Shown here piece by piece: positions 1-64,000 of a DNA stretch of 64,000 bases. Both the position numbers and the translations under genes were made by a program. Positions within the stretch are counted from its first letter, which is position 1, and every line of letters starts with the position of its first letter. The DNA is from Leifsonia shinshuensis (lineage in GTDB: Bacteria; Actinomycetota; Actinomycetes; Actinomycetales; Microbacteriaceae), in assembly GCF_013410375.1 (NCBI RefSeq), contig NZ_JACCFL010000001.1, positions 4,354,191 through 4,418,190 on the forward strand. The letters are read 5' to 3'. The notes under the pieces were generated by a model. It had not been told where the DNA came from. It was given only the letters and a program-made list of their open reading frames with translations, and did no database searches.

Positions 1-433
1 GGTAGACCAGCAGGTGCGTGTGGGCCAGCGCCGCGGCGAGGCGCGGACCCGCCGCGACCCCCAGCTCGGCGGACGGCTGCCAGTGCGGGCCGTCCACGTT
101 CTCGGCCGTGAGCGGTCCGTCCGGGTAGTCGCCGTAGGGCCCATCGGTGAGGGCGGCGGGCAGCGCGGCGTCGAGCGCGGCCGCCAGACCCGCGTCCTCG
201 GCGGCCAGGAGGTCGCGGTAAAACGACGCGGTGGGCGACTTCGAGAGCGCGACCGTCCAGTAGGCGACGGCCAGCCGCTCCCGCTGCGCGACCTGGGACA
301 GCTCGTCGGAGCGCAGCAGCGCGTCGAAGCTCGCCTGCGCGTTGGCCCGGGCGTTCGGGCGCTGGTCGCGCAGCGTGTCGAGCGGGTCGCCCGGCCGGAT
401 GCCGACCAGCTGGTCGATGACGTCGGTGGTCAT
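1..433 (-). CDS. CMD (carboxymuconolactone decarboxylase-like) domain protein, N-terminal part
   Basis: This gene runs off the left edge, so only the first ~144 residues are visible (starting MTTDVIDQLVGIRPGDPLD). The start follows a GAAAGGAC ribosome site. The visible part resembles the N-terminal region of the actinobacterial/rhizobial CMD-domain proteins that I recall being paired with the luciferase-like monooxygenase family encoded immediately upstream (40-bp gap). Such proteins are usually AhpD-like peroxidase/decarboxylase folds; the CxxC active site would lie outside the window and cannot be checked. It is the last visible gene of the leftward operon that begins with the substrate-binding protein near 6.1 kb. 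Confidence 0.75.
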   Translation of the reverse strand, partial: MTTDVIDQLVGIRPGDPLDTLRDQRPNARANAQASFDALLRSDELSQVAQRERLAVAYWTVALSKSPTASFYRDLLAAEDAGLAAALDAALPAALTDGPYGDYPDGPLTAENVDGPHWQPSAELGVAAGPRLAAALAHTHLLVY

Positions 434-473
434 GAAAGTCCTTTCGATGGAGGGCGGATCGGAGCGGGACGGG

Positions 474-1520
474 TCAGCGCAGGGCGACCGCCGGCAGGGC
501 CGGCGACCAGTCGAGCAGCTCGCGCCCGACCTCCGCGGTGAGCTCGATGGAGCGCAGCACGGTCTCGTGCGGCGGATCCACCGGGTGCGGCTGGAACGCC
601 ACATCGGTCGCCCGCGCCAGGATCGTGTCGGCGCGGAGCGTGGCGAGCACCCGCTCCGGCGTGCCGATGTGGATGTCGAGCCAGGCCAGGAGCTCGGCGT
701 CGGTGGTCCCGGCCGGGATCGCCAGCCCCTGGGCGTCGACGAACGCGCGCCCGCGGTCGATCCCGCGCCGGATCCACGCGGCGGCGTCGGCCTCCGTGTC
801 GACCAGGAGCACCGAACGGGACGCCAGGATGCGCGGCGCGACCCCGTCCGGCAGAGCGGAGAGGTACGCGTCGACGATCGCTTCCTGCAGCTCCGGCGAC
901 GACGGCGCGTCCCACTCCCGGCGAGGCTGGGTGCGCGAGAGCATCAGCCCGTTGCCGCGGCGGCCGATGCGGGCGGCGCCCTCGGCGGAGAAGGTCGCCT
1001 CCCAGACCACGTCGAGCACCTCGGGCGCGCCCGGGTAGAGCGCGCCGCCGTCCGAGGTCAGCCGGTCCCCGCGCAGCGCGGAGACCAGAGCCTCCCTGTG
1101 CCGGTCGTAGATCGCCGCACGGTCGGCCGGGTCGTGCCCGAACGGGGCGAACGACGTCGGTGTCCCGCCGGAGCCGATCCCGAGCTCCAGCCGGCCGCCC
1201 GAGAGCAGGTTCAGCACGGCGGCGTCCTCTGCCACGCGCAGCGGCGCCTCCAGCGGCAGGGTCACGATGCCGGTGCCGAGCCGGATGCGGGAGGTCAGCG
1301 CGGCCGCCTGGGCGAGCAGCACGAACGGCGACGGGAGACCGCCCTCCGCCTCGTGGAAGTGATGCTGGGCCACCCACACGGTGTCGAGCCCCACCTCCTC
1401 CGCGCGCACGAACTGGTCGAGCGCATTGCGGTAGCGCTGCAGCGCGGTGCCGTCGTCGAGCAGCCGGGTGAAGAACCCCAGCCGCTGCCGTGAGCGTCCG
1501 TCGATCGGTGCCTGGCTCAT
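474..1520 (-). CDS. FMN-dependent luciferase-like monooxygenase
   Basis: A 348-residue bacterial-luciferase-like (LLM) flavin monooxygenase. Visible hallmarks are the N-terminal barrel strand LGFFTRLLDD, the HHFHE segment near residue 54, the LGTGIVTLPLEAPLRVAEDAAVL block (residues ~82-104) and GRLELGIGSGG (~109-119), all typical of F420/FMN-binding TIM barrels. I recognise it as close to the KPN_01858-type LLM family, which is normally found with an ABC importer and a CMD-domain protein, exactly the setting here. Its ATG overlaps the stop of livF by 4 bp (ATGA), so it is translationally coupled. The substrate is unknown; oxidation of the compound imported by the neighbouring ABC system is an inference. 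Confidence 0.85.
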   Translation of the reverse strand: MSQAPIDGRSRQRLGFFTRLLDDGTALQRYRNALDQFVRAEEVGLDTVWVAQHHFHEAEGGLPSPFVLLAQAAALTSRIRLGTGIVTLPLEAPLRVAEDAAVLNLLSGGRLELGIGSGGTPTSFAPFGHDPADRAAIYDRHREALVSALRGDRLTSDGGALYPGAPEVLDVVWEATFSAEGAARIGRRGNGLMLSRTQPRREWDAPSSPELQEAIVDAYLSALPDGVAPRILASRSVLLVDTEADAAAWIRRGIDRGRAFVDAQGLAIPAGTTDAELLAWLDIHIGTPERVLATLRADTILARATDVAFQPHPVDPPHETVLRSIELTAEVGRELLDWSPALPAVALR

Positions 1521-2260
1521 TCCTGCGCCGCCTTTCCCAAGTAGGCCTCCTGGATCTGCGGGTCGTCGAGCAGCTCGCGCGCCGTGCCCTGCAGCACGAT
1601 CGCGCCCGTCGCGAGCACGTAGCCCCGGGAGGCGATGGAGAGCGCCAGCTCGGCCTGCTGCTCCACGAACAGCACGGCCACGCCGAGCTCGGTGTTGATG
1701 CGCACGATCTCGTCGAGCACCTGGTCGACCAGCTTGGGCGAGAGGCCCATGGTCGGCTCATCCATGCAGACGAGCCTCGGCCGGCTCATCAGGGCGCGCG
1801 CGAAGGCGAGCATCTGCTGCTCGCCGCCGGAGAGGGTGCCGGCCTGCTGCGTGCGCCGCTCGGCCAGGCGCGGGAAGTGCGTGCGCATCCGGTCCAGGTC
1901 CTCGGCGATCGCGGCCTTCTGGCTCCGGGTGCGGCCCGGGCGCGTGTAGGCGCCGGCGATCAGGTTCTCGTCGACCGTCATCTCGGGGAACACCCGCCGC
2001 GCCTCCGGCACCGAGGCGATGCCTCCCGCGACGCGACGCCGCGTGGAGGCGTGCGTGATGTCCTCGCCCGCGAACCGCACCGTGCCCGACGTGGGCCGCA
2101 CGAGCCCCAGGATGGTCTTCATCGTCGTGGACTTGCCGCTCGCGTTGCCGCCGAGCAGCGAGACGATCTCGCCCTCCCGCACCGAGAGCGAGTTGCCGCG
2201 CAGGGCGTGGAACGGGCCGTAGTGGACGTTCACGTCCTCCAGCGCCAGCAGCTCGGTCAT
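1517..2260 (-). CDS. livF: ABC transporter ATP-binding protein, LivF type
   Basis: A 247-residue ATPase of the branched-chain amino acid importer class. Walker A reads GGNASGKSTT (about residues 37-46; the usual P or N is retained as GGNASGK), the signature is LSGGEQQML and Walker B is VCMDEPTMGLSP. It lacks the extra loop of LivG. It overlaps both neighbours by 4 bp (LivG upstream, monooxygenase downstream). Function: cytoplasmic energy-coupling subunit for the fused permease encoded at 3114-4916. Confidence 0.9.
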   Translation of the reverse strand: MTELLALEDVNVHYGPFHALRGNSLSVREGEIVSLLGGNASGKSTTMKTILGLVRPTSGTVRFAGEDITHASTRRRVAGGIASVPEARRVFPEMTVDENLIAGAYTRPGRTRSQKAAIAEDLDRMRTHFPRLAERRTQQAGTLSGGEQQMLAFARALMSRPRLVCMDEPTMGLSPKLVDQVLDEIVRINTELGVAVLFVEQQAELALSIASRGYVLATGAIVLQGTARELLDDPQIQEAYLGKAAQE

Positions 2261-3117
2261 GCCAGGTCCACCCCTCCGAGGCCGCGACGGCGCCCGAGGT
2301 ACGCCTCCACCACCGCGGTGTCGCGGCGGACGTCGTCCGGGCGTCCCTCGGCGATGATCCGGCCGCCGTCCATCACGATCACCCGGTCGGAGACCGTCAT
2401 CACGAGGTCGAGCTTGTGCTCCACCAGCAGGATGCTCTGCCCGGCCGCCTTGAGCTCGAGCAGCTGCGCGAGCACCTCGGCGGTCTCCGACTGGTTCATG
2501 CCGGCGGTCGGCTCGTCGAGCACGAGCAGCTTCGGCTCCAGCGCCAGCGCGCGGGCGATCTCGGTGCGCCGCCGGTTGGCGTAGCTCAGCGAGTACGCCG
2601 GGTCGTCGCGCCGCCGGCCGAGCCGCGCCTCGAACCGGTCGATCTCCGACTCGACGACCGCGTCGATCGCCGCCCGCTCCCGGCGGGAGGCCGGGGTGCC
2701 GACGATCGCGATGTACAGCTCCGCCAGCAGCGGGATCCAGCGCAGCAGGAACAGGTTCGACAGCCTCCGGAACGGCCGGTGCGCGCGCAGCGTCGTGTGC
2801 AGGCCGACCTCGATGTTGTCCGCGACCGAGAGCGTCGCGAACACCCGCCCGTTCTGGAAGGTGCGGGCGATGCCGTGCTCGGCGATGCGCGCGCTGTCCG
2901 CCCGCTCGATCCGCTCCCCGTCGAGGGTGATGGTGCCGCCGTTGGGCCGGATGGCGCCGGTGACCAGATTGAGCGTCGTGGTCTTGCCCGACCCGTTCGG
3001 CCCGATGATCGAGACGACCTCCCCGCGGTGCACGGAGAACGAGATCCCGTCGACGGCTTTCAGGCCGTCGAAGTGGCGTTCCAGCTTCTGGACGCTCAGC
3101 AGCGTGTCGGCGCTCAT
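2257..3117 (-). CDS. livG: ABC transporter ATP-binding protein, LivG type
   Basis: A 286-residue ATPase starting MSADTLLSVQ; the much longer open frame upstream is not coding, because the ATG at 3117 overlaps the permease stop by 4 bp and homology begins there. Walker A is GPNGSGKTTT, the Q-loop region and the LivG-specific insertion (~residues 110-150) are present, the signature is degenerate (SYANRRRTEIARAL, common in LivG) and Walker B is LLVLDEPTAGMN. Partner of LivF. Confidence 0.92.
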   Translation of the reverse strand: MSADTLLSVQKLERHFDGLKAVDGISFSVHRGEVVSIIGPNGSGKTTTLNLVTGAIRPNGGTITLDGERIERADSARIAEHGIARTFQNGRVFATLSVADNIEVGLHTTLRAHRPFRRLSNLFLLRWIPLLAELYIAIVGTPASRRERAAIDAVVESEIDRFEARLGRRRDDPAYSLSYANRRRTEIARALALEPKLLVLDEPTAGMNQSETAEVLAQLLELKAAGQSILLVEHKLDLVMTVSDRVIVMDGGRIIAEGRPDDVRRDTAVVEAYLGRRRGLGGVDLA

Positions 3118-4916
3118 GAGTTCCTCACCAGGATGCCGCCGGGGCGGAAGCGGACGACCAGGATCAGCACCAGGCCGTAGACGATGATGCGCAGCTCGGG
3201 CGTGAACCGCAGCAGCTCCATCGCACCGATCAGGACGATCGAGCCCACCACCGCGCCGTACGGGAGGCCGACGCCGCCGAGGATCACGATGGTCACCACC
3301 AGGAGCGACATCAGCATCGTGAAGATGGTCGGGTCGATGTAGGTGTACTGGTGGGCGAGCAGCGAGCCGCCGATCCCGGCGAAGAAGCCGGAGACGGCGA
3401 ACGCCAGCGCCTTGTAATCGCGGCCGCGCACGCCCGACGACAGCGCCGCGACCTCGTCGGAGCCGACCGAGGAGATCACCTTGCCCAGGTGCGAGGTGCG
3501 CAGCCGCCACATCACGATCAGGGTGAGCACGAGCACGCCGAAGTCGATCCAGTAGTACGCCTGCGGGGTGTTCAGCGGCGTCCCGAACCACTCCGGCACG
3601 GGGATGTTGTAGAGCCCCTGCGGCAGGATCAGCTGGATGACGGCGACGATCGCGATGCCCAGCCCGAGCGTCGCGATCGACACGTAGTGCCCCTTCACGC
3701 CCCAGATCGGCGATGCCAGGATCGACGCGACCACCGCGGCCGCCAGGCCGGCGAGCGGCAGCGCCACCCAGAACGGCACGTGCACGTACATGGTCAGCAG
3801 CGCGGAGGCGTACGCGCCGATCGCGATCGGGCCGGCCTGCCCGAGCGCGAGCACGCCGGCCTGGCCGGCGGTCACGGTGAAGCCCGCCGCGATGATCGCG
3901 TAGACCAGCACCTGGGTGCCGGTGGTCAGGAGGTAGTCGTCGCCGAACAGCGGCACGACGACACCGAGCAGCAGGAACGCGAGCGGCCACACCCAGCGCG
4001 GGATCCGCAGCGGGCGGCCCTTGCCGAGGAAGGTGCCCGTGAGCGGCTCCGCCGAGATCAGCGGCACCCTGCCGAACAGTCCGCCCGGCCGCACGATCAG
4101 CACGACGATGAGGATGACGAAGACGATGATCTCGCGGGCGGTGTCCCCGAAGAAGTGGATGCCGAAGGCCTCCAGGATGCCGAGCACGAAGCCGCCGACC
4201 ACCGCACCGACGAGCGAGCCCAGGCCGCCCAGCGTCGCGGCCACGAACGAGGTGAGCCCGACGTCCAGACCGGAGCTGGGGTTGGCGACGCCCACGTAGA
4301 GCGCGATGAAGACGCCGGCGAGGCCGCCGAGCGCCGACGCGATCACGAACGACACGTGCTGCACCTGCCCGACCGGGATGCCCATCTGCAGGGCGGCCTC
4401 CTGGTCCTGCGCGGTCGCACGGATCGCGCGGCCGACCTTGCCGTACTTGAGGAAGACCGTCATCACGACCATGACGGCGGCGGTCGTGCCGAGCATCACC
4501 AGGTCGGAGGTCCCGAAGCGCATGTTGCCGAGGTGCAGGTTCGAAGTCGGCAGCACCTCCGGGAACACCCGGAACTGCGCCGTGAACGCGACCTGCGAGG
4601 CGTTGTCGAGGATCAGCGAGATCGCGTAGGTGGAGAGCATCGCCGCCAGCGGCAGGAACTTCGCCAGCGGACGCACGACGGTCACGTTGATCAGCAGTCC
4701 GAGCGCGCCGCAGACGGCGAGCACGAGCAGGAGCGCCAGCCAGAACGGCAGCCCCAGCTTCACGACGAAGAACCAGGACAGCATCGCGCCCAGCCCGAAG
4801 AACGAGAACTGGGCGAAGTTGACGACGTTCATGACGCCGAAGACGAGGGAGATGCCGACCGCTCCGAGGGCGTAGACGTTCCCTCGGAGCAGGCCGGCGA
4901 TCAGTGTGTCGAGCAT
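3114..4916 (-). CDS. Fused LivH-LivM branched-chain-type ABC permease
   Basis: A 600-residue integral membrane protein in which both permease subunits are joined. The N-terminal half (~1-290) matches LivH (MLDTLIAGLLRGNVYALGAVG, NVVNFAQ, and the GRAIRATAQDQEAALQMGI coupling segment); the C-terminal half (~305-600) matches LivM (ALGQAGPIAIGAYASALL, GHYVSIATLGLG, and SSVGSDEVAALSSGVRGRDYK). Each half ends in the family's typical RPGGLFGR or RPGGILV tail. Fusion of the two halves is known in some actinobacteria and proteobacteria. It is translationally coupled to livG and lies 18 bp downstream of the binding-protein gene. Confidence 0.93.
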   Translation of the reverse strand: MLDTLIAGLLRGNVYALGAVGISLVFGVMNVVNFAQFSFFGLGAMLSWFFVVKLGLPFWLALLLVLAVCGALGLLINVTVVRPLAKFLPLAAMLSTYAISLILDNASQVAFTAQFRVFPEVLPTSNLHLGNMRFGTSDLVMLGTTAAVMVVMTVFLKYGKVGRAIRATAQDQEAALQMGIPVGQVQHVSFVIASALGGLAGVFIALYVGVANPSSGLDVGLTSFVAATLGGLGSLVGAVVGGFVLGILEAFGIHFFGDTAREIIVFVILIVVLIVRPGGLFGRVPLISAEPLTGTFLGKGRPLRIPRWVWPLAFLLLGVVVPLFGDDYLLTTGTQVLVYAIIAAGFTVTAGQAGVLALGQAGPIAIGAYASALLTMYVHVPFWVALPLAGLAAAVVASILASPIWGVKGHYVSIATLGLGIAIVAVIQLILPQGLYNIPVPEWFGTPLNTPQAYYWIDFGVLVLTLIVMWRLRTSHLGKVISSVGSDEVAALSSGVRGRDYKALAFAVSGFFAGIGGSLLAHQYTYIDPTIFTMLMSLLVVTIVILGGVGLPYGAVVGSIVLIGAMELLRFTPELRIIVYGLVLILVVRFRPGGILVRNS

Positions 4917-4934
4917 GATGCGCGTGTCAGCGGC

Positions 4935-6098
4935 TCAGCCGTTGTACGCGACCCACTTCCCGTCCTTGAGGATGCTCGGGGTGAGCTGCGGAGACGCGAC
5001 CCGGCGGGTGGCCTGGTCGAAGGTGATCGTCCCGTAGACGACGCTCGGCACGTCCTTGACCTTCTTGAAGCCGGCCAGGATGCCCTCGCGGGTGGTGCCG
5101 CCGAGCTTCGCGGCGGCGACCGCGACGTGGAGCGCGTCGTACGCGCCGGCCTCGAAGCCGGTGACCTCGGTCTCGTTCGGGTACTTCTTCTGGAACGCCT
5201 TCACGAAGTCCTGGACCTCCTTGGCGGGGTTGGAGGCGAGGAACTCGGCGCCGTTGATCGCGCCCTCCGCGGCCTTCGTGCCGTCGAAGGACTGCTCGTC
5301 CTGGCCGCCGTAGAAGGGGCCGTTGTAGCCGATCGCGCGCAGCTGGGTGACCAGCTTGGCGGCGTCCGGCCCGTAGCCGATGTGCACGAAGGCGTCGGGC
5401 TTGCCGGCCACGGCCTTGGTGAGCGACGGGCGGTAGTCGTCGGAGGTGTCGAGCACGCCCTCCGCGTCGGTGATCTTCAGGCCGATCTTCTTGGCCTCGT
5501 CCTTGAACGCGTTGAACGCCGGGATGCCCCAGTCGGCGGTGTTCAGGTAGGTCACACCGACGGACTTGATCCCCTGCTTCTTGATGTAGTCCGCCGTCCA
5601 CGTGTAGGTCGCGCTCGTGGTGATGGAGGTCGACCACTGGTACTGCGTGCCCTTGGCCGTGAAGTCCGGGTTCGAGTTGTTGAAGCCGTACTGCAGCAGC
5701 TTGCCCGCGGTGTAGATCGGGGAGGCCGGGATGGAGGCCGCCGACGAGTAGTCGCCGAAGACCAGGCTGATGCTGTCGTCGCCGACGAACTTCTGGGCGA
5801 CCGCGACCGACTGCTTGGGGTCGGACTGCGAGTCCTCGTACTTGAGCGCGACGGGGTGGCCGTCGATGCCGCCCTGCGCGTTGACCTGCTCGACGGCGAG
5901 GTCGAACGCCTCCTTGAACTGCTGGCCGTACTGCGCGTACTGGCCGGTCTCCGCGGCGGAGACGCCGAAGTAGACGGTGCTCTTTCCGGAGGAGGAGCCT
6001 CCGGTCGCTGCGGAGGACCCGCTCGCGCACGCGGCGAGGCCGGCGACGGCGAGCGCGGCGACGGAGACGACGGCTGCGCTCCGGATGATTCTCTTCAT
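4935..6098 (-). CDS. Branched-chain amino acid-type ABC substrate-binding lipoprotein
   Basis: A 387-residue periplasmic-binding-protein fold type I (LivJ/LivK-like) receptor. The N-terminus is a lipoprotein signal peptide (MKRIIRSAAVVSVAAL) with lipobox LAAC and Cys at about residue 24, followed by a Ser/Gly-rich linker. The mature part contains typical LivK strands such as YFGVSAAETGQYAQYG and LVFGDYSSAASIPASPIYTAGKLLQYG. First gene of the operon; the ligand may be the substrate of the luciferase-like monooxygenase rather than an amino acid (inference from context). RBS AAGGAACAG precedes the ATG. Confidence 0.92.
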   Translation of the reverse strand: MKRIIRSAAVVSVAALAVAGLAACASGSSAATGGSSSGKSTVYFGVSAAETGQYAQYGQQFKEAFDLAVEQVNAQGGIDGHPVALKYEDSQSDPKQSVAVAQKFVGDDSISLVFGDYSSAASIPASPIYTAGKLLQYGFNNSNPDFTAKGTQYQWSTSITTSATYTWTADYIKKQGIKSVGVTYLNTADWGIPAFNAFKDEAKKIGLKITDAEGVLDTSDDYRPSLTKAVAGKPDAFVHIGYGPDAAKLVTQLRAIGYNGPFYGGQDEQSFDGTKAAEGAINGAEFLASNPAKEVQDFVKAFQKKYPNETEVTGFEAGAYDALHVAVAAAKLGGTTREGILAGFKKVKDVPSVVYGTITFDQATRRVASPQLTPSILKDGKWVAYNG

Positions 6099-6108
6099 GG
6101 CTGTTCCT

Positions 6109-6154
6109 TAACCTCGGGCTGACACGACGGGCTCTCTGTGCATCGCCGAGGTTA
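6109..6154 (-). promoter_or_regulatory. Inverted repeat in the 5' region of the Liv-type operon
   Basis: Perfect 9-bp arms TAACCTCGG (6109-6117) and CCGAGGTTA (6146-6154) are separated by 28 bp; the proximal arm ends directly before the ribosome site of the substrate-binding gene. It could be an operator or an mRNA hairpin. No family-specific match was recognised. Confidence 0.35.
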
Positions 6155-6248
6155 GAAGGGCGCCTGCCCTGACCACATCCTCCGCCGTCATATTCGGTAG
6201 CCGTGGTCAACAGACGTCACAAAGGTTGCGAAACGGCCCCGAACCGTC

Positions 6249-7346
6249 CTATGCGGGGTCGGCGGCCTCCACGCCCTTCAGCGCCTCCTCGACCGCCTTC
6301 TTGACGCGCTCGTCCTCGCGCACTGCGCTCGCCCGCCGGCGACGACGGAGCACCAGCACGGTCGCGGCGACCGCGGCCGCGATTACGATCAGGAGCGTCA
6401 GCAGCGCCCAGGGCACCGCGACCGTTCCGGCCTCGGCCGCGACGCCCTCCACTCCCGGCGTCGAACCCGTGACCGCGGGCAGCTTCGGGCTCAGCGCGGT
6501 CGAGGCCGTCAGCCAGAAGGCCGGGACGACGCCGTGCAGCGGCACGGACACGGTCCAGGACTCGCCCGGCAGCAGCTCGGGGACGCCGGCGACGTTCCCC
6601 GCGTCGACCGGGAACCAGCCGAACGGGCCGCTGAGCCCCACCGTCTGGCCCGCGGACAGCCGCACGTTGCCGGTGTTGCGCACGGTGTAGCTCACCGTCG
6701 CGTCCCCCGTGCCGAAGGGGTTGAGCGTCCCGGTGTAGTCCACGCGCAGCTTCTCCACGGCGACCGCGGGGGCCAGCTTCCCGTCGACCCGGAGGTGCAC
6801 CCGGATGCCCAGGCGGCGGTCGACGCTGATGCCGTTCTCCTGGGCGGCCTGCGGCAGCGAGGTCAGGATGCCGCCGGCGTAGTCGCCGGGCGTCGCGTCC
6901 TTCGGGACGGTGACCGTGAACGGCACCTCCGCCGTGCCGCCGGGGGCGATCGTGACCGTGTGGTCGCGCAGCGCCGTCCACGCTCCGACGGCGACCGCCT
7001 TCGCGTCCCGCTTCGCCACGTCGAGCTGGCCGCTGCTCGTGGTGAAGCCGTCGGCCGCGTACACGTCGAGCGTGATCGGCGCTGCGGCGTGGTTGCCCAC
7101 GACGATCGCGTCGGTGACCGAGCCGCCCGGCGCGATCCGGTAGCCGAAGTTCTGACGGTCGGCGCCGTTCTGGTTGGCGGCGGTGCGCACGCCCCAGGTG
7201 ACGTCGCCGTCGCCCGCGGCGAGCGCCGGCGACGCGGAGCCGCCGACGGCGACGGTCGCTGCGACGAGGAGGACGGAGACCAGCCCGGCGGCGAGGCGCG
7301 CGAGCGGGGAGGCGGAGGGGAGCGTCGGGAGGGTCGAGGTGCGCAT
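6249..7346 (-). CDS. DUF916 (WxL-interacting protein-like) cell-surface anchor protein
   Basis: A 365-residue secreted type I membrane protein. It has a signal peptide ending about ALAA, a DUF916-type WxL-interacting/peptidoglycan-binding domain (residues ~45-165, beginning DVTWGVRTAANQNGADRQNF with the characteristic YRIAPGGSVTDAIVV strand), a second Ig-like domain (~165-290), one C-terminal membrane helix (VPWALLTLLIVIAAAVAATV) and an RRRRR cytosolic anchor. In Firmicutes such proteins bind WxL-domain proteins on the wall. It lies 90 bp downstream of a phosphatase that carries a WxL-like tail, which fits an anchor-plus-client pair. Confidence 0.85.
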   Translation of the reverse strand: MRTSTLPTLPSASPLARLAAGLVSVLLVAATVAVGGSASPALAAGDGDVTWGVRTAANQNGADRQNFGYRIAPGGSVTDAIVVGNHAAAPITLDVYAADGFTTSSGQLDVAKRDAKAVAVGAWTALRDHTVTIAPGGTAEVPFTVTVPKDATPGDYAGGILTSLPQAAQENGISVDRRLGIRVHLRVDGKLAPAVAVEKLRVDYTGTLNPFGTGDATVSYTVRNTGNVRLSAGQTVGLSGPFGWFPVDAGNVAGVPELLPGESWTVSVPLHGVVPAFWLTASTALSPKLPAVTGSTPGVEGVAAEAGTVAVPWALLTLLIVIAAAVAATVLVLRRRRRASAVREDERVKKAVEEALKGVEAADPA

Positions 7347-7350
7347 CGTG

Positions 7351-7386
7351 CTTCCTGGTGGGGATCGGCTTCCTGGTGAGGATCGG
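7351..7386 (-). repeat. Tandem 18-bp duplication containing the ribosome site of the DUF916 gene
   Basis: Two adjacent 18-bp units, CTTCCTGGTGGGGATCGG and CTTCCTGGTGAGGATCGG (+ strand), differ by one base. In gene orientation each carries CCAGGAAG, so the Shine-Dalgarno-like sequence has been duplicated just upstream of the start at 7346. Confidence 0.6.
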
Positions 7387-7390
7387 GGAG

Positions 7391-7421
7391 GTCCGGGCGG
7401 GCGGCACGCGCCCGCCCGGAC
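7391..7421 (-). terminator. Strong intercistronic hairpin
   Basis: A perfect 13-bp stem, GTCCGGGCGGGCG (7391-7403) with CGCCCGCCCGGAC (7409-7421), and loop GCACG. It lies between the phosphatase and DUF916 genes. It has no U tract, so it may be a partial terminator or an mRNA-stability hairpin that sets the phosphatase:anchor ratio. Confidence 0.5.
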
Positions 7422-7436
7422 GGGTGGAGCGGTCGG

Positions 7437-9269
7437 CTAGCTGAGCGCGGTGAGGGTCAGGGTCGCCGTGTAGGTGCCGTCGGCGACGTCGACGGGGATG
7501 TCGAGCTCCAGGCCGGCGCCGAGCTTGGCGGAGCCCTTCGCGTGACCGCCGTCGGCGTGACCGAGCGTGGACGACACGGAGAGACCGTTGCCGCCCGTGA
7601 ACCCGGACTGCACGCGGTCGCCTGCCTTGGCGTCGCCGCCGGCCTGGGTGACGGCCGGCGTCCAGCCGAGGTACTTGCCCGAGAACTTCTTGCCACCGGA
7701 GACGAAGTCGCTCACCTGGGCCGAGATCGACCACTGCGGTCCGGCGGCGCGGGTGTCCGTGACGCGGATCGGGTTGATCGAGCCCACCGCGGCGTAGTGG
7801 TCGCCCGCCTCCACGGCCTTGCCGAGGTCGACGAGGCCGTTGGTGCCGTCGACGTTCCAGACGAACTCGCCGGGCGCGGCCTCCGGGACGGTGACCTGCA
7901 GCTGCTGCGCGTCGGTGTCCGGCTTCGCCTCACGGGTCAGGGTGACCTGGTCGACGATGCTGTTCACCGGCTTGTCCGAGCCGTTGGCCTGGCTGCGCAG
8001 GGTCTTCACGGTGATGGCGCTGGAGCTGATGTCGATCGCGCTGTAGTTGCGGACCTTCTCCTGGTTCTGGACCGAGAGCCACCAGAAGCCCTTGTTCTGC
8101 AGGTCGTAGTACTTCGAGCCGGACGCCGAGTTGGCCGTCACGTAGAGCACCCCGCCGGGGCCGGCGACCACCGAGTCGGCGCCGGCCGCCTCGGCCGCGT
8201 TCGCCTTCTCGCCGTTGCGGATGAGGTAGCTGCGCGCATAGGTGTGGTCGTGGCCCTGCAGCACCAGGTCGATGCCGAGGTCGGAGATGGCCGTCGGCAG
8301 GACGTTGCGGCGGTCGAGGATGTCGCTGTCCGTGGCGTGCGGACCGGACGAGTAGATCGAGTGGTGGAAGGCGAGCACCTTCCACTTCGCCTTCGAGCCC
8401 TGCTCGGCGACGATCTTCTGCATCCAGGCGATGTGCGAGGCGTCGCGGCTGTTCGAGTTGATGTCGAGGAACAGCACGTCCTTGTAGATGAACCAGTAGT
8501 CGCCGCCCGAGCCGGTGCCGGTGTTGGCGCCGGCGGTGCGGTCGACGTTCGGGGTGTTGAAGTGCTGCTCGTATGCCTTCGACCCCACGTCGTGGTTGCC
8601 GTTGGTGGCGACGAACGGGATCTGGCGGAGGCGGTCGGACTGCAGGAACGCCTGGTACTGGGTCTCGTTGGCCGCGGTCTCGACCTGGTCCCCGGCCGAG
8701 AAGAGCATCTCGGCGTCGGGGTAGGCGGCGGTCGCGACGTTGAGCGTGTCGGCCCAGCCGGCCGCGTCGTTCGCCACGTTGCCGGACGAGCCGATCTGCG
8801 GGTCCCCGAAGAAGAGGAAGTTGAAGTCCCCCGTGAACTTCCGGGTGCGGAACGAGTAGGTCGCCGACCAGTCGCCCTCGGTGCCGACGCGGTACACGTA
8901 GGCGGTGTTCTCCTTCAGGCCGGTGACCGTCGCGAAGCGGTTGAACTCGCCGCTCGTGGTCGGGCCGCCGGTGGCGGGGATGCTCGTGGAGGTCTGCGGG
9001 AACGCGCCTCCGACGACGTCGGACGCGAGGGCCACCTGGAGGACCTGCGGCACGTCGGCCGCGGAGTACCAGGAGAAGTTGCGCTGCGACTGGTCGGAGC
9101 CGACGTGGAGCACGATGTCGTGCTGGTTGGCGGAGGCGGCGAATGCGGCGGGGGCGGCGAGGGCGCCGCCTCCGAGCATGACGCCGATGCACACCGCGGC
9201 TGCGGCGAGGCGTGTGGTGGTGCGGCGATGGCGGGACGCGCTGGCCCGCCGGAGGTCGTCACTCGACAT
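7437..9269 (-). CDS. Secreted purple-acid-type metallophosphoesterase with C-terminal WxL-like domain
   Basis: A 610-residue secreted protein; start chosen at MSSDDLRRASAS (9269), giving a normal signal peptide (cleavage near AAFAAS). After an N-terminal fibronectin-like purple-acid-phosphatase domain comes a calcineurin-like core with all metal motifs visible: FFGDPQIG, SAGDQVE, TNGNHDVG, AFHHS and QGHDHTYAR. The last ~150 residues form an all-beta domain with QWSISAQVSDFVSGGKKFSG, YLGWTP and a final GTYTATLTLTAL, which resembles WxL surface domains. A probable wall-displayed phosphatase held by the DUF916 protein encoded just downstream. PHO-box-like repeats lie 70-90 bp upstream. Confidence 0.88.
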   Translation of the reverse strand: MSSDDLRRASASRHRRTTTRLAAAAVCIGVMLGGGALAAPAAFAASANQHDIVLHVGSDQSQRNFSWYSAADVPQVLQVALASDVVGGAFPQTSTSIPATGGPTTSGEFNRFATVTGLKENTAYVYRVGTEGDWSATYSFRTRKFTGDFNFLFFGDPQIGSSGNVANDAAGWADTLNVATAAYPDAEMLFSAGDQVETAANETQYQAFLQSDRLRQIPFVATNGNHDVGSKAYEQHFNTPNVDRTAGANTGTGSGGDYWFIYKDVLFLDINSNSRDASHIAWMQKIVAEQGSKAKWKVLAFHHSIYSSGPHATDSDILDRRNVLPTAISDLGIDLVLQGHDHTYARSYLIRNGEKANAAEAAGADSVVAGPGGVLYVTANSASGSKYYDLQNKGFWWLSVQNQEKVRNYSAIDISSSAITVKTLRSQANGSDKPVNSIVDQVTLTREAKPDTDAQQLQVTVPEAAPGEFVWNVDGTNGLVDLGKAVEAGDHYAAVGSINPIRVTDTRAAGPQWSISAQVSDFVSGGKKFSGKYLGWTPAVTQAGGDAKAGDRVQSGFTGGNGLSVSSTLGHADGGHAKGSAKLGAGLELDIPVDVADGTYTATLTLTALS

Positions 9270-9338
9270 GGATGTCCGGTGCCCTTCTGGTGATCTGGTG
9301 AGGTGTCCGCGAACCGCGGATTCACCCACCGTCTCGGG

Positions 9339-9360
9339 CGAGTGTGAATCCTGAGTGAAC
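9339..9360 (-). promoter_or_regulatory. PHO-box-like direct repeat upstream of the phosphatase
   Basis: In gene orientation two adjacent 11-mers read GTTCACTCAGG (9360-9350) and ATTCACACTCG (9349-9339). The first matches the actinobacterial PhoP direct-repeat unit G(G/T)TCAYYYR(G/C)G well; the second matches partly. Position and partner gene (a phosphatase) support phosphate-starvation control. Inference only. Confidence 0.45.
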
Positions 9361-9394
9361 TCTCAGAGTTGTGGCGATGGACCGGGTGCGAAAG

Positions 9395-10660
9395 TCACCC
9401 CCATTCGAGGCCCAGTATTCTGCCGACGAACCAGAACAGGGCCACGACGGTGACCACGGCGGCGATCGCGATCCCGACCCACAGTGCGGTGCGCGGGGTC
9501 CGCCTGCGCAGCAGCAGGAGCAGCGGGAAGACGACGGCGATGCTCCCGAGCTGCACGGCCTCGATGCCGACGTTGAAGACCAGGAGCGACCACAGCAGCG
9601 TCCACGACCACGGCTCGTCGATGCCGAGCGCGCTCGCGAAACCGAGGCCGTGGACGAGGCCGAAGAGGAAGACCACCGCGAGGCGCAGCCCGTCCGCGCG
9701 CGTGAGGCCGAGCGGCCCGGCCGGGGTGGGCACGAGTTCCGGCGCGAGCTCCCCGGACGGCAGCACCCGCCTCCGCACCGTCCACAGGTACCAGGCCGCG
9801 ACGACGGCGATCGAGAGGGCGATGACCGGTTCGACCACGGCGGCGGGCACGGTGACCAGGCCGAGCGCGGCCAGCAGGAATGTGATCGAGTGCGCGACGG
9901 TGAACGTCGTCGCGGCGAGCACCACGTCGCGGAGCCGGCGGGAGCCCACGATCAGCGCCAGCAGGAACAGGATGTGGTCGATCCCGCTCAGCAGGTGCTC
10001 CGCGCCGAGCAGGAAGAACTCCCCGAAGCGCTCCCCCGCGGTCTGCCCGGTGGAGAACGACGGGTGCTGCGCGTCGAGCGCGGCGCTGCCGTCCTTGTCG
10101 TCGATCGCGTACGTGACGATGGTCTTGGTGCCCGTGACGTAGCCCTCGGCGTCGGGGAACAGCCCGCTGCGCACCTCGTGGCCGGAGCCTCCCGGACAGG
10201 CGTGGTCGAGCACGAGGGTGGCGTACGGCACCCCATCGCGCTCGTGCACGGCGATGTCGCCGACGCGGGCCGCCTCGCACCGGGCGCCGCCGGCGCTCAC
10301 GGCGAAGCGGCCGGTGACGTAGGCGGTGACGCTGTCGGCGTGGTCGTTCATCGCGGTCGCCTCCTCGCCGGTCTGGAAGAGCTCGGTGCCCTGGTCGAAG
10401 AGGGCCCGATCCTTCTCGCTCTCCGCCGCCGAGACCACGAGCAGGTCGTACTCGAGGTCGAGCGCTGTGCGGACCACGCCGTCGGCTCGTCCGGTGACGT
10501 CCACGTACGCCACGGACGAGAAGCCGTGGGCGCTCGCGTTCGCGGCCGGGAGCAGGACGGCGAGGGCGGCCAAGGCGGCGACCAGGACGCCCAGGATGCG
10601 GGCGCGACGACCGCGACGAGGGTGGGGATGGAGGCGAGGGAGGGTCTGGATCACGGGCAC
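9395..10660 (-). CDS. HupE/UreJ-family membrane protein with secreted N-terminal domain
   Basis: About 421 residues if the GTG at 10660 is used (an in-frame GTG at 10720 would add 20 unlikely residues; start uncertain). It has a signal peptide/helix (ARILGVLVAALAALAVLLPA, cleaved about ASAHG), a ~180-residue extracellular domain, then seven or so helices of the HupE/UreJ_2 type with the diagnostic LSGIDHILFLLAL and GLVHGLGFASALG motifs. HupE/UreJ proteins are proposed metal (Ni/Co) permeases, but this secreted-domain subtype is uncharacterised. A GTTCACCCGGC element (10672-10682, minus strand) just upstream resembles a PHO half-site, as at the adjacent phosphatase. Confidence 0.8.
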   Translation of the reverse strand: MPVIQTLPRLHPHPRRGRRARILGVLVAALAALAVLLPAANASAHGFSSVAYVDVTGRADGVVRTALDLEYDLLVVSAAESEKDRALFDQGTELFQTGEEATAMNDHADSVTAYVTGRFAVSAGGARCEAARVGDIAVHERDGVPYATLVLDHACPGGSGHEVRSGLFPDAEGYVTGTKTIVTYAIDDKDGSAALDAQHPSFSTGQTAGERFGEFFLLGAEHLLSGIDHILFLLALIVGSRRLRDVVLAATTFTVAHSITFLLAALGLVTVPAAVVEPVIALSIAVVAAWYLWTVRRRVLPSGELAPELVPTPAGPLGLTRADGLRLAVVFLFGLVHGLGFASALGIDEPWSWTLLWSLLVFNVGIEAVQLGSIAVVFPLLLLLRRRTPRTALWVGIAIAAVVTVVALFWFVGRILGLEWG

Positions 10661-10821
10661 AACGTCCCGGAGCCGGGTGAACGGGTCGGGGCCGGGACGC
10701 GAACGCCGGGGAACGCGCACCCCCTCGGAGGCCTCCCGTCGCCCGAAGTGTTTGCCTCCCGTTCACCGGCTCACGGCCCCGCCGTCATCGGTCGGCCCGG
10801 CCCCTCGGCGAGCCTGGGGGC

Positions 10822-11496
10822 ATGCCCCGCCTCCGTCCGCTCACGCTGCCGCTTGCGGCCCTCTTCGCCGCCGTCGCGCTGCTCGTGTCGGGCTGCGTTG
10901 CGCCCGCGCCCGCGCCTGTCGGCACCGGGCCGTCCGGCGTCCACCCGCTCGGGAGCGGCTTCCTCGGCGGCGTCGCCACGCCGACGCCGGAGGCGACGAT
11001 CGAGCCGGAGCGGGGTTCCTGGGCGGGCGTGGAGCCGCCGGGCGGCTACAGCGTGGTGCTGCTCAGCGCGGGCGACGACCGCGCGACCTCGACGCTGGTC
11101 TCCGGCGTCACCCGCTGGGCGCAGCAGCGCGGCGTGACGATCACCGCCGTCACCGCCCGCGGCGACGACGAGGTCGAGGACCGGTTGCTGCGGGCGATCG
11201 CGGCCTCACCGGACCTCGTGATCGGCGCCGGCCCGGACGTGGTCGACGTGTTCTCTCTGACCACCGCCCAGCATCTGCACCAGCAGTTCCTCATCGTCGG
11301 CGCCGAGCTGCCGGAGCCGACGGCCAACGTCACCTCGGTGATCTGGGCCGGAGCCAGCTTCCGCGGCACGGGCATCAGCGTGGACGGCGACATCGACCCG
11401 GCCGCGGTCACCGAGCGACGCGCGAGCGACGCGATCTCCGCAGGAGTGGCGAGCGTGCTGCACGGCCTGACCGGGATCGTCCTGCACCTGCGCTGA
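10822..11496 (+). CDS. Lipoprotein with BMP/periplasmic-binding-like domain
   Basis: A 224-residue protein with a lipoprotein signal peptide (LVSGC lipobox, Cys at about residue 25), a short Pro-rich linker and an alpha/beta domain (YSVVLLSAGDDRATSTLVSGV, LVIGAGPDVVDVFSL, QQFLIVGAELPEP) that resembles the first half of Med/BMP-type binding proteins. It is too short for a two-lobed receptor, so it may be a diverged or single-lobe form. No transporter genes adjoin it. Actinobacterial protein of unknown function. Confidence 0.75.
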   Translation: MPRLRPLTLPLAALFAAVALLVSGCVAPAPAPVGTGPSGVHPLGSGFLGGVATPTPEATIEPERGSWAGVEPPGGYSVVLLSAGDDRATSTLVSGVTRWAQQRGVTITAVTARGDDEVEDRLLRAIAASPDLVIGAGPDVVDVFSLTTAQHLHQQFLIVGAELPEPTANVTSVIWAGASFRGTGISVDGDIDPAAVTERRASDAISAGVASVLHGLTGIVLHLR

Positions 11497-11543
11497 GCCG
11501 GACCGCCCGCTGCGCGGCACTGCGCTCGTCGGAGCTCCGGCCG

Positions 11544-11819
11544 TCAGCCGTCGAGGCGACGACGGAGGTCGGCGTTCTCGGCCTGCAGCACGAGCACGCG
11601 GCCGACGCCGGCGAGGTTGATCCCGTCGCCCTGGAGCAGGGCCACCTGGCGGATCGCCGCGATGTCGTCGTCGCTGTAGCGGCGCGTGCCGCCCTCGGTG
11701 CGGGCGGGCGTGACCAGGCCCTTCTCCTCGTAGAGGCGGAGCGTCGCCGCGGGGAGCTCCGTCAGCTGCGCCGCGACGGCGATGCTGTAGAGGGGAACGC
11801 TCCCCGACCGGTCCGTCAT
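11544..11819 (-). CDS. HspR-like MerR-family repressor
   Basis: A 91-residue MerR regulator starting MTDRSGSVPLYSIAV. The DNA-binding core reads YSIAVAAQLTELPAATLRLYEEKGLVTPART and GGTRRYSDDDIAAIR, followed by a short coiled-coil (LVLQAENADLRRRLDG). This small size without a sensor domain is typical of HspR. It is divergent from an Hsp20 gene, so autoregulation and heat-shock control of hsp20 are likely. A TTGACA-N17-CAAACT promoter puts the likely start of transcription at or within a base or two of the ATG (leaderless). Confidence 0.85.
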   Translation of the reverse strand: MTDRSGSVPLYSIAVAAQLTELPAATLRLYEEKGLVTPARTEGGTRRYSDDDIAAIRQVALLQGDGINLAGVGRVLVLQAENADLRRRLDG

Positions 11820-11825
11820 CCTCAA

Positions 11826-11882
11826 AGTTTGCTGTAAATCGGAAGTTTTGTCAAGCGATGGGTGTATCAAATCTATAGCAGA
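11826..11882. promoter_or_regulatory. Divergent promoter/operator region of hspR-like and hsp20 genes
   Basis: On the minus strand TTGACA (11854-11849) and CAAACT (11831-11826) form a 17-bp-spaced promoter ending six bases before the repressor ATG. An imperfect inverted repeat, TTTGCTGTAAA (11828-11838) and TCTATAGCAGA (11872-11882), 8 of 11 matching, brackets it and could be the repressor site. The classical HAIR sequence was not found. Confidence 0.45.
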
Positions 11883-11926
11883 CGCTGTAGGTAATCTCAT
11901 TGGTCAGCAGGATGGGAGGCTCCGAG

Positions 11927-12217
11927 ATGCAGACGGCGATCGAGACGGCCACGGCAGGGTTCGCAGACCTGATCTGCTCCGACCCGGATTGGGTGGAGGC
12001 CGAATTCGCCGCACTCGTCGCCCGCTCCCGCTTGGAGCCTCCCGTCCGCGTCGGCGTCTCGGGCCCGCGACCGTCGGGCCCGAAATTCCCGGAGTCCGCC
12101 TGGCCGCGCCGGTGGAGTCCGGAACAGCGGCGGAGGCTCCCCGCCTGGCGCATCCGGGCAGTGGCCCGCTGCCCGCCGACGCGGCAGCGATCTGCACGCA
12201 ACCGCACACCCCGATGA
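11927..12217 (+). CDS. Small conserved-type protein preceding hsp20
   Basis: A 96-residue reading frame starting MQTAIETATAGFADLICSD behind a good GGGAGG ribosome site at 7-bp spacing; the longer upstream frame lacks one. The N-terminal ~45 residues (FADLICSDPDWVEAEFAALVA) resemble short actinobacterial proteins with a CxDxDWVxAEF motif that I have seen near small heat-shock genes. The C-terminal half is Arg/Pro-rich and low in complexity. It ends 15 bp before hsp20, whose ribosome site overlaps its stop, suggesting coupled translation. Function unknown. Confidence 0.6.
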   Translation: MQTAIETATAGFADLICSDPDWVEAEFAALVARSRLEPPVRVGVSGPRPSGPKFPESAWPRRWSPEQRRRLPAWRIRAVARCPPTRQRSARNRTPR

Positions 12218-12232
12218 AAGGAGATCACACCC

Positions 12233-12658
12233 ATGGCCATGTCGTTCGATCCTTTCAGCCAGCTGGACAGGATCGCTCAGAGCGTCTTCGACACCAGCCG
12301 CCAGCCGCGCATGATGCCGGTGGACCTGTCGCGTGAGGGCGACAAGTACCTGCTCAACGCGGACCTCCCGGGCATCGACCCCGGATCCATCGACATCGAC
12401 CTCGACGGCCACCTGCTGAGCATCCGCGCGCAGCGATCCGCGGGCGAGCGCCAGAACAGCCGTTGGCTCCTCCAGGAGCGGCCGTTCGGCAGCTACCTGC
12501 GCCAGTTCACGATCGGCGACGACGTCGACACCGAGGGCATCAGCGCGAGCTACGACAACGGCGTGCTCAGCGTCCTGATCCCGATCGCCGAGAAGGCGAA
12601 GCCGCGCAAGGTCAGCGTCGGATCGGCGTCGGAGACGCACAAGGCCGTCACCGCCTGA
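12233..12658 (+). CDS. Hsp20/alpha-crystallin small heat-shock protein
   Basis: A 141-residue chaperone. The alpha-crystallin domain spans about residues 27-125 (MPVDLSREGDKYLLNADLPG at its start, then GVLSVLIPI carrying the conserved GVL). The C-terminal IxI-like tail is not obvious. AAAGGAGAT ribosome site at ideal spacing. An ATP-independent holdase, likely repressed by the divergent HspR-like protein. Confidence 0.95.
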   Translation: MAMSFDPFSQLDRIAQSVFDTSRQPRMMPVDLSREGDKYLLNADLPGIDPGSIDIDLDGHLLSIRAQRSAGERQNSRWLLQERPFGSYLRQFTIGDDVDTEGISASYDNGVLSVLIPIAEKAKPRKVSVGSASETHKAVTA

Positions 12659-12760
12659 CCCTCGGCCCGGGCGAGCGGGCTCCACGCCGGTGCAGGCCGG
12701 ACCGCATGATGCGGGCGGCGCGCCTCGCTCGCCACGACCGCAGGCCATCCACCATGACCG

Positions 12761-12791
12761 GGCGGCCGCCCCCGACCGGGCGGCCGCCTTT
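12761..12791. terminator. Bidirectional GC-rich hairpin between convergent hsp20 and metE-like genes
   Basis: Two copies of the self-complementary GGCGGCCGCC (12761-12770 and 12779-12788), 8 bp apart, can pair into a 10-bp stem followed by TTT on the + strand. It lies between convergent genes. Confidence 0.6.
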
Positions 12792-12809
12792 CGCTGTGCA
12801 GGGCGGGGA

Positions 12810-13922
12810 TCAGCCCCAGACGTCGGCGGCGATGTCCACGACCTCGCGCACCTTCGCCCACTGCTCCTCGCGGGTCAGCAGGTTGCCTTCCTCGGTCGAG
12901 GCGAAGCCGCACTGCGGGCTGAGCGCGAGCTGGTCCAGGGGCGCGAACTCGGCGGCCTGGTCGATCCGGCGCTTGATGACGTCCGGGTCCTCCAGCGCAC
13001 CGGTCTTCGAGGTGATCAGCCCGAGGACGACCCGCTTGTCGCCCTCCGGCAGGAAGCGGAGCGGCTCGAATCCGCCGGCCCGCTCGCTGTCGTACTCGAG
13101 GAAGTACCCGTCGAACCGCGTGTTGCCGAGGAGCTGCTCCGCGACCGGCTCGTAGCCGCCCGACGAGATCCACGTCGACCGGAAGTTGCCACGGCAGACG
13201 TGCGTGGTGACCGTGAGGTCCTCCGGCTTGCCGTCGAGGATGCGGTTCAGCATCGCCGAGTACCGTTCGGCGATGCCGTGCGTCTCGATGCCCCGGTCGC
13301 GCGCCTTGGCGAGCTCCGCCTCCGAGCACAGGTAGGCCCAGGCGGTGTCGTCGAACTGCAGGTACCGCGCTCCGGCGTCGTAGAAGGCACGGAGGGCGTC
13401 GCGGTAGGCGCCGACGAGGTCGTCCACGAGGTCGTCGCGGCCGCCGTACGCCGACGGCGCGATGTGTCCGGGCTCCAGCCGGAAGTCGAGCACGGTGGGC
13501 GCCGGGATCGTGAACTTCGGCACCGCCCCGGTGGTGCTCTCGACCAGCGCCTTCAGCGACCGGAAGTGCTCCAGGAACGGATGGTCGTCGCCGAACCCGA
13601 TCCTCCCCGACACCTCGAGGCCGCGGGGCTTGGTCTGCACGCCCTGGAACTGGATGCCGTGATCGAGCTCGACCACCTCGACGCCGTCGAGCAGCCCGAA
13701 GAAGTCGAAGTGCCACCACGCACGCCGGAACTCGCCGTCCGTCGCGACCTGCAGGCCCGCCTCCGCCTCACTGAGCATGAGCTCCCGGATCGCGGCGTCC
13801 TCGACCGCGCGCAGCCCGTCGGCGTCGAGCGCGCCCGACGCGAACCTCTCGCGGGCGGCGGCGAGCTCGGGCGGACGGAGGAAGCTGCCGACGACGTCGG
13901 CGCGGAACGGCAGAGTTGGCAT
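12810..13922 (-). CDS. Cobalamin-independent methionine synthase-like protein (YxjG/MetE C-terminal type)
   Basis: A 370-residue single TIM barrel equivalent to the catalytic half of MetE. Zinc/thiol ligands are visible as THVCRGN (His and Cys), FLEYDSE and SPQCGFAS (second Cys). The N-terminus LPFRADVVGSFLRPPEL is the usual start of this family. Such short MetE paralogues transfer methyl groups from methyltetrahydropteroyl-type or other small donors to homocysteine or thiols. Monocistronic, convergent with hsp20. Confidence 0.88.
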   Translation of the reverse strand: MPTLPFRADVVGSFLRPPELAAARERFASGALDADGLRAVEDAAIRELMLSEAEAGLQVATDGEFRRAWWHFDFFGLLDGVEVVELDHGIQFQGVQTKPRGLEVSGRIGFGDDHPFLEHFRSLKALVESTTGAVPKFTIPAPTVLDFRLEPGHIAPSAYGGRDDLVDDLVGAYRDALRAFYDAGARYLQFDDTAWAYLCSEAELAKARDRGIETHGIAERYSAMLNRILDGKPEDLTVTTHVCRGNFRSTWISSGGYEPVAEQLLGNTRFDGYFLEYDSERAGGFEPLRFLPEGDKRVVLGLITSKTGALEDPDVIKRRIDQAAEFAPLDQLALSPQCGFASTEEGNLLTREEQWAKVREVVDIAADVWG

Positions 13923-14116
13923 GTCACGAGGCTAGCCGATCGGTTTCGGCCCGAAGGCCGCGCGTCGGCGCTAGACGTGGACACGTCTTCTCGACAAAAG
14001 TAGGACCGTCGCGGATGGGTGCAGCGCTTGTCGTGAAGGCGCTCTCCCCCGTCGACAGCAGAGAAGCCCACTCGTCGCACCGCATTCGGTGCGACAGGAA
14101 CCCGGAAGGTCGTTTC

Positions 14117-14953
14117 ATGCCCTTTGTCACCACAGAAGACGGTGCGGAAATCTACTACAAGGACTGGGGCAGCCAGGACGCCCAGCCCATCATGTTCCAC
14201 CACGGCTGGCCGCTGTCCTCCGACGACTGGGACGCCCAGATGCTCTACTTCCTCGGGAAGGGCTACCGGGTGATCGCCAGCGACCGGCGAGGCCACGGTC
14301 GCTCATCTCAGATCGGCACCGGTCACGACATGGACCACTACGCCAGCGACGCGTCCGCGGTCGTCGAGCACCTCGATCTGCGCAACGCCATCCACATCGG
14401 GCACTCGACCGGCGGCGGCCAGGTCGCACGGTACGTCGCGCGGTACGGAGAGCCCCAGGGACGCGTCGCGAAGGCCGTCCTGGTCTCCGCGGTGCCCCCG
14501 CTGATGGTGCAGACCGACGCCAACCCGGAAGGCCTTCCGATCTCGGTGTTCGACGGGTTCCGCGATGCACTGGCCGCGAACCGGGCCGAGTTCTTCCAGG
14601 CTGTGGCCGCCGGGCCGTTCTACGGGTTCAACCGCCCGGGCGCCACCGTCTCCGAGCCCGTGGTCGCCAACTGGTGGCGCCAGGGGATGATGGGCAGCGC
14701 CCTCGCCCACTACGAGGGCATCAAGGCCTTCTCGGAGACCGACCAGACGGAGGACCTGAAGGCGATCAGCGTGCCCGTCCTGGTCATGCAGGGCGACGAC
14801 GACCAGGTCGTGCCGTACAAGGATGCGGCGCTCAAGCAGGCCGAGCTCCTCCAGAACGCGACCCTCAAGATCTACGAGGGCTACCCGCACGGAATGCTCA
14901 CCACGCACGCCCACGTCATCAACCCCGACCTTCTGGCCTTCATCCAGGAGTGA
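14117..14953 (+). CDS. Alpha/beta hydrolase, cofactor-free haloperoxidase/arylesterase type
   Basis: A 278-residue protein starting MPFVTTEDGAEIYYKDWG. Nucleophile elbow GHSTGGG (Ser about residue 98), oxyanion HHGWPLSSDDW, acid within MQGDDDQVVP and catalytic His in YPHGM. This pattern is typical of non-haem chloroperoxidase-type hydrolases, which act mainly as esterases/perhydrolases. The ORF can be extended upstream in frame, but homology and the GGAAGGTCG ribosome site favour this start. Monocistronic, ending in a strong terminator. Confidence 0.9.
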   Translation: MPFVTTEDGAEIYYKDWGSQDAQPIMFHHGWPLSSDDWDAQMLYFLGKGYRVIASDRRGHGRSSQIGTGHDMDHYASDASAVVEHLDLRNAIHIGHSTGGGQVARYVARYGEPQGRVAKAVLVSAVPPLMVQTDANPEGLPISVFDGFRDALAANRAEFFQAVAAGPFYGFNRPGATVSEPVVANWWRQGMMGSALAHYEGIKAFSETDQTEDLKAISVPVLVMQGDDDQVVPYKDAALKQAELLQNATLKIYEGYPHGMLTTHAHVINPDLLAFIQE

Positions 14954-14973
14954 CCACCGCTCGACACGCGGAA

Positions 14974-15006
14974 GGCGCACCCGAGGAGTCCTCGGGTGCG
15001 CCTTTT
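14974..15006 (+). terminator. Rho-independent terminator
   Basis: A perfect 13-bp stem, GGCGCACCCGAGG (14974-14986) with CCTCGGGTGCGCC (14990-15002), a 3-nt loop and TTTT. It terminates the hydrolase gene. Confidence 0.9.
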
Positions 15007-15031
15007 CGCTTCCTGTCGATCGCTGCGAGCA

Positions 15032-15110
15032 ATTCACCCTGAGAATCACCCCAGTGTCGCGTCATAGCGAAGGGGTCATCGCGTCTCTCGGGTGAACCAC
15101 GTGTGAGTTC
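15032..15110 (+). promoter_or_regulatory. TTCACCC-type repeat elements upstream of the LAHTG surface protein
   Basis: Element 1 (15032-15053, + strand) reads AATTCACCCTG followed by AGAATCACCCC. Element 2 (15090-15110) on the minus strand reads GAACTCACACG followed by TGGTTCACCC. Element 1 is 18/22 identical to the minus strand of 18826-18847. These direct repeats of TTCACCC with 11-12-bp period resemble PhoP boxes but could serve another regulator. Confidence 0.35.
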
Positions 15111-15256
15111 CCCTCCGTTGCGACGGCCCCGAAGCCGTCGCGGCGCCCGCGCGCCCCGAATGCGTGCGGCCGTCGAGGAGGGCCGCTACCCGTTCTGCCG
15201 AGGCGTGTTCGTCGCGCCGCGGAAGGACCGCTTACCCGAAAGCAGCGAAACCCGAG

Positions 15257-16927
15257 ATGCATCACCCTGCCCTGCGCGGCGCCCGAGCCGCCACAACCCC
15301 CTGGCCGACGCGGATTATCGCATCGCTGGTGGCCGTCCTCCTCAGCCTGACGGGGCTCGCGGCCCTCGCGGCTCCCGCGGACGCCGCCGAGATCCCCGGA
15401 GCGATCACGAGCGTGAAGACCGACAAGTCGTCGTACGGCTACAGCGAGCGCCTCCGCCTGGACTTCACCTGGGCGGTGCCGGACGGCAGCGCCCCCGGCG
15501 ACACCTTCTCCCTCCAGCTCCCCGCCGCGCTGAGCGCCGCGAGCCTCGCGCGGTTCACCCTGGCCGCCGCCGACGGGAGCCCGGTCGCGACCGCCGCGTG
15601 GAACGGCAAGACCGTCGTCTTCACGCTCACCGACTACGTGGCGACCCATCGCAGCGTCGGTGGATCCGGATTCCTCACCGCACAGTGGGACCACAGCGTC
15701 GTCACCGAGACCGGCGGCCCCGTCGTCCTCACCTTCGGCACGAGCGTCACCACCGTGGAGATCGCACCCAAGCCGACCCCGCAGCCGACGGACCCCGGCA
15801 CCTCGCAGCCGTCCCCGCCGCCGACCCAGCGCGGGCTCTGGAAGGGCGCGGGCTGGGCCGACGGCTCGTACGAGGGCACGCGCGATCCCAGCGACAACAT
15901 CAACTGGCTGGTCGAGCTCCCGGGCAACCCGACCGGCTTCACCGGCCCCATCGACATCGTCGACCACACCGGGCAGGGCAGCGCCATCGACTGCGCCTCG
16001 ATCCGGATCACCGCGCGCGCCGGCCTCGCGGCAGGCACCCCGACGACGACGCTCGACCCGTCCCGCTCCACCGTGACCTGCGCGGACGGCACGCTCCACA
16101 TCGTCCTCGACCGGATCAAGCCCGACGAGTTCATCGACGTCCGGTACAAGGGCACGATCACCGACCAGGGCCTCGGCAGCTACTCCAACGCCGTCACCGT
16201 GACGGCGCCGGCGCAGACCTGGACCAAGACCCAGACCATCAAGCGGACCGCGGCGGGCGGCGTCGGGAGCGGGACGCAGTCCGTCTCGGTCGGCGACTAC
16301 GTGTGGCTGGACACCGACGCGAACGGTCGCCAGGACGCCGGCGAGCACGGCATCCCCGGCGTGACGATGGTGCTGACCGGGCCGACTGGAGGACCGGTGA
16401 CCGACATCGACGGGCACGTGGTGCAGCCGACCGTGACCGACGCGGGCGGGAAGTACCTCTTCTCCCGCCTGCCCGTCCTCCCGGCCGGGCAGCACTACAC
16501 GGTCACGATCGACAAGGACGCGTCGGCGAAGGCGCTCAACGGGCTCACGCCGACGCTGGAGCACATCGGCGACAGCGCAGGCGACTCATCGACCTGGACC
16601 GCGACGTCCACCGACCTGACGACCGACGGCGCAGCGGACCTCACGCTCGACTTCGGATTCACGGCGAAGGCGACGCCCTCCGGCCCGCTCACCACCCCGA
16701 GCGCCCCGGCCACGCCCGCCAGCCCGGCGGCGCCGGCCGCGGCGCCGCCCGCGCCGCCCGTCGACCCCGCGGCCGGCGGAGCGGGCGACACGGTCGTGCT
16801 CGCGCACACCGGTTCAGATGTCGCCCTCCCGATCGTCGCGACCGTCGTGCTGCTGACGCTCGGTCTCGGCGGGGTCCTGCTCGGCCGGCGCCGCCGTCCC
16901 TCCCACCGGGGCAGGGTGCACAGCTGA
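15257..16927 (+). CDS. Wall-anchored surface protein with SdrD-B-like domain and LAHTG sorting signal
   Basis: About 556 residues from [14 protein letters not shown] (15257). Order of parts: signal peptide ([24 protein letters not shown]), an adhesin-type Ig domain (~40-170) like the N2 domains of MSCRAMMs, a Pro/Thr linker, a second Ig-like domain (~190-330), an SdrD-B-like domain ([20 protein letters not shown], ~335-470), an Ala/Pro stalk and the C-terminal signal LAHTG plus helix plus RRRR. LAXTG is the class E sortase motif of actinobacteria. Likely a covalently attached adhesin or pilin-like protein. Separated by a terminator from the sigma factor gene downstream. Confidence 0.88.
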
Positions 16928-16943
16928 TCGCTCCGACCATCCT

Positions 16944-16979
16944 CCGAGGGGCGCCCGCGAGCGGGCGTCCCTCGGATTT
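16944..16979 (+). terminator. Rho-independent terminator
   Basis: A 14-bp stem, CCGAGGGGCGCCCG (16944-16957) with CGGGCGTCCCTCGG (16962-16975; one G-U pair), loop CGAG and then ATTT. It separates the surface protein from the ECF gene. Confidence 0.85.
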
Positions 16980-17009
16980 GCTAGTTTCTAGGCTCCGAGA
17001 GGAACGGGA

Positions 17010-18794
17010 ATGACGTCGTACGACTCCTTCTCCGATGTGGAACTGATCGAGCTCGTCCGCGGCGGAGACAACGCCGCCTTCGGCGCGCTCTGGGAGCGAC
17101 ACAACCGGGCGGGCGCCGTGGTCGCACGCTCGGCGACCTCCACGGCGGACCCGGAGGACGTCACCGCGGAGGCGTACGCGAAGATCCTCACCGCGATCCG
17201 GTCCGGAGGCGGTCCGACCAGCGCCTTCCGGCCCTACCTCTTCACCACGATCCGCAACATCGCGACCTCCTGGGGCCGCTCGCGACGCGAGACTCCGCTC
17301 GAGGACGCCGACGCGCTGGAGGACCCCTCGTTCGAGGAGGACGCGGCCGTCGCCGCGCTCGACCGCTCGTTGACCGCCCGGGCGTTCCGCAGCCTCCCGA
17401 GCCGGTGGCAGGAGGTGCTCTGGTACAGCGAGGTCGAGGAGATGGCTCCGAAGGAGATCGGTCCGCTGCTCGGCATGAGCGCGAGCGCTGTCGCCGCCCT
17501 CGCCTACCGGGCCAGGGAAGGTCTGCGGCAGGCGTGGATCCAGGCGCACCTCGCCACCGTGTCCGCGGACTCCGAGCACCGCTGGACCATCGACCACCTC
17601 GGCGCCTACGCGCGGAAGAAGACCAGCAGGCGGGAGACGGACCGGATCGACGCCCATCTCGCCGAGTGCGCCCGCTGCAGCATCGTCGCGGCCGAGGCCG
17701 AGGAGGTCGGCTCTCGGCTCGGCCTCGTGCTGCTCCCGCTCGTCGCCGGCATCGGCGGCGCGACCGCATACACCGCATGGCTGCACGCGGGGACGGGCTC
17801 CGCGGCCTACGCACTCGGCCCGGACGGAGTGGCCGCCCCGGCCGGGACCGCCACGTCCGGCGGGTCGGCGACGGCCTCCACCTCCACCCGGTGGGCGCTC
17901 GGCGTCACCGCTGCCGCGGTCGCGGCGGCGGTGACCATCGGCTTCGTCATCGGGCCGGGGATCGCCCAGAGCCTGTTCGGCCGCACCGCGGTCCCCTCGG
18001 CGCAGGGGCCGGTGAAGGAGCCGGCGCCTCCGGCGGACCCCGCTCCGGCCGACCCGCCGCCCGCGACCACTCCGGCCCCCGCTCCCGCGGTCCCGGAGAC
18101 CCCGCCGCCGGCCCCGGTCGCACCGGCGGCGCCGGCCGCTCCGGTCGTCTCCGCCCCGGTGGCGCCGGTTCCGGTGGCGCCGCTTCCGGTCGTCGCACCG
18201 CCGGCCGCCCAGCCGACGACACCGACGGCGCCCACGACGCCGACCACTCCCACAACCCCGACGCTCGCCGCACCGGTCATCGCCGGCGTCGACACCGGCT
18301 CCGGTCTCTACGCCGGCCTTCTCGCCCCGATCGTGTCGGGGACCTCCGCCCCTCGCGCGACGGTCACGCTCTTCGACCACGGCGTGAAAGCGGCGGAGGT
18401 CACGGCAGACTCCGCAGGGGCGTGGATCTCGCCGGAGCTGACGAGTGTCCGCCCGGACTTCTCGATCACGGCGACGCAGACCGGGACGGCCGGCGACGTC
18501 GCCGGCGTCACCTCCCCCGCATCCCCGGCGACAGCGGGCACCGTGACGGTGCCGCTGGTCACGGCGTCGGGTGGCGTGGGCTCTGTCTCCGTCCGGGTCC
18601 ACGGAGTCCCCGGCACGACGGTGCGCGTCGTCGCCGACGGCCACCCGTCTCCGTACACCTACGTGCTCGACAGCCTCGGCGACGGAGCCGGCAGCTACAC
18701 CTCGATCATCGTCGGCCCACGCCGCATCGGCGCGGCCTACGAGGACGGGCAGCGGCACGGACTCGTGGCCGACGTCCCGATCGTCGTCCAGTGA
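17010..18794 (+). CDS. ECF sigma factor fused to zinc-finger, membrane and extracellular domains
   Basis: 594 residues. Residues ~10-90 are sigma region 2 (ELVRGGDNAAFGALWERH, FRPYLFTTIRNIATSW); ~120-180 are sigma region 4 (LPSRWQEVLWYSEVEE, IGPLLGMSASAVAALAYRAR). A zf-HC2-like anti-sigma zinc motif follows (H216-x3-C220-x2-C223). Two hydrophobic segments (~237-259 and ~295-317), a Pro/Ala/Thr-rich stalk (~330-415) and a C-terminal Ig-like domain (~420-594) complete it. Such self-contained, membrane-tethered ECFs with carbohydrate- or surface-sensing tails are known from actinobacteria. It would couple a surface signal to transcription, perhaps of the neighbouring surface proteins (inference). 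Confidence 0.88.
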   Translation: MTSYDSFSDVELIELVRGGDNAAFGALWERHNRAGAVVARSATSTADPEDVTAEAYAKILTAIRSGGGPTSAFRPYLFTTIRNIATSWGRSRRETPLEDADALEDPSFEEDAAVAALDRSLTARAFRSLPSRWQEVLWYSEVEEMAPKEIGPLLGMSASAVAALAYRAREGLRQAWIQAHLATVSADSEHRWTIDHLGAYARKKTSRRETDRIDAHLAECARCSIVAAEAEEVGSRLGLVLLPLVAGIGGATAYTAWLHAGTGSAAYALGPDGVAAPAGTATSGGSATASTSTRWALGVTAAAVAAAVTIGFVIGPGIAQSLFGRTAVPSAQGPVKEPAPPADPAPADPPPATTPAPAPAVPETPPPAPVAPAAPAAPVVSAPVAPVPVAPLPVVAPPAAQPTTPTAPTTPTTPTTPTLAAPVIAGVDTGSGLYAGLLAPIVSGTSAPRATVTLFDHGVKAAEVTADSAGAWISPELTSVRPDFSITATQTGTAGDVAGVTSPASPATAGTVTVPLVTASGGVGSVSVRVHGVPGTTVRVVADGHPSPYTYVLDSLGDGAGSYTSIIVGPRRIGAAYEDGQRHGLVADVPIVVQ

Positions 18795-18825
18795 TCGCGC
18801 CGCGGGCCCTCTAGTGGCGCCCTTG

Positions 18826-18847
18826 GGGTGAAACCCAGGGTGAATTC
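18826..18847 (+). promoter_or_regulatory. TTCACCC-type repeat upstream of the small protein at 18976
   Basis: The minus strand reads GAATTCACCCTG followed by GGTTTCACCC; it is 18/22 identical to the + strand at 15032-15053. The same element therefore precedes both genes that flank the ECF gene. Regulator unknown. Confidence 0.35.
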
Positions 18848-18975
18848 GAGGAAACCGCGTCATCGTCCGGCACCTCGCGCGTCCCTTTACCGACGTGCCT
18901 CGCGCTGCTGACCCGAACTTCCGCGCGGGGCACGTCGACACCCACCCCACCCGCTGCGCTCACCCGAAGAGACCC

Positions 18976-19299
18976 ATGTCGACCTCCCTCCCCTCGACCG
19001 CGATCCCGAAGCCGCCGAGACTGCACCCGGCCCCGCCATCGCTCCACCGGTTCCACCGGCCGACCCCCGGAACCACGGCCTCAGTCGTCGTCGCGACCGC
19101 GAGATTCCTGACCACGCTCGTCGGAACCGACGTGCTGGCGTCGATGCCGGCGAACCGCGCCGTCCTCTCCGACCTCCTCGACCTGGAAGTCACGGAGCAC
19201 GGCTATCGCCTGCTGGTCGCCCCGATGATCGGCGGCCCCCGTCCGACGGACGAGGAGGTCTTCGCGCACACGTCCTGGTGGTTCGGGCAGCTGCCGTGA
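18976..19299 (+). CDS. Small hypothetical protein
   Basis: 107 residues from MSTSLPSTAIPKPPRLH, after a GAAGAG ribosome site. The N-terminal ~45 residues are Pro-rich; the C-terminal half (TARFLTTLVGTDVLASMPAN, LSDLLDLEVTEHGYRLLV, PTDEEVFAHTSWWFG) has the composition of a compact alpha/beta domain. Not recognised. It shares an upstream repeat element with the LAHTG surface protein. Confidence 0.5.
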   Translation: MSTSLPSTAIPKPPRLHPAPPSLHRFHRPTPGTTASVVVATARFLTTLVGTDVLASMPANRAVLSDLLDLEVTEHGYRLLVAPMIGGPRPTDEEVFAHTSWWFGQLP

Positions 19300-19390
19300 T
19301 CAGCGCTCGGTCGTGGTAAGGAGTCTGCGTGCGCGCCTCCCCTTGACGACTTCGCCGGCTCATCCGGCGGCGGAGACGGACTGATCGGCC

Positions 19391-19552
19391 CTAGTGCTCC
19401 GGCGGCTTCCGGGGCCGTCGGCTCGCGTGGTCGAGCTTCGCGTGCGCGCGGCGGACGCGCAACGCGTCGGTGAGCGCGAGCGCCACGGTCAGGCCGGCCA
19501 CCACGAGTCCGATGGTGAGCGGCACCAGGGCGCGGAGGTCGAGGTCGTTCAT
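19391..19552 (-). CDS. 53-residue membrane peptide, translationally coupled to mgtC
   Basis: A short gene starting MNDLDLRALVPLTIGLVVAG. Its ATG overlaps the mgtC stop by 4 bp (ATGA), the same coupling used throughout this window. It has one membrane helix (VPLTIGLVVAGLTVALAL) followed by a highly basic tail (RVRRAHAKLDHASRRPRK). Small membrane partners of Mg2+ transport proteins are known in other bacteria (for example MgtR and MgtS), but no sequence relation is claimed. Confidence 0.6.
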   Translation of the reverse strand: MNDLDLRALVPLTIGLVVAGLTVALALTDALRVRRAHAKLDHASRRPRKPPEH

Positions 19553-20331
19553 GCGTCACCCCGCCTTCTGAGGAGCGAGCGGAAGCCGAGCCGGCCCTGG
19601 TCGAGGGGCTGGACGGGCACGGGTTCGGGGTCCTCCGAGCGCCAGGAGGCCTCTTTGATGCCGTCTTCGAGGGAGATCGCGGTGATCACACTGTCGAGCA
19701 GCGCCGGCGCCGCGCCTTCGATGAGGACTTCGGCGTCGAGCCGGGAGAGCTCGTGGCCTTTCTCCGTGCTGGCGTCGAGGTGGCTGCTCATGGCGTGGAC
19801 GATGATGTCGGGTTCGCTGAGCAGCTCGCTCAGCCGCGCCCGGACCTCCGGCTCCCGTGCGTCGTCGACGAGCACCGTGAGGGCGTAGGCGCCGATGGTG
19901 TCCGTCTTGGCCACGGGCGCCCGATCCACCAGCCGGCCCAGCGGCCGGAGCAGCAGGTGGATGGCCAGCACGATGCCGGTGGTGGTGAGCGCGGGGACGA
20001 CGTGGCCGCCGGCGGCCTGGCAGCCCACCGCGGCGGAGCACCACAGGGTGGCGGCGGTGTTCAGGCCCTGCACCGTGAACCCCTGCCGCAGGATCACGCC
20101 ACCGCCGAGGAACCCGACGCCCGAGACCACGTACGCGGCCATCTGCAACGGCGCCTGGGGCACGTTCGCCTGGATGCCGAAGAGGACGAACGCGGCGGCG
20201 CCGACGGCGACGAGCGATTGGGTGCGGAGCCCGGCGGTGCGGGAGCGGTACTGGCGCTCCAGCCCGATGAGGAGGCCGCAGCCGCCGGCCAGCAGCAGCC
20301 GCAGCAGGTAGTCCAGGTCGGTGATGCTCAC
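19549..20331 (-). CDS. mgtC: MgtC/SapB-family membrane protein
   Basis: 260 residues. The N-terminal ~130 residues are the MgtC domain with the diagnostic GLLIGLERQYRSRTAGLRT and SGVGFLGGGVILRQGFTVQGLNTAATLW segments and four to five helices; the C-terminal ~110 residues form an ACT-like cytosolic domain (IGAYALTVLVDD). MgtC proteins adapt cells to low Mg2+ and modulate F-type ATPase or phosphate homeostasis. Third gene of a metal operon (Nramp-like, MgtE-N/CBS, MgtC, 53-aa peptide; gaps 32, 33 and -4 bp). Confidence 0.92.
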   Translation of the reverse strand: MSITDLDYLLRLLLAGGCGLLIGLERQYRSRTAGLRTQSLVAVGAAAFVLFGIQANVPQAPLQMAAYVVSGVGFLGGGVILRQGFTVQGLNTAATLWCSAAVGCQAAGGHVVPALTTTGIVLAIHLLLRPLGRLVDRAPVAKTDTIGAYALTVLVDDAREPEVRARLSELLSEPDIIVHAMSSHLDASTEKGHELSRLDAEVLIEGAAPALLDSVITAISLEDGIKEASWRSEDPEPVPVQPLDQGRLGFRSLLRRRGDA

Positions 20332-20364
20332 GGTGCTGCTCCTTCAGGGGTCAGGGGTCGCGGG

Positions 20365-21615
20365 TCAGGGCGTGCGGGTGCGGCCGCGTTCGCGCCAGTC
20401 GTCGGGGATGGACTCCTCGAGGGCGTCGTCCACGGTGATGATGCCGACGAGCTCTCCGTCGTCGGCGACGACGGGCACCGACAGCAGGTTGAAGTCGGCC
20501 ATCGTGTTCACCACCGCGACGACGTCGTCCGAGGGGGCGACCGCCACCGGCTCGGTCTCGGCGATCTCCCGGACGGGCGTCTGCGGGTCGGCGCGGAGGA
20601 GCTCGATGAGGCCCACGGCGCCGATCAGGCGGTTCTCGGCGTCGACGACGTGGACGGTGGTGAGCGCCTGGTCCTGCATGCTCGCGTCGCGCACCGCCTC
20701 CACGGCGTCGCCGGCGCTAGTGCCGGGCGCGACGGCCAGGTACTCGACGCCCATCATGCCGCCGGCGCTTCGGTGCTGGTAGCGCATCAGCCGCAGCACA
20801 TCCTCCCGCTGCGTGGCCGGCAGCGCATCCAGGACGTCCGTCCGCCGATCCTGCGGGAGATCGAGGATGGCGTCGACGACGTCGTCCGCGTGCATGCGGC
20901 TCAGGACCGCCGCGATCTCCGCGGTGTCCCTGCCTCTGAGCACGCGCGCCTGCTCGTCGTCGTCGAGCTCTTCGATGACGTCGGCCTCCAGCTCCGGGTC
21001 GCCGTGCAGGTGCTCGAACAGGTCGGCGCGCTCGCTCTGGGTCGCGGACTCGATGACATCGGCGATCTCCGCGGCCCGGAGTCCGTCGAGCCGGCGGAAA
21101 CGCGAACGCAGAGCCGCCGACGGCGCGTGACCGATCAGAGCGTCGAACGACTTCCAGTCCCGGACCGGATGGTCGCGCCGGCCACGCCACAGCGGCGCGC
21201 TGACGTCGACCCCCGTGGCCACCCAGCCCTGGCCGTCGTACCGGATGGCGATGTCGTAGGCGCGGACCAGCCGGGCGTGCTCGACATCGACCAGGCGGTG
21301 TCCTAGTACGGCCTCCTTCAGCAGCACCTCGCCGGGGCGCCGCTCGAACGGCCGAAGATCCAGGCGGGCCGTGCCGAGGGTGATCGACCCGTCGCCGAGC
21401 TCGGTGACGCTCTCGGCCGGGACGAACACGGCCCTGCCACCGACCCGCGCCACCAGCCCGGTCACGGCCGGGTAGCCCTCGGGTCCCAGACGGACGATCA
21501 CATCCGCCAGACTGCCGATCTGGGTGCCGCGCCCGTCACGGATCGGGCCGCGCAGCAGGCGGGAGAGCATCACCGGAGTGCCGGCGTTGATCACTGCGTC
21601 GTTCATGACATCCAC
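20365..21615 (-). CDS. PRC-barrel/MgtE-N/CBS-pair protein lacking a membrane domain
   Basis: 416 residues. Order: PRC-barrel-like N-terminus (~10-175; RDGRGTQIGSLADVIVRL), MgtE N-terminal superhelical domain (~190-290; ADVIEELDDDEQARVLRGRD) and a CBS pair (~295-405; GGMMGVEYLAVAPGTSAGDA and LSVPVVADDGELVGIITVDDA). It is the cytosolic Mg2+-sensing half of an MgtE channel without the transmembrane pore. Standing directly after the Nramp-like gene, it probably senses Mg2+ and gates or tunes that carrier (inference). AAAGGA ribosome site sets the start. Confidence 0.9.
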   Translation of the reverse strand: MDVMNDAVINAGTPVMLSRLLRGPIRDGRGTQIGSLADVIVRLGPEGYPAVTGLVARVGGRAVFVPAESVTELGDGSITLGTARLDLRPFERRPGEVLLKEAVLGHRLVDVEHARLVRAYDIAIRYDGQGWVATGVDVSAPLWRGRRDHPVRDWKSFDALIGHAPSAALRSRFRRLDGLRAAEIADVIESATQSERADLFEHLHGDPELEADVIEELDDDEQARVLRGRDTAEIAAVLSRMHADDVVDAILDLPQDRRTDVLDALPATQREDVLRLMRYQHRSAGGMMGVEYLAVAPGTSAGDAVEAVRDASMQDQALTTVHVVDAENRLIGAVGLIELLRADPQTPVREIAETEPVAVAPSDDVVAVVNTMADFNLLSVPVVADDGELVGIITVDDALEESIPDDWRERGRTRTP

Positions 21616-21647
21616 GTCCTTTCAGCAGAAGTATGCAGGTGAGCAGG

Positions 21648-23285
21648 TCAGTGGCCGAGGGCCAATTGCACGACCCGGACGATGACCAGGATCATCGCGA
21701 TCAGCAGGTACCCGCGCAGGACGCTCAGCCCGAGCCGGCGCCCGGTGGACAGCCGCGGCGGGCTCAGCAGCGCCAGCGGAGGCATCCGCCAGGTCGCCCG
21801 GTCGGCGCGCGCGACCGCCGGCGCGGCCGGGACGCGGTGCCGCAGCCGCCAGACGCCGAAAACGACACCGACCGCCGCGGACAGCGCGCCTCCCGCGATG
21901 AGGATCATGACGATCTGGCCGCCGGTGATGTCAGGGAAGATCACGCTCGCGGTCAGCACCAGCGAGAGGATCACGAGCACCGCGATCACCGCGGAGGTGA
22001 ACACGTTCACCCAGCGCCCGTTCACCCACGGGCCCAACACCTCCTTGTCGTTGCACAGCAGCAGCAGGAACACCGTCGCCGACGGCAGCAGCACCCCGGC
22101 GAGGACCTGCACGCCCACGGTGATCAGCCCGAGCGGGCTGCCCGGGAGCACCACGATCACGGCGGCCAGCAGGAGTAGCCCGGCGAACACCGCATAGAAC
22201 CCCTTCGCGTCGCGGACCTTGCGGTGCAGGGAGTGCTTGAGCCCGAGGGTGTCGCCCAGCGCGTACGACGTGGACAGGCCGACCGCGGCCGCGCCGATGA
22301 TGGAGGCGTCGATCAGCGCGATCGCGAACAGGACGCCCGCGACCTTGCCGACGTACTTCCCGATCCCGGCCGCGACACCGGCCGCGTCGGTGAAGTTGCC
22401 GAACTCGGGCTGGCCGGCGCACACCGCGGCCGGGACGGCCATGAGGATCGCGCCGCCGATGACCACGATGACGATGCCCACCCAGAGGTCCACCTTCTCG
22501 TAGGCCATGAACCGGGGAGTGATGCGCTTGTCGATGATGTAGGACTGCTGGAAGAACAGCTGCCACGGCGCCACCGTCGTGCCCACGATGCCGATGATCA
22601 GCAGCATCACCGTGGACAGCTCCGCCCCCGCCGGGAGCCCCGGCACGAAGAACCCGCGTGCGACCTCGGTGAGCGACGGGTGCGCGAGGAACGCCAGCGG
22701 GACCAGGATCAGCGACCCGAAGATCAGGAACATGCACAGCCGCTCGAACCGCCGGAACGATCCCGTGGACGCCGCGGCGATGATCAGCACCGCGGCGATG
22801 ATGACGCCGGGGATCTGCGGCAGTCCCAGGTAGCTCAGCCCCAGGCTGATCCCGATGAACTCGGTGATGATCGTCAGGGCGTTCAGCAGGAACAGGTCGA
22901 TGACGCTGAACGCGCCCCAGAACTTCCCGAACCGCTCCAGGATCAGCCGGGCGTGCCCCACCCCGGTCACCGCCCCGAGCCGCAGCACCATCTCCTGGTT
23001 CACGTAGAGGACCGGCACCAGCAGCAGCAGCGTCCACAGCAGGCTGTACCCGTAGTTCTGGCCGGCCTGCGTGTAAGTGCCGAACGCGCCGGCGTCGTTG
23101 TCGCCGACCATCACGATCAGGCCGGGGCCCACGATCGCGAGAAGCGTCTTCAGCTTCGCGGACAGCTTGGTCCGCGCGGCGTCGTCTCCGAGGGCGATGG
23201 TGCCGAAGGCACCCTGGATGTCGCCCACGTGCGCCGAGTCGAGGACGGCGTTCTGCGGAGGCGGGGTCTGCATGGTCGAAGGCAT
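21648..23285 (-). CDS. Nramp-superfamily divalent-metal carrier, probable Mg2+-type (NrMT-like)
   Basis: 545 residues with 11 or so helices. The canonical Nramp metal site in TM1 (DPGN) is replaced: the segment reads VGDNDAGAFGTYTQAG; in TM6 the usual MPH is replaced by APW within GTTVAPWQLFFQQS. Altered binding sites of this kind are known from Nramp-related Mg2+ transporters, and the partner genes (MgtE-N/CBS, MgtC) also point to Mg2+ rather than Mn2+. The C-terminus has an extra ~60-residue cytosolic stretch and a final helix. First gene of the operon, behind a >150-nt leader with hairpins and a possible short leader ORF. Confidence 0.88.
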   Translation of the reverse strand: MPSTMQTPPPQNAVLDSAHVGDIQGAFGTIALGDDAARTKLSAKLKTLLAIVGPGLIVMVGDNDAGAFGTYTQAGQNYGYSLLWTLLLLVPVLYVNQEMVLRLGAVTGVGHARLILERFGKFWGAFSVIDLFLLNALTIITEFIGISLGLSYLGLPQIPGVIIAAVLIIAAASTGSFRRFERLCMFLIFGSLILVPLAFLAHPSLTEVARGFFVPGLPAGAELSTVMLLIIGIVGTTVAPWQLFFQQSYIIDKRITPRFMAYEKVDLWVGIVIVVIGGAILMAVPAAVCAGQPEFGNFTDAAGVAAGIGKYVGKVAGVLFAIALIDASIIGAAAVGLSTSYALGDTLGLKHSLHRKVRDAKGFYAVFAGLLLLAAVIVVLPGSPLGLITVGVQVLAGVLLPSATVFLLLLCNDKEVLGPWVNGRWVNVFTSAVIAVLVILSLVLTASVIFPDITGGQIVMILIAGGALSAAVGVVFGVWRLRHRVPAAPAVARADRATWRMPPLALLSPPRLSTGRRLGLSVLRGYLLIAMILVIVRVVQLALGH

Positions 23286-23300
23286 GGCGAATCGCTTTCT

Positions 23301-23581
23301 CTTCGGCGGCGCGCGAAGAATCGGCGCGCGCCGTCGGGGGCTCGGGCAAGAGAGTGGCCGCGTTGAGCGGCAGGAACGGGTCGGACGGACGCGTTCAGGT
23401 CAGGGTGGAGGGAGCGATCGGCTCCTGTCTATCGCACTCGCTCATCGCTCACCTCCCGGTTCGGATCCCGCGTGCCTCCAGGACCGCCGAAACCGGCGGG
23501 GCCTCTCCACGTAAGACCTTTGGCACTCCGCGACGTCACCCGGGAACCGGGAGCCAATCGGGGCCACCCCTTAAGCCGGGG
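23301..23581 (-). promoter_or_regulatory. Structured 5' leader of the metal operon
   Basis: The ~550-bp gap 23286-23841 holds no convincing larger gene. Visible hairpins are CCGCCG-AAAC-CGGCGG (23484-23499), CCCGG-GAA-CCGGG (23539-23551), CCCC-N7-GGGG (23567-23581), and a GC-rich pair GGCGCGCG/CGCGCGCC within about 23308-23332 immediately before the Nramp-like ribosome site. I could not match it to the M-box or yybP-ykoY consensus. A metal-sensing leader is an inference. Confidence 0.4.
23395..23445 (-). CDS. Possible 16-residue leader peptide of the metal operon
   Basis: Reads MSECDRQEPIAPSTLT then stop, behind a near-perfect GGGAGGTGAGCG ribosome site, 110 bp upstream of the Nramp-like start. 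It is acidic and proline-bearing near the N-terminus, as in Mg2+-responsive leader peptides such as MgtL, where such residues destabilise ribosomes at low Mg2+. Function is inference. Confidence 0.4.
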   Translation of the reverse strand: MSECDRQEPIAPSTLT

Positions 23582-23685
23582 AGACCTGTCCTGACCCGTG
23601 GCGTCTCTCGACATTTGGGGTCGCTGGCATGTGTTCGCGAAGGAGCCTCAGCTAACGATCGGCACCTACAAACGTGATGGTACAC

Positions 23686-23728
23686 CGAAAATCGCTTATC
23701 TGCATCTATATGCAGATGAAGATTTTCG
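23686..23728. repeat. 43-bp AT-rich double palindrome
   Basis: Nested perfect inverted repeats: outer arms CGAAAATC (23686-23693) and GATTTTCG (23721-23728); inner arms ATCTGCAT (23698-23705) and ATGCAGAT (23710-23717) around CTAT. It is strongly AT-rich against a 70% GC background. It lies between the metal operon leader and the end of the 23842 gene; it could be an operator, a transcript-end hairpin or a remnant of mobile DNA. Confidence 0.6.
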
Positions 23729-23841
23729 CAGCCGTCGGCGGAGCTTCCACCCCGCCGATTCCACGGCGTCAGGTCGATGGTAGGGCGGTCCCGAGACGGC
23801 CGCCAGCAAGCTGAGCCAGGCCTAACCTGGCGGAGTCGCGG

Positions 23842-24753
23842 TTATCGCTGGAGCGCCGCCCTGAGCTCCCGTCGCGTTGAGCACGATGCTTCACGGAGCC
23901 GCAGCGCACGGGCGACAGCACGTGCCGTCGACAACGGGAGGTCAGGGGCTTCCCGCTCACCCGCGTCGCAGCTCGAGGACGTTCCGCACTCGCAGGTCTC
24001 GACCGGCAGTGTCGTCAGGGACGGAAAGCGCGGCCCGACGCCACTGAAGTACGCGTCGCGATCGCATTGACGAAGGAGGGCGCGCAGACCGGTCAGCACT
24101 GCGTCGACCTGGGAGAACTCCCGGTGCAGCTCGTGATGCATCGCTTCGACGCTGCTCCAGCGATGGTCCTCGGCAGGCGAAGCGAGAGCGGCCCCCAGGG
24201 ACAGCAGCCGGTTGGCTCGAGCGTCCAGCCGTCGGGCCTGGGCGGAGAACTCCTGATCGATCGTCAGGTAGGCCGCCCCAGCCGCCGGGGTCCGCCTGAT
24301 CGGCACCAGCCGGTATCTGCTCGCCGCGGTCTCGACCGCTTCGCGCAGTGACAGCATCTCGTAGCCGACCCTGCGGGCGCTCTCCCCGAGCGCATCGGCG
24401 AACGAGCGCGCACGCAGGACGTCGACATCGACACCGCCCTCACGCGACAGCAGCTCTGCTGCCGCGATCGGGATGGGTGCCGCGTGCGTCTCCCTCCTGC
24501 GAATCAGCCGATCGACGACCGCGCCGAAGTGCTGCGCGGTCGCCTCGGGATCCGCACTGAACATCGACGCGGTCGCGAAGTCGCCGAGGTCGCGGCCGTT
24601 GCGGATCTGCTGGCACATGCCGTCGAGTGCCAGCAGGACGGGTTCGGAGCCGGGCAGGTCCGCGCCTCGGCACCGGAGCACGAGCTGAACGACACCTGCC
24701 ATCGAGCGTGCGACGTGCGGGGTCGCTGTTTCGAGATCTTCGAGCGACAGCAT
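23842..24753 (-). CDS. Hypothetical protein of the LacI regulon
   Basis: 303 residues, mostly predicted alpha-helical, not recognised. A Cys-rich patch near residues 253-265 (TCECGTSSSCDAG) could bind metal. No signal peptide or membrane helix. It starts 16 bp after the ceramidase-like gene and is the last gene of the leftward ABC operon, so a cytosolic role in the same catabolic system, possibly a ligase-like or regulatory one, is conceivable but unsupported. Confidence 0.65.
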   Translation of the reverse strand: MLSLEDLETATPHVARSMAGVVQLVLRCRGADLPGSEPVLLALDGMCQQIRNGRDLGDFATASMFSADPEATAQHFGAVVDRLIRRRETHAAPIPIAAAELLSREGGVDVDVLRARSFADALGESARRVGYEMLSLREAVETAASRYRLVPIRRTPAAGAAYLTIDQEFSAQARRLDARANRLLSLGAALASPAEDHRWSSVEAMHHELHREFSQVDAVLTGLRALLRQCDRDAYFSGVGPRFPSLTTLPVETCECGTSSSCDAGEREAPDLPLSTARAVARALRLREASCSTRRELRAALQR

Positions 24754-24769
24754 TGCGTTCGTATCCGTT

Positions 24770-26128
24770 CTATTCGCCTTGCGCTAGCGAAGATTCGACG
24801 GCGGCCGCAGAGCGCTCGTGGACCTCCACGAGCAGACCGACCGACTCCGAGACGAGCTCGTCACCTGCCTCAGGCGCCACCTGGCACGCATGCGTGACCT
24901 CGTAGCCGCCCTGGTCGTACGCTTCGCGCGTCGGGATGTAGTTGATCGAACCGTTGGTGTAGCCGCTGTAGATCGTGAACGGGAACGGCGACCCCGCGAG
25001 GACTCGATCGCCGAGCTCCGTGAACACTTCGCCCGGCGCCGTCACGATGGCGATCCGGGATGTGAGCGCGACTGCGGAGACCGGGGCCTTCACCGGCTTC
25101 GGCGCCTCGCGACCCCGGAGCACGGCCAGACCGTGCTGGATGCGCGTCCGCCGGACATCCACCCAATACGCCTCCCCTTCATCGGCGGTCTGTGCGATGA
25201 GCTCGAGCTCCTGCAGGGCGTCCTCGGCAGCGGCCTCCGAGCTCGGCAGCAGTTCGGGGAGATCGACGACGACCTCGTGAACGCGCAGGTCGGCGTTCAC
25301 CGTATCGTCCCTGACCGCGTCGAAGTAGGCCTCCATCGCCTCCGCTGCCAGGAGGGTCCCCAGGCGCTTCGGATTGTTCCAGGTCCAGCTCATCAACCTC
25401 GGGTTGATGTCGCCCGCGGCGCCCTGCACGAAGAGCACTTCGGCTCCCGTGGCTTCGCCCAGTACGTCGCGGAGCACTCCGGGGAAGTCGGCCGAGTACT
25501 CAGTGCACTCATGGGACAGCGAGACGCCGTGACAGGCATGGTTCACGAGGGCCGCGATCGGTCCCCCGTCGGCATCGTCGATGCGCAGCACAGCGACGCG
25601 CGGGTTCATCGGGCCATCGGGATTGTTGCCGAGGATGATGCCGTCCGGTGTGCGCTCTCTCCGGTTGATCCCGATGACAGCGCTGCTCACTCCGTATCGG
25701 AGCACAGCGGGGCGGAGCCGGCCACAGGCCTCCAGAACCAGCCCCGCGAGGACGTTGGCGAGGTTCTCGAGGTAGGGGGTCGTCTGGGGCGCGCTCGACG
25801 AGACGATCGTCTCCCCCCGGTCGTCGACGACCGGCCCGTAGTGGTTGTGGGAGGTGGAGATGACGATGTCGGTCTCGCGGATCCCGGTCGCGGCCTCAAT
25901 GGCTCGTCGGATGCGGTCGACCTGGCTCCGCGGGAGGAAGAGCAGGTCGCAGCAGACGACCGCGATCCGGTTTCCGCTTTCGATGACCACGGTGTTGGCG
26001 ACGAGCTCGTCGTGGGTGCCCGTCGCCTCGCCGCGACCGGCGAATCCGGACATCGGACCTCCGACAGGAGGCGTGATGACGGCTCGCGCTGCTCCGGCGA
26101 GAAGCGCGGTCGGTGTGGTGTCGGTCAT
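24770..26128 (-). CDS. Neutral/alkaline ceramidase-like amidohydrolase
   Basis: 452 residues resembling the catalytic N-terminal domain of neutral ceramidases. Visible zinc-site and active-site segments are STSHNHYGP, ALVNHACHGVSLSHE and FVQGAAGDINPR. It lacks the signal peptide and C-terminal Ig domain of true ceramidases and is therefore cytosolic. In this setting (downstream of a sugar ABC importer) it more likely hydrolyses an amide of an imported amino-sugar or cyclitol conjugate than ceramide; that is inference. 52 bp downstream of the permease gene. Confidence 0.85.
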   Translation of the reverse strand: MTDTTPTALLAGAARAVITPPVGGPMSGFAGRGEATGTHDELVANTVVIESGNRIAVVCCDLLFLPRSQVDRIRRAIEAATGIRETDIVISTSHNHYGPVVDDRGETIVSSSAPQTTPYLENLANVLAGLVLEACGRLRPAVLRYGVSSAVIGINRRERTPDGIILGNNPDGPMNPRVAVLRIDDADGGPIAALVNHACHGVSLSHECTEYSADFPGVLRDVLGEATGAEVLFVQGAAGDINPRLMSWTWNNPKRLGTLLAAEAMEAYFDAVRDDTVNADLRVHEVVVDLPELLPSSEAAAEDALQELELIAQTADEGEAYWVDVRRTRIQHGLAVLRGREAPKPVKAPVSAVALTSRIAIVTAPGEVFTELGDRVLAGSPFPFTIYSGYTNGSINYIPTREAYDQGGYEVTHACQVAPEAGDELVSESVGLLVEVHERSAAAVESSLAQGE

Positions 26129-26180
26129 GTTCCCGTTCTTTCTTCTCGGCTTGTTCGGTGGTTGGTCGTGCGTCCGCGCG

Positions 26181-27014
26181 TCAGCCCTTGACCGCCCCGC
26201 CCGAAACGATGATCGAGTCGAGCAGCTTCTTGCGGCCGATGAGGTACAGGATCACGACAGGAATGATCGCGATCACCGACACTGCGAGGGTGGAGACGTA
26301 GTCGGTCGTGTATTGGGACTTCAGCCGGGTCAGGCCGAGCGGGATGGTGAACAGCGAATCGCTCTGGATGACGATGAGCGGCCAGAGCAGGTTGTTCCAG
26401 CTGCCGACGAAGGTGAGGATTCCCATCGAGATCATCACCGGCCACGCGAGCGGGAGCACGATCCTCCAGAGGATGCGCCACTCCCCTGCGCCGTCGACCC
26501 GGGCGCTCTCGATCAGCTCGTCGGGGATCCCCTGGAGGTACTGGCGCATGAAGAAGACCACTTGCCCGGTCAGGATCCCGGGGATGATGACGCCGGCGTA
26601 GGAGTTGGTGATGCCCATCCACCTGGCGAGGATGAACACGCCCACCATGATGGCCGGGAATGGGATCAGAAGCGTCGCGACGATCGACCAGAACAGAATG
26701 TCCCTGCCGAAGAACCGTCGCTTCGCCAGCGCGTAGCCCGACATCAGGCCGAGGACGACGGAGCCGACAGCGATGGCGATGCCGATGATCAAGCTGTTCA
26801 TGACGAGGACGCCGAAGTCGACCGTCTTGAGGCCGCCCGTGTAGTTCTCCGGGTGCGGGGGCTTGGGGATCCAGTCGAACGGAAGCGAGAAGATCGTGCT
26901 GTTGCTGTGGAGGGAGGCGGACACAGCCCAGACGAGCGGGGTCAGCAGGATCAGAGCCGCGACAGCGGCGAAGACATACCGGGATGCGGTCCACCCCGTG
27001 AGTCGAGCTTTCAC
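26181..27014 (-). CDS. Carbohydrate ABC permease, MalG type
   Basis: 277 residues from a GTG (VKARLTGWTASRYVF) with a CAGGAGAA ribosome site; the GTG overlaps the preceding permease stop by 4 bp, so the long upstream frame is not coding. Six helices and the EAA coupling loop (ELIESARVDGAGEWRILWRIVLPLAWP). Partner of the 27011-27928 permease and of the 27995-29302 receptor; no ATPase gene is present locally. Confidence 0.93.
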   Translation of the reverse strand: MKARLTGWTASRYVFAAVAALILLTPLVWAVSASLHSNSTIFSLPFDWIPKPPHPENYTGGLKTVDFGVLVMNSLIIGIAIAVGSVVLGLMSGYALAKRRFFGRDILFWSIVATLLIPFPAIMVGVFILARWMGITNSYAGVIIPGILTGQVVFFMRQYLQGIPDELIESARVDGAGEWRILWRIVLPLAWPVMISMGILTFVGSWNNLLWPLIVIQSDSLFTIPLGLTRLKSQYTTDYVSTLAVSVIAIIPVVILYLIGRKKLLDSIIVSGGAVKG

Positions 27015-27928
27015 CGTGTTCTCCTGTTCCGGCGGGTGATGAGAAGGACCTGAAGGAATGTCAACACCAGTGCGATGACGAGGAGCACAGTCGAGATGGA
27101 CTCGCCATAGCCCGCGCTGGAGTACTGGAAGGTCTGGTTGTAGATGTAAAGAGGTAGGGTCGTCGTCGCGTAGTTCGGTCCGCCCTGGTTGAGGATGAAC
27201 GGAGTGCCGAAGTCGGTGATGACCGCGGCCGTCACGCTGATCGACGCGAAGAGGATGGTCGGCGTCAGGGCCGGGACCTCGACATAGCGGAACTGCTGCC
27301 AGGCGTTGGCGCCGTCGAGCTTCGCCGCTTCCAGCAGTTCTTCCGGCACCTGCTGGTACCCGGCCATGAAGATCACCGTGTAGTAGCCCGTCATCGCCCA
27401 GATCGTCGTGGCGCTCAAGGCGACCATTGCGACGCTCTCGTCCTGGAGCCAGGCGATGTGGGTGCCGAGGATCGAGTTGACCAGCCCGTACTGGTTGAAC
27501 AGGAGGGAGAAGACCAGCGCCGACACCACGCCGGGCACCACGAAGGGAAGGAAGTAGATCGTCATGAACAGCGCCCGGCCTCGCTTGATGCGGACGACGA
27601 CCCGGGCCAGGAGGATCCCGCACACGAGAGTGGGGATCACGACTTCGAGCGCGTACTGGAAGGTCCTCCAGAGAGAGCCCCAGAAGACGGGGTCGCCGAC
27701 CAGCTTCGTGTAGTTGTCCACGCCGACGAAGTTCGGGGGCGCGATCAGCGAGGAGTCGGTGAAGGAGAGGTAGAAGCCGTAGAGCGCGGGCAGGTACACC
27801 CAGAAGCCGAAGAACGCGATCGTGGGCAGCACGAGGGCGGTGGTGAAGGTCGCGGCGCGGAGCTTCGAGCCCGCTCGGAGCCCTTTGGCTCGTGACTCCG
27901 ATGACCGGATCAGCGGGATTGCAGACAT
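27011..27928 (-). CDS. Carbohydrate ABC permease, MalF type
   Basis: 305 residues from MSAIPLIRSSESRAKGL, preceded by GAGGAATCCG. Six helices; EAA loop ELLEAAKLDGANAWQQFRYVEVPALTP. Translationally coupled to the MalG-type gene. Operates in the membrane as the other half of the import channel. Confidence 0.93.
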   Translation of the reverse strand: MSAIPLIRSSESRAKGLRAGSKLRAATFTTALVLPTIAFFGFWVYLPALYGFYLSFTDSSLIAPPNFVGVDNYTKLVGDPVFWGSLWRTFQYALEVVIPTLVCGILLARVVVRIKRGRALFMTIYFLPFVVPGVVSALVFSLLFNQYGLVNSILGTHIAWLQDESVAMVALSATTIWAMTGYYTVIFMAGYQQVPEELLEAAKLDGANAWQQFRYVEVPALTPTILFASISVTAAVITDFGTPFILNQGGPNYATTTLPLYIYNQTFQYSSAGYGESISTVLLVIALVLTFLQVLLITRRNRRTR

Positions 27929-27994
27929 GTCGGATTCCTCACGACGTCGGGAGGTGCGGGGCGCCCGGTCCACGAAACCGGGCGCCCCACGTTC

Positions 27995-29302
27995 TCACTT
28001 GTTCAGGAGCGGCTTGATCTGCGCGTCGGCGGACTGCAGGGTGGAGTGCACGTCGGCCTGCTTGAGGATGACGGACGTGAACGCGTTCCCGACGATGTCG
28101 TAGATCTGCGACGCGTTGAGAAGGGCTGCGGCGTAGCTGGCCTTCTCGAGCGACGGCTTCCAGGTCGTGGTCCAGTACGGCACCTTGGCCGCGTCCGAGG
28201 AGTCGGCGACCGACTTGGTGCCGTCGAAGATGCCGATCTGGTTGAAGTAGTCGAGTCCGGCGCTCTGCAGCGTGTGGATGAACTTCCAGGCGAGCTGGGG
28301 GTTCTTGGATCCCTTGGGCACGACCCAGGCATAGCCGTATGCCGTGCTGGCGGTCTTCCCGTCGTCCGATGCCGGGTACTCGGTAGCGATGCTCACGGGC
28401 GGCGCGACGTTCGGGTACTGCTTCTGGAGCGAGCCGAGGTACCAGGATCCCGCGGTGAACAGCATCCCGCCCAGGCCTGCACCGTAGGTCTGCCGGTCGG
28501 CGCCCACGGCGGCGCCGTTGATGGAGGGCACGGAGGCCTGGCACTTGTACACCAGGTCCTGCACCGTCTGGAACGCCTTCTCGACGGCCGAGGACGTCAG
28601 GTTCGACTTCTTGCCGTCGGCGCTGAACAGAGAACCGCCGTTCTCGTGGGCGAGAGCATCGATGAAGAACACCTGCGAGGCCGGCAGGTTCGTCGGGAGG
28701 ACGACCGCCTGCTGGGTGACCTTGCCGGAGGAGTCCTTCTTCAGGAGCTTGGGGCCCGCCGCGCAGACGTCGCTCCAGGTCTTCGGCGCCGCGACGCCCG
28801 CGTCCTGGTACGCCTTCGTGTTCAGCCACGCACCGTAGTTCGAGACCTCGGACGGGATTCCGTAGTAGGAACCGCTGTCCGAGTAGCCCTCCAGCACGCC
28901 GTTGAGGTACTTGCTCTTGAGCGCAGCGATGTCCGAAGCGCCGACGGACTTGTAGTCGATCGGCGCGAGCACGTGCTTCGAGAACAACTGCGGCATCTGG
29001 TCGTTCGACACGAGGTACACGTCCGGCGGAGAGCCCGCGCTGGCGAGGGTCTGGAACTTCTGCGACTCGGAACCGCTGTCGACGGGGATGACGTTCACCT
29101 TGACGTTGGGGTTCGCCTTCTCGAAGTCGGCCACGAGCTTGTTCTCGAGATCCTTCCCCGGACCCGCCGTCGCGGCGAGGTGGGAGAGGTAGGTGATGGT
29201 GGTCGGGCCGCTATTGGCGCTGCCCTGCGAGCAGCCGGCGAGGGTGCCGGCGGCGACGAGCACCGCGACACCTCCAGCGACGGCCTTCGTGCTGAATTTC
29301 AT
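27995..29302 (-). CDS. ABC sugar-binding lipoprotein (first importer)
   Basis: 435 residues from MKFSTKAVAGGVAVLVAAG; lipobox LAGC, Cys about residue 23. Family-1 solute-binding protein fold (FEKANPNVKVNVIPVDSGSE, VYLVSNDQMPQLF, GLGGMLFTAGSWYLG). First gene of the leftward operon; its promoter carries a LacI-type operator (29385-29414). The ligand is presumably an amino-sugar or cyclitol conjugate (inference). Confidence 0.93.
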   Translation of the reverse strand: MKFSTKAVAGGVAVLVAAGTLAGCSQGSANSGPTTITYLSHLAATAGPGKDLENKLVADFEKANPNVKVNVIPVDSGSESQKFQTLASAGSPPDVYLVSNDQMPQLFSKHVLAPIDYKSVGASDIAALKSKYLNGVLEGYSDSGSYYGIPSEVSNYGAWLNTKAYQDAGVAAPKTWSDVCAAGPKLLKKDSSGKVTQQAVVLPTNLPASQVFFIDALAHENGGSLFSADGKKSNLTSSAVEKAFQTVQDLVYKCQASVPSINGAAVGADRQTYGAGLGGMLFTAGSWYLGSLQKQYPNVAPPVSIATEYPASDDGKTASTAYGYAWVVPKGSKNPQLAWKFIHTLQSAGLDYFNQIGIFDGTKSVADSSDAAKVPYWTTTWKPSLEKASYAAALLNASQIYDIVGNAFTSVILKQADVHSTLQSADAQIKPLLNK

Positions 29303-29384
29303 TGAACGCTCCATTACGTTTCGGACACGGGGGCGACGATGCATCGGCCCACCTGCGCTTGTGATGTGGGGATGTTCTCTTGCT

Positions 29385-29444
29385 ACAGAACCGGTTCTTG
29401 TGAACCGGTTCTGTTACCTTAGATGCCTGTCGCCTCGGCGTCAA
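29385..29444 (-). promoter_or_regulatory. LacI-repressed promoter 1 (ABC/ceramidase-like operon)
   Basis: On the minus strand -35 TTGACG (29444-29439), 17-bp spacer, -10 TAAGGT (29421-29416), then one base and the operator ACAGAACCGGTTC-TTGT-GAACCGGTTCTGT (29414-29385), a perfect 13-bp inverted repeat whose halves are themselves GAACCGGTTC palindromes. The operator covers the expected transcription start. Confidence 0.9.
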
Positions 29445-29489
29445 GCAAGAATTCTGCGAACCTCCGCAGCGAGAGGAAGGTTCGCGAGT

Positions 29490-29798
29490 TCACCGCCAGG
29501 TACGGTCACTCTCGCGCTCGGACGGCGCGCTTTCCACCCGGCGACGAACGAACGCCAGCTTGAACACCATCAACGTCGCGAGAGCGCCGAGAGTGAGACA
29601 GTTCGCCGCGACGACCATCGCGTCGCCGACGGCAGCGCCATAGCCGACCCAGAGGGCGACGCCGGTCGAAAGGGCAGCGAGATAGCCCCACGAGATGTCC
29701 GCCGCGGATCTGGTGCGCCAGCATCGCGCGAGCTGAGGCAGCCATGCACCCGTGGTGAGGAGGACCGCCGCCCCGCCCAGGAGCTGGAGTACGCTCAC
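29490..29798 (-). CDS. SemiSWEET-type sugar transporter
   Basis: 102 residues from a GTG (VSVLQLLGGAAVLLTTGAW) overlapping the preceding M20 stop by 4 bp. One PQ-loop triple-helix bundle: WLPQLARCWRTRSAADISWG (the PQ motif), WVGYGAAVGD and a third helix with AANCLTLGALATLMVFKL. SemiSWEETs dimerise and move small sugars down their gradient. Last gene of the leftward catabolic operon; it may export a product or import a monosaccharide. Confidence 0.85.
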   Translation of the reverse strand: MSVLQLLGGAAVLLTTGAWLPQLARCWRTRSAADISWGYLAALSTGVALWVGYGAAVGDAMVVAANCLTLGALATLMVFKLAFVRRRVESAPSERESDRTWR

Positions 29799-30946
29799 AC
29801 CCGCCTGCCGAACGAAGCGATAACCTCTGCGGCCAGCACCGTTCGGGAGGTGACCTCGGAGACCTCCACCCATTCGCCGCGCGCGTGCGCTCCATCGCCG
29901 ACGGCTCCGAGACCGTCCAGAACAGGGAGGCCGAGTGCGGCGGCGAAGTTACCGTCGCTCGCTCCGCCCGCAGACGTCTCGTCGACGCTCAGGCCGCGTC
30001 GTCGAGCGAGATCGCGCGCCCTCTGGAACAACGCGGCGTTCCCAGCGCTCCGGTCCATCACCGGACGGACCCAGCTCCCTGTCACGCCCAACCGAGCACC
30101 GAGGCGGTGTGGCGAGAGTCCTGCCAGCACGCCCTCGATCCGCTGCGCCTCCGCGCGGTCGGCGACCCTGACATCGACGACGGCATGAGCTTCTCCGGCG
30201 ATGACGTTGCTCCGCGTGCCCCCGCTGACGACGCCCACATTGACGCTCGTACCGGAGTCGAGGTCGGCGGCGGCATGGAGTGTGAGCACGGCGCGAGCCA
30301 ACTCATCGACGGCACTGACCCCCTTTCGCGGATCCAATCCTGCGTGCGCCTCGAGACCGTGCGCCGTCACCGTGAAGATCCCGTTCCCCTTGCGGGATGT
30401 CTTCAACGCGCCCGCCGCGCTCGGTTCGAAGACCAGCACCGCATCGCAATCGTGGACCGCGTCTTCGATGACCGTTCGAGAGGAGGGGGAACCGATCTCC
30501 TCGTCGCCATTGAAGACCATCCTGATCGTGGGAAGCGGCGATCCGGCCTGCCGCGCCAGCGCCACGGCCCACACGGCCTGGATCAGCCCTGCCTTCATGT
30601 CGAAGGCTCCGGGGCCGGTCAACCGCCCTGCCTGGATCGCGACTGGCCAGTCCGCGAGCGTCCCGCGCGGCCAGACCGTGTCGTAGTGGCAGAGCAGGGC
30701 CACAGTCGCGGCGCCCGGATCTCCGGACCGGTATTCGCACGTGAGGATGTCGCCCTGGTCTCCACCGCCGACCACGCGCCGCACGTCCGGCGGGCCGATC
30801 GTACGCTCGAGGAACGCCTCCACCCACTCGAGCCCTTCGACCAGGGACGGCCGATGATCGCTCGGGGTCTCGATCCGTATGAAGGTGCAGAGGTCGGCGA
30901 GCTGCGACTCGAGCGCGTCAGCCGCCGAAGCGGCCAGATCGGTCAC
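29795..30946 (-). CDS. M20-family metallo-amidohydrolase (carboxypeptidase G2-like)
   Basis: 383 residues. Metal motifs are visible: LLCHYDTVWP (first His/Asp), GAFDMKAGL, the catalytic FNGDEEIGS and the dimerisation-domain GLEAHAGLDPRKG; the late metal ligand region GAVGDGAHARGEWV is intact. Cytosolic. Its 4-bp overlaps with both neighbours tie it to the reductase and SemiSWEET. It could cleave an amide released from the imported compound. Confidence 0.9.
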   Translation of the reverse strand: MTDLAASAADALESQLADLCTFIRIETPSDHRPSLVEGLEWVEAFLERTIGPPDVRRVVGGGDQGDILTCEYRSGDPGAATVALLCHYDTVWPRGTLADWPVAIQAGRLTGPGAFDMKAGLIQAVWAVALARQAGSPLPTIRMVFNGDEEIGSPSSRTVIEDAVHDCDAVLVFEPSAAGALKTSRKGNGIFTVTAHGLEAHAGLDPRKGVSAVDELARAVLTLHAAADLDSGTSVNVGVVSGGTRSNVIAGEAHAVVDVRVADRAEAQRIEGVLAGLSPHRLGARLGVTGSWVRPVMDRSAGNAALFQRARDLARRRGLSVDETSAGGASDGNFAAALGLPVLDGLGAVGDGAHARGEWVEVSEVTSRTVLAAEVIASFGRRV

Positions 30947-31947
30947 GACCGTCCCAGCTCGTCGAGTTCGAGGAGGGCGTCCTCGCCGTCATCGAGTCGG
31001 CCCGCCTCTGCGTCCGCCATCGTCGCGATGAGCCAGCGTGTCAGGGGGACGTCGAGACCGAGTCGCGAGGCCCGTTGGACGACCGGCCCGAACTGGGCGG
31101 AGACCTCCGTCCCCCGGCGGTGCACAGCGAGATCCCGCCAGTATCCCGATCGCTTCTTCGCCTGGGTCGCGAGCCAGGCGACCAGGCTGTCGGTCGCGCG
31201 GTCCGCGACCGTCGGGCGCCCCAGATAGGCGTGCGGCGCGAAGGCGTCGAAATCCTCGAGTACGACGCCCTCGGCCACAGCGACGCCGAGGATCTCGCGA
31301 ACCAGAGCATGCATGCCCCGCCGGTGTCGATCGATGAGGTCACCCATGTCCTCGTCGACGAGCGCCGTCGCCGCCAGCATCGCGGCGAATCCGAGCTTCG
31401 CCCACAGGAAGCCGGGGACGTTGTCCGAGATGACCGGTCGTCCCCAGCAGCGCAGGTCTGCGGCAAGGGCACGCACCCGGTCGCTGGCGGGACCGCAGTG
31501 CTCGCCGAGCGCGATCGCGCCGTGACCGCCGTCCTGGATGATCCCCGGTGCGATGAGATCGGCGAAGAGGTCGACGAAGCCGGCGACTGTGCGCGTCGGA
31601 CCGACGTGCGCCGCTATGACGGGCTCGAGGAGGCCGTTCTGCAGCGAGGCGACCCAGCCGTCATCCCGGAGCCGGGAGGCGATCCACCGGGAGGCGTTGT
31701 CGGTCGCCGGAGCCTTGACGGCGAGCAGTACGGCACCGAGTCGATCCGGCGCGCGGTCGGGCGTCGTAATCGGCACGGGGACGCGGAGGACGCTGTTCGG
31801 CCGCCGGATCTCGAGTCCGTCCGCCTGCACCGACTCCACATGCTCCCGGTTCGAGTCGATCAGCAGGACGTCCGAGCCGCCGAGCTGGAGGTACGCGCCG
31901 AGCGTCCCGCCGATCGCGCCTGCGCCGATGATCGTGTACTTCGTCAT
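30943..31947 (-). CDS. PanE/ApbA-like ketopantoate-type reductase
   Basis: 334 residues from MTKYTIIGAGAIGGTLGAYL, a Rossmann NAD(P) site GAGAIGG, followed by the reductase C-terminal helical domain with SDNVPGFLWAKLGFAAML, where the Lys of the WxKLxxN region is conserved. In catabolic operons such enzymes reduce or oxidise 2-keto/2-hydroxy acids other than ketopantoate. 4-bp overlaps on both sides. Confidence 0.85.
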   Translation of the reverse strand: MTKYTIIGAGAIGGTLGAYLQLGGSDVLLIDSNREHVESVQADGLEIRRPNSVLRVPVPITTPDRAPDRLGAVLLAVKAPATDNASRWIASRLRDDGWVASLQNGLLEPVIAAHVGPTRTVAGFVDLFADLIAPGIIQDGGHGAIALGEHCGPASDRVRALAADLRCWGRPVISDNVPGFLWAKLGFAAMLAATALVDEDMGDLIDRHRRGMHALVREILGVAVAEGVVLEDFDAFAPHAYLGRPTVADRATDSLVAWLATQAKKRSGYWRDLAVHRRGTEVSAQFGPVVQRASRLGLDVPLTRWLIATMADAEAGRLDDGEDALLELDELGRS

Positions 31948-32771
31948 GCGTCCTCCGCCTGTGGGAGCAGGGCGTCCGACCAGGCCCGTGGAAGCCTCCA
32001 TGCGCCCGTGCTCGTGCCACCGTCGACCCGGACCGTCTGGCCGGTGACCCACGCAGCGTCATCGCCGGCGAGCCAGAGGACCGCCCGCACCACGTCGTCG
32101 GGCGTGCCGGGCCTTCCGAGCGGATTGTCGGAGACCGCTGCCGCATATTCCTCGGTCACCGGGTTCAGGCGGCTTGCCACGGGGATGAAGCCCGGCGCCA
32201 CCGCGTTGACCCGGATCGAATGGCGTCCCAGCTCCAGTGCGGCCGCTCTCGTCGCCGCCTCGAGTGCGGCTTTCGATGTCGAGTAGGCGCTTCCGCCCGG
32301 TCTTGACCGGATGGCAGCGCCCGAGGAGATGTTGACCACGTTCGCGCCGCGGTTCTCCTGAACCGCACGCCGGGCCAGCTCCGCGATGAGCAGCATCGGT
32401 GCGCGCGCGTTCACTGCCTGGACCCGATCCCAAGCCGCGGCGTCCAATTCGAGGACGTCGATCGAAGGATAGATGCCCGCCGCGGAGACCAGGACATCCA
32501 CCGGGGCTGCCTCCCACGCCCGCGCGAGCACGTGCCCGGCCGAGGCGGCCACGGCGAGATCGACCGAGAGAGCAGCAGCGATCCGACCGCCCGCGACCTC
32601 GACCTCGGTCGCGACGCGCCCGAGCTGGTCGCCGTCCCGATCGACCAGGGTCAGCAGAGCCGACTGCCTTCCGAAGCCGACCGCGATCGCGCGGCCGATC
32701 CCATTGGCGGCACCGGTGACCACGACGTGACGAGCCCGGCCCTCCCCGGCGGCCACAGCCGGGTCCCTCAC
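31944..32771 (-). CDS. Short-chain dehydrogenase/reductase
   Basis: 275 residues from a GTG (VRDPAVAAGEGRARHVVVTG) that overlaps the deacetylase stop by 4 bp. Classical SDR motifs: VTGAANGIGRAIA cofactor site, SAAG, catalytic Ser in NISSGAAI and YSTSKAALE (YxxxK), PGFIPV. Acts in the cytosol on a sugar- or cyclitol-type alcohol (inference). Confidence 0.92.
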   Translation of the reverse strand: MRDPAVAAGEGRARHVVVTGAANGIGRAIAVGFGRQSALLTLVDRDGDQLGRVATEVEVAGGRIAAALSVDLAVAASAGHVLARAWEAAPVDVLVSAAGIYPSIDVLELDAAAWDRVQAVNARAPMLLIAELARRAVQENRGANVVNISSGAAIRSRPGGSAYSTSKAALEAATRAAALELGRHSIRVNAVAPGFIPVASRLNPVTEEYAAAVSDNPLGRPGTPDDVVRAVLWLAGDDAAWVTGQTVRVDGGTSTGAWRLPRAWSDALLPQAEDA

Positions 32772-33655
32772 AGCTGGGCCCTGACGTGCCGCGCGAGCGC
32801 TCCGTGCGTACCCACCCAGACGTCGTCGAAGCGTCGAATGTGCGCGAGGAGCTCGTCCACGATCCACAGTCGCGAACGGTGGCCGATCACGTGCGGGTGC
32901 AGGGTGAGCTGGAAGAGCCCGCGCTGCTCTCTCGCCCGGTCGAACTCGTCGGTCCAGATGCGGAGGACCTCCCGCGGCGAAATCTGAGGCCGGAGACCGG
33001 AGAACCGATCCATCGTCAGATACGGTGCATCGTCGCGGATCCACTCCACGGGTATCTCGACGACTCCCGTCCGTTCGCCCCGCTCGAGCAGTTCGTACGG
33101 CTCCGTGTCCGCCATGAGCGAGGAGTCGTACTCGAAACCGTGCTCACGGATGATGCTCAGCGTGTGCGGCGAGAAGTCCCACGACGGTGTCCGGATCCCG
33201 GTCGGGCGGAATCCGAGTTGTTCCTCGAACACGCGGGCACTGCGTTCGACGAGTTCGGACTCGTCTTCCGCGGAGAGCAGTGTGTTGCGCTCGTGGATCC
33301 AGCCATGCAGCCCCACCTCGTGCCCGCGAGCGACGTAGGAGGGCGCTTCGTCGGGCCGGAGCGATGCACACACGGCCGGCATGAAGAACGTGGCGGGCAC
33401 GCCGTGCCGATCGAGGAGGTCCAGCACGCGCGGCACGGCCACCCGCGCCCCGAACTCCCCCTGGGCCATCCGCCCAGGCGATGTCTCGCCGTCGCGGAGC
33501 GCCAGCGTCTCATGGTCGGAGTCGAAGGAGAGCAGGACGGCCACGTCGGCCTGATCCGGCCACCGGGACGCGCCGGGCGCGGCGAGTTCCCGCCCGGCGC
33601 GCACGTGCTCGACGTGACCGCGCCACTGCTCCTCCGGCCACTGCCATGGTTCCAT
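32768..33655 (-). CDS. NodB-type polysaccharide deacetylase / amidohydrolase
   Basis: 295 residues, NodB homology domain with metal ligands in LSFDSDHETLAL (Asp pair), HEVGLHGWIHE (His pair) and catalytic region RTPSWDFSPHTL. No signal peptide, so unlike wall-modifying deacetylases it acts in the cytosol, as allantoinase-like/PuuE-type amidohydrolases do. Starts 18 bp after the aminotransferase gene. Probably removes an acyl group or opens an amide of the imported substrate (inference). Confidence 0.88.
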   Translation of the reverse strand: MEPWQWPEEQWRGHVEHVRAGRELAAPGASRWPDQADVAVLLSFDSDHETLALRDGETSPGRMAQGEFGARVAVPRVLDLLDRHGVPATFFMPAVCASLRPDEAPSYVARGHEVGLHGWIHERNTLLSAEDESELVERSARVFEEQLGFRPTGIRTPSWDFSPHTLSIIREHGFEYDSSLMADTEPYELLERGERTGVVEIPVEWIRDDAPYLTMDRFSGLRPQISPREVLRIWTDEFDRAREQRGLFQLTLHPHVIGHRSRLWIVDELLAHIRRFDDVWVGTHGALARHVRAQL

Positions 33656-33673
33656 CAGCTGCGGGTGCCTTTC

Positions 33674-34963
33674 TCAGCCGAGCAGAGCGGCGAGGACCTT
33701 GTTGACGCCGTGACCGATCTGCGCAATCTGGGCGGGCGTGTAGTCGGGGCTGACGTCGATGTGGATCGCGCGCTCCAGGAGCTCGTTGGTGCGAGGGCAG
33801 CTGGACGGGTCGAGCCGCGTGATGTCGGGAGCCGCGTCCCACGGCGTGCGCGAGGACCAGCTGCGGCCCTGGATCATCGGGTCCCAGTGGTAGGCGACGT
33901 GGTAGTCGGTGATGGCCGGGTTGAACAGGCGGGTGGCGGGGACGCCTTCGGACTGGAGGGCGGTCACCACCTGTCCGGTGCGCGCCGAGTCGGGCAGGAA
34001 TCCGATCAGAGCGATACCGGCGTCGCCGGCCGGGTCCCACTGGTGACGCCAGGTCACCCCCGCGGCCGTGGCGATCTCAGCGACCTGAGCTCGGAGGGCG
34101 GCGTGGTTGCGACGGGCGTCCGCGAGGATGTCGTCGAGCTTCTCGAGCTGGGCGCCCGCGACCGCGCCCTGGAGCTCGGACATGCGGCCGGTGGTACCGA
34201 CGAAGGTGCCCGTCTCCTTGAGGGAGGCGCGCAGGCTGCCTGCGACGTCGTGGAACATCAGGGCCCGCTCGTAGAGGGAGCGTGAATTCGTCGTGACCAG
34301 TCCGCCCTCGCCGCTGGTGAGGATCTTGTTGAACTGGAGGCTGAAGATACCGATGTCGCCGATGGTCCCGAGCCGGCGCCCGTGGAAGCTGGCCCCGCAC
34401 GCCTGGGCGGTGTCCTCCAGGATTCGCAGATCGTGCCGGCGAGCGAGCTCCAACAGGCCGTCCATGTCGGAGGCGCCGCCCCGCATGTGGACGGTGAGGA
34501 TGACTTTCGTCCGGTCGGTGATCCGGTTCGCCACATCGGCGACGTCCAGAGTCAGGCTCTCGTCCACCTCGGCGATCACGGGAACACCGCCCACGAACAG
34601 GACCGCAGCGGCGCTGGCGATCCATGTGTAGGCGGGCACGATCACCTCGTCGCCCGGCCCGACGCCCAGCGCGGCCAGGCTCGACGCCAGCGCGATGCTG
34701 CCGCTGGACACGGCGAGGACGTGCGCCACGCCGAACTTCTCGGCGACGGCCGCCTCCAGCTCCTCCACCTTGGACGGGGCCTCACCCGGGCCGTAGTAGC
34801 GGAACAGTCGCTTGGAGCGCAGCACATCGAGCACCGCGGCCTCCTCCTCGGCGCCGATACGCATCCCACCGGGATACATCGGCGGGAGCGCCTCCGAGAC
34901 GGCACGAGCGCCGCCGTTCACAGCCAGGGAGGCGTCCGTCAGAACAACATCGAAAACCGTCAT
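33674..34963 (-). CDS. DegT/DnrJ/EryC1/StrS-family aminotransferase
   Basis: 429 residues from MTVFDVVLTDASLAVNGG. PLP-enzyme hallmarks: AVSSGSIALASSLAALGVGPGDEVI, PAYTWIASAAAVLFVGG, ILEDTAQACGASFHGRRLG (cofactor Asp) and FSLQFNKILTSGEGG with the Schiff-base Lys. The sequence is nearer sugar/cyclitol aminotransferases (StsC-like) than amino-acid enzymes. First gene of a six-gene leftward operon under LacI control; in a catabolic context it would convert an amino sugar or aminocyclitol to the keto form. Confidence 0.9.
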   Translation of the reverse strand: MTVFDVVLTDASLAVNGGARAVSEALPPMYPGGMRIGAEEEAAVLDVLRSKRLFRYYGPGEAPSKVEELEAAVAEKFGVAHVLAVSSGSIALASSLAALGVGPGDEVIVPAYTWIASAAAVLFVGGVPVIAEVDESLTLDVADVANRITDRTKVILTVHMRGGASDMDGLLELARRHDLRILEDTAQACGASFHGRRLGTIGDIGIFSLQFNKILTSGEGGLVTTNSRSLYERALMFHDVAGSLRASLKETGTFVGTTGRMSELQGAVAGAQLEKLDDILADARRNHAALRAQVAEIATAAGVTWRHQWDPAGDAGIALIGFLPDSARTGQVVTALQSEGVPATRLFNPAITDYHVAYHWDPMIQGRSWSSRTPWDAAPDITRLDPSSCPRTNELLERAIHIDVSPDYTPAQIAQIGHGVNKVLAALLG

Positions 34964-35062
34964 TGGTCCGTTTCCTTCGTTTATCAGAAAATGCGGGAAT
35001 CTGTGGGCGAGGCGCGGGCGGGGGCAGGGCACAGCCGGCGTCGATGGCGCTTCGCAAGCGGA

Positions 35063-35122
35063 ACAGAACCGGTTCTGTGAACCGGTTCTGTAGAATGTAA
35101 TGCGACCCGATCCCGGAGTCAA
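35063..35122 (-). promoter_or_regulatory. LacI-repressed promoter 2 (DegT catabolic operon)
   Basis: On the minus strand -35 TTGACT (35122-35117), 17-bp spacer, -10 TACATT (35099-35094), then two bases and operator ACAGAACCGGTTC-ACA-GAACCGGTTCTGT (35091-35063). Same geometry as promoter 1. Located between the aminotransferase and lacI, so it may also autoregulate lacI. Confidence 0.9.
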
Positions 35123-35173
35123 GCTCGCCGATCGCCGCGTTCGTTCTACTCTCGAGAGCAGAAAGGGAGGCCC

Positions 35174-36175
35174 ATGTCGAACAGACCGACCATTTCCGAC
35201 CTCGCCGCCGAACTGGGGCTGTCGAAGTCGGCCGTCTCCAACGCCTTGCGCGGCGTCCCCCTCGTGAGCGCCGAGACAACCGCCCGCGTCCAGGAGTACG
35301 CACGCGAGCGTGGCTGGCGCCCGAACGCGGCCGCTCGCGCGCTCTCGCTCTCGCGCAGCGACAACATCGGCATCGTGCTCGTCCAGGTCGACTCCCTGCT
35401 GGGCACCGAGTCCTTCTACATGAGCGCCATCGCCGGCATCGAGCGGGTCCTGAGTCCGCAGGGCAAGAACCTCCTGCTGCGGACGATCGACTCCCCCGAC
35501 GACGAGCGGAGCATCTACGAGTCATGGATCACGGAGGGCCGCGTGGACGGGGTGATCCTCTTCGACCGCCTGGTCGATGACGCCCGACCACGCCTGCTGG
35601 ACGAGCGACAGCTTCCCTACGCCTTCTTCGGCGATGCCGACGACGCCTCCTCGGCGGAGCTCGTCATCGAAGAGACGCGCACGATCGCCACCCACCTGGC
35701 CGCCCTCGGGCATCGTTCGCTCCTGTTCCTCGGAGGGCCGGCAGAGCTGGCCCACGAGGAGGAGCGATCCGCGCACCTGACAAGCATCTCCGCCGAGAAC
35801 GGGATGGCGAGCCGGATCATCCGCGGCGGCTACTCGATCGCCGACGGCCGGAACGGCGCGCGAGAGGGAATCGCAGCCGGCGACGTCACTGCGGTAATCG
35901 CGTCCAGCGACCTGCTCGCCCTCGGCGCCGCCACGGAGCTCGCCGCATCCGGCCGCGACGATGTCGCCATCGTGAGCTGGGACGACTCGCTGCTCTGCCG
36001 ATACTCACCGGTTCCACTGACGGCCCTCGACCGCCGCCATGCGGAGTCCGGGGAGATCGCCGCCCGCCAGCTCGTGAACGCGGCCTACTCCACCGGACTC
36101 CATCCGGTCCCGCACCGGCCGAGCGAGCTCCTCATCCGCGAATCCAGCAGGCCGCACCTCTCTCGGGTTCCGTAG
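35174..36175 (+). CDS. LacI-family transcriptional regulator of the catabolic regulon
   Basis: 333 residues. N-terminal helix-turn-helix plus hinge (PTISDLAAELGLSKSAVSNALRG, RPNAAARALSLSRSDNIGIV) and a periplasmic-binding-protein effector domain (GVILFDRL, AAGDVTAVIASSDLLALGAA, VAIVSWDDSLL, PLTALDRR). AAAGGGAGG ribosome site. The three operators in this window all lie next to the operons flanking it, which makes it the probable repressor; the inducer is unknown. Confidence 0.95.
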   Translation: MSNRPTISDLAAELGLSKSAVSNALRGVPLVSAETTARVQEYARERGWRPNAAARALSLSRSDNIGIVLVQVDSLLGTESFYMSAIAGIERVLSPQGKNLLLRTIDSPDDERSIYESWITEGRVDGVILFDRLVDDARPRLLDERQLPYAFFGDADDASSAELVIEETRTIATHLAALGHRSLLFLGGPAELAHEEERSAHLTSISAENGMASRIIRGGYSIADGRNGAREGIAAGDVTAVIASSDLLALGAATELAASGRDDVAIVSWDDSLLCRYSPVPLTALDRRHAESGEIAARQLVNAAYSTGLHPVPHRPSELLIRESSRPHLSRVP

Positions 36176-36365
36176 CACCTGTGCATCCAGTCGGCGCATA
36201 GCCTCCTGTCAGAGCTTCTCCAGAGCAGTCGGATACCGTTGATCGACGCAGTCCAGAAACGCTCTGCAGCCTGCGCACTCCGGCCATCATCGTTCGCTGG
36301 CCGCGTCGTGCGGCATCCGGCGTAGGCGGACCGCTCTCTCCCCACATTCTCCGAACACTCGCTGT

Positions 36366-36425
36366 TGACGCATACGCGAATGCGACTTATCTTTTACAGA
36401 ACCGATTCACAGAACCGGTTCTGTG
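36366..36425 (+). promoter_or_regulatory. LacI-repressed promoter 3 (second ABC importer operon)
   Basis: -35 TTGACG (36366-36371), 17-bp spacer, -10 TATCTT (36389-36394), two bases, then operator ACAGAACCGATTC-ACA-GAACCGGTTCTGT (36397-36425), differing from a perfect repeat by one base (A for G). Same architecture as promoters 1 and 2. Confidence 0.9.
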
Positions 36426-36530
36426 GCAAGAGCCCATACGCGAACGCGATCGGACTTGTCGGACTCGGCGCCGATGCAACGCAGCATCGCCCAGGACGGT
36501 CGAGCAGCTAGAACCCGAAAGGAAAGCACA

Positions 36531-37883
36531 ATGAAGTACAACCTCTCGTCCTCGGGCAGGCGAAGGCTGCGCGCGAGCGCGGTCATCGCCTCCCTCGCCA
36601 TCGCTGGTGTCGCCCTCGCCGGCTGTTCGGCGAGCGGAAACGCCACCCAAGCGGCCCCGGCGGCGCCGAGCAAGCTCAGCGGAACGGTCTCGCTGTGGCA
36701 CTACTGGACCGACCGTGAGGCCAAGGCCGTCCAGTCCCTCGTCGACGACTTCGAGAAGGCGAACCCCGGCGTCAAGGTCGTGGTCCACCCGGCCCAGGAC
36801 GACGGGAAGCTGACCCAGGTCATCGCCTCGGGCTCGAACACCGTCGACGTCGCGTGGCTCGCCACGCCGCTTCAGCTCGGCACGCTCTGCCCGAGCGGAG
36901 GCTTCAAGGACCTCGGACCGTACCTCACGCGCGACAAGGTGAGCCTCTCGCAGTTCTCGGCCGTGCCGCGGGCGAACTCCTCCTACAAGGGCGTGCAGTG
37001 CAGCCTGCCCTCGGTGGCCGACTCCTACGGCCTCTACTACAACAGCGCCCTGGCCGCCGCGGCCGGCATCACGTCGCCGCCGAAGACCCTGAGCGAGCTC
37101 GAGTCCGACGCGCTCAAGATGACCACCTACAACCCGGACGGCAGCATCAAGACCCTCGGCTTCAACCCGTTGATGGGCTTCTACCAGAACAAGCCGGAGG
37201 CCTACGCTCCGATCGCCGGCGCGACCTGGGGGACCTCGACGAAGAGCGAGCTGGACACGAAGAACTGGGCCGACCTGATGAGCTGGCAGAAGGCCTTCGT
37301 CGACAAGATCGGCTACGCCAAGCTCAAGGCGTTCACGTCCGGCCTCGGGGACGAGTTCTCGGCGAACAACGCGTTCCAGACCGGCCAGGTCGGCATGATG
37401 ATGGACGGGGAGTGGCGTGTCGCCTTCATCCGCGACCAAACCCCGAACCTGCAGTACCAGACGGCGCCGTTCCCGGTGCTCGACGGGCACTCCGACCTCT
37501 ACGGCGGCGGCTACAGCGTGGCGAACGTCCTGGGCATCGCCAAGAACTCGCAGCACACGGAACTGGCCTGGGCGCTGCTCAAGTACCTCACGACGAACGA
37601 TGCCGGGCTGGTGAAGCTCGCCAACTCGGTCGCGAACATCCCGCCGACCACCGCTGCGATCCACGGAACCTACAGCCTCCCGTCGCAGTTCAACACGTTC
37701 CTCACGATCGCCGGCAACCGGAACGTCGGGACTCCGCCGAACACGGCGATCGGGCACGGCCCGCAGGACACGCTGCTCACTGCGTGGCAGGCCTACCAGT
37801 CGGGTGGCGCCGCCGACCCGAGCAAGGTGCTCAAGGACGCCGACACCTCGATCAACGGCTCCCTCGGGCTGAGCGCCGGCTGA
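36531..37883 (+). CDS. ABC sugar-binding lipoprotein (second importer)
   Basis: 450 residues from MKYNLSSSGRRRLRASA behind AAAGGAAAG; lipobox LAGC near residue 33. Family-1 binding protein (VSLWHYWTDREAKAVQSLV, FEKANPGVKVVVHPAQDDG, GQVGMMMDGEWRVAFI). It is not closely similar by eye to the first receptor (27995-29302), suggesting two related but different ligands or anomers. Confidence 0.93.
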   Translation: MKYNLSSSGRRRLRASAVIASLAIAGVALAGCSASGNATQAAPAAPSKLSGTVSLWHYWTDREAKAVQSLVDDFEKANPGVKVVVHPAQDDGKLTQVIASGSNTVDVAWLATPLQLGTLCPSGGFKDLGPYLTRDKVSLSQFSAVPRANSSYKGVQCSLPSVADSYGLYYNSALAAAAGITSPPKTLSELESDALKMTTYNPDGSIKTLGFNPLMGFYQNKPEAYAPIAGATWGTSTKSELDTKNWADLMSWQKAFVDKIGYAKLKAFTSGLGDEFSANNAFQTGQVGMMMDGEWRVAFIRDQTPNLQYQTAPFPVLDGHSDLYGGGYSVANVLGIAKNSQHTELAWALLKYLTTNDAGLVKLANSVANIPPTTAAIHGTYSLPSQFNTFLTIAGNRNVGTPPNTAIGHGPQDTLLTAWQAYQSGGAADPSKVLKDADTSINGSLGLSAG

Positions 37884-37910
37884 CGCACCGGCTCCACCAA
37901 GGAAAGACTG

Positions 37911-38921
37911 ATGGTCAATCTCACAGTCGCCCCGCCGCGGGCATCACGATCCGAGCAGCCCGCTCCGCTCGTGGTGCCCCCGCGGCGGCGGGCACGTCGC
38001 CCGCGACGGCTCGCTCCGGTCGTGATGCTCGCCCCCGCGGTACTCGGACTGGTCGTGTTCTTCGCCTACCCGCTGATCGCCGACGTGGTGCTCTCGTTCA
38101 CGAACTTCAACCAGCTCGGAGCCCCGTCCTTCATCGGATTCCGCAACTACGTCTTCATGTTCACGCAGGACCCGCGGCTGATCACCGCGACGATGAACAC
38201 GCTGTGGTTCGTCGTCATCCTGGTGCCGTGCCGCATGATCGGGGCCCTGCTGACGGCACTGCTGGTGAGCAAGGCGCGCCGGGCGGTCGGCCTGTTCCGC
38301 ACGATCCTCTACATGCCGGCCCTGCTTCCTCCGGTCGCCGCCGTCATCGCGTTCGTCTTCCTCTTCAACCCGGGGACCGGCCCCGTCAACGCACTGCTGC
38401 GCTCGGTCGGGATCCAGGGCCCGCTGTGGTTCAACGACCCGTCCTGGTCGAAGCCCTCCCTCGTCCTCATGGGGCTGTGGATGGCCGGCGACATGATGAT
38501 CATCTTCCTGGCGGCGCTGCTGGATTCGCCGGTGGACCAGCACGAGGCCGCGTCCCTCGACGGGGCCAACGCCGTCCAGCGCTTCTGGTACATCACGATG
38601 CCTTCGCTCTCGCCGGTGATCCTGTTCGCCGCGGTCACCGGCGGCATCGCCGCGCTGCAGTACTTCACGGAGGCGGCCATCGCCTCGTCCGTCGCCAGTG
38701 GCCGCTCAGGAGTGGGCATCACGTTGTCCCAGGTGCTCGGCTACCCGAACGACTCGCTGCTGACGTTCTCGCAGTGGCTCTACACCCGAGGGTTCGGAGA
38801 GTTCCAGCTCGGCTACGCGTCGGCGCTGGCCGTGGCGATGCTCGTCGTGACGTCGCTGCTTCTCCTGCTGGTCGCGCGCCAGATCCGTTCCTTCATCAAC
38901 CCGACAAAGGAGTCCAGATGA
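37911..38921 (+). CDS. Carbohydrate ABC permease, MalF type (second importer)
   Basis: 336 residues with six helices after a basic, disordered N-terminus; EAA loop QHEAASLDGANAVQRFWYITMPSLSP. Stop overlaps the next permease start by 4 bp. Forms the channel with 38918-39751. Confidence 0.93.
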   Translation: MVNLTVAPPRASRSEQPAPLVVPPRRRARRPRRLAPVVMLAPAVLGLVVFFAYPLIADVVLSFTNFNQLGAPSFIGFRNYVFMFTQDPRLITATMNTLWFVVILVPCRMIGALLTALLVSKARRAVGLFRTILYMPALLPPVAAVIAFVFLFNPGTGPVNALLRSVGIQGPLWFNDPSWSKPSLVLMGLWMAGDMMIIFLAALLDSPVDQHEAASLDGANAVQRFWYITMPSLSPVILFAAVTGGIAALQYFTEAAIASSVASGRSGVGITLSQVLGYPNDSLLTFSQWLYTRGFGEFQLGYASALAVAMLVVTSLLLLLVARQIRSFINPTKESR

Positions 38922-39751
38922 GCGCCACCCGGACGCGGGTCCTGCACTGGATCGCCACCCATTCGCTGCTGATCGCCCTGTGCGTGATCGTTCTCTTCCC
39001 CATCGGGTTCGTCTTCCTCACCTCGGTGATGAGTCCGAGCCAGACGCTGACCGCGAGCTTCTGGCCCAACCCGTGGACGTGGAACAACTACATCCAGGTG
39101 TTCACCACGTCCCCGGTCTGGCTCTGGGCCGGCAACTCGTTCATCTACGCGGCCGGCGCGACCGTGTTCATGCTGCTCTCGTCGGTGCCCGCCGCGTACG
39201 TGCTGGCGAAGGTCCGGTTCCGCGGCAGCGGGCTCGTCTTCATGCTCTTCATCGTCGCGATGGTCCTGCCTCCGCAGATCACGGTCGTCCCGGTGTATCT
39301 GATGTGGGCGAAGATGGGCTTCACCGGCTCGCTGCTCCCCCTCGTGCTCCCGAACCTGCTCGGTGACGCGTTCTCGATCTTCCTCCTTCGGCAGTTCTTC
39401 CTGACCATCCCGAACGACTATCTGGAGGCCGCGCGGCTGGACGGCTGCGGCGACTGGCGGGCGCTCCTTCGCGTCATCGTCCCGATGGCGAGACCGGGGA
39501 TCGCCGCCGCCGCGCTCTTCGTCTTCGTGCGCGCCTGGAACGACTACTTCGGGCCGTTGCTCTACACCTCGGAGAATCAGTCCGCCTGGACGCTCTCCTT
39601 CGGTCTCGGCACGTTCAAGGGAACGCACGGGACGGACTGGGGCGCCACGATGGCGCTCACCATCGTGGCGACGCTGCCCATCGTGATCGTGTTCTTCCTC
39701 GCCCAGCGCACCTTCGTCCAGGGCGTGACGATGACCGGCGTCAAGGGATAG
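38918..39751 (+). CDS. Carbohydrate ABC permease, MalG type (second importer)
   Basis: 277 residues from MSATRTRVLHWIATHSLL; six helices; EAA loop DYLEAARLDGCGDWRALLRVIVPMARP. Translationally coupled to the MalF-type gene. No local ATPase; a shared MsiK-type ATPase elsewhere is the usual actinobacterial solution. Confidence 0.93.
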   Translation: MSATRTRVLHWIATHSLLIALCVIVLFPIGFVFLTSVMSPSQTLTASFWPNPWTWNNYIQVFTTSPVWLWAGNSFIYAAGATVFMLLSSVPAAYVLAKVRFRGSGLVFMLFIVAMVLPPQITVVPVYLMWAKMGFTGSLLPLVLPNLLGDAFSIFLLRQFFLTIPNDYLEAARLDGCGDWRALLRVIVPMARPGIAAAALFVFVRAWNDYFGPLLYTSENQSAWTLSFGLGTFKGTHGTDWGATMALTIVATLPIVIVFFLAQRTFVQGVTMTGVKG

Positions 39752-39802
39752 TGCACGCCGAGAAGCACGCGCGCCCCCTTTATTTCTGAAGTCAGGAGAC
39801 CC

Positions 39803-40606
39803 ATGCCCACCACGTCTGTACAGATGTACTCCCTGCGCCACAGCGCCGACGTCGACCTCGAACGCACCGTCGCCCGCGCCCGCGAGATCGGCTACGAGAA
39901 CATCGAGCCGTACGGATTCGTCGAGAACGTCGAAACCTACGAGCGCGCCCTTTCCGCGAGCGGTGTGCGGGCGCCTTCGGGCCACGCCCCCGTCATCGAC
40001 TCCGCGGATCCGAGCGCCGCCTTCGACGCCGCCAAGCGGCTCGGGATGCAGATCGTGATCGACCCGTTCGTGCCCGAACATCGCTGGCGCACCGCTGACG
40101 ACGCCAAGAGACTCGCGGACCGCGTCAACGAGTTGGCCGTGCTCGCGCACGCCCACGAACTCACGTTCGGGTACCACAACCACCAGTGGGAGTTCGCGAA
40201 CACGGTGGACGGGCGACCGGTCTTCGAGCTCTTCGTCGACGGCCTCGCGCCGGAGGTCGTCCTCGAGGTCGACACGTTCTGGGTCACCGTCGGGGGCGCC
40301 GACGCCCCGGCGTTGCTCAGAGCTCACGAAGACCGGGTGGTCGCGATCCATGTCAAGGACGGCAGAGTCGCCCCTGACATCCTCGCCGGCCTGTCCTCCG
40401 AGGACCCCCGGCATGCCGCCGAAACGCTCGAGTTCGTCTTCCAGCACCAGACCCCGGCAGGACAGGGCGACCTCGACGTGAAGGCGATCCTCGCCGCGGC
40501 GCCGCGGGCTCTCCGTGTCGTCGAATTCGACACCTACCGCGGCGACGTCTTCGAGGGCATCGCTCAGTCTTTGTCCTGGCTCGGTCGGAACGACCTCGAC
40601 GGGTGA
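39803..40606 (+). CDS. Sugar phosphate isomerase/epimerase (xylose-isomerase-like TIM barrel)
   Basis: 267 residues of the AP-endonuclease-2/IolE/IolI superfamily. Metal ligand positions are visible as FGYHNHQWEF (His), LEVDTFWVTVGG (Glu/Asp), IHVKDGR (His/Asp) and VVEFDTYRGD (Glu). The VSMYSLR-like opening reads VQMYSLRHSADV. Last gene of the second importer operon. In inositol/cyclitol catabolism such enzymes isomerise keto-cyclitols, which would fit the aminotransferase upstream (inference). Confidence 0.9.
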   Translation: MPTTSVQMYSLRHSADVDLERTVARAREIGYENIEPYGFVENVETYERALSASGVRAPSGHAPVIDSADPSAAFDAAKRLGMQIVIDPFVPEHRWRTADDAKRLADRVNELAVLAHAHELTFGYHNHQWEFANTVDGRPVFELFVDGLAPEVVLEVDTFWVTVGGADAPALLRAHEDRVVAIHVKDGRVAPDILAGLSSEDPRHAAETLEFVFQHQTPAGQGDLDVKAILAAAPRALRVVEFDTYRGDVFEGIAQSLSWLGRNDLDG

Positions 40607-40639
40607 ACTTCCGCGCCCGGGGCCGGAGAACCAGCGAGC

Positions 40640-40855
40640 TCAGGCGTATCGGTTGCGGAACTCGATGTCCCCGAGCGCACTGAGAGCCTCGGCGAGGCTC
40701 CGGAAGGTGCCGAGCTGGCGGTCCGCCCAGTCCCATAGCAGGTAGCCGGAGGCCGTGCGCCACACCTGGCCGGCCACCAGCAGGCTTTCTCGCCGTTGTA
40801 CGTCCCAGCGTCCGTCGCCTGCTTGGATGATCTCGAACTCGTCGTTGTACGACAT
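40640..40855 (-). CDS. Small hypothetical protein
   Basis: 71 residues from MSYNDEFEIIQAGDGRWDVQR, chosen because a GGAGGTGAGT ribosome site lies directly upstream of this ATG. A compact beta-rich sequence (VWRTASGYLLWDWADRQLGTFRS) of unknown function; convergent with the isomerase gene. Confidence 0.65.
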   Translation of the reverse strand: MSYNDEFEIIQAGDGRWDVQRRESLLVAGQVWRTASGYLLWDWADRQLGTFRSLAEALSALGDIEFRNRYA

Positions 40856-41002
40856 ACTCACCTCCATGTGGGCGTGTCCCGGGAACGGTACGCGCGAATG
40901 GTTACCAATGGACCACCGTTCGACGACATCCGGGGTTCGATCGGCCGCGATCCTCCTGCGTCGGCGGCGCCGCTCGGGCCTGCCGGCGGGGGCCTCGCGC
41001 GT

Positions 41003-41036
41003 TTCATAGCCAGTTCATCGGAATTGTTCACCCGCG
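41003..41036 (+). promoter_or_regulatory. PHO-box-like repeats upstream of the secreted protein gene
   Basis: TTCATAGCCAG and TTCATCGGAAT occur 11 bp apart (41003 and 41014), followed by GTTCACCCGCG at 41026. Spacing and sequence resemble PhoP direct-repeat units. The 290-bp gap 40856-41148 otherwise shows no gene. Confidence 0.4.
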
Positions 41037-41148
41037 TGCCACTTTCGGAGGGTGCTGCGTTCAGTGCGCGCCCCGAGTGTGTGTTCGTCCGGGGCGCGGT
41101 TCCCTGTGAGCTCTCCGGCGTCGATCAGGTCTTATCGAAGGAGAAATG

Positions 41149-42768
41149 ATGTCGTCGAAATCTCGTGGGCTGCGTCGCGGCCTCGTCGCTGTCGGCCTGG
41201 CCGGCGTCGCCGCGCTCGCGGTCGCTGCTCCCGCGTTGGCGCAGCCGACCGACGGTCACGGTGAGCACGGTAACGATGAGCACAGCGTGCACCTCACCAA
41301 GGGCGATCTGCTGGTCAGCACCAGCCGGTGGACGGTCAACCCGAACGTCGTCGCCGGCCAGACGGTGCTCCCCACCGGCGTCACCGCGGTCGCGGGAGGC
41401 GGCTACCCGGGCATCCTGAACAACGACAAGATCGACGGGTCGTTCGGCGTCACCACGCCGATCAGCCTGAGCGAGCTCGACCCGAGGACGGGTTCCGTGC
41501 TGCAGTCGTTCGAGGTGCCCTCCAGCGAGGCGGTCACGAGCTTCTCCTCGAAGTCGGAGCTCGCGCTCAACCAGTCGACCCGTGGCGACACGGTGACCTT
41601 CATGGGCTACGCCTCGACACCGGGCCAGCTCGACGTGTCCAACTCGAACACCCCCGGTGTGATCGACCCGACCAACCCGAACCCGAACGCCACCTACCGG
41701 GTGGTGATCTCGCTCGGCGTCGACGGCAAGTTCACGTATACCGAGACCAACGCGTACAGCGGCAACAACGGTCGCGCGGCCATCCTGAACGACTCGAAGG
41801 GCGCGAAGAGCATCTACACCGCCGGCAACGCCGGCAATGGCGCGAACCCGCAGCCGAAGGGTGTCGTCCTGGGCGCCGGCGCGCAGATCCTCACCCCGTC
41901 GAAGCTTCCCGAGGCGGCGCAGACTCCCGCTCAGCCCACTCCGGTCGGCTCTTTCAGCATCACCCAGCTCGGCCGCCCGGCCGACAAGGTCGGCAAGGAC
42001 GACAACTTCCGTGGCCTGACGGTCTCGAACAACGTGCTCTACTTCACCAAGGGCTCGGGCTCGAACGGCGTGAACACCGTGTACTTCCTGGACACCACCG
42101 GAACCGCCTGCCCGTCCGGCGTGGGTGTGCCCGCCGCCGGCGCGCAGCTGCCCAGCGCCGGCCTGACCGCCGACGCGCAGACCGGCCTGCTGCCGAACAA
42201 CATGTGCATCCTCGCCGGGTTCCCCACGACGAGCGCGAAGACCGACACCACCTTCTTCCCGTTCGGTCTGTGGTTCGCGAACAAGGACACCCTGTACGTC
42301 GCGCAGGAGGGTGACGGCAGCGACAGCTACAACGCTGCAACCGGCACCTGGACCGCAGCCGCGAGCTCGACCACGGCCGGCCTGCAGAAGTACTCGTTCG
42401 ACACCGCCACCCAGTCCTGGAAGCTCGACTACACGCTGCAGAACGGCCTGAACCTCGGCACGTCCTACACCGTGGCCGGCTACCCGACCGGAACCAACTC
42501 GTACACCGGGCTGCCGTGGGCGCCGGCCGTCGACGGCCTGCGCAACATCAACGGCCGGGTCGACGACGACGGCACCGTCACCATCTGGGCCGCGACCTCC
42601 ACCGTCTCGGGCAGCGGCGACCAGGGCGGCGACCCGAACGCGCTCGTCACAATCACCGACCGCGTCCGGGCGACCACCCCGGCCGCCGACGAGAAGTTCC
42701 ACACCGTGATCGCCCCCGCCAACGGCACCGTCGTTCGCGGCGTCTCGTTCACCCCCGGGACGAAGTAG
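41149..42768 (+). CDS. Secreted protein, probable beta-propeller fold, unknown function
   Basis: 539 residues from MSSKSRGLRRGLVAVG (AAGGAG spacing favours the second of two adjacent ATGs). Signal peptide ends about ALAQP; a short His/Glu-rich segment (DGHGEHGNDEHSVH) follows. The body consists of repeated Gly/Ser/Thr-rich strands such as NNVLYFTKGSGSNGVNTVYFLD and FGLWFANKDTLYVAQEGDG, which suggest propeller blades. Two Cys near residues 323 and 345 may pair. PHO-box-like repeats upstream hint at phosphate-linked expression. The enzyme class is not established. Confidence 0.8.
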   Translation: MSSKSRGLRRGLVAVGLAGVAALAVAAPALAQPTDGHGEHGNDEHSVHLTKGDLLVSTSRWTVNPNVVAGQTVLPTGVTAVAGGGYPGILNNDKIDGSFGVTTPISLSELDPRTGSVLQSFEVPSSEAVTSFSSKSELALNQSTRGDTVTFMGYASTPGQLDVSNSNTPGVIDPTNPNPNATYRVVISLGVDGKFTYTETNAYSGNNGRAAILNDSKGAKSIYTAGNAGNGANPQPKGVVLGAGAQILTPSKLPEAAQTPAQPTPVGSFSITQLGRPADKVGKDDNFRGLTVSNNVLYFTKGSGSNGVNTVYFLDTTGTACPSGVGVPAAGAQLPSAGLTADAQTGLLPNNMCILAGFPTTSAKTDTTFFPFGLWFANKDTLYVAQEGDGSDSYNAATGTWTAAASSTTAGLQKYSFDTATQSWKLDYTLQNGLNLGTSYTVAGYPTGTNSYTGLPWAPAVDGLRNINGRVDDDGTVTIWAATSTVSGSGDQGGDPNALVTITDRVRATTPAADEKFHTVIAPANGTVVRGVSFTPGTK

Positions 42769-42790
42769 GCGGTCGCTGAACGCGCGGACG

Positions 42791-42838
42791 CGCCCGGGCA
42801 GCCTCACCCGGAACGGGTGGGGGCGGTGCCCGGCCGCG
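42791..42838 (+). terminator. Long GC-rich terminator hairpin after the secreted protein gene
   Basis: Nested pairing CGCCCGGGCA...TGCCCGG and CACCCG-GAA-CGGGTG forms an extended stem. No U tract. Its right half is repeated at 44406-44442. Confidence 0.5.
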
Positions 42839-42846
42839 TTCGTGCG
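42810..42846 (+). repeat. 37-bp direct repeat, left copy (cassette boundary)
   Basis: Begins GGAACGGGTGG and ends CGCGTTCGTGCG; 33 of 37 positions match the copy at 44406-44442 in the same orientation. The two copies bracket a 1.56-kb stretch of lower GC containing four leftward small genes. Confidence 0.8.
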
Positions 42847-42868
42847 GGTGTTGATGAATGCTTCGGTC

Positions 42869-43198
42869 TTATTCTTCACCCGAGGGTCGAGTAGCTGCCC
42901 GACGCGTCGCACGAGGGAGTTCCTCTCTCTCCATTCCTTGGGGAGCTGGTTCGGACGCCGGCGCTCGAAGTGCAACGATCGCTTTTCGTTTGTTACGTTC
43001 GCGCTTGATAGCCGGGACTGTGAACAGGAGGAAAGCCAGCGAACCGCTGAGTGCGCAGAGGGGAAGAACGAGATCGACCCACGCATGAGGCAAATACACG
43101 GTGGCGGACGCCATCATCAGCGTCACGAGCACTAACACGACGCGTATGACGTCGCGGACGCTGCGCCGCCTATGCGGAACATCCCGGGAAGCATTCAT
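42869..43198 (-). CDS. Small two-helix membrane protein
   Basis: 109 residues, MNASRDVPHRRRSVRDVIR; two hydrophobic segments (VVLVLVTLMMASATVYLP and LVLPLCALSGSLAFLLFTVP) and a basic tail. Its ATG overlaps the preceding gene's stop by 4 bp, which supports it being real. Last gene of the lower-GC cassette. Function unknown. Confidence 0.55.
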   Translation of the reverse strand: MNASRDVPHRRRSVRDVIRVVLVLVTLMMASATVYLPHAWVDLVLPLCALSGSLAFLLFTVPAIKRERNKRKAIVALRAPASEPAPQGMEREELPRATRRAATRPSGEE

Positions 43199-43464
43199 TC
43201 GCTGAGCCAGGAGTCAATCACAGCATCGTCGACGGACGGCTGAAATCCCTGGGGAAACCCAGTAGCTCCGACGCGAAAGACATCGATAAAGAATCCGGCG
43301 TCTTCACTAAATCCCGGAAGCTTCTTTGCTTGCTCTAACGCCTGTTGCGCCTTCTCCTCGGACGAGAAATAGCCAATCGTCATCCCGTCGGAATACTCCC
43401 AGTTTCCCGGGGTCGTGCGGGAATCGACATATCGCAGGTGGAATACGACTTTGGGCTGGCTCAC
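43195..43464 (-). CDS. DUF7336-like small protein (second paralogue)
   Basis: 89 residues from a GTG (VSQPKVVFHLRYVDSR) that overlaps the previous stop by 4 bp. The segment GYFSSEEKAQQALEQAKKLPGF parallels GVYATEREAEAALQQVRSLPGF in the adjacent gene, so the two are tandem paralogues. Function unknown. Confidence 0.65.
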   Translation of the reverse strand: MSQPKVVFHLRYVDSRTTPGNWEYSDGMTIGYFSSEEKAQQALEQAKKLPGFSEDAGFFIDVFRVGATGFPQGFQPSVDDAVIDSWLSE

Positions 43465-43706
43465 GATGACACCCGCACGAAGCCTTCGGTCCACTGAACT
43501 TCATCCAGCTCGTACCGGCTTATCGTCAATCCGTTGGCTCCCTCGAAATTGAGGGTGTCGGCGAATCCCGGGAGAGAACGCACCTGTTGTAGCGCTGCTT
43601 CAGCTTCCCGCTCTGTGGCGTACACCCCGATGATTCGCACGGGGTCGAAATACCAGCCGCCCTCCCGCTCAATCTGGTACTCATGCGCGAGTTCCCACAC
43701 ATCCAT
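43461..43706 (-). CDS. DUF7336-like small protein
   Basis: 81 residues. The pattern IIGVYATEREAEAALQQVRSLPGF followed by ISRYELDEVQWTEGF is characteristic of the DUF7336 family, small proteins often found near toxin-immunity or phage-type genes. GAAGGA ribosome site. First of three coupled genes in the cassette. Confidence 0.7.
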   Translation of the reverse strand: MDVWELAHEYQIEREGGWYFDPVRIIGVYATEREAEAALQQVRSLPGFADTLNFEGANGLTISRYELDEVQWTEGFVRVSS

Positions 43707-43751
43707 TCCTTCTTTGCTCCGATCTCGTCCGAACTAGCAACAAGAGGTTTC

Positions 43752-44225
43752 TCACGGCGACGCTCTGCTCGCGGACATCGCCTCAGTGAGTACGGCGATC
43801 GTGCGCTTCGCTGTGCGGCGCGAGAGAGGCACACCAGAGAACTCCCTCTCACTACCGTCGTTGCGGATCACAATGAGAACTCGAATCGGCGGAAATGCAG
43901 CCGTGCGGGTGATCATGCCGGAATACGCCTCCTCTTGGATGCTGCTCACGGTCGCGAAGTCGATCTCCGTTGTTTGGAACCAGCTATGGAAGCGCACGCT
44001 TGTTTTCCGCACCGAGATCCCCATGAAGAACGATCGGAGAATCATCGCACCGCTGACGGCGGCACAAGTCCATCGCGCAACCTGATTGAGGCCAATTTCG
44101 TTTCCTCCAAGCGGAGGCAGCGCTATTGCGAGAAGGAGCACCGCTCCCCAGGTTGAAAGGGACAACACAATCGCGGTCAAACGCGTTCGCGGAAGACGGT
44201 GTATGCGTGATGTCAAATCGGGCAT
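43752..44225 (-). CDS. Small membrane protein with PH-like domain
   Basis: 157 residues: two N-terminal membrane helices (LTAIVLSLSTWGAVLLLAIAL and WTCAAVSGAMILRSFFMG) followed by a ~90-residue beta-rich domain (VRKTSVRFHSWFQTTEIDFATV, IRVLIVIRNDGSEREFSGVPL) like bacterial PH domains. Lies 45 bp upstream of the DUF7336-like gene, same strand. Function unknown. Confidence 0.65.
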   Translation of the reverse strand: MPDLTSRIHRLPRTRLTAIVLSLSTWGAVLLLAIALPPLGGNEIGLNQVARWTCAAVSGAMILRSFFMGISVRKTSVRFHSWFQTTEIDFATVSSIQEEAYSGMITRTAAFPPIRVLIVIRNDGSEREFSGVPLSRRTAKRTIAVLTEAMSASRASP

Positions 44226-44405
44226 CGCTAGAAGATTCTGTCAGACACGCGCGTGGAGGCAGCATACGAGAGCCCTCCGCGTGCAGGCGCGTGGGTCGAA
44301 GTCGGCGGTTTCGCGTAGGACTTCGAAACGCCGGTCGAGACTGCGTTGGCAACCGCTGAGCGCGCCACAAGAGTGCGCTTCAGAGATGAACGAGTCAACT
44401 TGTAC

Positions 44406-44442
44406 GGAACGGGTGGGCGTAGTGCCCGGGCGCGTTCGTGCG
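44406..44442 (+). repeat. 37-bp direct repeat, right copy (cassette boundary)
   Basis: GGAACGGGTGG ... CGCGTTCGTGCG, 33/37 identical to 42810-42846. It directly abuts the stop of the surface protein gene at 44451. Confidence 0.8.
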
Positions 44443-44450
44443 TGCCGGCG

Positions 44451-46208
44451 CTATCCCGCTGCACGCTTCCGTCGCAGCAGCAGGATCCCGGCACCCAGAA
44501 CCACGGCGCCGACGCCCACAGCGACCAGCGGAAGGATCACGACGGCGCTTCCCGAGTCGGCAAGTTCCGTGGTCGACCCGCCGCCCGCACCTGCGGCGGC
44601 GGCGTTCACGGCCTGGCAGCTCAGCGCCGCGCCGGGTGCAGGTGTCACGTTCGCGCCCCCGCCCGCACAGCTCAGGCTCACCTGCGTGAACCCGGGAACC
44701 GCCGCCTCGGTGACCGTGTAGGTGCGCCCCGGTACCAGCCCCGCGAACGTGACGGTGGGCGCAGCAGCCGTGGCACGTTGGGTCGCCGGTCCCTGCGACG
44801 GTGCGGGCTGCAGTGTGAAGTCGAAGCCCCAATCGGCCGGTGCGCTTGCGCCGCTGACGGTCTTCGTGACGCTCAACGTCGCATCGGCCAGGTTCGTGAC
44901 GCGACACGCTGCAGTCGTCCCGAGCGACGGATGAACGGTGTTCCTCCCGCCGGGGCACACGACCGGGCCGGCCGCAAAGCCAGGCGATGCGGCCTCGGAA
45001 ACGGTGTACGTCTGGGCGGGGTCCAGATCGGACCACGTGACCGTCGGGTCGGCGGACGTCGCGGTCAGGGTGGCTGGCCCGGAGAGGGGCGCCGGGTCGA
45101 GGGTGAAGTCGAAGGCCCACCCCTGCGCGGTCGCCGGCTGGACCGACTTCGTCACCGACACCTGCGCCGCCAGGTTGTCCACCGCCTGCACGCACCACTT
45201 GTTGGATGCGCGTCCGAACTCCGGGATCGTGCTGCCGTCGATGTCGGGCGTCGCGGCCGGGGTGCCGTAGCCGGGATAGTAGGTGCATTTCTCGGTCGCG
45301 GTCGGATCCTGATAGTCCGCGACGTGTGGGACGCCGACGGCCGTGCCCGGCTGCCAGCCGGGTGGTAGCCCTGTCTCGTCGACCACGTACGTGCCGCCCT
45401 TGGGGATCCAAAGGCCGTCGGAATCCGTGGTGAACGGCAGGCCCGCATTCGTGTACACGCATTTCAGCGTGGGGCTGAATGCCGCGGGTACCACGAAGGA
45501 CGCACCATACGGCATTCCCGCGGGATAGCCGGCGAGGGGGACGATCTGCTGGTAGCGGCATTGAGCGACGCCGGAGTTGACCACCGTCGGTTCCTGCGGA
45601 TTCTCCAGCATCCGCATCGATAGCTGGAATGCCTGGAAGTCGAGGTCGGCCGGCGGCGTGAGCGAGCCGTTCCACGTCTTGGACAGGAAGAGGTGGTGGC
45701 TGCACCGCTGGGTCGTGTCACCCATCGTGATCGTGGCCGTCTTGCCGCCGAGGGACCACGTCGCCGACTGGCCCCACGTCACCCTGACCGTCACGTCGGC
45801 GTCGGGCCACCATTGGGTGCGCCCCGTCCGGGAGATGTACTGCGGCGGCCAGACCGGATCCCGCAGCGTCCCGTCCGCGTGGCGAGCAGGCTTGGTGAAG
45901 GTCGTGGGGAGAGGACCCGAGACCACGGTCCCGGAGGTGACCTGGTTCTGCGGACCTTGCGGGATGGTGAGCTCGCCGTCGGGGCCCTGCGACTCCCAAC
46001 CGAACAGCGCATTCCAGGTCGTCCCCGGCCCGGTCCCGCCGGAGACGGGGAGGACGCACTCTGCGATCGGGTTCACGCCGGTCACAGCGAAGGCCGGCTG
46101 CGCCACCCAGAGGCCGGGGACCACCGCCGCGACCAGTCCCGCCGCCACCGCCAGCACGAGCGCGAGCGGTCGCGACCTGCGTGCTCTTTGCCTCTGCGTC
46201 CCTCTCAC
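44451..46208 (-). CDS. Wall-anchored surface protein with tandem DUF5979-like repeats and LADSG signal
   Basis: 585 residues from a GTG (VRGTQRQRARRSRPLAL) that gives a clean signal peptide (cleaved about AFAVTG). A ~340-residue Trp/Tyr-rich N-terminal region is followed by two ~90-residue repeats, each containing VTKTV or VTKSV, a GWAFDFTLDPAP-type strand and YTVSEAA or YTVTEAA, as in the repeated Ig-like stalks of actinobacterial surface proteins. The C-terminus is LADSG, a helix and RRKR, a variant of the class E LAXTG motif with Ser for Thr. Adhesin or stalk protein. Confidence 0.82.
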   Translation of the reverse strand: MRGTQRQRARRSRPLALVLAVAAGLVAAVVPGLWVAQPAFAVTGVNPIAECVLPVSGGTGPGTTWNALFGWESQGPDGELTIPQGPQNQVTSGTVVSGPLPTTFTKPARHADGTLRDPVWPPQYISRTGRTQWWPDADVTVRVTWGQSATWSLGGKTATITMGDTTQRCSHHLFLSKTWNGSLTPPADLDFQAFQLSMRMLENPQEPTVVNSGVAQCRYQQIVPLAGYPAGMPYGASFVVPAAFSPTLKCVYTNAGLPFTTDSDGLWIPKGGTYVVDETGLPPGWQPGTAVGVPHVADYQDPTATEKCTYYPGYGTPAATPDIDGSTIPEFGRASNKWCVQAVDNLAAQVSVTKSVQPATAQGWAFDFTLDPAPLSGPATLTATSADPTVTWSDLDPAQTYTVSEAASPGFAAGPVVCPGGRNTVHPSLGTTAACRVTNLADATLSVTKTVSGASAPADWGFDFTLQPAPSQGPATQRATAAAPTVTFAGLVPGRTYTVTEAAVPGFTQVSLSCAGGGANVTPAPGAALSCQAVNAAAAGAGGGSTTELADSGSAVVILPLVAVGVGAVVLGAGILLLRRKRAAG

Positions 46209-46479
46209 GGCGTCCCCAATCCCCCGCCTGCACGAGACAGTGTCGACCTCCCGTTCGAGGGGCGTCAACCCGTTCGCGAGACTCCGGTCGCAGAAGGGTG
46301 CTCTCGTGGGGCGGCGAAACGGGACGAATTCGTCCGGGCACAGCCGCACTCGCGAGCGCGGCGATCGAGCCGACGACCGTTCACGATCCGCGCCATACAG
46401 CAGTCAGTGCGGAGAGCGTGGGATTGATGCGGCCGGCGCTCAGAGGGCCGAGTCGGCGAGCGGGTGGAGTCGATGGGGA

Positions 46480-47271
46480 CTACAGAAGCCCCGTGAGCAC
46501 TCCGCCGTCGGCGCGGACGGCGGCGCCGTTGGTCGCGGAGGCGAGCGGGCTCGCGAGGTAGGCGACCAGCGAAGCCAGTTCCGTCGGCTCGAGGAATCGC
46601 TCGAGCAGGGTGGTGCGGTTCTGCCCAATGATCGCGGCCTTCACCGCGTCGACCGGCGCGGACTGCGCGGCCGCGATCGACTCCACCGTCGCGGTGACGC
46701 CGTCCGAGTAGGTCGGGCCGCCGAGCACCGTGTTCACCGTGACCGCCGTGCCCCGCGTGAGCTTGGCGAGCCCGTTGCCGGGGGCGATCATCGCCGCCTT
46801 CGTCACGCCGTAGTGGATCATGTCGGCCGGCACGTTCACGCCGGACTCGCTGCTGACGAAGACGATGCGTCCGCAGCCGCGCTCGAGCATGCCGGGCAGC
46901 AGGTGCCGCGAGAGCCGGACGCCGCTCATCAGGTTGACCTCCAGGTAGCGCGCCCACTCGTCGTCGGCGATGTCGCCGAATGGCGCCAGGTCGAACAGCC
47001 CGACGTTGTTGACGAGGATGTCGACGGCGCTCAGGCTGCCGAGCAGCGCGTCCACCTGGGCGGGGTCGCCGAAGTCGGCGGCCAGCCCGGAGTGCTCAGC
47101 GCCGGGGTACGCGGCCCGGAGCGCGGCGACCGCCGCCGCGACGGACTCCTCCCGGCGGCCGTTCACGACGACGCGCACGCCCTCCGCGGCGAGCGCCGAG
47201 GCCACCGCGTACCCGATCCCCTGTGTCGAACCGCTGACGAACGCCGTCTTCCCACGTAGTTGCAGATCCAT
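46480..47271 (-). CDS. SDR-family oxidoreductase
   Basis: 263 residues; VSGSTQGIGYAVASALA cofactor site, NNVG, catalytic SSESGVNVPADMIHYGVTK (Ser and YxxxK), a Rossmann fold throughout. Divergent from a MarR regulator with an extensive shared operator, so probably repressed by it. Substrate unknown. Confidence 0.9.
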   Translation of the reverse strand: MDLQLRGKTAFVSGSTQGIGYAVASALAAEGVRVVVNGRREESVAAAVAALRAAYPGAEHSGLAADFGDPAQVDALLGSLSAVDILVNNVGLFDLAPFGDIADDEWARYLEVNLMSGVRLSRHLLPGMLERGCGRIVFVSSESGVNVPADMIHYGVTKAAMIAPGNGLAKLTRGTAVTVNTVLGGPTYSDGVTATVESIAAAQSAPVDAVKAAIIGQNRTTLLERFLEPTELASLVAYLASPLASATNGAAVRADGGVLTGLL

Positions 47272-47288
47272 CTCGTCTCCTTCGATTC

Positions 47289-47337
47289 ACTTGCTCAGGA
47301 AAGTGAGAGTAGCGCGATGTCACTTTCCCGAGCAAGT
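47289..47337. promoter_or_regulatory. MarR operator between SDR and marR genes
   Basis: Two 18-bp arms, ACTTGCTCAGGAAAGTGA (47289-47306) and TCACTTTCCCGAGCAAGT (47320-47337), are inverted copies with a single mismatch, 13 bp apart. Each arm also has ACTT...AAGT symmetry, suggesting two MarR dimers. Confidence 0.75.
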
Positions 47338-47353
47338 CAATTAGGCTCACAGC

Positions 47354-47854
47354 ATGACGACCTCCGACGAGCTCCCCGGCCTGAGCCCTGCCCACCTCCA
47401 GGCCTGGGCAGCCATCGCCACCGTGCTTGAGCGGCTGCCCGCCGCGCTCGACGCCCAGCTGCTGCGCGACAGCGGGGTAACCCACTACGAGCACGGCCTG
47501 CTGTACGCGCTCGCCACCGCATCCGACCGCACGCTGCGGCTGAGCACGCTCGCCGACTACGCGAACAGCACGCTCTCCCGGCTCTCGCGGGCGATCTCCC
47601 GTCTGGAGAAGAAGGGCTGGGTGCGCAGGGAGGTCGACGCCACCGACGGCCGCTTCACCCTGGCGATCCTCACGCCGGAGGGCCACGAGCAGGTCGTGCG
47701 AGCCAACCCGGCGCACCACGCCCTCGTCGAACAACTCGTCTTCGAGCCGCTCACCGAGGCACAGGTGCGCCAGCTGGCTGCGATCTGCGGGCGAATCGCG
47801 ACCGCGATCGATCCGGCGGCGCCGGTGTGGGGGCCGCCGGATCTGACCGGCTGA
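47354..47854 (+). CDS. MarR-family transcriptional regulator
   Basis: 166 residues. Winged helix with LRLSTLADYANSTLSRLSRAISRLEKKGWVRRE and the wing DATDGRFTLAILTPEG; dimer helices at both ends. Divergent from the SDR gene; the double inverted repeat between them is the likely operator. Confidence 0.93.
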   Translation: MTTSDELPGLSPAHLQAWAAIATVLERLPAALDAQLLRDSGVTHYEHGLLYALATASDRTLRLSTLADYANSTLSRLSRAISRLEKKGWVRREVDATDGRFTLAILTPEGHEQVVRANPAHHALVEQLVFEPLTEAQVRQLAAICGRIATAIDPAAPVWGPPDLTG

Positions 47855-47904
47855 GGCCTGGAATGAGGTTGGTGCTCGCCACGATATTCGTGTGGTCGGG
47901 GGGC

Positions 47905-48870
47905 TGAGGTAGCGGGCGTGGAGTTGCCCACACGCGGCGTCGATGCTTGCTCCGAGCTGGCGACGCCGCGTCGCATGAACTCCCTGAGCTTCGAGACCTG
48001 ATGCGAATTCGTGCACCTGGCTGCTGCTTGGCGCCGCGTAGCGTAGGTCGGCACCGAGGGCCTCGTTGTAACGGATAACGCTCACGTGGAACAAGTCAGG
48101 ACGGGAGCGACTGTGGACGAGATGCGCGAGCGCGTCGAGGTGTTCAGCACTGTCGTTGGCGCCGGCGATAAGAAGATAGGCGAGGTAGATCTTCCGCCGG
48201 CTCGCCACAGCGTGACTGTCGAGAATCTCGAGATTCTCCTGTAACGGATACCGCTCCTCCATGGGGATGATCTGCGCGCGTTGCTCGGGGAATGGCGAAT
48301 GTACGCAGAGCGTGAGCGTCAACTGAGGGTGCTCTTCAACCAGTCGGGCGAGGTTTGGAGCGAAGCCGACAGTGGACACGGTGATCCGTCGAGGCGAGTA
48401 TCCTGCGTAGTCGGCTGAAGTCAGCTATGGGTCCATTGCGGGTGCATGACCTGGGCGGCGATCTCGTCGGCGGTGAGGTTGCGAATGAGCCCCACTGCCC
48501 CAGTCGCGCAGAAGGTGCAGCCCAGACCGCATCCGGCTTGGGAGGATACGCACATTGAATCCCACCCTGACCTGTAATGCGACACGACCGTTTCGATCCG
48601 TGCGCCAGACTCTGATGTAAAGAGTACTTTCTCCAGGTGGTCGTCGCGCTGCACCTCGACGGGGGTCAGCGGATGCAGGCTAGAACCGAACATTTCCGAC
48701 AGCTCAGCGCGAAGCGTGGCAGGCAGTGCGTGCACTTGATCGAAGGTCTCCGCGGTCGAGTTCTGCCAGGCGGCGATCAACTGCTTGAACCGGAATGCGG
48801 GTTGCCCTGAGTCGGCCAGGTGCTCGCGAATGCGCATCCATCCACTGCGGGCGGTCAGAGCGGTGTTCAT
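47905..48870 (-). pseudogene. Broken Cfr-like radical SAM 23S rRNA methyltransferase
   Basis: The N-terminal part (48421-48870, MNTALTARSGWMRIREHLAD...) carries the radical SAM CxxxCxxC (GCGLGCTFCATG) and stops after ADEIAAQVMHPQWTHS. The C-terminal part continues in another frame from about 48400 (GYSPRRITVSTVGFAPNL to ASIDAACGQLHARY near 47910). Roughly 35 residues holding the GMGE motif are deleted with a frameshift, and no natural stop follows. Segments RRKIYLAYLLIAGANDS and LFHVSVIRYNEALGAD resemble Cfr more than RlmN. The ATG overlaps the bL32 stop by 4 bp. Intact homologues methylate A2503 and give resistance to peptidyl-transferase antibiotics; this copy should be inactive. Confidence 0.85.
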
Positions 48871-49052
48871 GTGTCACCGCCCGCAGTGGGAAGGATCTGG
48901 CGCCCGCGATAGTAGCCGCAGTGCTGGCATACACGATGAGCAGGGGTCTGCTTGCCGCAGGCCGGATTCGTGCATTTGGTGAGGGCAGTGGCCTTTGCCG
49001 TCCAGTGGGCGCGACGATGTTGAGTCCGGGCGCGAGATTTGCGGTGCTGCAT
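48867..49052 (-). CDS. rpmF: Paralogous ribosomal protein bL32 (zinc-ribbon form)
   Basis: 61 residues, MQHRKSRARTQHRRAHW..., with the bL32 zinc ribbon CTNPACGKQTPAHRVCQHCGYYRGRQ-type spacing (four Cys present). The usual N-terminus (MAVPKRKMSRSNTR) is shortened. It sits in an operon with a Cfr-like gene rather than in a ribosomal locus, which marks it as an accessory copy. bL32 lies close to the peptidyl-transferase region, so an alternative bL32 could remodel antibiotic binding (inference). Preceded by a ~360-nt leader with the attenuator-like element at 49391-49449. Confidence 0.88.
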   Translation of the reverse strand: MQHRKSRARTQHRRAHWTAKATALTKCTNPACGKQTPAHRVCQHCGYYRGRQILPTAGGDT

Positions 49053-49390
49053 TGGGATGGCCTTTCGCGAAGAAGATTGCGGATCAGTGAGACTGAACGG
49101 CACAACCGACACCGGCCTTATGCGGAGAGCACGGAACGGCCCGATTCGCAGCGAAGACGACAGCGCACAAATGGCCCCTGGTCAGGCTCGTTGCCCGTCG
49201 AGGAGGAGGCCACGCCACAGGTTCCCTGTGGGTTCGGCTCATCGCGACCAGTGTCGGAAGGATCGCGAACATGCCGATGCGAGGCTTCGGCCGCGCTGAG
49301 CGGCGAAGGTTTCCCGACGCCTCACTGTGAGAGATCAACGCAGGAAGAGGTCAGTCACCCGGGCTTGTGATGTGCCCGCGAATGGTGAGC

Positions 49391-49449
49391 GCCACCGGCA
49401 GTTCGGTGGCTAGATTCTGTCGACCTCGATATCCATAGGTACTACTCTA
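49391..49449 (-). promoter_or_regulatory. Leader-peptide/hairpin attenuator-like element, copy 1 (bL32-cfr-like operon)
   Basis: On the minus strand: -10 TAGAGT (49449-49444), seven bases, then ATG GAT ATC GAG GTC GAC AGA ATC TAG (49436-49410), encoding MDIEVDRI. The G of the stop opens a 7-bp hairpin GCCACCG-AACTGC-CGGTGGC (49410-49391). No ribosome site fits between -10 and ATG, so the message is probably leaderless. The remaining leader to bL32 (49053-49390) shows no other gene. Copy 2 is at 55279-55336. Confidence 0.7.
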
Positions 49450-49575
49450 CACAGTCTTATCCGGGATACGAGTTTCTGGTGCGCCTGCTAAATCGAGCTG
49501 TTTGAGTTCCGAGGTTCGAAATCACGCTGAGTCGGGTCCGGTGCAGGACGCCTCGATAGCTCGAGGGCTTCGCAG

Positions 49576-49908
49576 TCATCCGATGCCGTGCTCTTCGACG
49601 ATCCATGAGCGAGTCTGAGATCGGTCGAGGAATCGCGCCTCGTCTTCAGCCACCCCCGACCCTTCGGCGAGGACCAGCGCCAGCCAGGAGCGGTAGGCGG
49701 TTTCGTCGGGGAACTTCATGTGCGTCATCACATCGAAGCCGGCTGAGAACCGACGCTCGTCGACTGGAGGCAGGTAGTTGCGAACGTAGTAGTCGGGCGC
49801 AGGCGCTTTGCTGAGGATCAGGGGGACGTGGTGGTTCTCGTAGTAGTCGATGAACTCATCCCGCCCGAGTCCTTCGCGGGCCTTGAGAAGGGCGATAGTG
49901 GTGATCAT
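49576..49908 (-). CDS. EthD-domain (dimeric alpha-beta barrel) protein
   Basis: 110 residues; MITTIALLKAREGLGRDEFIDYYENHHVPL is the typical EthD start (KRxxGLSxxEFxxYxxxHH). Such proteins are small ferredoxin-like-fold dimers acting in oxidative degradation or dehydration of small molecules. 130 bp downstream of the hydrolase gene at 50039 on the same strand, possibly co-transcribed. Confidence 0.8.
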   Translation of the reverse strand: MITTIALLKAREGLGRDEFIDYYENHHVPLILSKAPAPDYYVRNYLPPVDERRFSAGFDVMTHMKFPDETAYRSWLALVLAEGSGVAEDEARFLDRSQTRSWIVEEHGIG

Positions 49909-50038
49909 AAGACGCTCCAGAGTTACGTTCGACTGCGCAGCACGGTCTGTCCGGCGGTTTTGAGCCGCCCGGATCCATCATCGTAGCTCGATGGTGCGCC
50001 GTGCCCGTCCCGACAATTTGGTCGCCGCTCCGGCCGGC

Positions 50039-50965
50039 TCACACACCGACCGCGAGCGTCCTGCGGTAGAAGTCCGCAAGCTGCTCAACCACGGTGGCCA
50101 CGTAGGGGTCGCGGTCGTACAGGTCGACGTGGCTGGCGCCGTCGACCCAGAGCAGCTCCTTCGGGCCGACCGCGCGCTGGTAGGCGTCGATCCCCATCCA
50201 TGCGGTCACAGCGCGGGAGCCGATGGCCATGAACAAGGGGCGGTCGCCGATCAGCGGGACCTGCGTGAAAGCGTCGAACGTGGCCAGCTTGTCCACGCTG
50301 GCCCAGTCGAACGTGCGCGCGGCGCGATCGTGGGCGGCACGCGGGGTGCAGTAGTAGTCGAAGCCCTCTGCGCCGTGTTCGCCTCCTGCGGCGCGCGCCT
50401 GCTCGACGGTCTCGGGGAACAGCGGGATGCCGGCGACGTCCTCACCGGCCGCTTGGGCGGTGCGTGCCGCAGCGGCGGCATCCAGCATGCCCTGGAACAC
50501 TGCAGGGTCTTGGGCGCCGTCCGCGCCGTACCGGAACTGCCGCGAGACATCAGCGGGCGAGACGGTCGCCAGCGACCGGATCCGATGGTCGCTCGCGGTC
50601 GCCATGAGCGAGTAGCCGCCCGAGGCGCAAATGCCGAGCAGACCGATGCGCTGCGAATCGACGAGCTCGAGGGTCGTCAGGTAGGAGACTGCCGCCTTCA
50701 TGTCCTCGATTCGCTGGGCGGGGTCCTCGAGTCCCCGAGGAGTGCCGCCGCTCGCGCCCTGGTATGCGGCGTCGTAGGCAAGCGTCACGAAGCCCTCCGC
50801 CGCCAGTCGCGACGCGTAGAGACCAGAGGCCTGCTCCTTCACGCCGGAGCCGGGGTGACCGACGACCAGGGCGGGGAAGCCGGAGGACGCTGCATCCGGC
50901 ACGTAGAGATGGGCGGCGATGGAGATCCCGGCGCTGTCGAAGGTGACGTCGTTGCGTGTGGTCAT
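50039..50965 (-). CDS. Alpha/beta hydrolase, dienelactone-hydrolase-like
   Basis: 308 residues. Oxyanion segment VVGHPGSGVKEQ, nucleophile elbow GICASGGYS with Cys in the nucleophile position as in dienelactone hydrolases, late acid/His in GASHVDLYDRD. Divergent from the XRE regulator (51113), which is its probable controller; this pairing of a hydrolase and an XRE/MmyB regulator is common in actinobacteria. Confidence 0.88.
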   Translation of the reverse strand: MTTRNDVTFDSAGISIAAHLYVPDAASSGFPALVVGHPGSGVKEQASGLYASRLAAEGFVTLAYDAAYQGASGGTPRGLEDPAQRIEDMKAAVSYLTTLELVDSQRIGLLGICASGGYSLMATASDHRIRSLATVSPADVSRQFRYGADGAQDPAVFQGMLDAAAAARTAQAAGEDVAGIPLFPETVEQARAAGGEHGAEGFDYYCTPRAAHDRAARTFDWASVDKLATFDAFTQVPLIGDRPLFMAIGSRAVTAWMGIDAYQRAVGPKELLWVDGASHVDLYDRDPYVATVVEQLADFYRRTLAVGV

Positions 50966-51112
50966 GATGATTCCGTTCCTAAGGATTCCGGCGGCGGCTA
51001 CCGCCAGGTGAGTCCATGCTCGACACGACGTTCACGACATGTAAGCAGCACGAATCTGCCGGGGAATGATCCTTCCCTCCCACAGACCCGGCCGGCACGG
51101 AACACTGGAGCC

Positions 51113-51994
51113 ATGAATGATTCGGCGGAGCGCTCCGAGTTCGGCGCATTCCTCAAGGCATGCCGCGCGCGCCTTCGGCCAGAGGAGGTGGGGCTCCCCG
51201 AGGCGAGCGGCCATCGGCGCGTCGCCGGACTGCGGCGAGAGGAGGCGGCTGCGCTCGCGGCGATCAGCGTCGACTATTACACCAGGCTGGAGCAGGGGCG
51301 GGTCCCGCCCTCACGCGGTGTGCTGGGAGTCCTCGCCCGCGCCCTCCGAATGGACGAGGATCAGCGCGCTTACCTTTACGAGGTCGCGCACGCGGTCGAC
51401 GCGGCACCCCGCCGACGCAGGGCGCGCCAGCCGGTCCGCCCGGCGCTGCGGCGGCTCCTCGAACAGCTTACGTGCACCCCCGCGCTCGTGCTGGGACGCC
51501 GCCTCGACGTACTGGATTGGAACCCGGCCGCCGCCGCGCTGTTCACCGACTTCAGCGTCATCCCGCCCTCGCAACGGAACTACCTGCGGATGCTGTTTCT
51601 GCACCCCGGCGTCCGTGACATGCACCGCGACTGGCACCATGACGCCCGCGACGCCGTTGCCGCTCTTCGCATGGAGGCGGCCGCCGAGCCGGAAGACCCT
51701 GAACTCGCCTCGCTCGTCGGCGAGCTCTCGCTGCGCGACGCGGACTTCCGCACCTGGTGGGCCGAGCGGCATGTGAGTTCTGCCTCCTACGGGACGAAGC
51801 ACTACCGGCACCCCGTCGTCGGCGAGCTCACTCTCGACTGCGACACATGGTCGAGTCCGGACGGCAGCGGTCAGCGCCTCATGGTGCTGACGGCCGAGAG
51901 CGGCAGCCCCTCGAACGACGCGCTGCGCATCCTGGCGTCGTGGTCGGAGCCGGCCCGCGCGGAGAGCACGGCCGGGGAGGGCCGGGGGCGATGA
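51113..51994 (+). CDS. XRE-family regulator with MmyB-like ligand-binding domain
   Basis: 293 residues from MNDSAERSEFGAFLKACRARL. Helix-turn-helix ~10-85 (RVAGLRREEAAALAAISVDYYTRLEQGR), then the MmyB-like PAS-type domain (ALVLGRRLDVLDWNPAAAALF, RNYLRMLFLHPGVRDMHRDW, HPVVGELTLDCDTW) that binds fatty-acid-like ligands in studied members. Overlaps the next gene by 4 bp. Confidence 0.93.
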   Translation: MNDSAERSEFGAFLKACRARLRPEEVGLPEASGHRRVAGLRREEAAALAAISVDYYTRLEQGRVPPSRGVLGVLARALRMDEDQRAYLYEVAHAVDAAPRRRRARQPVRPALRRLLEQLTCTPALVLGRRLDVLDWNPAAAALFTDFSVIPPSQRNYLRMLFLHPGVRDMHRDWHHDARDAVAALRMEAAAEPEDPELASLVGELSLRDADFRTWWAERHVSSASYGTKHYRHPVVGELTLDCDTWSSPDGSGQRLMVLTAESGSPSNDALRILASWSEPARAESTAGEGRGR

Positions 51995-52350
51995 GAGCAT
52001 GGACGGACGCGGAACTCCGGCGATTCGACGCTGCCTCCTCGCTTCGGCTCTCGGCCGGGAGCGAGGGGGACGACTCGGTCGAACTGGGCATGGTCACCGT
52101 GGGTCAGGACCTCTTCATCCGGGCGTTCAGCGGGGTGCGTTCACGCTGGTTCCAGGCGGCCGTGGGCTCGGGCGTCGGCACCATCCAGGTCGACGGCAGG
52201 CTGATCTCCGTGCGGTTCCAGCCGTCAGCGGGCGATGACCGGCGTATCGAGGCGGCCTACCGTGAGCGCTACGGTGCGGCCGCCGCCCTCGTGGGCACGG
52301 CGGGAGCCCGCGCAGCAACACTTCTGATCACCGCCAACCCGGAACGCTGA
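51991..52350 (+). CDS. DUF2255-family protein
   Basis: 119 residues, ATG overlapping the XRE stop (ATGA). WTDAELRRFDAASSLRLSAG and LFIRAFSGVRSRWFQAAVGSGVGTIQV are the DUF2255 pattern, a small beta-rich fold distantly like F420/FMN split barrels. Function unknown; coupled to the regulator. Confidence 0.8.
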   Translation: MRAWTDAELRRFDAASSLRLSAGSEGDDSVELGMVTVGQDLFIRAFSGVRSRWFQAAVGSGVGTIQVDGRLISVRFQPSAGDDRRIEAAYRERYGAAAALVGTAGARAATLLITANPER

Positions 52351-52463
52351 GTCCTTCCATGCCGATTGAGACGACGCAGTCGAGCGCTCCCGGCCGCGTG
52401 GGCCGACACCGGCTCGTCGCCTGAACGGCTACGCAGCGACGAACCCGGACCACGCTCGACTAC

Positions 52464-53012
52464 TCACGCCGCCGCTGCGCGCTGCCGCTCGCGGAAGGCG
52501 GATGCCTTGACCCGGTTGCCGCAGGTCTTCATCGAGCACCACTCGCGCCGATGACCGCGCGACCGGTCGAGGTAGACCTGCGTGCACTCGGGTCGTCCGC
52601 ACTCACGCAGCAGTGCGGCCTCCTCTCCCCCGAGAATCGCGACCGCTTCGCGCGCGAGGCTGGCGAGGCCCTCATCGACCGTGCCGCTCCGTCGCAGGGT
52701 GCCGTCGCGCAGCTCCAGCCGCACGGGGAGTGCGGCCGACGCCGCGTTCAGGTGGGCGATCGCCTCGGCGGGGAGCGGTTGATGACGGATCGTCGCATCC
52801 ACCAGCGAGTAGATGCTCTCGCGGACCTCGACCGCTCGCGCGAGCGCGGCGTCGTCGGCCGGCGGAGCGTCATCGAGCATCCCCGCCTCGACGAACCAGT
52901 CGCTCAAGGCGGCGGGGTTGTCGAGCTTCTCGGTGGGGCTCGGGTTTCGGCGTGCGCGGAGCGTGCCGACGAAGTCGAGCGGCAGCGTGCCGCAGGGGAA
53001 CGCATGAGTCAT
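52464..53012 (-). CDS. CGNR zinc-finger regulator (ABATE-CGNR family)
   Basis: 182 residues. N-terminal ABATE-like stress domain (~5-125; TLPLDFVGTLRARR) and C-terminal CGNR zinc finger (~137-175; RECGRPECTQVYLDRSRGHRREWCSMKTCGNRVKASAF with four Cys). Divergent from the small protein at 53133; two ATAACC-N9-GGTTAT sites lie in the 120-bp gap and an identical pair controls the glyoxalase operon at 57.2 kb, making this protein the best local candidate for their regulator. Confidence 0.9.
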   Translation of the reverse strand: MTHAFPCGTLPLDFVGTLRARRNPSPTEKLDNPAALSDWFVEAGMLDDAPPADDAALARAVEVRESIYSLVDATIRHQPLPAEAIAHLNAASAALPVRLELRDGTLRRSGTVDEGLASLAREAVAILGGEEAALLRECGRPECTQVYLDRSRGHRREWCSMKTCGNRVKASAFRERQRAAAA

Positions 53013-53044
53013 GTAACCAGTCTAATGGGTTTGGCCCTTCGTGG

Positions 53045-53105
53045 ACAACCTGTTTGACAGGTTATGTCTTCGTCTGCCAAGGTCATAACCATTCCAACCG
53101 GTTAT
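53045..53105 (+). promoter_or_regulatory. Double-operator promoter, copy 1
   Basis: Two 21-bp sites of form ATAACC-N9-GGTTAT lie at 53045-53065 (left half ACAACC) and 53085-53105, centres exactly 40 bp apart. Between and overlapping them is a promoter TTGACA (53054-53059), 18-bp spacer, CAAGGT (53078-53083). The same arrangement recurs at 57163-57223. Confidence 0.8.
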
Positions 53106-53132
53106 TCAATCCAGGTCATGAAAGGACCGACC

Positions 53133-53561
53133 ATGAGCGTCACCCGCTTCAGCCTCACCTCCGCCCTCGACCGCGACGCCGCGATGGACGTCCTCACGGA
53201 CTTCTCCGACGCCCGCCCCGCCGCCTGGTCGAGCATCGACCACGACCACTTCCGGGTCCACATGCTCGGCGACAGCTGGGCGGAAGTCACCGAAGGCACT
53301 GCGCAGGCGTGGGAGCGCGCCCGGTACGAATGGGACCGTGCCCGCGGAACCGTCACCATCACCACGCACGATTCCAAGGTCTTCGGGCCCGGCGGGGGCT
53401 GGTTGTTCACCCTGACTCCGGACGCGGCCGGCACCCGGATCGACGTGGAGCTCACGCGCCGCCCCGAGAAGTTCGGCCAGAAGCTGCTGGCCGGTCTCCT
53501 GCCGATCGTCGGCCCGTCCACTCTCAAGAAGTCGTTCGCCGGCCCGCTCAAAGCGGTCTGA
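53133..53561 (+). CDS. SRPBCC-like small protein
   Basis: 142 residues from MSVTRFSLTSALDRDAAMDVL, behind AAAGGACCG. The beta-alpha pattern (FRVHMLGDSWAEVTEGT, GGGWLFTLTPDAAGTRIDVELTRRP, then a long C-terminal helix) fits the START/Bet v1-like SRPBCC fold, which binds small hydrophobic ligands. First gene of the operon with the carboxylesterase; controlled by the double-operator promoter. Confidence 0.75.
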   Translation: MSVTRFSLTSALDRDAAMDVLTDFSDARPAAWSSIDHDHFRVHMLGDSWAEVTEGTAQAWERARYEWDRARGTVTITTHDSKVFGPGGGWLFTLTPDAAGTRIDVELTRRPEKFGQKLLAGLLPIVGPSTLKKSFAGPLKAV

Positions 53562-53589
53562 CAACCCTCACCGGAAAGGACTCATCGTC

Positions 53590-55227
53590 ATGACGAAGCT
53601 CCGAGCGACGTCGAGCCGTCCCGCTCGTCGGCTCCTCCACACCCTGATCGCCGCAGCAGCCGCGACGCTCAGCGCCGTCGCATTCGCCTCGCCCGCCTCG
53701 GCCACCACGGCACCCTCACCCGCGCCGCTGTACGTCACCACGGACGCCGGCCGCGTGCACGGGCTGGCCAACGGGAGCGTTCACGAGTTCCGAGGCATCC
53801 CGTACGCGGCGCCGCCGACCGGCGAGCTGCGCTGGCGGAGCCCGCAACCCGCCGCCCACTGGACGGGCACGCGGGAGACGACCGCCTACCCGCCCGTCTG
53901 CCCGCAGAACGCCCCGAGCCCCAATGGCAGCAGCGAGGACTGTCTGTACCTCAACGTGACCAGCCCCGCGGCCGCGAGCAGCGACAGCAAACCGCTGCCG
54001 GTGATCGTCTTCATCCACGGAGGCGGCTTCGCCATCGGCGAGGGGGCCGACTACGACGCCACGAAGCTCGCGGCGAAAGGCGCGGTCGTGGTGACCGTCG
54101 ACTACCGCCTCGGCCTGCTCGGGTTCCTCGCCCACCCCGCGCTGGCAGAGCGCCCCGGCGGTCCCGCGGGCAACTACGGCCTGCAAGACCAGCAGGCGGC
54201 GCTCCGATGGGTCCAGAACAACATCCGCCAGTTCGGCGGCGACCCCCGCCATGTCGCGATCGACGGCCAGTCCGCCGGAGGGCTCTCGGTCCTCGCTCAA
54301 CTCGCGTCGCCCTCCGCCGCCGGCCTGTTCCAGAGCGCGATCGTCGAGAGCGGCGCGTTCGCTCCTCAGCAGAAGACACTCGCCACCGCCGAGGCTGAGG
54401 GAACGACGGTCGCCTCCGCGCTCGGATGTGCCGACCAGAGCGCCGACTGCCTCCGGAATGTTCCACTCGCGGAGCTGCTGCGCAACGAACCGCTCTCGAT
54501 CACGCCGGGTTACGTCGACGGCGCCGTGTTGAGGGAGCCTGTGCTGCAGGCGATCGCAACGGGACGCTTCAACCGGGTTCCCCTCCTCAACGGAGCCAAC
54601 ACCGAGGAGGAGCGCATCTTCACCGAGCTCGGCCTCAGTGTGACCAAGGGCGCGACCACCATTCTCCCGGGGCCGATCACGACGGAGACCTACCAGTCGA
54701 CCATCGCGTCCAACTTCGGGGTGACCGCTGCCACTGCGGCCCGTATCGCGGCCGAATACCCGCTGTCCGCGTACGCCTCTCCGGCACTGGCGTTCAGCGC
54801 GCTCAACTCGGACGCGAACTTCTCCACGCCGGCGCTGGCCCTCGATGCCGCCGCATCGCTGCACGTGCCGACCTACGCGTACGACTTCAACGACAACAGC
54901 GCGCCCGAGCGGTTCGTGCCGCCCGCCCTCGGCTCGACCGCGACGCACCAGTCGGAGCTTCAGTACCTGTTCGACCTGCCCAACGCTCCGCTGCCCGGCT
55001 CCCTGTCCGCGGACCAGGAGCACCTGGCCGACACCATCCGATCCGCCTGGGTCCACTTCGCCGCAACGGGGAATCCGGCGACCGCCGGACAGGTCTGGCC
55101 GAAGTACGACGTCCTCCGTCACCGCGTGTTGTCGTTCCAGGCTCCCGACTCGAAAGTGGAGACCACGGTGGGCGCGCAGCACCACAGTCTCTTCTGGCTG
55201 AGCCTCACCGCAACCGTTCCTCAATGA
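53590..55227 (+). CDS. Secreted type-B carboxylesterase
   Basis: 545 residues with a signal peptide (HTLIAAAAATLSAVAFASPASA). Carboxylesterase B hallmarks: VHGLANGSVHEFRGIPYA, EDCLYLNV, VIVFIHGGGF oxyanion loop, IDGQSAGGLSVLAQL with GQSAG in place of the usual GESAG, catalytic acid near NGANTEEERIF and His in the ATHQSELQYLFD segment. 28 bp after the SRPBCC-like gene, GGAAAGGA ribosome site. Hydrolyses extracellular esters. Confidence 0.92.
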   Translation: MTKLRATSSRPARRLLHTLIAAAAATLSAVAFASPASATTAPSPAPLYVTTDAGRVHGLANGSVHEFRGIPYAAPPTGELRWRSPQPAAHWTGTRETTAYPPVCPQNAPSPNGSSEDCLYLNVTSPAAASSDSKPLPVIVFIHGGGFAIGEGADYDATKLAAKGAVVVTVDYRLGLLGFLAHPALAERPGGPAGNYGLQDQQAALRWVQNNIRQFGGDPRHVAIDGQSAGGLSVLAQLASPSAAGLFQSAIVESGAFAPQQKTLATAEAEGTTVASALGCADQSADCLRNVPLAELLRNEPLSITPGYVDGAVLREPVLQAIATGRFNRVPLLNGANTEEERIFTELGLSVTKGATTILPGPITTETYQSTIASNFGVTAATAARIAAEYPLSAYASPALAFSALNSDANFSTPALALDAAASLHVPTYAYDFNDNSAPERFVPPALGSTATHQSELQYLFDLPNAPLPGSLSADQEHLADTIRSAWVHFAATGNPATAGQVWPKYDVLRHRVLSFQAPDSKVETTVGAQHHSLFWLSLTATVPQ

Positions 55228-55228
55228 G

Positions 55229-55268
55229 GCGAGGTGCCCGACCCGTCGCGACGGGTCGGGCACCTCGC
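55229..55268. terminator. 40-bp perfect palindrome after the carboxylesterase gene
   Basis: Arms GCGAGGTGCCCGACCCGTCG (55229-55248) and its exact complement (55249-55268) meet with no spacer. It starts two bases after the esterase stop. A strong hairpin without U tract; it also abuts the -10 box of the ABC-F leader and could insulate it. Confidence 0.75.
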
Positions 55269-55278
55269 CCGCGTTCGC

Positions 55279-55336
55279 TATCATGGGCTCGTGGAAATCG
55301 AGGTCGACAGAGCCTAGCCGCCGGAGGATCGGCGGC
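55279..55336 (+). promoter_or_regulatory. Leader-peptide/hairpin attenuator-like element, copy 2 (ABC-F gene)
   Basis: -10 TATCAT (55279-55284), six bases, then GTG GAA ATC GAG GTC GAC AGA GCC TAG (55291-55317), encoding VEIEVDRA. The stop's G begins the 7-bp hairpin GCCGCCG-GAGGAT-CGGCGGC (55317-55336). Compared with copy 1, one stem pair changes compensatorily (A-T to G-C). The rest of the leader to 55558 has no gene; a GCCCGG-CACG-CCGGGC hairpin lies just before the ABC-F start. Confidence 0.7.
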
Positions 55337-55558
55337 TGAGCGGATTGAACACCGGCACGGGGTTGATCATCGGATCCCCTGTCGCCGCAGCCGCCGCATC
55401 TCCACTTCGACACGCATTCCGCCCGCCATCCCCGGCCGGCCGTATGCCTTTCCCCTCGACTCATCCGTTCACCGTCGGAGATCTCGCACTGCGCATCCCG
55501 ACGTCCCGGATCGGTCACGCCTCGACGCCCGGCACGCCGGGCAGATCGGACACGACCC

Positions 55559-57166
55559 ATGCCCAACACCCACACCTCCGTCGTCGCCTTGCACGACGTC
55601 AGTTACAGCTGGCCGGACGGCTCGCCCGCCCTCCGCCACCTCAACGGCGCCTTCACCGGCGGACGGACCGGTTTGATCGGCGACAACGGCGCCGGCAAAT
55701 CCACCCTCCTGAAGCTCATCGCCGGCGAGCTGACCCCCTCCTCGGGGCGTATCGACGTGAGCGGCGAGGTCGGGTACCTCCCGCAGACGATCACCCTGGA
55801 CACAGACGCCTCTGTCGCCGACCTGCTCGGAATCGGTCGCATCATCGCCTCGCTCCGCGCGATCGAACAGGGCGACGTCGACCAGGCGCACTTCGACACC
55901 ATCGGGGACGACTGGGATATCGAAGCGCGAGCCGGCCGGAGTCTGGAGTCCATCGGCTTCGGCGCCGCCGACCTGGGCACGCGGGTCGGAACGCTGTCGG
56001 GCGGCGAAGCCATGCTCATCGCCGTCACGGGACTCGCGCTCCGACGAACGCCGATAACGCTGCTCGACGAACCCACGAACAACCTGGACAGGAGAGCCCG
56101 CCGCGCCCTGGGCGACCTGATCGACGAATGGTCCGGCGCGCTCATCGTGGTCAGCCACGACCTCGAGCTCCTCGAGCGCATGGAGGTGACCGCCGAGTTG
56201 CACGCCGGCCGTCTCGAGACATTCGGCGGCCCCTACAGCGAATGGAAGGCGCAGCTCGAGCTCGACCAGCTGGCCGCCGCACAGGCCGCCCGGTCTGCAC
56301 AGCAGGCGCTCAAGGTCGAGAAGCGGCAGCGGGTGGAGGCGGAGACGAAGCTCGCACGCCGTGAACGAACCGCGAAGAAGACCCAACAGGGCGGCGGCAT
56401 ACCGAAGATCCTGGCCGGCAACCGCGCCAGCAAGGCACAAGCCTCCGCCGGGGCGATGCGTGCGGGAATGGACGACAAGATCGCGGCAGCGCAGGCCGCG
56501 CTCGACGCGGCGGACGCGCGGGTGCGCGACGAGGCGCACATCCACGTGAACCTTCCCGACCCGAATGTGCCGGCCGGACGACGAATCGCGGAATTCCGCG
56601 ACGGCACTCAGACGATCGTCGTACAAGGCCCGGAAAGAGTGGCCATCGTCGGCGACAACGGGGCCGGCAAGTCCACACTGCTGCGACGACTTCTCTCCGA
56701 AGACTCCGGATCGCCGCGGGACGGCGGCCCGGATGCGACGCTCCTGGTCGATCGAGCCGGCTACCTGCCGCAGCGGCTCGACCGGCTCGATGGGACGACG
56801 AGCGCCGTCGAGAACGTCCGTCAGGTTGCGCCGACGATGTCACCGGGAGACGTCCGCAACCAGCTTGCGCGGCTCCTGATCCGAGGCGCCGCAGCGGAGC
56901 GTCCCGTCTCCACGCTGTCCGGCGGCGAACGCTTCCGGGTTCAGCTGGCGACGCTGCTGCTCATGGATCCTCCGGCTCAGCTGCTCGTGCTCGACGAGCC
57001 GACGAACAATCTCGACATCGCCAGCGTCGAACAGCTGGCCGAGGCCCTCGACGCCTATCGAGGCGCGCTCGTGGTGGTGAGTCACGACGAGCGCTTCGTG
57101 GAACGGATCGGAGTGGACATGATCCTGGAGCTGCCCGGTGATGGCACGATCCGACGATCGAAATAA
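55559..57166 (+). CDS. ABC-F ATPase, probable ribosome-protection protein
   Basis: 535 residues, two ABC domains and no membrane segment. Domain 1: GDNGAGKST (~residue 44), LSGGEAM, LLDEPTNNLD. Linker (~230-330), Arg/Lys/Ala-rich coiled coil with interdomain tip (KKTQQGGGIPKILAGN). Domain 2: GDNGAGKST, LSGGERFRVQLATLLL, LVLDEPTNNLD. This is the ABC-F layout of antibiotic-resistance proteins (Vga/Lsa/Msr/Lmr classes) that dislodge drugs from the peptidyl-transferase centre or exit tunnel. The leader-peptide element upstream supports drug-inducible expression. Confidence 0.92.
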   Translation: MPNTHTSVVALHDVSYSWPDGSPALRHLNGAFTGGRTGLIGDNGAGKSTLLKLIAGELTPSSGRIDVSGEVGYLPQTITLDTDASVADLLGIGRIIASLRAIEQGDVDQAHFDTIGDDWDIEARAGRSLESIGFGAADLGTRVGTLSGGEAMLIAVTGLALRRTPITLLDEPTNNLDRRARRALGDLIDEWSGALIVVSHDLELLERMEVTAELHAGRLETFGGPYSEWKAQLELDQLAAAQAARSAQQALKVEKRQRVEAETKLARRERTAKKTQQGGGIPKILAGNRASKAQASAGAMRAGMDDKIAAAQAALDAADARVRDEAHIHVNLPDPNVPAGRRIAEFRDGTQTIVVQGPERVAIVGDNGAGKSTLLRRLLSEDSGSPRDGGPDATLLVDRAGYLPQRLDRLDGTTSAVENVRQVAPTMSPGDVRNQLARLLIRGAAAERPVSTLSGGERFRVQLATLLLMDPPAQLLVLDEPTNNLDIASVEQLAEALDAYRGALVVVSHDERFVERIGVDMILELPGDGTIRRSK

Positions 57167-57223
57167 CTGGTTTGACAGGTTATGGATGGATATGCCAAGC
57201 TCATAACCGTTCTAACCAGTTAT
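57163..57223 (+). promoter_or_regulatory. Double-operator promoter, copy 2 (glyoxalase/flavoprotein operon)
   Basis: Sites of form ATAAC-N11-GTTAT at 57163-57183 and 57203-57223, centres 40 bp apart, with TTGACA (57172-57177), an 18-bp spacer and CAAGCT (57196-57201). Sequence, spacing and promoter placement match copy 1 at 53045-53105. The first site overlaps the end of the ABC-F gene. Confidence 0.8.
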
Positions 57224-57237
57224 GAAGGGATCCGATC

Positions 57238-57681
57238 GTGGAACTGAAACTCGAAATCGCCGTCATCCCCGTCTCGGACGTGGACCGCGCCAAAGGCTTC
57301 TACGAGCAAGCCGGCTTCCGTCTCGACGCCGACTTCTCGACCGACAAGGGCCTCCGCGTCGTCCAAGCCACTCCCCCAGGATCCGAGGCATCGATCATCT
57401 TCGGAGAGAAACTGACCAGCGCACTCCCCGGGTCGTCGTACGGCCTCCACCTCATCACCCGCGACCTCGCCGCCGCCCGCGACGAACTTCGCGAGAAAGG
57501 CATCGACGTCAGCCCCATCTGGCACGACGCCGACGGAATCTTCCACTACGAAGGCGACTACAACCGCGTCCCCGGCCCGCACCCCGCCAGCGACAGCTAC
57601 GGAAGCTACGCCTCCTTCTCCGACCCCGACGGCAATACCTGGACCATCCAGCAGATCGTCACCCGCGCACCGGGCCGCTGA
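57238..57681 (+). CDS. Glyoxalase/VOC-superfamily protein
   Basis: 147 residues from GTG, preceded by GAAGGGA. VOC fold: IAVIPVSDVDRAKGFYEQAGFRLDADF in the first half, DPDGNTWTIQQI in the second. Such proteins are lyases, dioxygenases or drug-binding proteins. First gene of a three-gene operon; stop overlaps the next start by one base (TGATG). Confidence 0.9.
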   Translation: MELKLEIAVIPVSDVDRAKGFYEQAGFRLDADFSTDKGLRVVQATPPGSEASIIFGEKLTSALPGSSYGLHLITRDLAAARDELREKGIDVSPIWHDADGIFHYEGDYNRVPGPHPASDSYGSYASFSDPDGNTWTIQQIVTRAPGR

Positions 57682-59141
57682 TGGACACGCGCAGCGAAAC
57701 CCGCGAGGTGGACCTCGTCGTCATCGGCGCCGGGCCCGTAGGCGAGAACGTCGCGGACCGAGCCGTCCAGGGCGGCCTTGAGACCGTTATCGTCGAACGG
57801 GAGCTGGTAGGCGGTGAATGCTCGTACTGGGCGTGCGAGCCCTCGAAGGCGCTGCTCCGCCCGGCGCACGTGCTCGAGCTCGCCAGCGCGACACCGGGGG
57901 TATCCGAAACGATCGCCGACCGCTTGGACCTCGAGGCGGTCTTGAAGCGACGGGACGAATCCACCAGCGACTGGTCGGACGCCTCCCAGGTGCGCTGGCT
58001 GGAGACGGCGGGGATCGCACTCCTCCGTGGGCACGGCCGGGTGACCGGTGAACGGACGGTGACCGTCGAGCGCCCGGACGGCAGAACCGTCGTGCTGCGC
58101 GCCCGCCACGCGGTCGCGGTGACGACAGGCTCGACGGCACGGATCCCCGACATCCCGGGACTCGCGGCATCCGAGCCGTGGACCAACCGTGAGGCGACGG
58201 CAGTCCGGACCCTTCCTCGCCACCTCGCGATCCTCGGCGGCGGAGTAGTCGCCACCGAGATGGCCACGGCCTATCGGTCGCTCGGCGCCGAGGTCACCGT
58301 GATCGCCCGCGGCGACCTGCTCGGAGGCATGGAGCCCTTCGCAGCGGAGGCGGTGAGGGAAGCCCTCCAGCACGCCGGCGCCACGGTTCTCCTGCACACC
58401 GATACGCAGAGTGTCGAGCACCAGGACGACGAGTACGTGATCCGCACCACCGCCGGAACCATCACCGCTGACCGACTGCTCGTCGCGACCGGTCGGGCGC
58501 CGGCGACCGGCGACCTCGGCCTGGAGAGCGTCGGACTCACTCCCGGCGACTGGCTGACCACCGACGACACTCTCCTGGTGCGCGGAACGAATTGGCTGTA
58601 TGCCGTCGGCGACGTCAACAGGCGAGCACTGCTCACCCACCAGGGCAAGTACCAGGCCCGCGCTGCCGGCGATGCGATCGCCGCCCGCGCGACCGGAACG
58701 GCACTCGACGAAGGTCCGTGGGGCGCCCACGTCGCCACAGCCGACCACACCGCCGTCCCGCAGGTCGTGTTCACCTCACCCGAAGTCGCAGCCGTCGGCC
58801 GCACCGCCGATAGAGCGCGCGCGGCAGGGCTGAACGTCCGCGTGGTCGACTACGACCTCGGCTGGGTTGCCGGTGCGGCACTGTCACGGACCGGCTACCG
58901 CGGCCGCGGCCGCATGGTCGTCGACGACGACCGGCAGGTCATCGTCGGAGCGACCTTCGTCGGGCCCGATGTCGCCGAACTCGTTCAGACCGCGACCACC
59001 GCAATCGTCGGTGAAATCCCCCTGAGCCGACTGTGGCACGCCGTGCCCGCATTCCCTACCGTCTCCGAAATCTGGCTGCGGCTCCTCGAGACCTACGGCC
59101 GATCGGAAAGCAGCATCAGCACGACAGGAGCCTCGTCATGA
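57681..59141 (+). CDS. Pyridine nucleotide-disulfide oxidoreductase (mercuric reductase/Lpd-like)
   Basis: 486 residues. FAD site VVIGAGPVGENVADRA, redox pair in GGECSYWACEPSKALLRP (CxxxxC), NAD(P) site AILGGGVVATEMATAY, FAD/flavin segment LYAVGDVNRRALLTHQGKYQAR, dimer domain with HAVPAFPTVSEIW carrying the catalytic His-Glu. Probably reduces a disulfide, quinone or metal in a stress response. Coupled to both neighbours. Confidence 0.92.
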   Translation: MDTRSETREVDLVVIGAGPVGENVADRAVQGGLETVIVERELVGGECSYWACEPSKALLRPAHVLELASATPGVSETIADRLDLEAVLKRRDESTSDWSDASQVRWLETAGIALLRGHGRVTGERTVTVERPDGRTVVLRARHAVAVTTGSTARIPDIPGLAASEPWTNREATAVRTLPRHLAILGGGVVATEMATAYRSLGAEVTVIARGDLLGGMEPFAAEAVREALQHAGATVLLHTDTQSVEHQDDEYVIRTTAGTITADRLLVATGRAPATGDLGLESVGLTPGDWLTTDDTLLVRGTNWLYAVGDVNRRALLTHQGKYQARAAGDAIAARATGTALDEGPWGAHVATADHTAVPQVVFTSPEVAAVGRTADRARAAGLNVRVVDYDLGWVAGAALSRTGYRGRGRMVVDDDRQVIVGATFVGPDVAELVQTATTAIVGEIPLSRLWHAVPAFPTVSEIWLRLLETYGRSESSISTTGASS

Positions 59142-59605
59142 ACATCGTCGACCGCGTCTTCGGGCGCAAGTTGGACCTCCCCACCGAACGGCTGGACGGT
59201 GTCACGCGAGAGGACGGTGCTGCCGTCGCGCGCTACGAGCGCCTTGTCGCGTCGTCGTCGTCGAGAACCATCCAGCGGGTGCACGTGGAGGCATTCGAGA
59301 AGCTCACTCCCGCCCAGCTGGATCTGTTGTTCGAGCGCTTCACCGCGGAGGCGACCCCGGGCGGAGACGCCCCTGCCGACGCGCGGCCGAAAAGCCTGGC
59401 GAAGGCCGCCGCCCGGCTCGAAAAACGTCGCCCCGGTGCGATCCGGCGGATCCTCGCAAACTCGGATGATCCGCTGGTCGCAGCAGTGGTGGGCTATTCC
59501 ATCTTGGACACCATTGCTGACATCGCGGTCACGTCGGCCCTGTGGGCGACGTTCGACGATGGGGCCGGGTTCGGCGGGTGGCTCGATGAAGGCGATTGGT
59601 GGTGA
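59138..59605 (+). CDS. Hypothetical protein of the flavoprotein operon
   Basis: 155 residues, ATG overlapping the previous stop by 4 bp. N-terminal ~110 residues are charged and helical (RRPGAIRRILANSDDP); then a semi-hydrophobic stretch (LVAAVVGYSILDTIADIAVTSALWATF) and an acidic Gly/Trp end (GFGGWLDEGDWW). Not recognised; possibly membrane-associated. Confidence 0.7.
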   Translation: MNIVDRVFGRKLDLPTERLDGVTREDGAAVARYERLVASSSSRTIQRVHVEAFEKLTPAQLDLLFERFTAEATPGGDAPADARPKSLAKAAARLEKRRPGAIRRILANSDDPLVAAVVGYSILDTIADIAVTSALWATFDDGAGFGGWLDEGDWW

Positions 59606-59733
59606 CCAGCCCGCTGGTCTTCTGCGCCCGAGAGCACCGTGGTGCGCTGAATCCGATGCCGTCTGGTGGAAGGCGGACACGTCTACCAGCCGCCACTACG
59701 GCCGGTCTGGTGGTGTCGCCACATCGTGAAGAC

Positions 59734-60345
59734 TCAACTGCAGAGGATGAGACGGGCGCCGTCGGCGAATAGGTCATCCCTGGTACGACCGTTGCCGACG
59801 AAGTAGTCGCTGATCGCCTGCGTGGCCACCGGCCAGCGCGACCGCACGTCCGCCTCTGTCGGCGGAGGCCCTTCGGGCGCCGGAGCCTGCTCCTCGAGGA
59901 CCCAGCCGACCGTGTAACGCTCGGAGGTCAGAACGAGCAGCCGCGCCTGCTGGAGCTCGAATCCGTGCTGGACGAGCGTCGCCATCGCGAGTTCGGAGAA
60001 GTCGCCGCGCCGCAGCGACCGGGTCGCTCCCGAGACGATGCGGGCGCCGTCGCGATGTCGCAGCAGGGCGGCGCGGAGCCCGACCAGCGCGCCGAGGAAC
60101 CACTCTCGGACGTCTTCGGCGCCGGGTTCCGGCACCCTCGAGATGGCATCGTCCATGATCGCGTCGGCGAGACCGTCGAGCAGCTCCGTCTTGTTCTTCA
60201 CGTGCCAGTAGAGCGTCGGCGCCTGGACATCCAGCCGACGGGCGAGGTTGCGCAAGCTCAGACCGTCGAGGCCCTCGTCGTCGACCAGCTGGAGCGCCTC
60301 ATCGAGGATGCGTTCGCGATTCACTGCCACGTCATACCTTGCCAT
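59734..60345 (-). CDS. TetR-family repressor with TetR_C-type ligand domain
   Basis: 203 residues. HTH VNRERILDEALQLVDDEGLDGLSLRNLARRLDVQAPTLYWHVKNKTELLDGL is very close in style to TetR proper (APTLYWHVKNKxxLL), and the C-terminal half (YTVGWVLEEQAPAPEG) fits TetR_C. Divergent from a reductase gene with an 11-bp-arm operator between them. Possible drug-sensing repressor. Confidence 0.93.
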   Translation of the reverse strand: MARYDVAVNRERILDEALQLVDDEGLDGLSLRNLARRLDVQAPTLYWHVKNKTELLDGLADAIMDDAISRVPEPGAEDVREWFLGALVGLRAALLRHRDGARIVSGATRSLRRGDFSELAMATLVQHGFELQQARLLVLTSERYTVGWVLEEQAPAPEGPPPTEADVRSRWPVATQAISDYFVGNGRTRDDLFADGARLILCS

Positions 60346-60354
60346 CCCGCTCGA

Positions 60355-60389
60355 ACAGTGTTAGACAAAGCATAGTTCTCTAACACTGT
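60355..60389. promoter_or_regulatory. TetR operator
   Basis: Perfect inverted repeat ACAGTGTTAGA (60355-60365) and TCTAACACTGT (60379-60389), 13-bp spacer, in the 59-bp gap between the repressor and the reductase-like gene. Confidence 0.85.
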
Positions 60390-60404
60390 AAGAGAGGGTG
60401 GATC

Positions 60405-61320
60405 ATGAAGGCCGCACTCATCGATCGGGTCGGAGCGATCCCGGAATACCGCGACCATCCCGAGCCGTCCGCGGGTGACGGCGAGGTCGTCGTCACGGTC
60501 GAAGCCGTCGCCGTGGAGAACGTCGACCGTGCGTTCGTCGCCGGCACGCACTACGCCGCCGCCGATTTCGTTGCTGCATTGCCCGCGATCCCGTGCTTCG
60601 ACGGCGTCGGACGGCTCGCTGACGGCACGCTCGTCGGATTCGGGGGGCTGAAGCCGCCTGCGGGCGCACTCGCCGAGCGCGTGGTCGTGCCGGCCGGATA
60701 CGCGATGCCGATCCCCCACGGGATCGCACCGGAGATCGCGGCCTCGCTCTCGTCGGCGATCACCGCAATGAGCATGCAGACCGCCGGCGGCCTGCAACCG
60801 GGAGAAACCGTCCTGATCCAGGGCGGCACCGGCGTCGCGGGCAGGCTCGCGATCCAGATCGCGCGACTGCTCGACGCTGGCCGCATCGTCGCGACGGGGC
60901 GGGATGCCGCCGCGCTCCGCGAGCTCGAGGACCTCGGCGCCGATGCCACCATCGACACAGCCATCGCGGACGACGACCTCGTGCAGGCCTTCTCCGAGCA
61001 GGCCGGCGCAGGATACGACGTCATCCTCGACTATTTGTGGGGACGTCCGACCGAATTACTCACCCGCGCGCTCATCCCGGCGAGCTTCACGCTCAGCAGG
61101 CCGACGCGCCTCGTCCAGATCGGCGAGGCAGCGGGGCGCAGCGGCAGCCACGATGGGCGCTGCGTATCAGCAGGTCGTGGACTGGGTCCGCGACGGGCGG
61201 CTGACGGTCGCCGTCGAGACGATGCCGCTCAGCCGCATCGCCGAGGCGTGGACCCGCACCGACCTCCGCGGCCGGCGACTTGTCATCATCCCCGACGGAA
61301 TCGATAGGAGTACATCGTGA
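60405..61320 (+). pseudogene. Zinc-type alcohol dehydrogenase/quinone oxidoreductase, broken near the C-terminus
   Basis: Intact to about 61135 (MKAALIDRVGAIPEY..., cofactor site IQGGTGVAGRLAIQIARLL, DVILDYLWGRP, RLVQIGEAAG). The proper C-terminus (MGAAYQQVVDWVRDGRLTVA, RLVIIPDG) continues in the next frame from about 61150, with an estimated 25-30 residues missing between. The in-frame product would end in an Arg/His-rich missense tail. The family uses NADPH and this one was probably controlled by the divergent TetR. A sequencing frameshift alone would not explain the missing residues. Confidence 0.75.
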
Positions 61321-61568
61321 ACCGACTCACCCACGCCCTCCACGAGGCCACGCACCGCGTCCCCGGCGTACCGGACCACTCGGCTCGCACCCACGGCCGC
61401 GCCCTGCAGCAGAAGCACCCGCGCGCGCAGGCGAGGGACCCGCGGCTGCAGAACCGGATCCGCCACCAGCACGGGGAGCCGCGCGTCCTCATCGCGTGGC
61501 AGAACCGCATCGCGCGGCTCTTCGGAGCGCGACGCGCCCGACGCGCCAACCTCCGTGAGGTTGAATGA
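61317..61568 (+). CDS. Small basic hypothetical protein
   Basis: 83 residues from a GTG that overlaps the reductase stop by 4 bp, with GATAGGAG upstream. Very rich in Arg, His and Ala (LQQKHPRAQARDPRLQNRIRHQH). No recognised domain. Coupling supports translation, composition argues for caution. Confidence 0.45.
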   Translation: MNRLTHALHEATHRVPGVPDHSARTHGRALQQKHPRAQARDPRLQNRIRHQHGEPRVLIAWQNRIARLFGARRARRANLREVE

Positions 61569-61572
61569 GAGC

Positions 61573-62040
61573 ATGCGCCCCTTCCTCGACAAGGCCCTGC
61601 CCGATGCGTGGCGCGCCGCGCAAGCCCTCTCCACGACGGTCGTGCAGGAGGTGGTCCGCGCGGGAGTGACCGAGCAGGAGGTCGAGCTCATCAAGGTGCG
61701 CGCTTCCCAGCTCAACGCCTGCGCCTTCTGCCTCGACCTCCACGCCCGCGAGGCGCGGCGCGCCGGCGTTCCCCAGCAGAAGCTCGACATGCTGGCCGCC
61801 TGGCGCGACTCGAGCATCTACGACGAGCGCGAACGTGCGATGCTGGCCATCGCCGAGGCAGCGACCGTCCTGCCGTTGACCGAGGACGCGCGTGCCGACC
61901 TGGCCGGGGCAAGGAACCTCCTGGGCGATGTCGAGTTCGCCGCGGCCGAATGGGTCGCGGTGACGATCAACGCCTTCAACCGGATCTCGATCCTCAGCGA
62001 GCACCCGGTCCGACCGCGGAAGCTGGGGGGCGCGTACTAG
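61573..62040 (+). CDS. AhpD/carboxymuconolactone decarboxylase-like protein
   Basis: 155 residues from MRPFLDKALPDAWRAAQ. AhpD-like redox motif in SQLNACAFCLDLHAREARRAG (CxxC-x3-H), followed by the ERERAMLAIAEAATVLP helix. Such proteins are alkylhydroperoxide or thiol-type peroxidases. Same strand and adjacent to the reductase pseudogene, 4 bp after the small basic protein. Confidence 0.92.
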   Translation: MRPFLDKALPDAWRAAQALSTTVVQEVVRAGVTEQEVELIKVRASQLNACAFCLDLHAREARRAGVPQQKLDMLAAWRDSSIYDERERAMLAIAEAATVLPLTEDARADLAGARNLLGDVEFAAAEWVAVTINAFNRISILSEHPVRPRKLGGAY

Positions 62041-62051
62041 GGGCGACGCCC

Positions 62052-62057
62052 TCTAGT
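62052..62057 (+). repeat. 6-bp target duplication, left copy
   Basis: TCTAGT immediately left of the insertion sequence; the same hexamer follows its right end at 63138-63143. Confidence 0.85.
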
Positions 62058-63137
62058 TGTACGGGGTCAGGACGTTGGTTGCAGTCGGCTGATCGGGGGG
62101 TTGCCTCCGAGGGCTGAGTGGCGTCGTCCAGTGTTGTAGTGCTCGAGCCAGGGGTCAAGTGCTGCGGTGCGGTCGTCGTTCGAGGTGAACGGTTGCCGGT
62201 AGGCCCATTCGGTTTGCAGGGTCCGGTTGAACCTCTCCACCTTGCCGTTCTGCCACGGGCAGTGCGGTTTGATGAACTTCTGCCGGATGCCGTGCGCGCC
62301 GCAGACGCCGCGCAGCGACCATCGGTAGGCCCAGGCGTTGTCGGTGATCAGCCGCTCGATGCGGGGGATGCCGTGCGCGGCGAAGTAGCCGATGGCGCGT
62401 TCGAGGAACGCGGCGCAGGTCGGGCCCTTCTCGTCGGGGAGGACCTCGGAGTATGCGAGCCGGGAGTGGTCGTCGACGACGGAGTGCACGTAGTCGTAGC
62501 CGACGACGGTCTGTTTCCGGGCGGCTGTGGAGCCCATCGCTCTGCCGTGCGCCTTCCACCCGCCGCCGTCGGGGATGCGACCGAGCTTCTTCACGTCCAT
62601 GTGCACCAGCTCGCCGGGCTGCTCGCGTTCATAGCGGACCGCTGTGGTCTTCGACGCGCGGATCCGCTCCCCGGTCATCGGGTCCAGATCGACCAGACGA
62701 GGCAGCCCGGACCGGGCGATGATGCGCGACACCGTCCGCGCCGGCACCCCGGTGCGGGCCGCGACCTCGTCACGGCCGACTCGTTCCTTCTTCCGGATCG
62801 CGACCACCGCCGCGGCCCTGGCATCGGGGGTGCGGTTGGCGACGTGGTGAGGCCGCGAGGAGCGATCGTAGAGACCGGCTTCACCCTCGGCGCGGTAGCG
62901 GTCCAGCCACCGCTTCACGCAGCGTCGGGACACGCCCATTGCCGCGGCGATATGCGCCTGCTTCCACCCGGCACCGGCACGATGGACGATGAGCAGCCTG
63001 CCGTGCACGGTCAAGCGGGCATTACGGTGGGACACGAGAACCTCCGAGTTCGTGAAGACGTCAGACATCTCCACTAAGCCCGGAGGTTCTCCCCTTTCAC
63101 AAGACCGGAAACGCCACCAACCTCATGGCCGGGTACA
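62058..63137. mobile_element. Complete IS481-family insertion sequence (1080 bp)
   Basis: Ends are imperfect inverted repeats: left TGTACGGGGTCAGGACGTTG, right (complement) TGTACCCGGCCATGAGGTTG. Both flanks carry TCTAGT. One transposase gene on the minus strand fills the element. Intact ends, intact transposase and a perfect target duplication suggest recent insertion; it landed 11 bp after the AhpD-like gene and interrupts no visible gene. Confidence 0.92.
62067..63074 (-). CDS. IS481-family transposase
   Basis: 335 residues. N-terminal HTH (GWKQAHIAAAMGVSRRCVKRWLDRY), rve integrase core with HMDVKKLGRIPDGGG (first Asp), RLITDNAWAY (second Asp) and WQNGKVERFNRTLQTEW (Glu), and the C-terminal YNTGRRHSALGGNPPISRL. 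Full length for the family. Confidence 0.96.
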   Translation of the reverse strand: MEMSDVFTNSEVLVSHRNARLTVHGRLLIVHRAGAGWKQAHIAAAMGVSRRCVKRWLDRYRAEGEAGLYDRSSRPHHVANRTPDARAAAVVAIRKKERVGRDEVAARTGVPARTVSRIIARSGLPRLVDLDPMTGERIRASKTTAVRYEREQPGELVHMDVKKLGRIPDGGGWKAHGRAMGSTAARKQTVVGYDYVHSVVDDHSRLAYSEVLPDEKGPTCAAFLERAIGYFAAHGIPRIERLITDNAWAYRWSLRGVCGAHGIRQKFIKPHCPWQNGKVERFNRTLQTEWAYRQPFTSNDDRTAALDPWLEHYNTGRRHSALGGNPPISRLQPTS

Positions 63138-63143
63138 TCTAGT
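63138..63143 (+). repeat. 6-bp target duplication, right copy
   Basis: TCTAGT directly after the IS right end, matching 62052-62057. Confidence 0.85.
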
Positions 63144-63291
63144 ACCTGGTCCCGATCGACCTGCACGAGCCTGCGTCGCGACAGCTGCCCGTATTCATCC
63201 GCGCGCCCGAACAGGGCCCGGTCGGTGCTGGACTGATTCGCTTGCTTCGCTGTAGTGTCCGGTCATCAGGCCGGACGAGAGGGGGCTGATC

Positions 63292-63687
63292 ATGGCCGAG
63301 AACAGCCCGGAGAACGAATACCCCGACGAAGCCGGATACCCCGACGGACGCGGCTTCCTCAGCGAAGACCAGAGGGAGCTCGTCCGCGAAGTGGACAGTA
63401 CGCATCAGCTGGGCATCGACTTCTACGTGGTAAACAACGCAGACACGCACACCTACGAAGCAATCAGCGGTGACACACTCATCGGCGGGATCACCTATGC
63501 AGAGCAGGGCGATGCGATCACGTTGCTTTCCACGAACGTGTTTCCGGAGTACCGGAATCAGGGCGTGGCGTCGGAGCTGATCAAGCGGGTCCTGGACGAA
63601 CTCCGCAGCGACGGCCGGTACTACCTCGTGCAATGCCCGACCATCAGGGCCTACATCGAACGCCACCCGGAATACCGACCGGACTGA
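63292..63687 (+). CDS. GNAT-family N-acetyltransferase, short type
   Basis: 131 residues. After a ~40-residue acidic N-terminus comes a minimal GNAT domain (FYVVNNADTHTYEAISGD, ITLLSTNVFPEYRNQGVASELIKRVLDELR with the R-x-x-G-x-A acetyl-CoA loop, YLVQCPTIRAYIERHPEY). This matches the single-domain GNAT_2/YjdJ-like group of uncertain substrate. GAGAGGGGG upstream of the ATG. The 148 bp between the IS and this gene shows only a GTCCGG-type hairpin. Confidence 0.88.
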   Translation: MAENSPENEYPDEAGYPDGRGFLSEDQRELVREVDSTHQLGIDFYVVNNADTHTYEAISGDTLIGGITYAEQGDAITLLSTNVFPEYRNQGVASELIKRVLDELRSDGRYYLVQCPTIRAYIERHPEYRPD

Positions 63688-63717
63688 ACCGACGCACGCC
63701 CCGACGGAAGGCAACCC

Positions 63718-64000
63718 GTGAACGACTCCCCGGAACTCGCATTCGACCTGCTCACAACGGAACTCCTGCAGGACCCCGATCACGATGTCTCGGCCACTGC
63801 GACAGGACTTCACACGCACGGCAAGCTGTTCGCCTACCTCGACCGCGGTCAGCTCTTCGTCGACCTGCCGACCACGCGAGCGGCCGACCTCATCGATCGC
63901 GGGGTGGCAACGGCCACGTCAGCAGCGCGCACTCAACCAACCGGAGTGTGGGTGCGGGTCGCGGAAGTCGAGGACTGGCCGGAGCTTGCGGCCGAGGCAC
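63718..64000 (+). CDS. Hypothetical protein, truncated by window edge
   Basis: A GTG start with GGAAGG upstream opens a frame of 94 visible codons (VNDSPELAFDLLTTELLQDPDHDVS...) that runs off the right edge. The strand LHTHGKLFAYLDRGQLFVDLPTTRAADLIDRG resembles TfoX-N/MmcQ-like small alpha/beta proteins. Probably co-transcribed with the GNAT gene 30 bp upstream. Confidence 0.75.
   Translation, partial: MNDSPELAFDLLTTELLQDPDHDVSATATGLHTHGKLFAYLDRGQLFVDLPTTRAADLIDRGVATATSAARTQPTGVWVRVAEVEDWPELAAEA

Follow-up and report, generated by a model that had tools for sequence, protein, structure and literature searches.

Control of resistance genes by a ribosome that is held on a short upstream open reading frame (uORF) is a known kind of attenuation, and several of the systems described to date resemble the one analyzed here. 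In ErmBL, as described in PMC4935803, the ribosome halts while Asp10 occupies the P site and Lys11 the A site, and the residues Val9-Lys11 matter; Arg at position 11 works threefold better than Lys, and Arg7 is also needed. XDK is reported among the erythromycin arrest motifs (PMC8298421; PMC13410324). The ABC-F gene msrD is preceded by a very short drug-sensing uORF, MsrDL, on which the halted ribosome hinders a terminator (PMC10314930), and uORF-based attenuation has also been described for the actinobacterial ABC-F genes lmrC, are5sc and tiaA (PMC8546547; PMC12421871). In mycobacteria, leaderless small open reading frames (sORFs) encoding poly-Cys peptides act as attenuators, and the whiB7 uORF is responsive to antibiotics (PMC13236596).

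The element reported here, present in various actinobacteria, combines a tiny uORF of about eight codons, probably right at the 5' end of the mRNA, with a hairpin that follows immediately, and it probably turns on ribosome-protection genes once an antibiotic has stalled the ribosome translating the uORF.

A pair of elements upstream of ribosome-protection genes

Two copies are present in the window, i.e. the whole 64-kb stretch of DNA that was analyzed:

49444..49449, minus strand: -10-like box TAGAGT of copy 1, 7 nt before the ATG (same position in 35 of 44 elements)
49410..49436, minus strand: uORF of copy 1, MDIEVDRI, with ATG at 49436 and stop TAG, conserved in relatives
49391..49410, minus strand: stop-coupled hairpin of copy 1 (hairpin 1), stem GCCACCG/CGGTGGC, from predicted fold and pair counts
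49355..49388, minus strand: predicted hairpin 2 of copy 1, directly 3' of hairpin 1
55279..55284, plus strand: -10-like box TATCAT of copy 2, 6 nt before the GTG
55291..55317, plus strand: uORF of copy 2, VEIEVDRA, with GTG at 55291 and stop TAG
55317..55336, plus strand: predicted stop-coupled hairpin of copy 2, stem GCCGCCG/CGGCGGC

The coordinates of box, frame, TAG and stem confirm the original prediction of two matching elements, at 49436-49391 (minus strand) and 55291-55336 (plus strand), each with a TANNNT box 6-7 bases before the start codon (as in 42 of the 44 elements collected below) and a 7-bp hairpin starting in the TAG. The central 15 nt are identical in the two copies, as had been claimed, and this core occurs exactly twice in the whole 4.4-Mb genome, while its reversed control does not occur at all. 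If up to two mismatches are allowed, the two known copies are the only matches in the window, compared to 0.35 expected, and 3 of 100 window shuffles also reached at least two matches. The folding energy of the window copies taken alone is merely moderately unusual, with z-scores of -2.55 (1/200 shuffles as good) and -1.58 (14/200) for the 46-nt element, and of -0.94 (36/200) and -1.64 (14/200) for a 71-nt stretch. The pair of elements is real and not a local coincidence. An eighth pair (G-U) is possible in the stem of copy 2, and folds similar to hairpin 2 of copy 1 are predicted in other long leaders.

Profile searches identified the following genes downstream:

48867..49052, minus strand: bL32 paralogue, 61 aa (TIGR01031, 60.9 bits, cut-off 22.6)
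48421..48870, minus strand: piece 1 of a broken gene for a Cfr-like methyltransferase (TIGR04432, 141.5 bits, profile positions 4-138)
about 47905..48379, minus strand: piece 2 of the Cfr-like methyltransferase, in a different frame (NF011024, 161.5 bits; TIGR04432, 161.0 bits; profile positions 185-340)
55559..57166, plus strand: ABC-F protein, 535 aa, uninterrupted (NF000355, 318.8 bits; two ABC_tran stretches in Pfam)

The bL32, Cfr-like and ABC-F genes had all been named in the original prediction, in which the break in the Cfr-like gene went unmentioned. The best matches of both pieces are Cfr models, each scoring far below the full-length cut-offs (550 bits for TIGR04432), and the Cfr-like relatives at loci L065, L077, L078 and L152 are unbroken single frames of 363-373 aa. 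For the ABC-F protein, NF000355 is the best model, yet the score falls short of its curated cut-off of 380 bits; the relatives of this protein in the PDB are ABC-F proteins. A second bL32 gene is present elsewhere in the genome. Judging by the names of the protein families, both gene sets would relate to drugs that act at the peptidyl-transferase center.

Conservation and gene linkage of the element

With each species represented by a single genome, a scan with degenerate codons yielded 38 loci, 35 of them actinobacterial, and all these 35 are located upstream of an ABC-F gene (31 loci) or of a bL32-Cfr-like operon (4 loci). The other three, L047 (with Ser instead of Arg), L056 and L068, which have neither a downstream relative nor an actinobacterial name, were set aside as chance-like. 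When the search was begun from the ABC-F protein instead, the element was found in 8 of 8 relatives at 67-100% identity and in 1 of 4 at 59-61%. Absence of the peptide from relatives, which would have refuted the original prediction, is ruled out by these searches. The 35 scan loci, together with L003, L005, L006, L007, L080, L084, L086 and both window copies, make up the set of 44 elements used below (L004 duplicates the contig of L058, and L009 that of L057). In a tree of the ABC-F proteins, from which 14 of 91 rows (repeat or partial) were omitted and in which the label of L065 was changed to carrier, since it is the third gene there that encodes the ABC-F protein, the carriers fall into one clade of 46 carriers and 5 non-carriers; L013, L085 and L087 lie within it and lack the element.

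A covariance-model search with listing of the downstream genes, which had been proposed as a check, returned 30 matches in the family and turned up divergent peptides. Eight matches are known elements, one (L126) is from the same genome as L086, nine are new loci judged real by their downstream genes (L120, L124, L125, L127, L128, L129, L130, L132 and L140), and twelve were set aside after reading (L131, L133-L139, L141, L142, L144 and L145). Across the phylum, 67 of 396 genomes gave matches at E ≤0.1, where about 40 are expected by chance; the strong ones came from the source genome of the window and from G079 alone, and none of nine further loci that were read was convincing. A comparison with Rfam gave six matches with E values of at most 5, each scoring far below the gathering threshold. 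Neither the element nor the first Cfr piece had a match in the plasmid search, where ABC-F relatives were found in 45 records, all at <60% identity, and the Cfr piece had none among viral contigs. Among 178 genomes of the class this piece matched the window's own genome only, and the link between the element and the bL32-Cfr operon is therefore seen solely at loci found via the element. The element is conserved, linked to these genes and retained in its architecture.

The peptide, the hairpin and a proposed switch

Among the 44 elements, the TANNNT box is followed by the start codon after 7 nt in 35 cases, 6 nt in seven and 9 nt in one, and one element has no box. Upstream of the box, at the position of a TG that was not selected for in the search, G is found in 39 and T in 29 of 42 elements; in both window copies an extended -10 TG in the exact register is absent. 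Because of the fixed spacing and the unselected TG, the transcripts are likely to be leaderless, and a transcription start well upstream of the start codon is unlikely. By this promoter spacing transcription would begin on the first base of the start codon, and the uORF would therefore be translated leaderless.

The scan and covariance-model matches share a peptide core, E-[V/I]-D-[R/K]-x-stop, around which the beginning of the peptide varies (MGTIEVDRA, VLIDEIDRA, VLTPEIDRA, VLTLEIDKA, VIIDEIDRA). Exceptions are L130 with Asp-Ser, L084 with Pro-Asp-Asn, and L127, which has no stop at codon 9. Frame-shifted products were considered and rejected: translation continued in the -1 or +1 frame would terminate at no constant position, and in 14 long-leader rows a +1 stop follows after 19-22 codons, close to or within a conserved GGTGA, with peptides that differ among the rows, for which reason the idea was dropped.

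A hairpin of at least 6 bp starts from the G of the TAG in 39 of 44 elements, and two more have 8 bp beginning 4 nt later, while the stop codons of L055 and L057 lack a good hairpin. Stems of 6 bp are reached at 41 of 44 loci, compared to 28.6% of shuffles; the per-locus shuffle fractions range from 0.008 to 0.63, and for many single loci the stem length is not significant. Covariation in hairpin 1 amounts to one pair, a score that 17 of 500 shuffles attain and that is equalled when the structure is shifted by -3 columns (0.079 vs 0.072). RNAalifold did not recover hairpin 1 from the 44-row alignment, probably because loops of unequal length were misaligned, and gave 5 other pairs at -0.25 kcal/mol; a pairing that it offered between the uORF codons and a downstream YGACC element was rejected as no better than in shuffles (mean z 0.00 over 44).

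Codons 4-6 (GAG, GTC, GAC) never vary in 42 elements, which is more than the peptide requires, and an inverted repeat right after a promoter is in the usual place of an operator, so that the repeat could serve as an operator bound by a repressor, in which case the short frame would just reflect conservation of the DNA. We regard this as very improbable, as differing stems stay paired (L041, L059, L007, L124), the amino acid changes in divergent forms are conservative (Val/Ile, Arg/Lys), and forms with a TAA or TGA stop are absent (0/199 genomes).

The element is very probably an attenuator of some kind. On balance, we favor attenuation by ribosome arrest: with drug bound, the ribosome would halt while Asp occupies the P site and the next residue, Arg or Lys, has yet to be added, and would cover the hairpin, whose 5' arm starts within the stop codon. 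Without drug, the ribosome would complete the 8-9 codons and depart at UAG, the hairpin would fold, and transcription would be cut short in the leader, keeping the ABC-F or bL32-Cfr operon low. In the presence of a drug that acts against certain nascent chains, macrolide-type drugs being the likeliest, the ribosome would stop at the Asp-Arg/Lys step, a position suggested by the conservation of E-[V/I]-D-[R/K]. In the D-x-x-TAG forms the Asp codon starts 11 nt before the hairpin regardless of the length of the peptide start, and a stopped ribosome extends some 15-16 nt forward from the first base in its P site; from these distances the halted ribosome should cover most of the 5' arm of the hairpin, and the polymerase would go on. 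Opening of the hairpin by a stalled ribosome would thus fit the geometry. Both the class of drug and the RNA switch we infer, and the odds of a macrolide-type arrest we put slightly below even.

Cfr and many ABC-F proteins act on drugs of the lincosamide, streptogramin A and pleuromutilin type, and such drugs, or any slowing at a rare codon, could also hold the ribosome on the uORF of an attenuator that is not macrolide-specific. AGA is used in 37 of 42 elements, although it makes up 1.9% of the Arg codons across 39 downstream frames, and Streptomyces ARE5 uORFs are described as halted at the start codon by drugs of this type and not by erythromycin (PMC12421871). However, if held at the start codon, the ribosome would extend to approximately base 16-17, short of the hairpin at base 27, and such stalling would need no peptide end this conserved; the ARE5 uORFs given in the same source (MLV, MVGDDDISG) are also unlike the present peptide. 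We consider this alternative possible, on the unlikely side.

As to how the arrest is turned into expression, leader folds in which the main gene's ribosome-binding site stays concealed as long as no ribosome is halted on the uORF are known for ErmC (PMC10219788) and, together with termination, for cplR (PMC10201436). Here such a translational output is rather improbable: there was no trend in modelled start accessibility that would point to sequestration of the Shine-Dalgarno sequence, since blocking of bases 1-31 changed accessibility of the main starts, which were picked by a script and some of which are surely wrong, by a mean of +0.019, with increases of >0.05 in 9 of 41 leaders and decreases of >0.05 in 4. 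Modelled stalling leaves the main start codon unfreed, which favors output at transcription, and we hold the latter to be fairly probable.

A consensus scan of both window leaders found no U-tract intrinsic terminator, which would suit termination by Rho on a C-rich leader left free after translation of the uORF and shielded by a halted ribosome. All 40 leaders >60 nt contain more C than G (L066 and L070 gave no value), with a mean skew of 0.158 vs 0.037 in upstream DNA, which can be coding and is therefore a poor control; the leader exceeds the upstream stretch in 34 of 40. Yet C-richness is a weak sign, two leaders are merely 52 and 56 nt long, and Rho leaves the hairpin unexplained. We view Rho with some doubt, and it is a variant of ribosome-arrest attenuation and not its opposite. 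Attenuation by a ribosome on the peptide, as originally proposed, is supported by conservation, gene linkage and architecture; no U-tract, sequestration of the Shine-Dalgarno sequence or supported alternative pairing was found to go with it.

Implications and comparison with known attenuators

We suggest, tentatively, a leaderless drug sensor with a minimal D-[R/K] arrest module, tuned by the rare AGA codon and joined to a stop-coupled hairpin, which would have a single origin within an actinobacterial ABC-F lineage and would control, in addition, an operon of three genes for remodelling the ribosome, encoding a bL32 paralogue rich in cysteine, a Cfr-like methyltransferase and an ABC-F protein. 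If so, drug-treated cells would alter a ribosomal protein, rRNA modification and a protection factor together, and the actinobacterial ABC-F and Cfr-like genes would have a testable, widely conserved drug-sensing element, a counterpart of the erm and msr leader peptides independent of the Shine-Dalgarno sequence. It makes testable the minimum length of an arrest peptide, the sufficiency of V/I-D-R/K on actinobacterial ribosomes, and the reason for joint control of a ribosomal protein paralogue and a 23S rRNA methyltransferase, and could serve as a signature for predicting inducible resistance from sequence.

Among the described systems, ErmBL shares with the present peptide the V-D followed by a basic residue at the arrest site, proposed here to be the V/I-D-R/K of the core, from which L084 and L130 deviate. 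At the position of the Arg7 that ErmBL needs (PMC4935803), the present peptides have Ile, Asp or other residues, and no Arg or Lys; ErmBL is also longer and controls an Erm methyltransferase, and we claim likeness and no descent. MsrDL is similarly short and ABC-F-linked, but as described in PMC10314930 its peptide MYLIFM halts at its own stop codon with an intrinsic terminator further on, whereas the present element has Asp-Arg/Lys before a variable last residue, no U-tract found and, by promoter spacing, probably no leader. The lmrC, are5sc and tiaA systems, as far as their reports describe them (PMC8546547; PMC12421871), rely on other uORFs with ribosome-binding sites, other leader structures and induction of the lincosamide type. 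The poly-Cys sORFs and the whiB7 uORF, in the account of PMC13236596, sense cysteine supply or act via a transcription factor, and differ from the present element in peptide, hairpin and gene set.

Two copies of the element and their surroundings

Re-reading of the sequence bore out both the positions and the reading given by the original prediction for two copies of a short upstream reading frame (uORF), coupled through its TAG stop to a hairpin (hairpin 1). The following features are concerned:

49436-49391, minus strand: copy 1, MDIEVDRI, before bL32 and a Cfr-like gene
49340-49360, minus strand: conserved GGTGAnYGACC motif in the leader of copy 1
48867-49052: bL32 gene with four cysteines, in front of the Cfr-like gene
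47905-48870, minus strand: Cfr-like gene, split into two reading frames
55228-55269: long perfect inverted repeat
55291-55336, plus strand: copy 2, VEIEVDRA, before an ABC-F gene

The 15-nt core occurs at exactly two sites in the 4,418,190-base genome, namely in these copies (reversed control 0), and with up to two mismatches it matches twice in the window versus 0.35 times expected. Taken alone, the fold energies of the copies are moderately unusual, no more, and an Rfam search with them gave no match above thresholds. The inverted repeat, located between an esterase gene and copy 2 and ending just before the promoter of the latter, is likely the esterase terminator.

The genome contains a second bL32 gene at 2.74 Mb (G000:C1:2741755-2741883), with no cysteine in the matched frame; four-cysteine and cysteine-free bL32 types differ in zinc binding. 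The frames of the bL32 gene behind copy 1 and of ABC-F are unbroken. Cfr-like relatives at the comparison loci L065, L077, L078 and L152 each occupy a single frame, unlike the window gene. The Cfr-like gene is rare (1/178 class genomes); passages of PMC11047308 mention actinobacterial methyltransferases near Cfr.

Spread of the element

IEVDR in any synonymous codons was found eight times in 7 of 299 family genomes (reversed control 0). A scan of a collection with one genome per species, using a degenerate-codon pattern, yielded 38 loci, three of them chance-like and 35 in the actinobacterial genera Microbacterium, Oerskovia, Arthrobacter, Streptomyces, Rhodococcus, Microbispora, Leifsonia, Prescottella, Leucobacter, Agromyces, Nonomuraea, Microtetraspora, Nocardia and Cellulosimicrobium. 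At all 35 the element precedes either an ABC-F gene (31, in a few of which the fetched stretch holds just part of it) or bL32-Cfr (four: L065, where ABC-F is the third gene, L077, L078, and L070, with an ABC-F remnant). At L055 ABC-F is split across two frames, and at L063 and L072 a bL32 or Cfr fragment lies between the element and ABC-F. Because remnants of bL32, Cfr or ABC-F stand beside intact genes at L063, L072 and L152, there are hints of an ancestral three-gene bL32-Cfr-ABC-F operon with later gene loss.

Searches were also started without the peptide. With the ABC-F protein as query, a close relative was found in 12 of 396 order genomes; the element precedes all eight relatives at 67-100% identity (once as VELIEVPDN-stop) and one of four at 59-61% (as VLTPEIDRA-stop). 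It was not found upstream of the other three (L013, L085, L087), which have in common another leader, around CCCAGTGT and GGTTTCGCG-CGCAA, perhaps a different leader switch. A wider ABC-F search (119 genomes) led to 30 fetched loci, two with the element (100% and 70% identity) and 28 (38-60%) without it, as far as the scan could see. In a 77-row ABC-F tree, whose root was placed for drawing only, a branch (51 rows, 100/98) sets all 46 carriers, along with five non-carriers, apart from the remaining rows.

The covariance-model search proposed in the original prediction, run on 398 family genomes with a model built from 28 elements, yielded 30 matches with an E value of 0.01 or below. Context marks 18 of these, in 17 genomes, as real, and nine of the 18 are new; the filters were strict, and weak forms may escape them. 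Together with L084 and L086, the new matches make 11 elements missed by the pattern; these carry Asp-Arg (8), Asp-Lys, Asp-Ser or Asp-Asn (one each), and nine have the form D-x-x-TAG.

Organization of the leader

Among 44 elements the TANNNT box lies 7 nt before the start codon in 35, 6 nt in seven and 9 nt in one; none was found before the start codon of L045. A promoter of such spacing suggests that the first RNA base would lie at the start codon and that the uORF would be leaderless. Among the 42 rows picked because their box lies at 6-7 nt, a TG upstream of it, which played no part in the choice, is prominent (G 39/42, T 29/42) and no -35 signal stands out.

The peptides end in E-[V/I]-D-[R/K]-x-stop, and nucleotides are conserved beyond what the peptide needs: GAG, GTC and GAC occur in 42/42 elements and AGA in 37/42, counts that are not independent because the elements are related. 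Of the Arg codons in 39 downstream frames 1.9% are AGA; of the Val codons, 59.5% are GTC. The simplest explanation for the retention of AGA is that slow decoding of it would lengthen the state with Asp in the P site.

Hairpin 1 starts from the G of TAG with at least 6 bp in 39/44 elements, starts 4 nt later in two and has at most 5 bp in three; a stem of at least 6 bp also forms in 28.6% of shuffled sequences. One pair (A-U, G-U, G-C) covaries in the core alignment, with controls that are not strong, and RNAalifold on the 44-row alignment did not recover the hairpin. L041, L059, L007 and L124 have a hairpin stem of different sequence instead. In long leaders a second hairpin follows directly, its pairing kept through changes (e.g. 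UUUACCG/CGGUGAA, UUUGCCG/CGGCGAA), and after it GGTGAnYGACC is strongly conserved (also L065 3167-3260); pairing of this motif with the uORF was not supported.

Proposed ribosome arrest and known attenuators

A ribosome that has Asp codon 6 in its P site would, by the usual spacing, have its front near base 31-32; the 5' arm of hairpin 1 comprises bases 27-33. The distance from Asp to the hairpin is constant at 11 nt, also in forms one codon longer, since there all parts shift by three. The frame of L127 continues past codon 8, which suggests that the stop codon itself may not be the arrest site. No U-tract was detected in a scan of both window leaders, and Rho may possibly act on the leader, because C exceeds G in 40/40 leaders over 60 nt. 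An alternative leader pairing was looked for and not supported, and modelling did not reveal release of the main start codon by a stalled ribosome.

Among characterized peptides, ErmBL arrests at V-D-K, where Arg is threefold better than Lys (in the portion of PMC4935803 consulted), and XDK is listed among erythromycin motifs (parts of PMC8298421 and PMC13410324). ErmBL, however, has an Arg7 without counterpart in the element peptides, which, like the negative results on U-tract, alternative pairing and start-codon release, speaks against a simple mechanism. Chloramphenicol and linezolid favour Ala, Ser or Thr at the preceding position (same part of PMC13410324), residues absent there from most element peptides.

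A search of open-access main texts with IEVDR gave no paper with this peptide among the matches listed, titles and abstract beginnings in further literature listings showed nothing on it, and the portion of PMC10219788 consulted does not mention it. Attenuators of ABC-F genes are an established kind, as excerpts describe for msrD (PMC10314930), cplR (PMC10201436), lmrC (PMC8546547), are5sc and tiaA (both PMC12421871), and leaderless attenuating small ORFs of mycobacteria appear as a title cited in PMC13236596.
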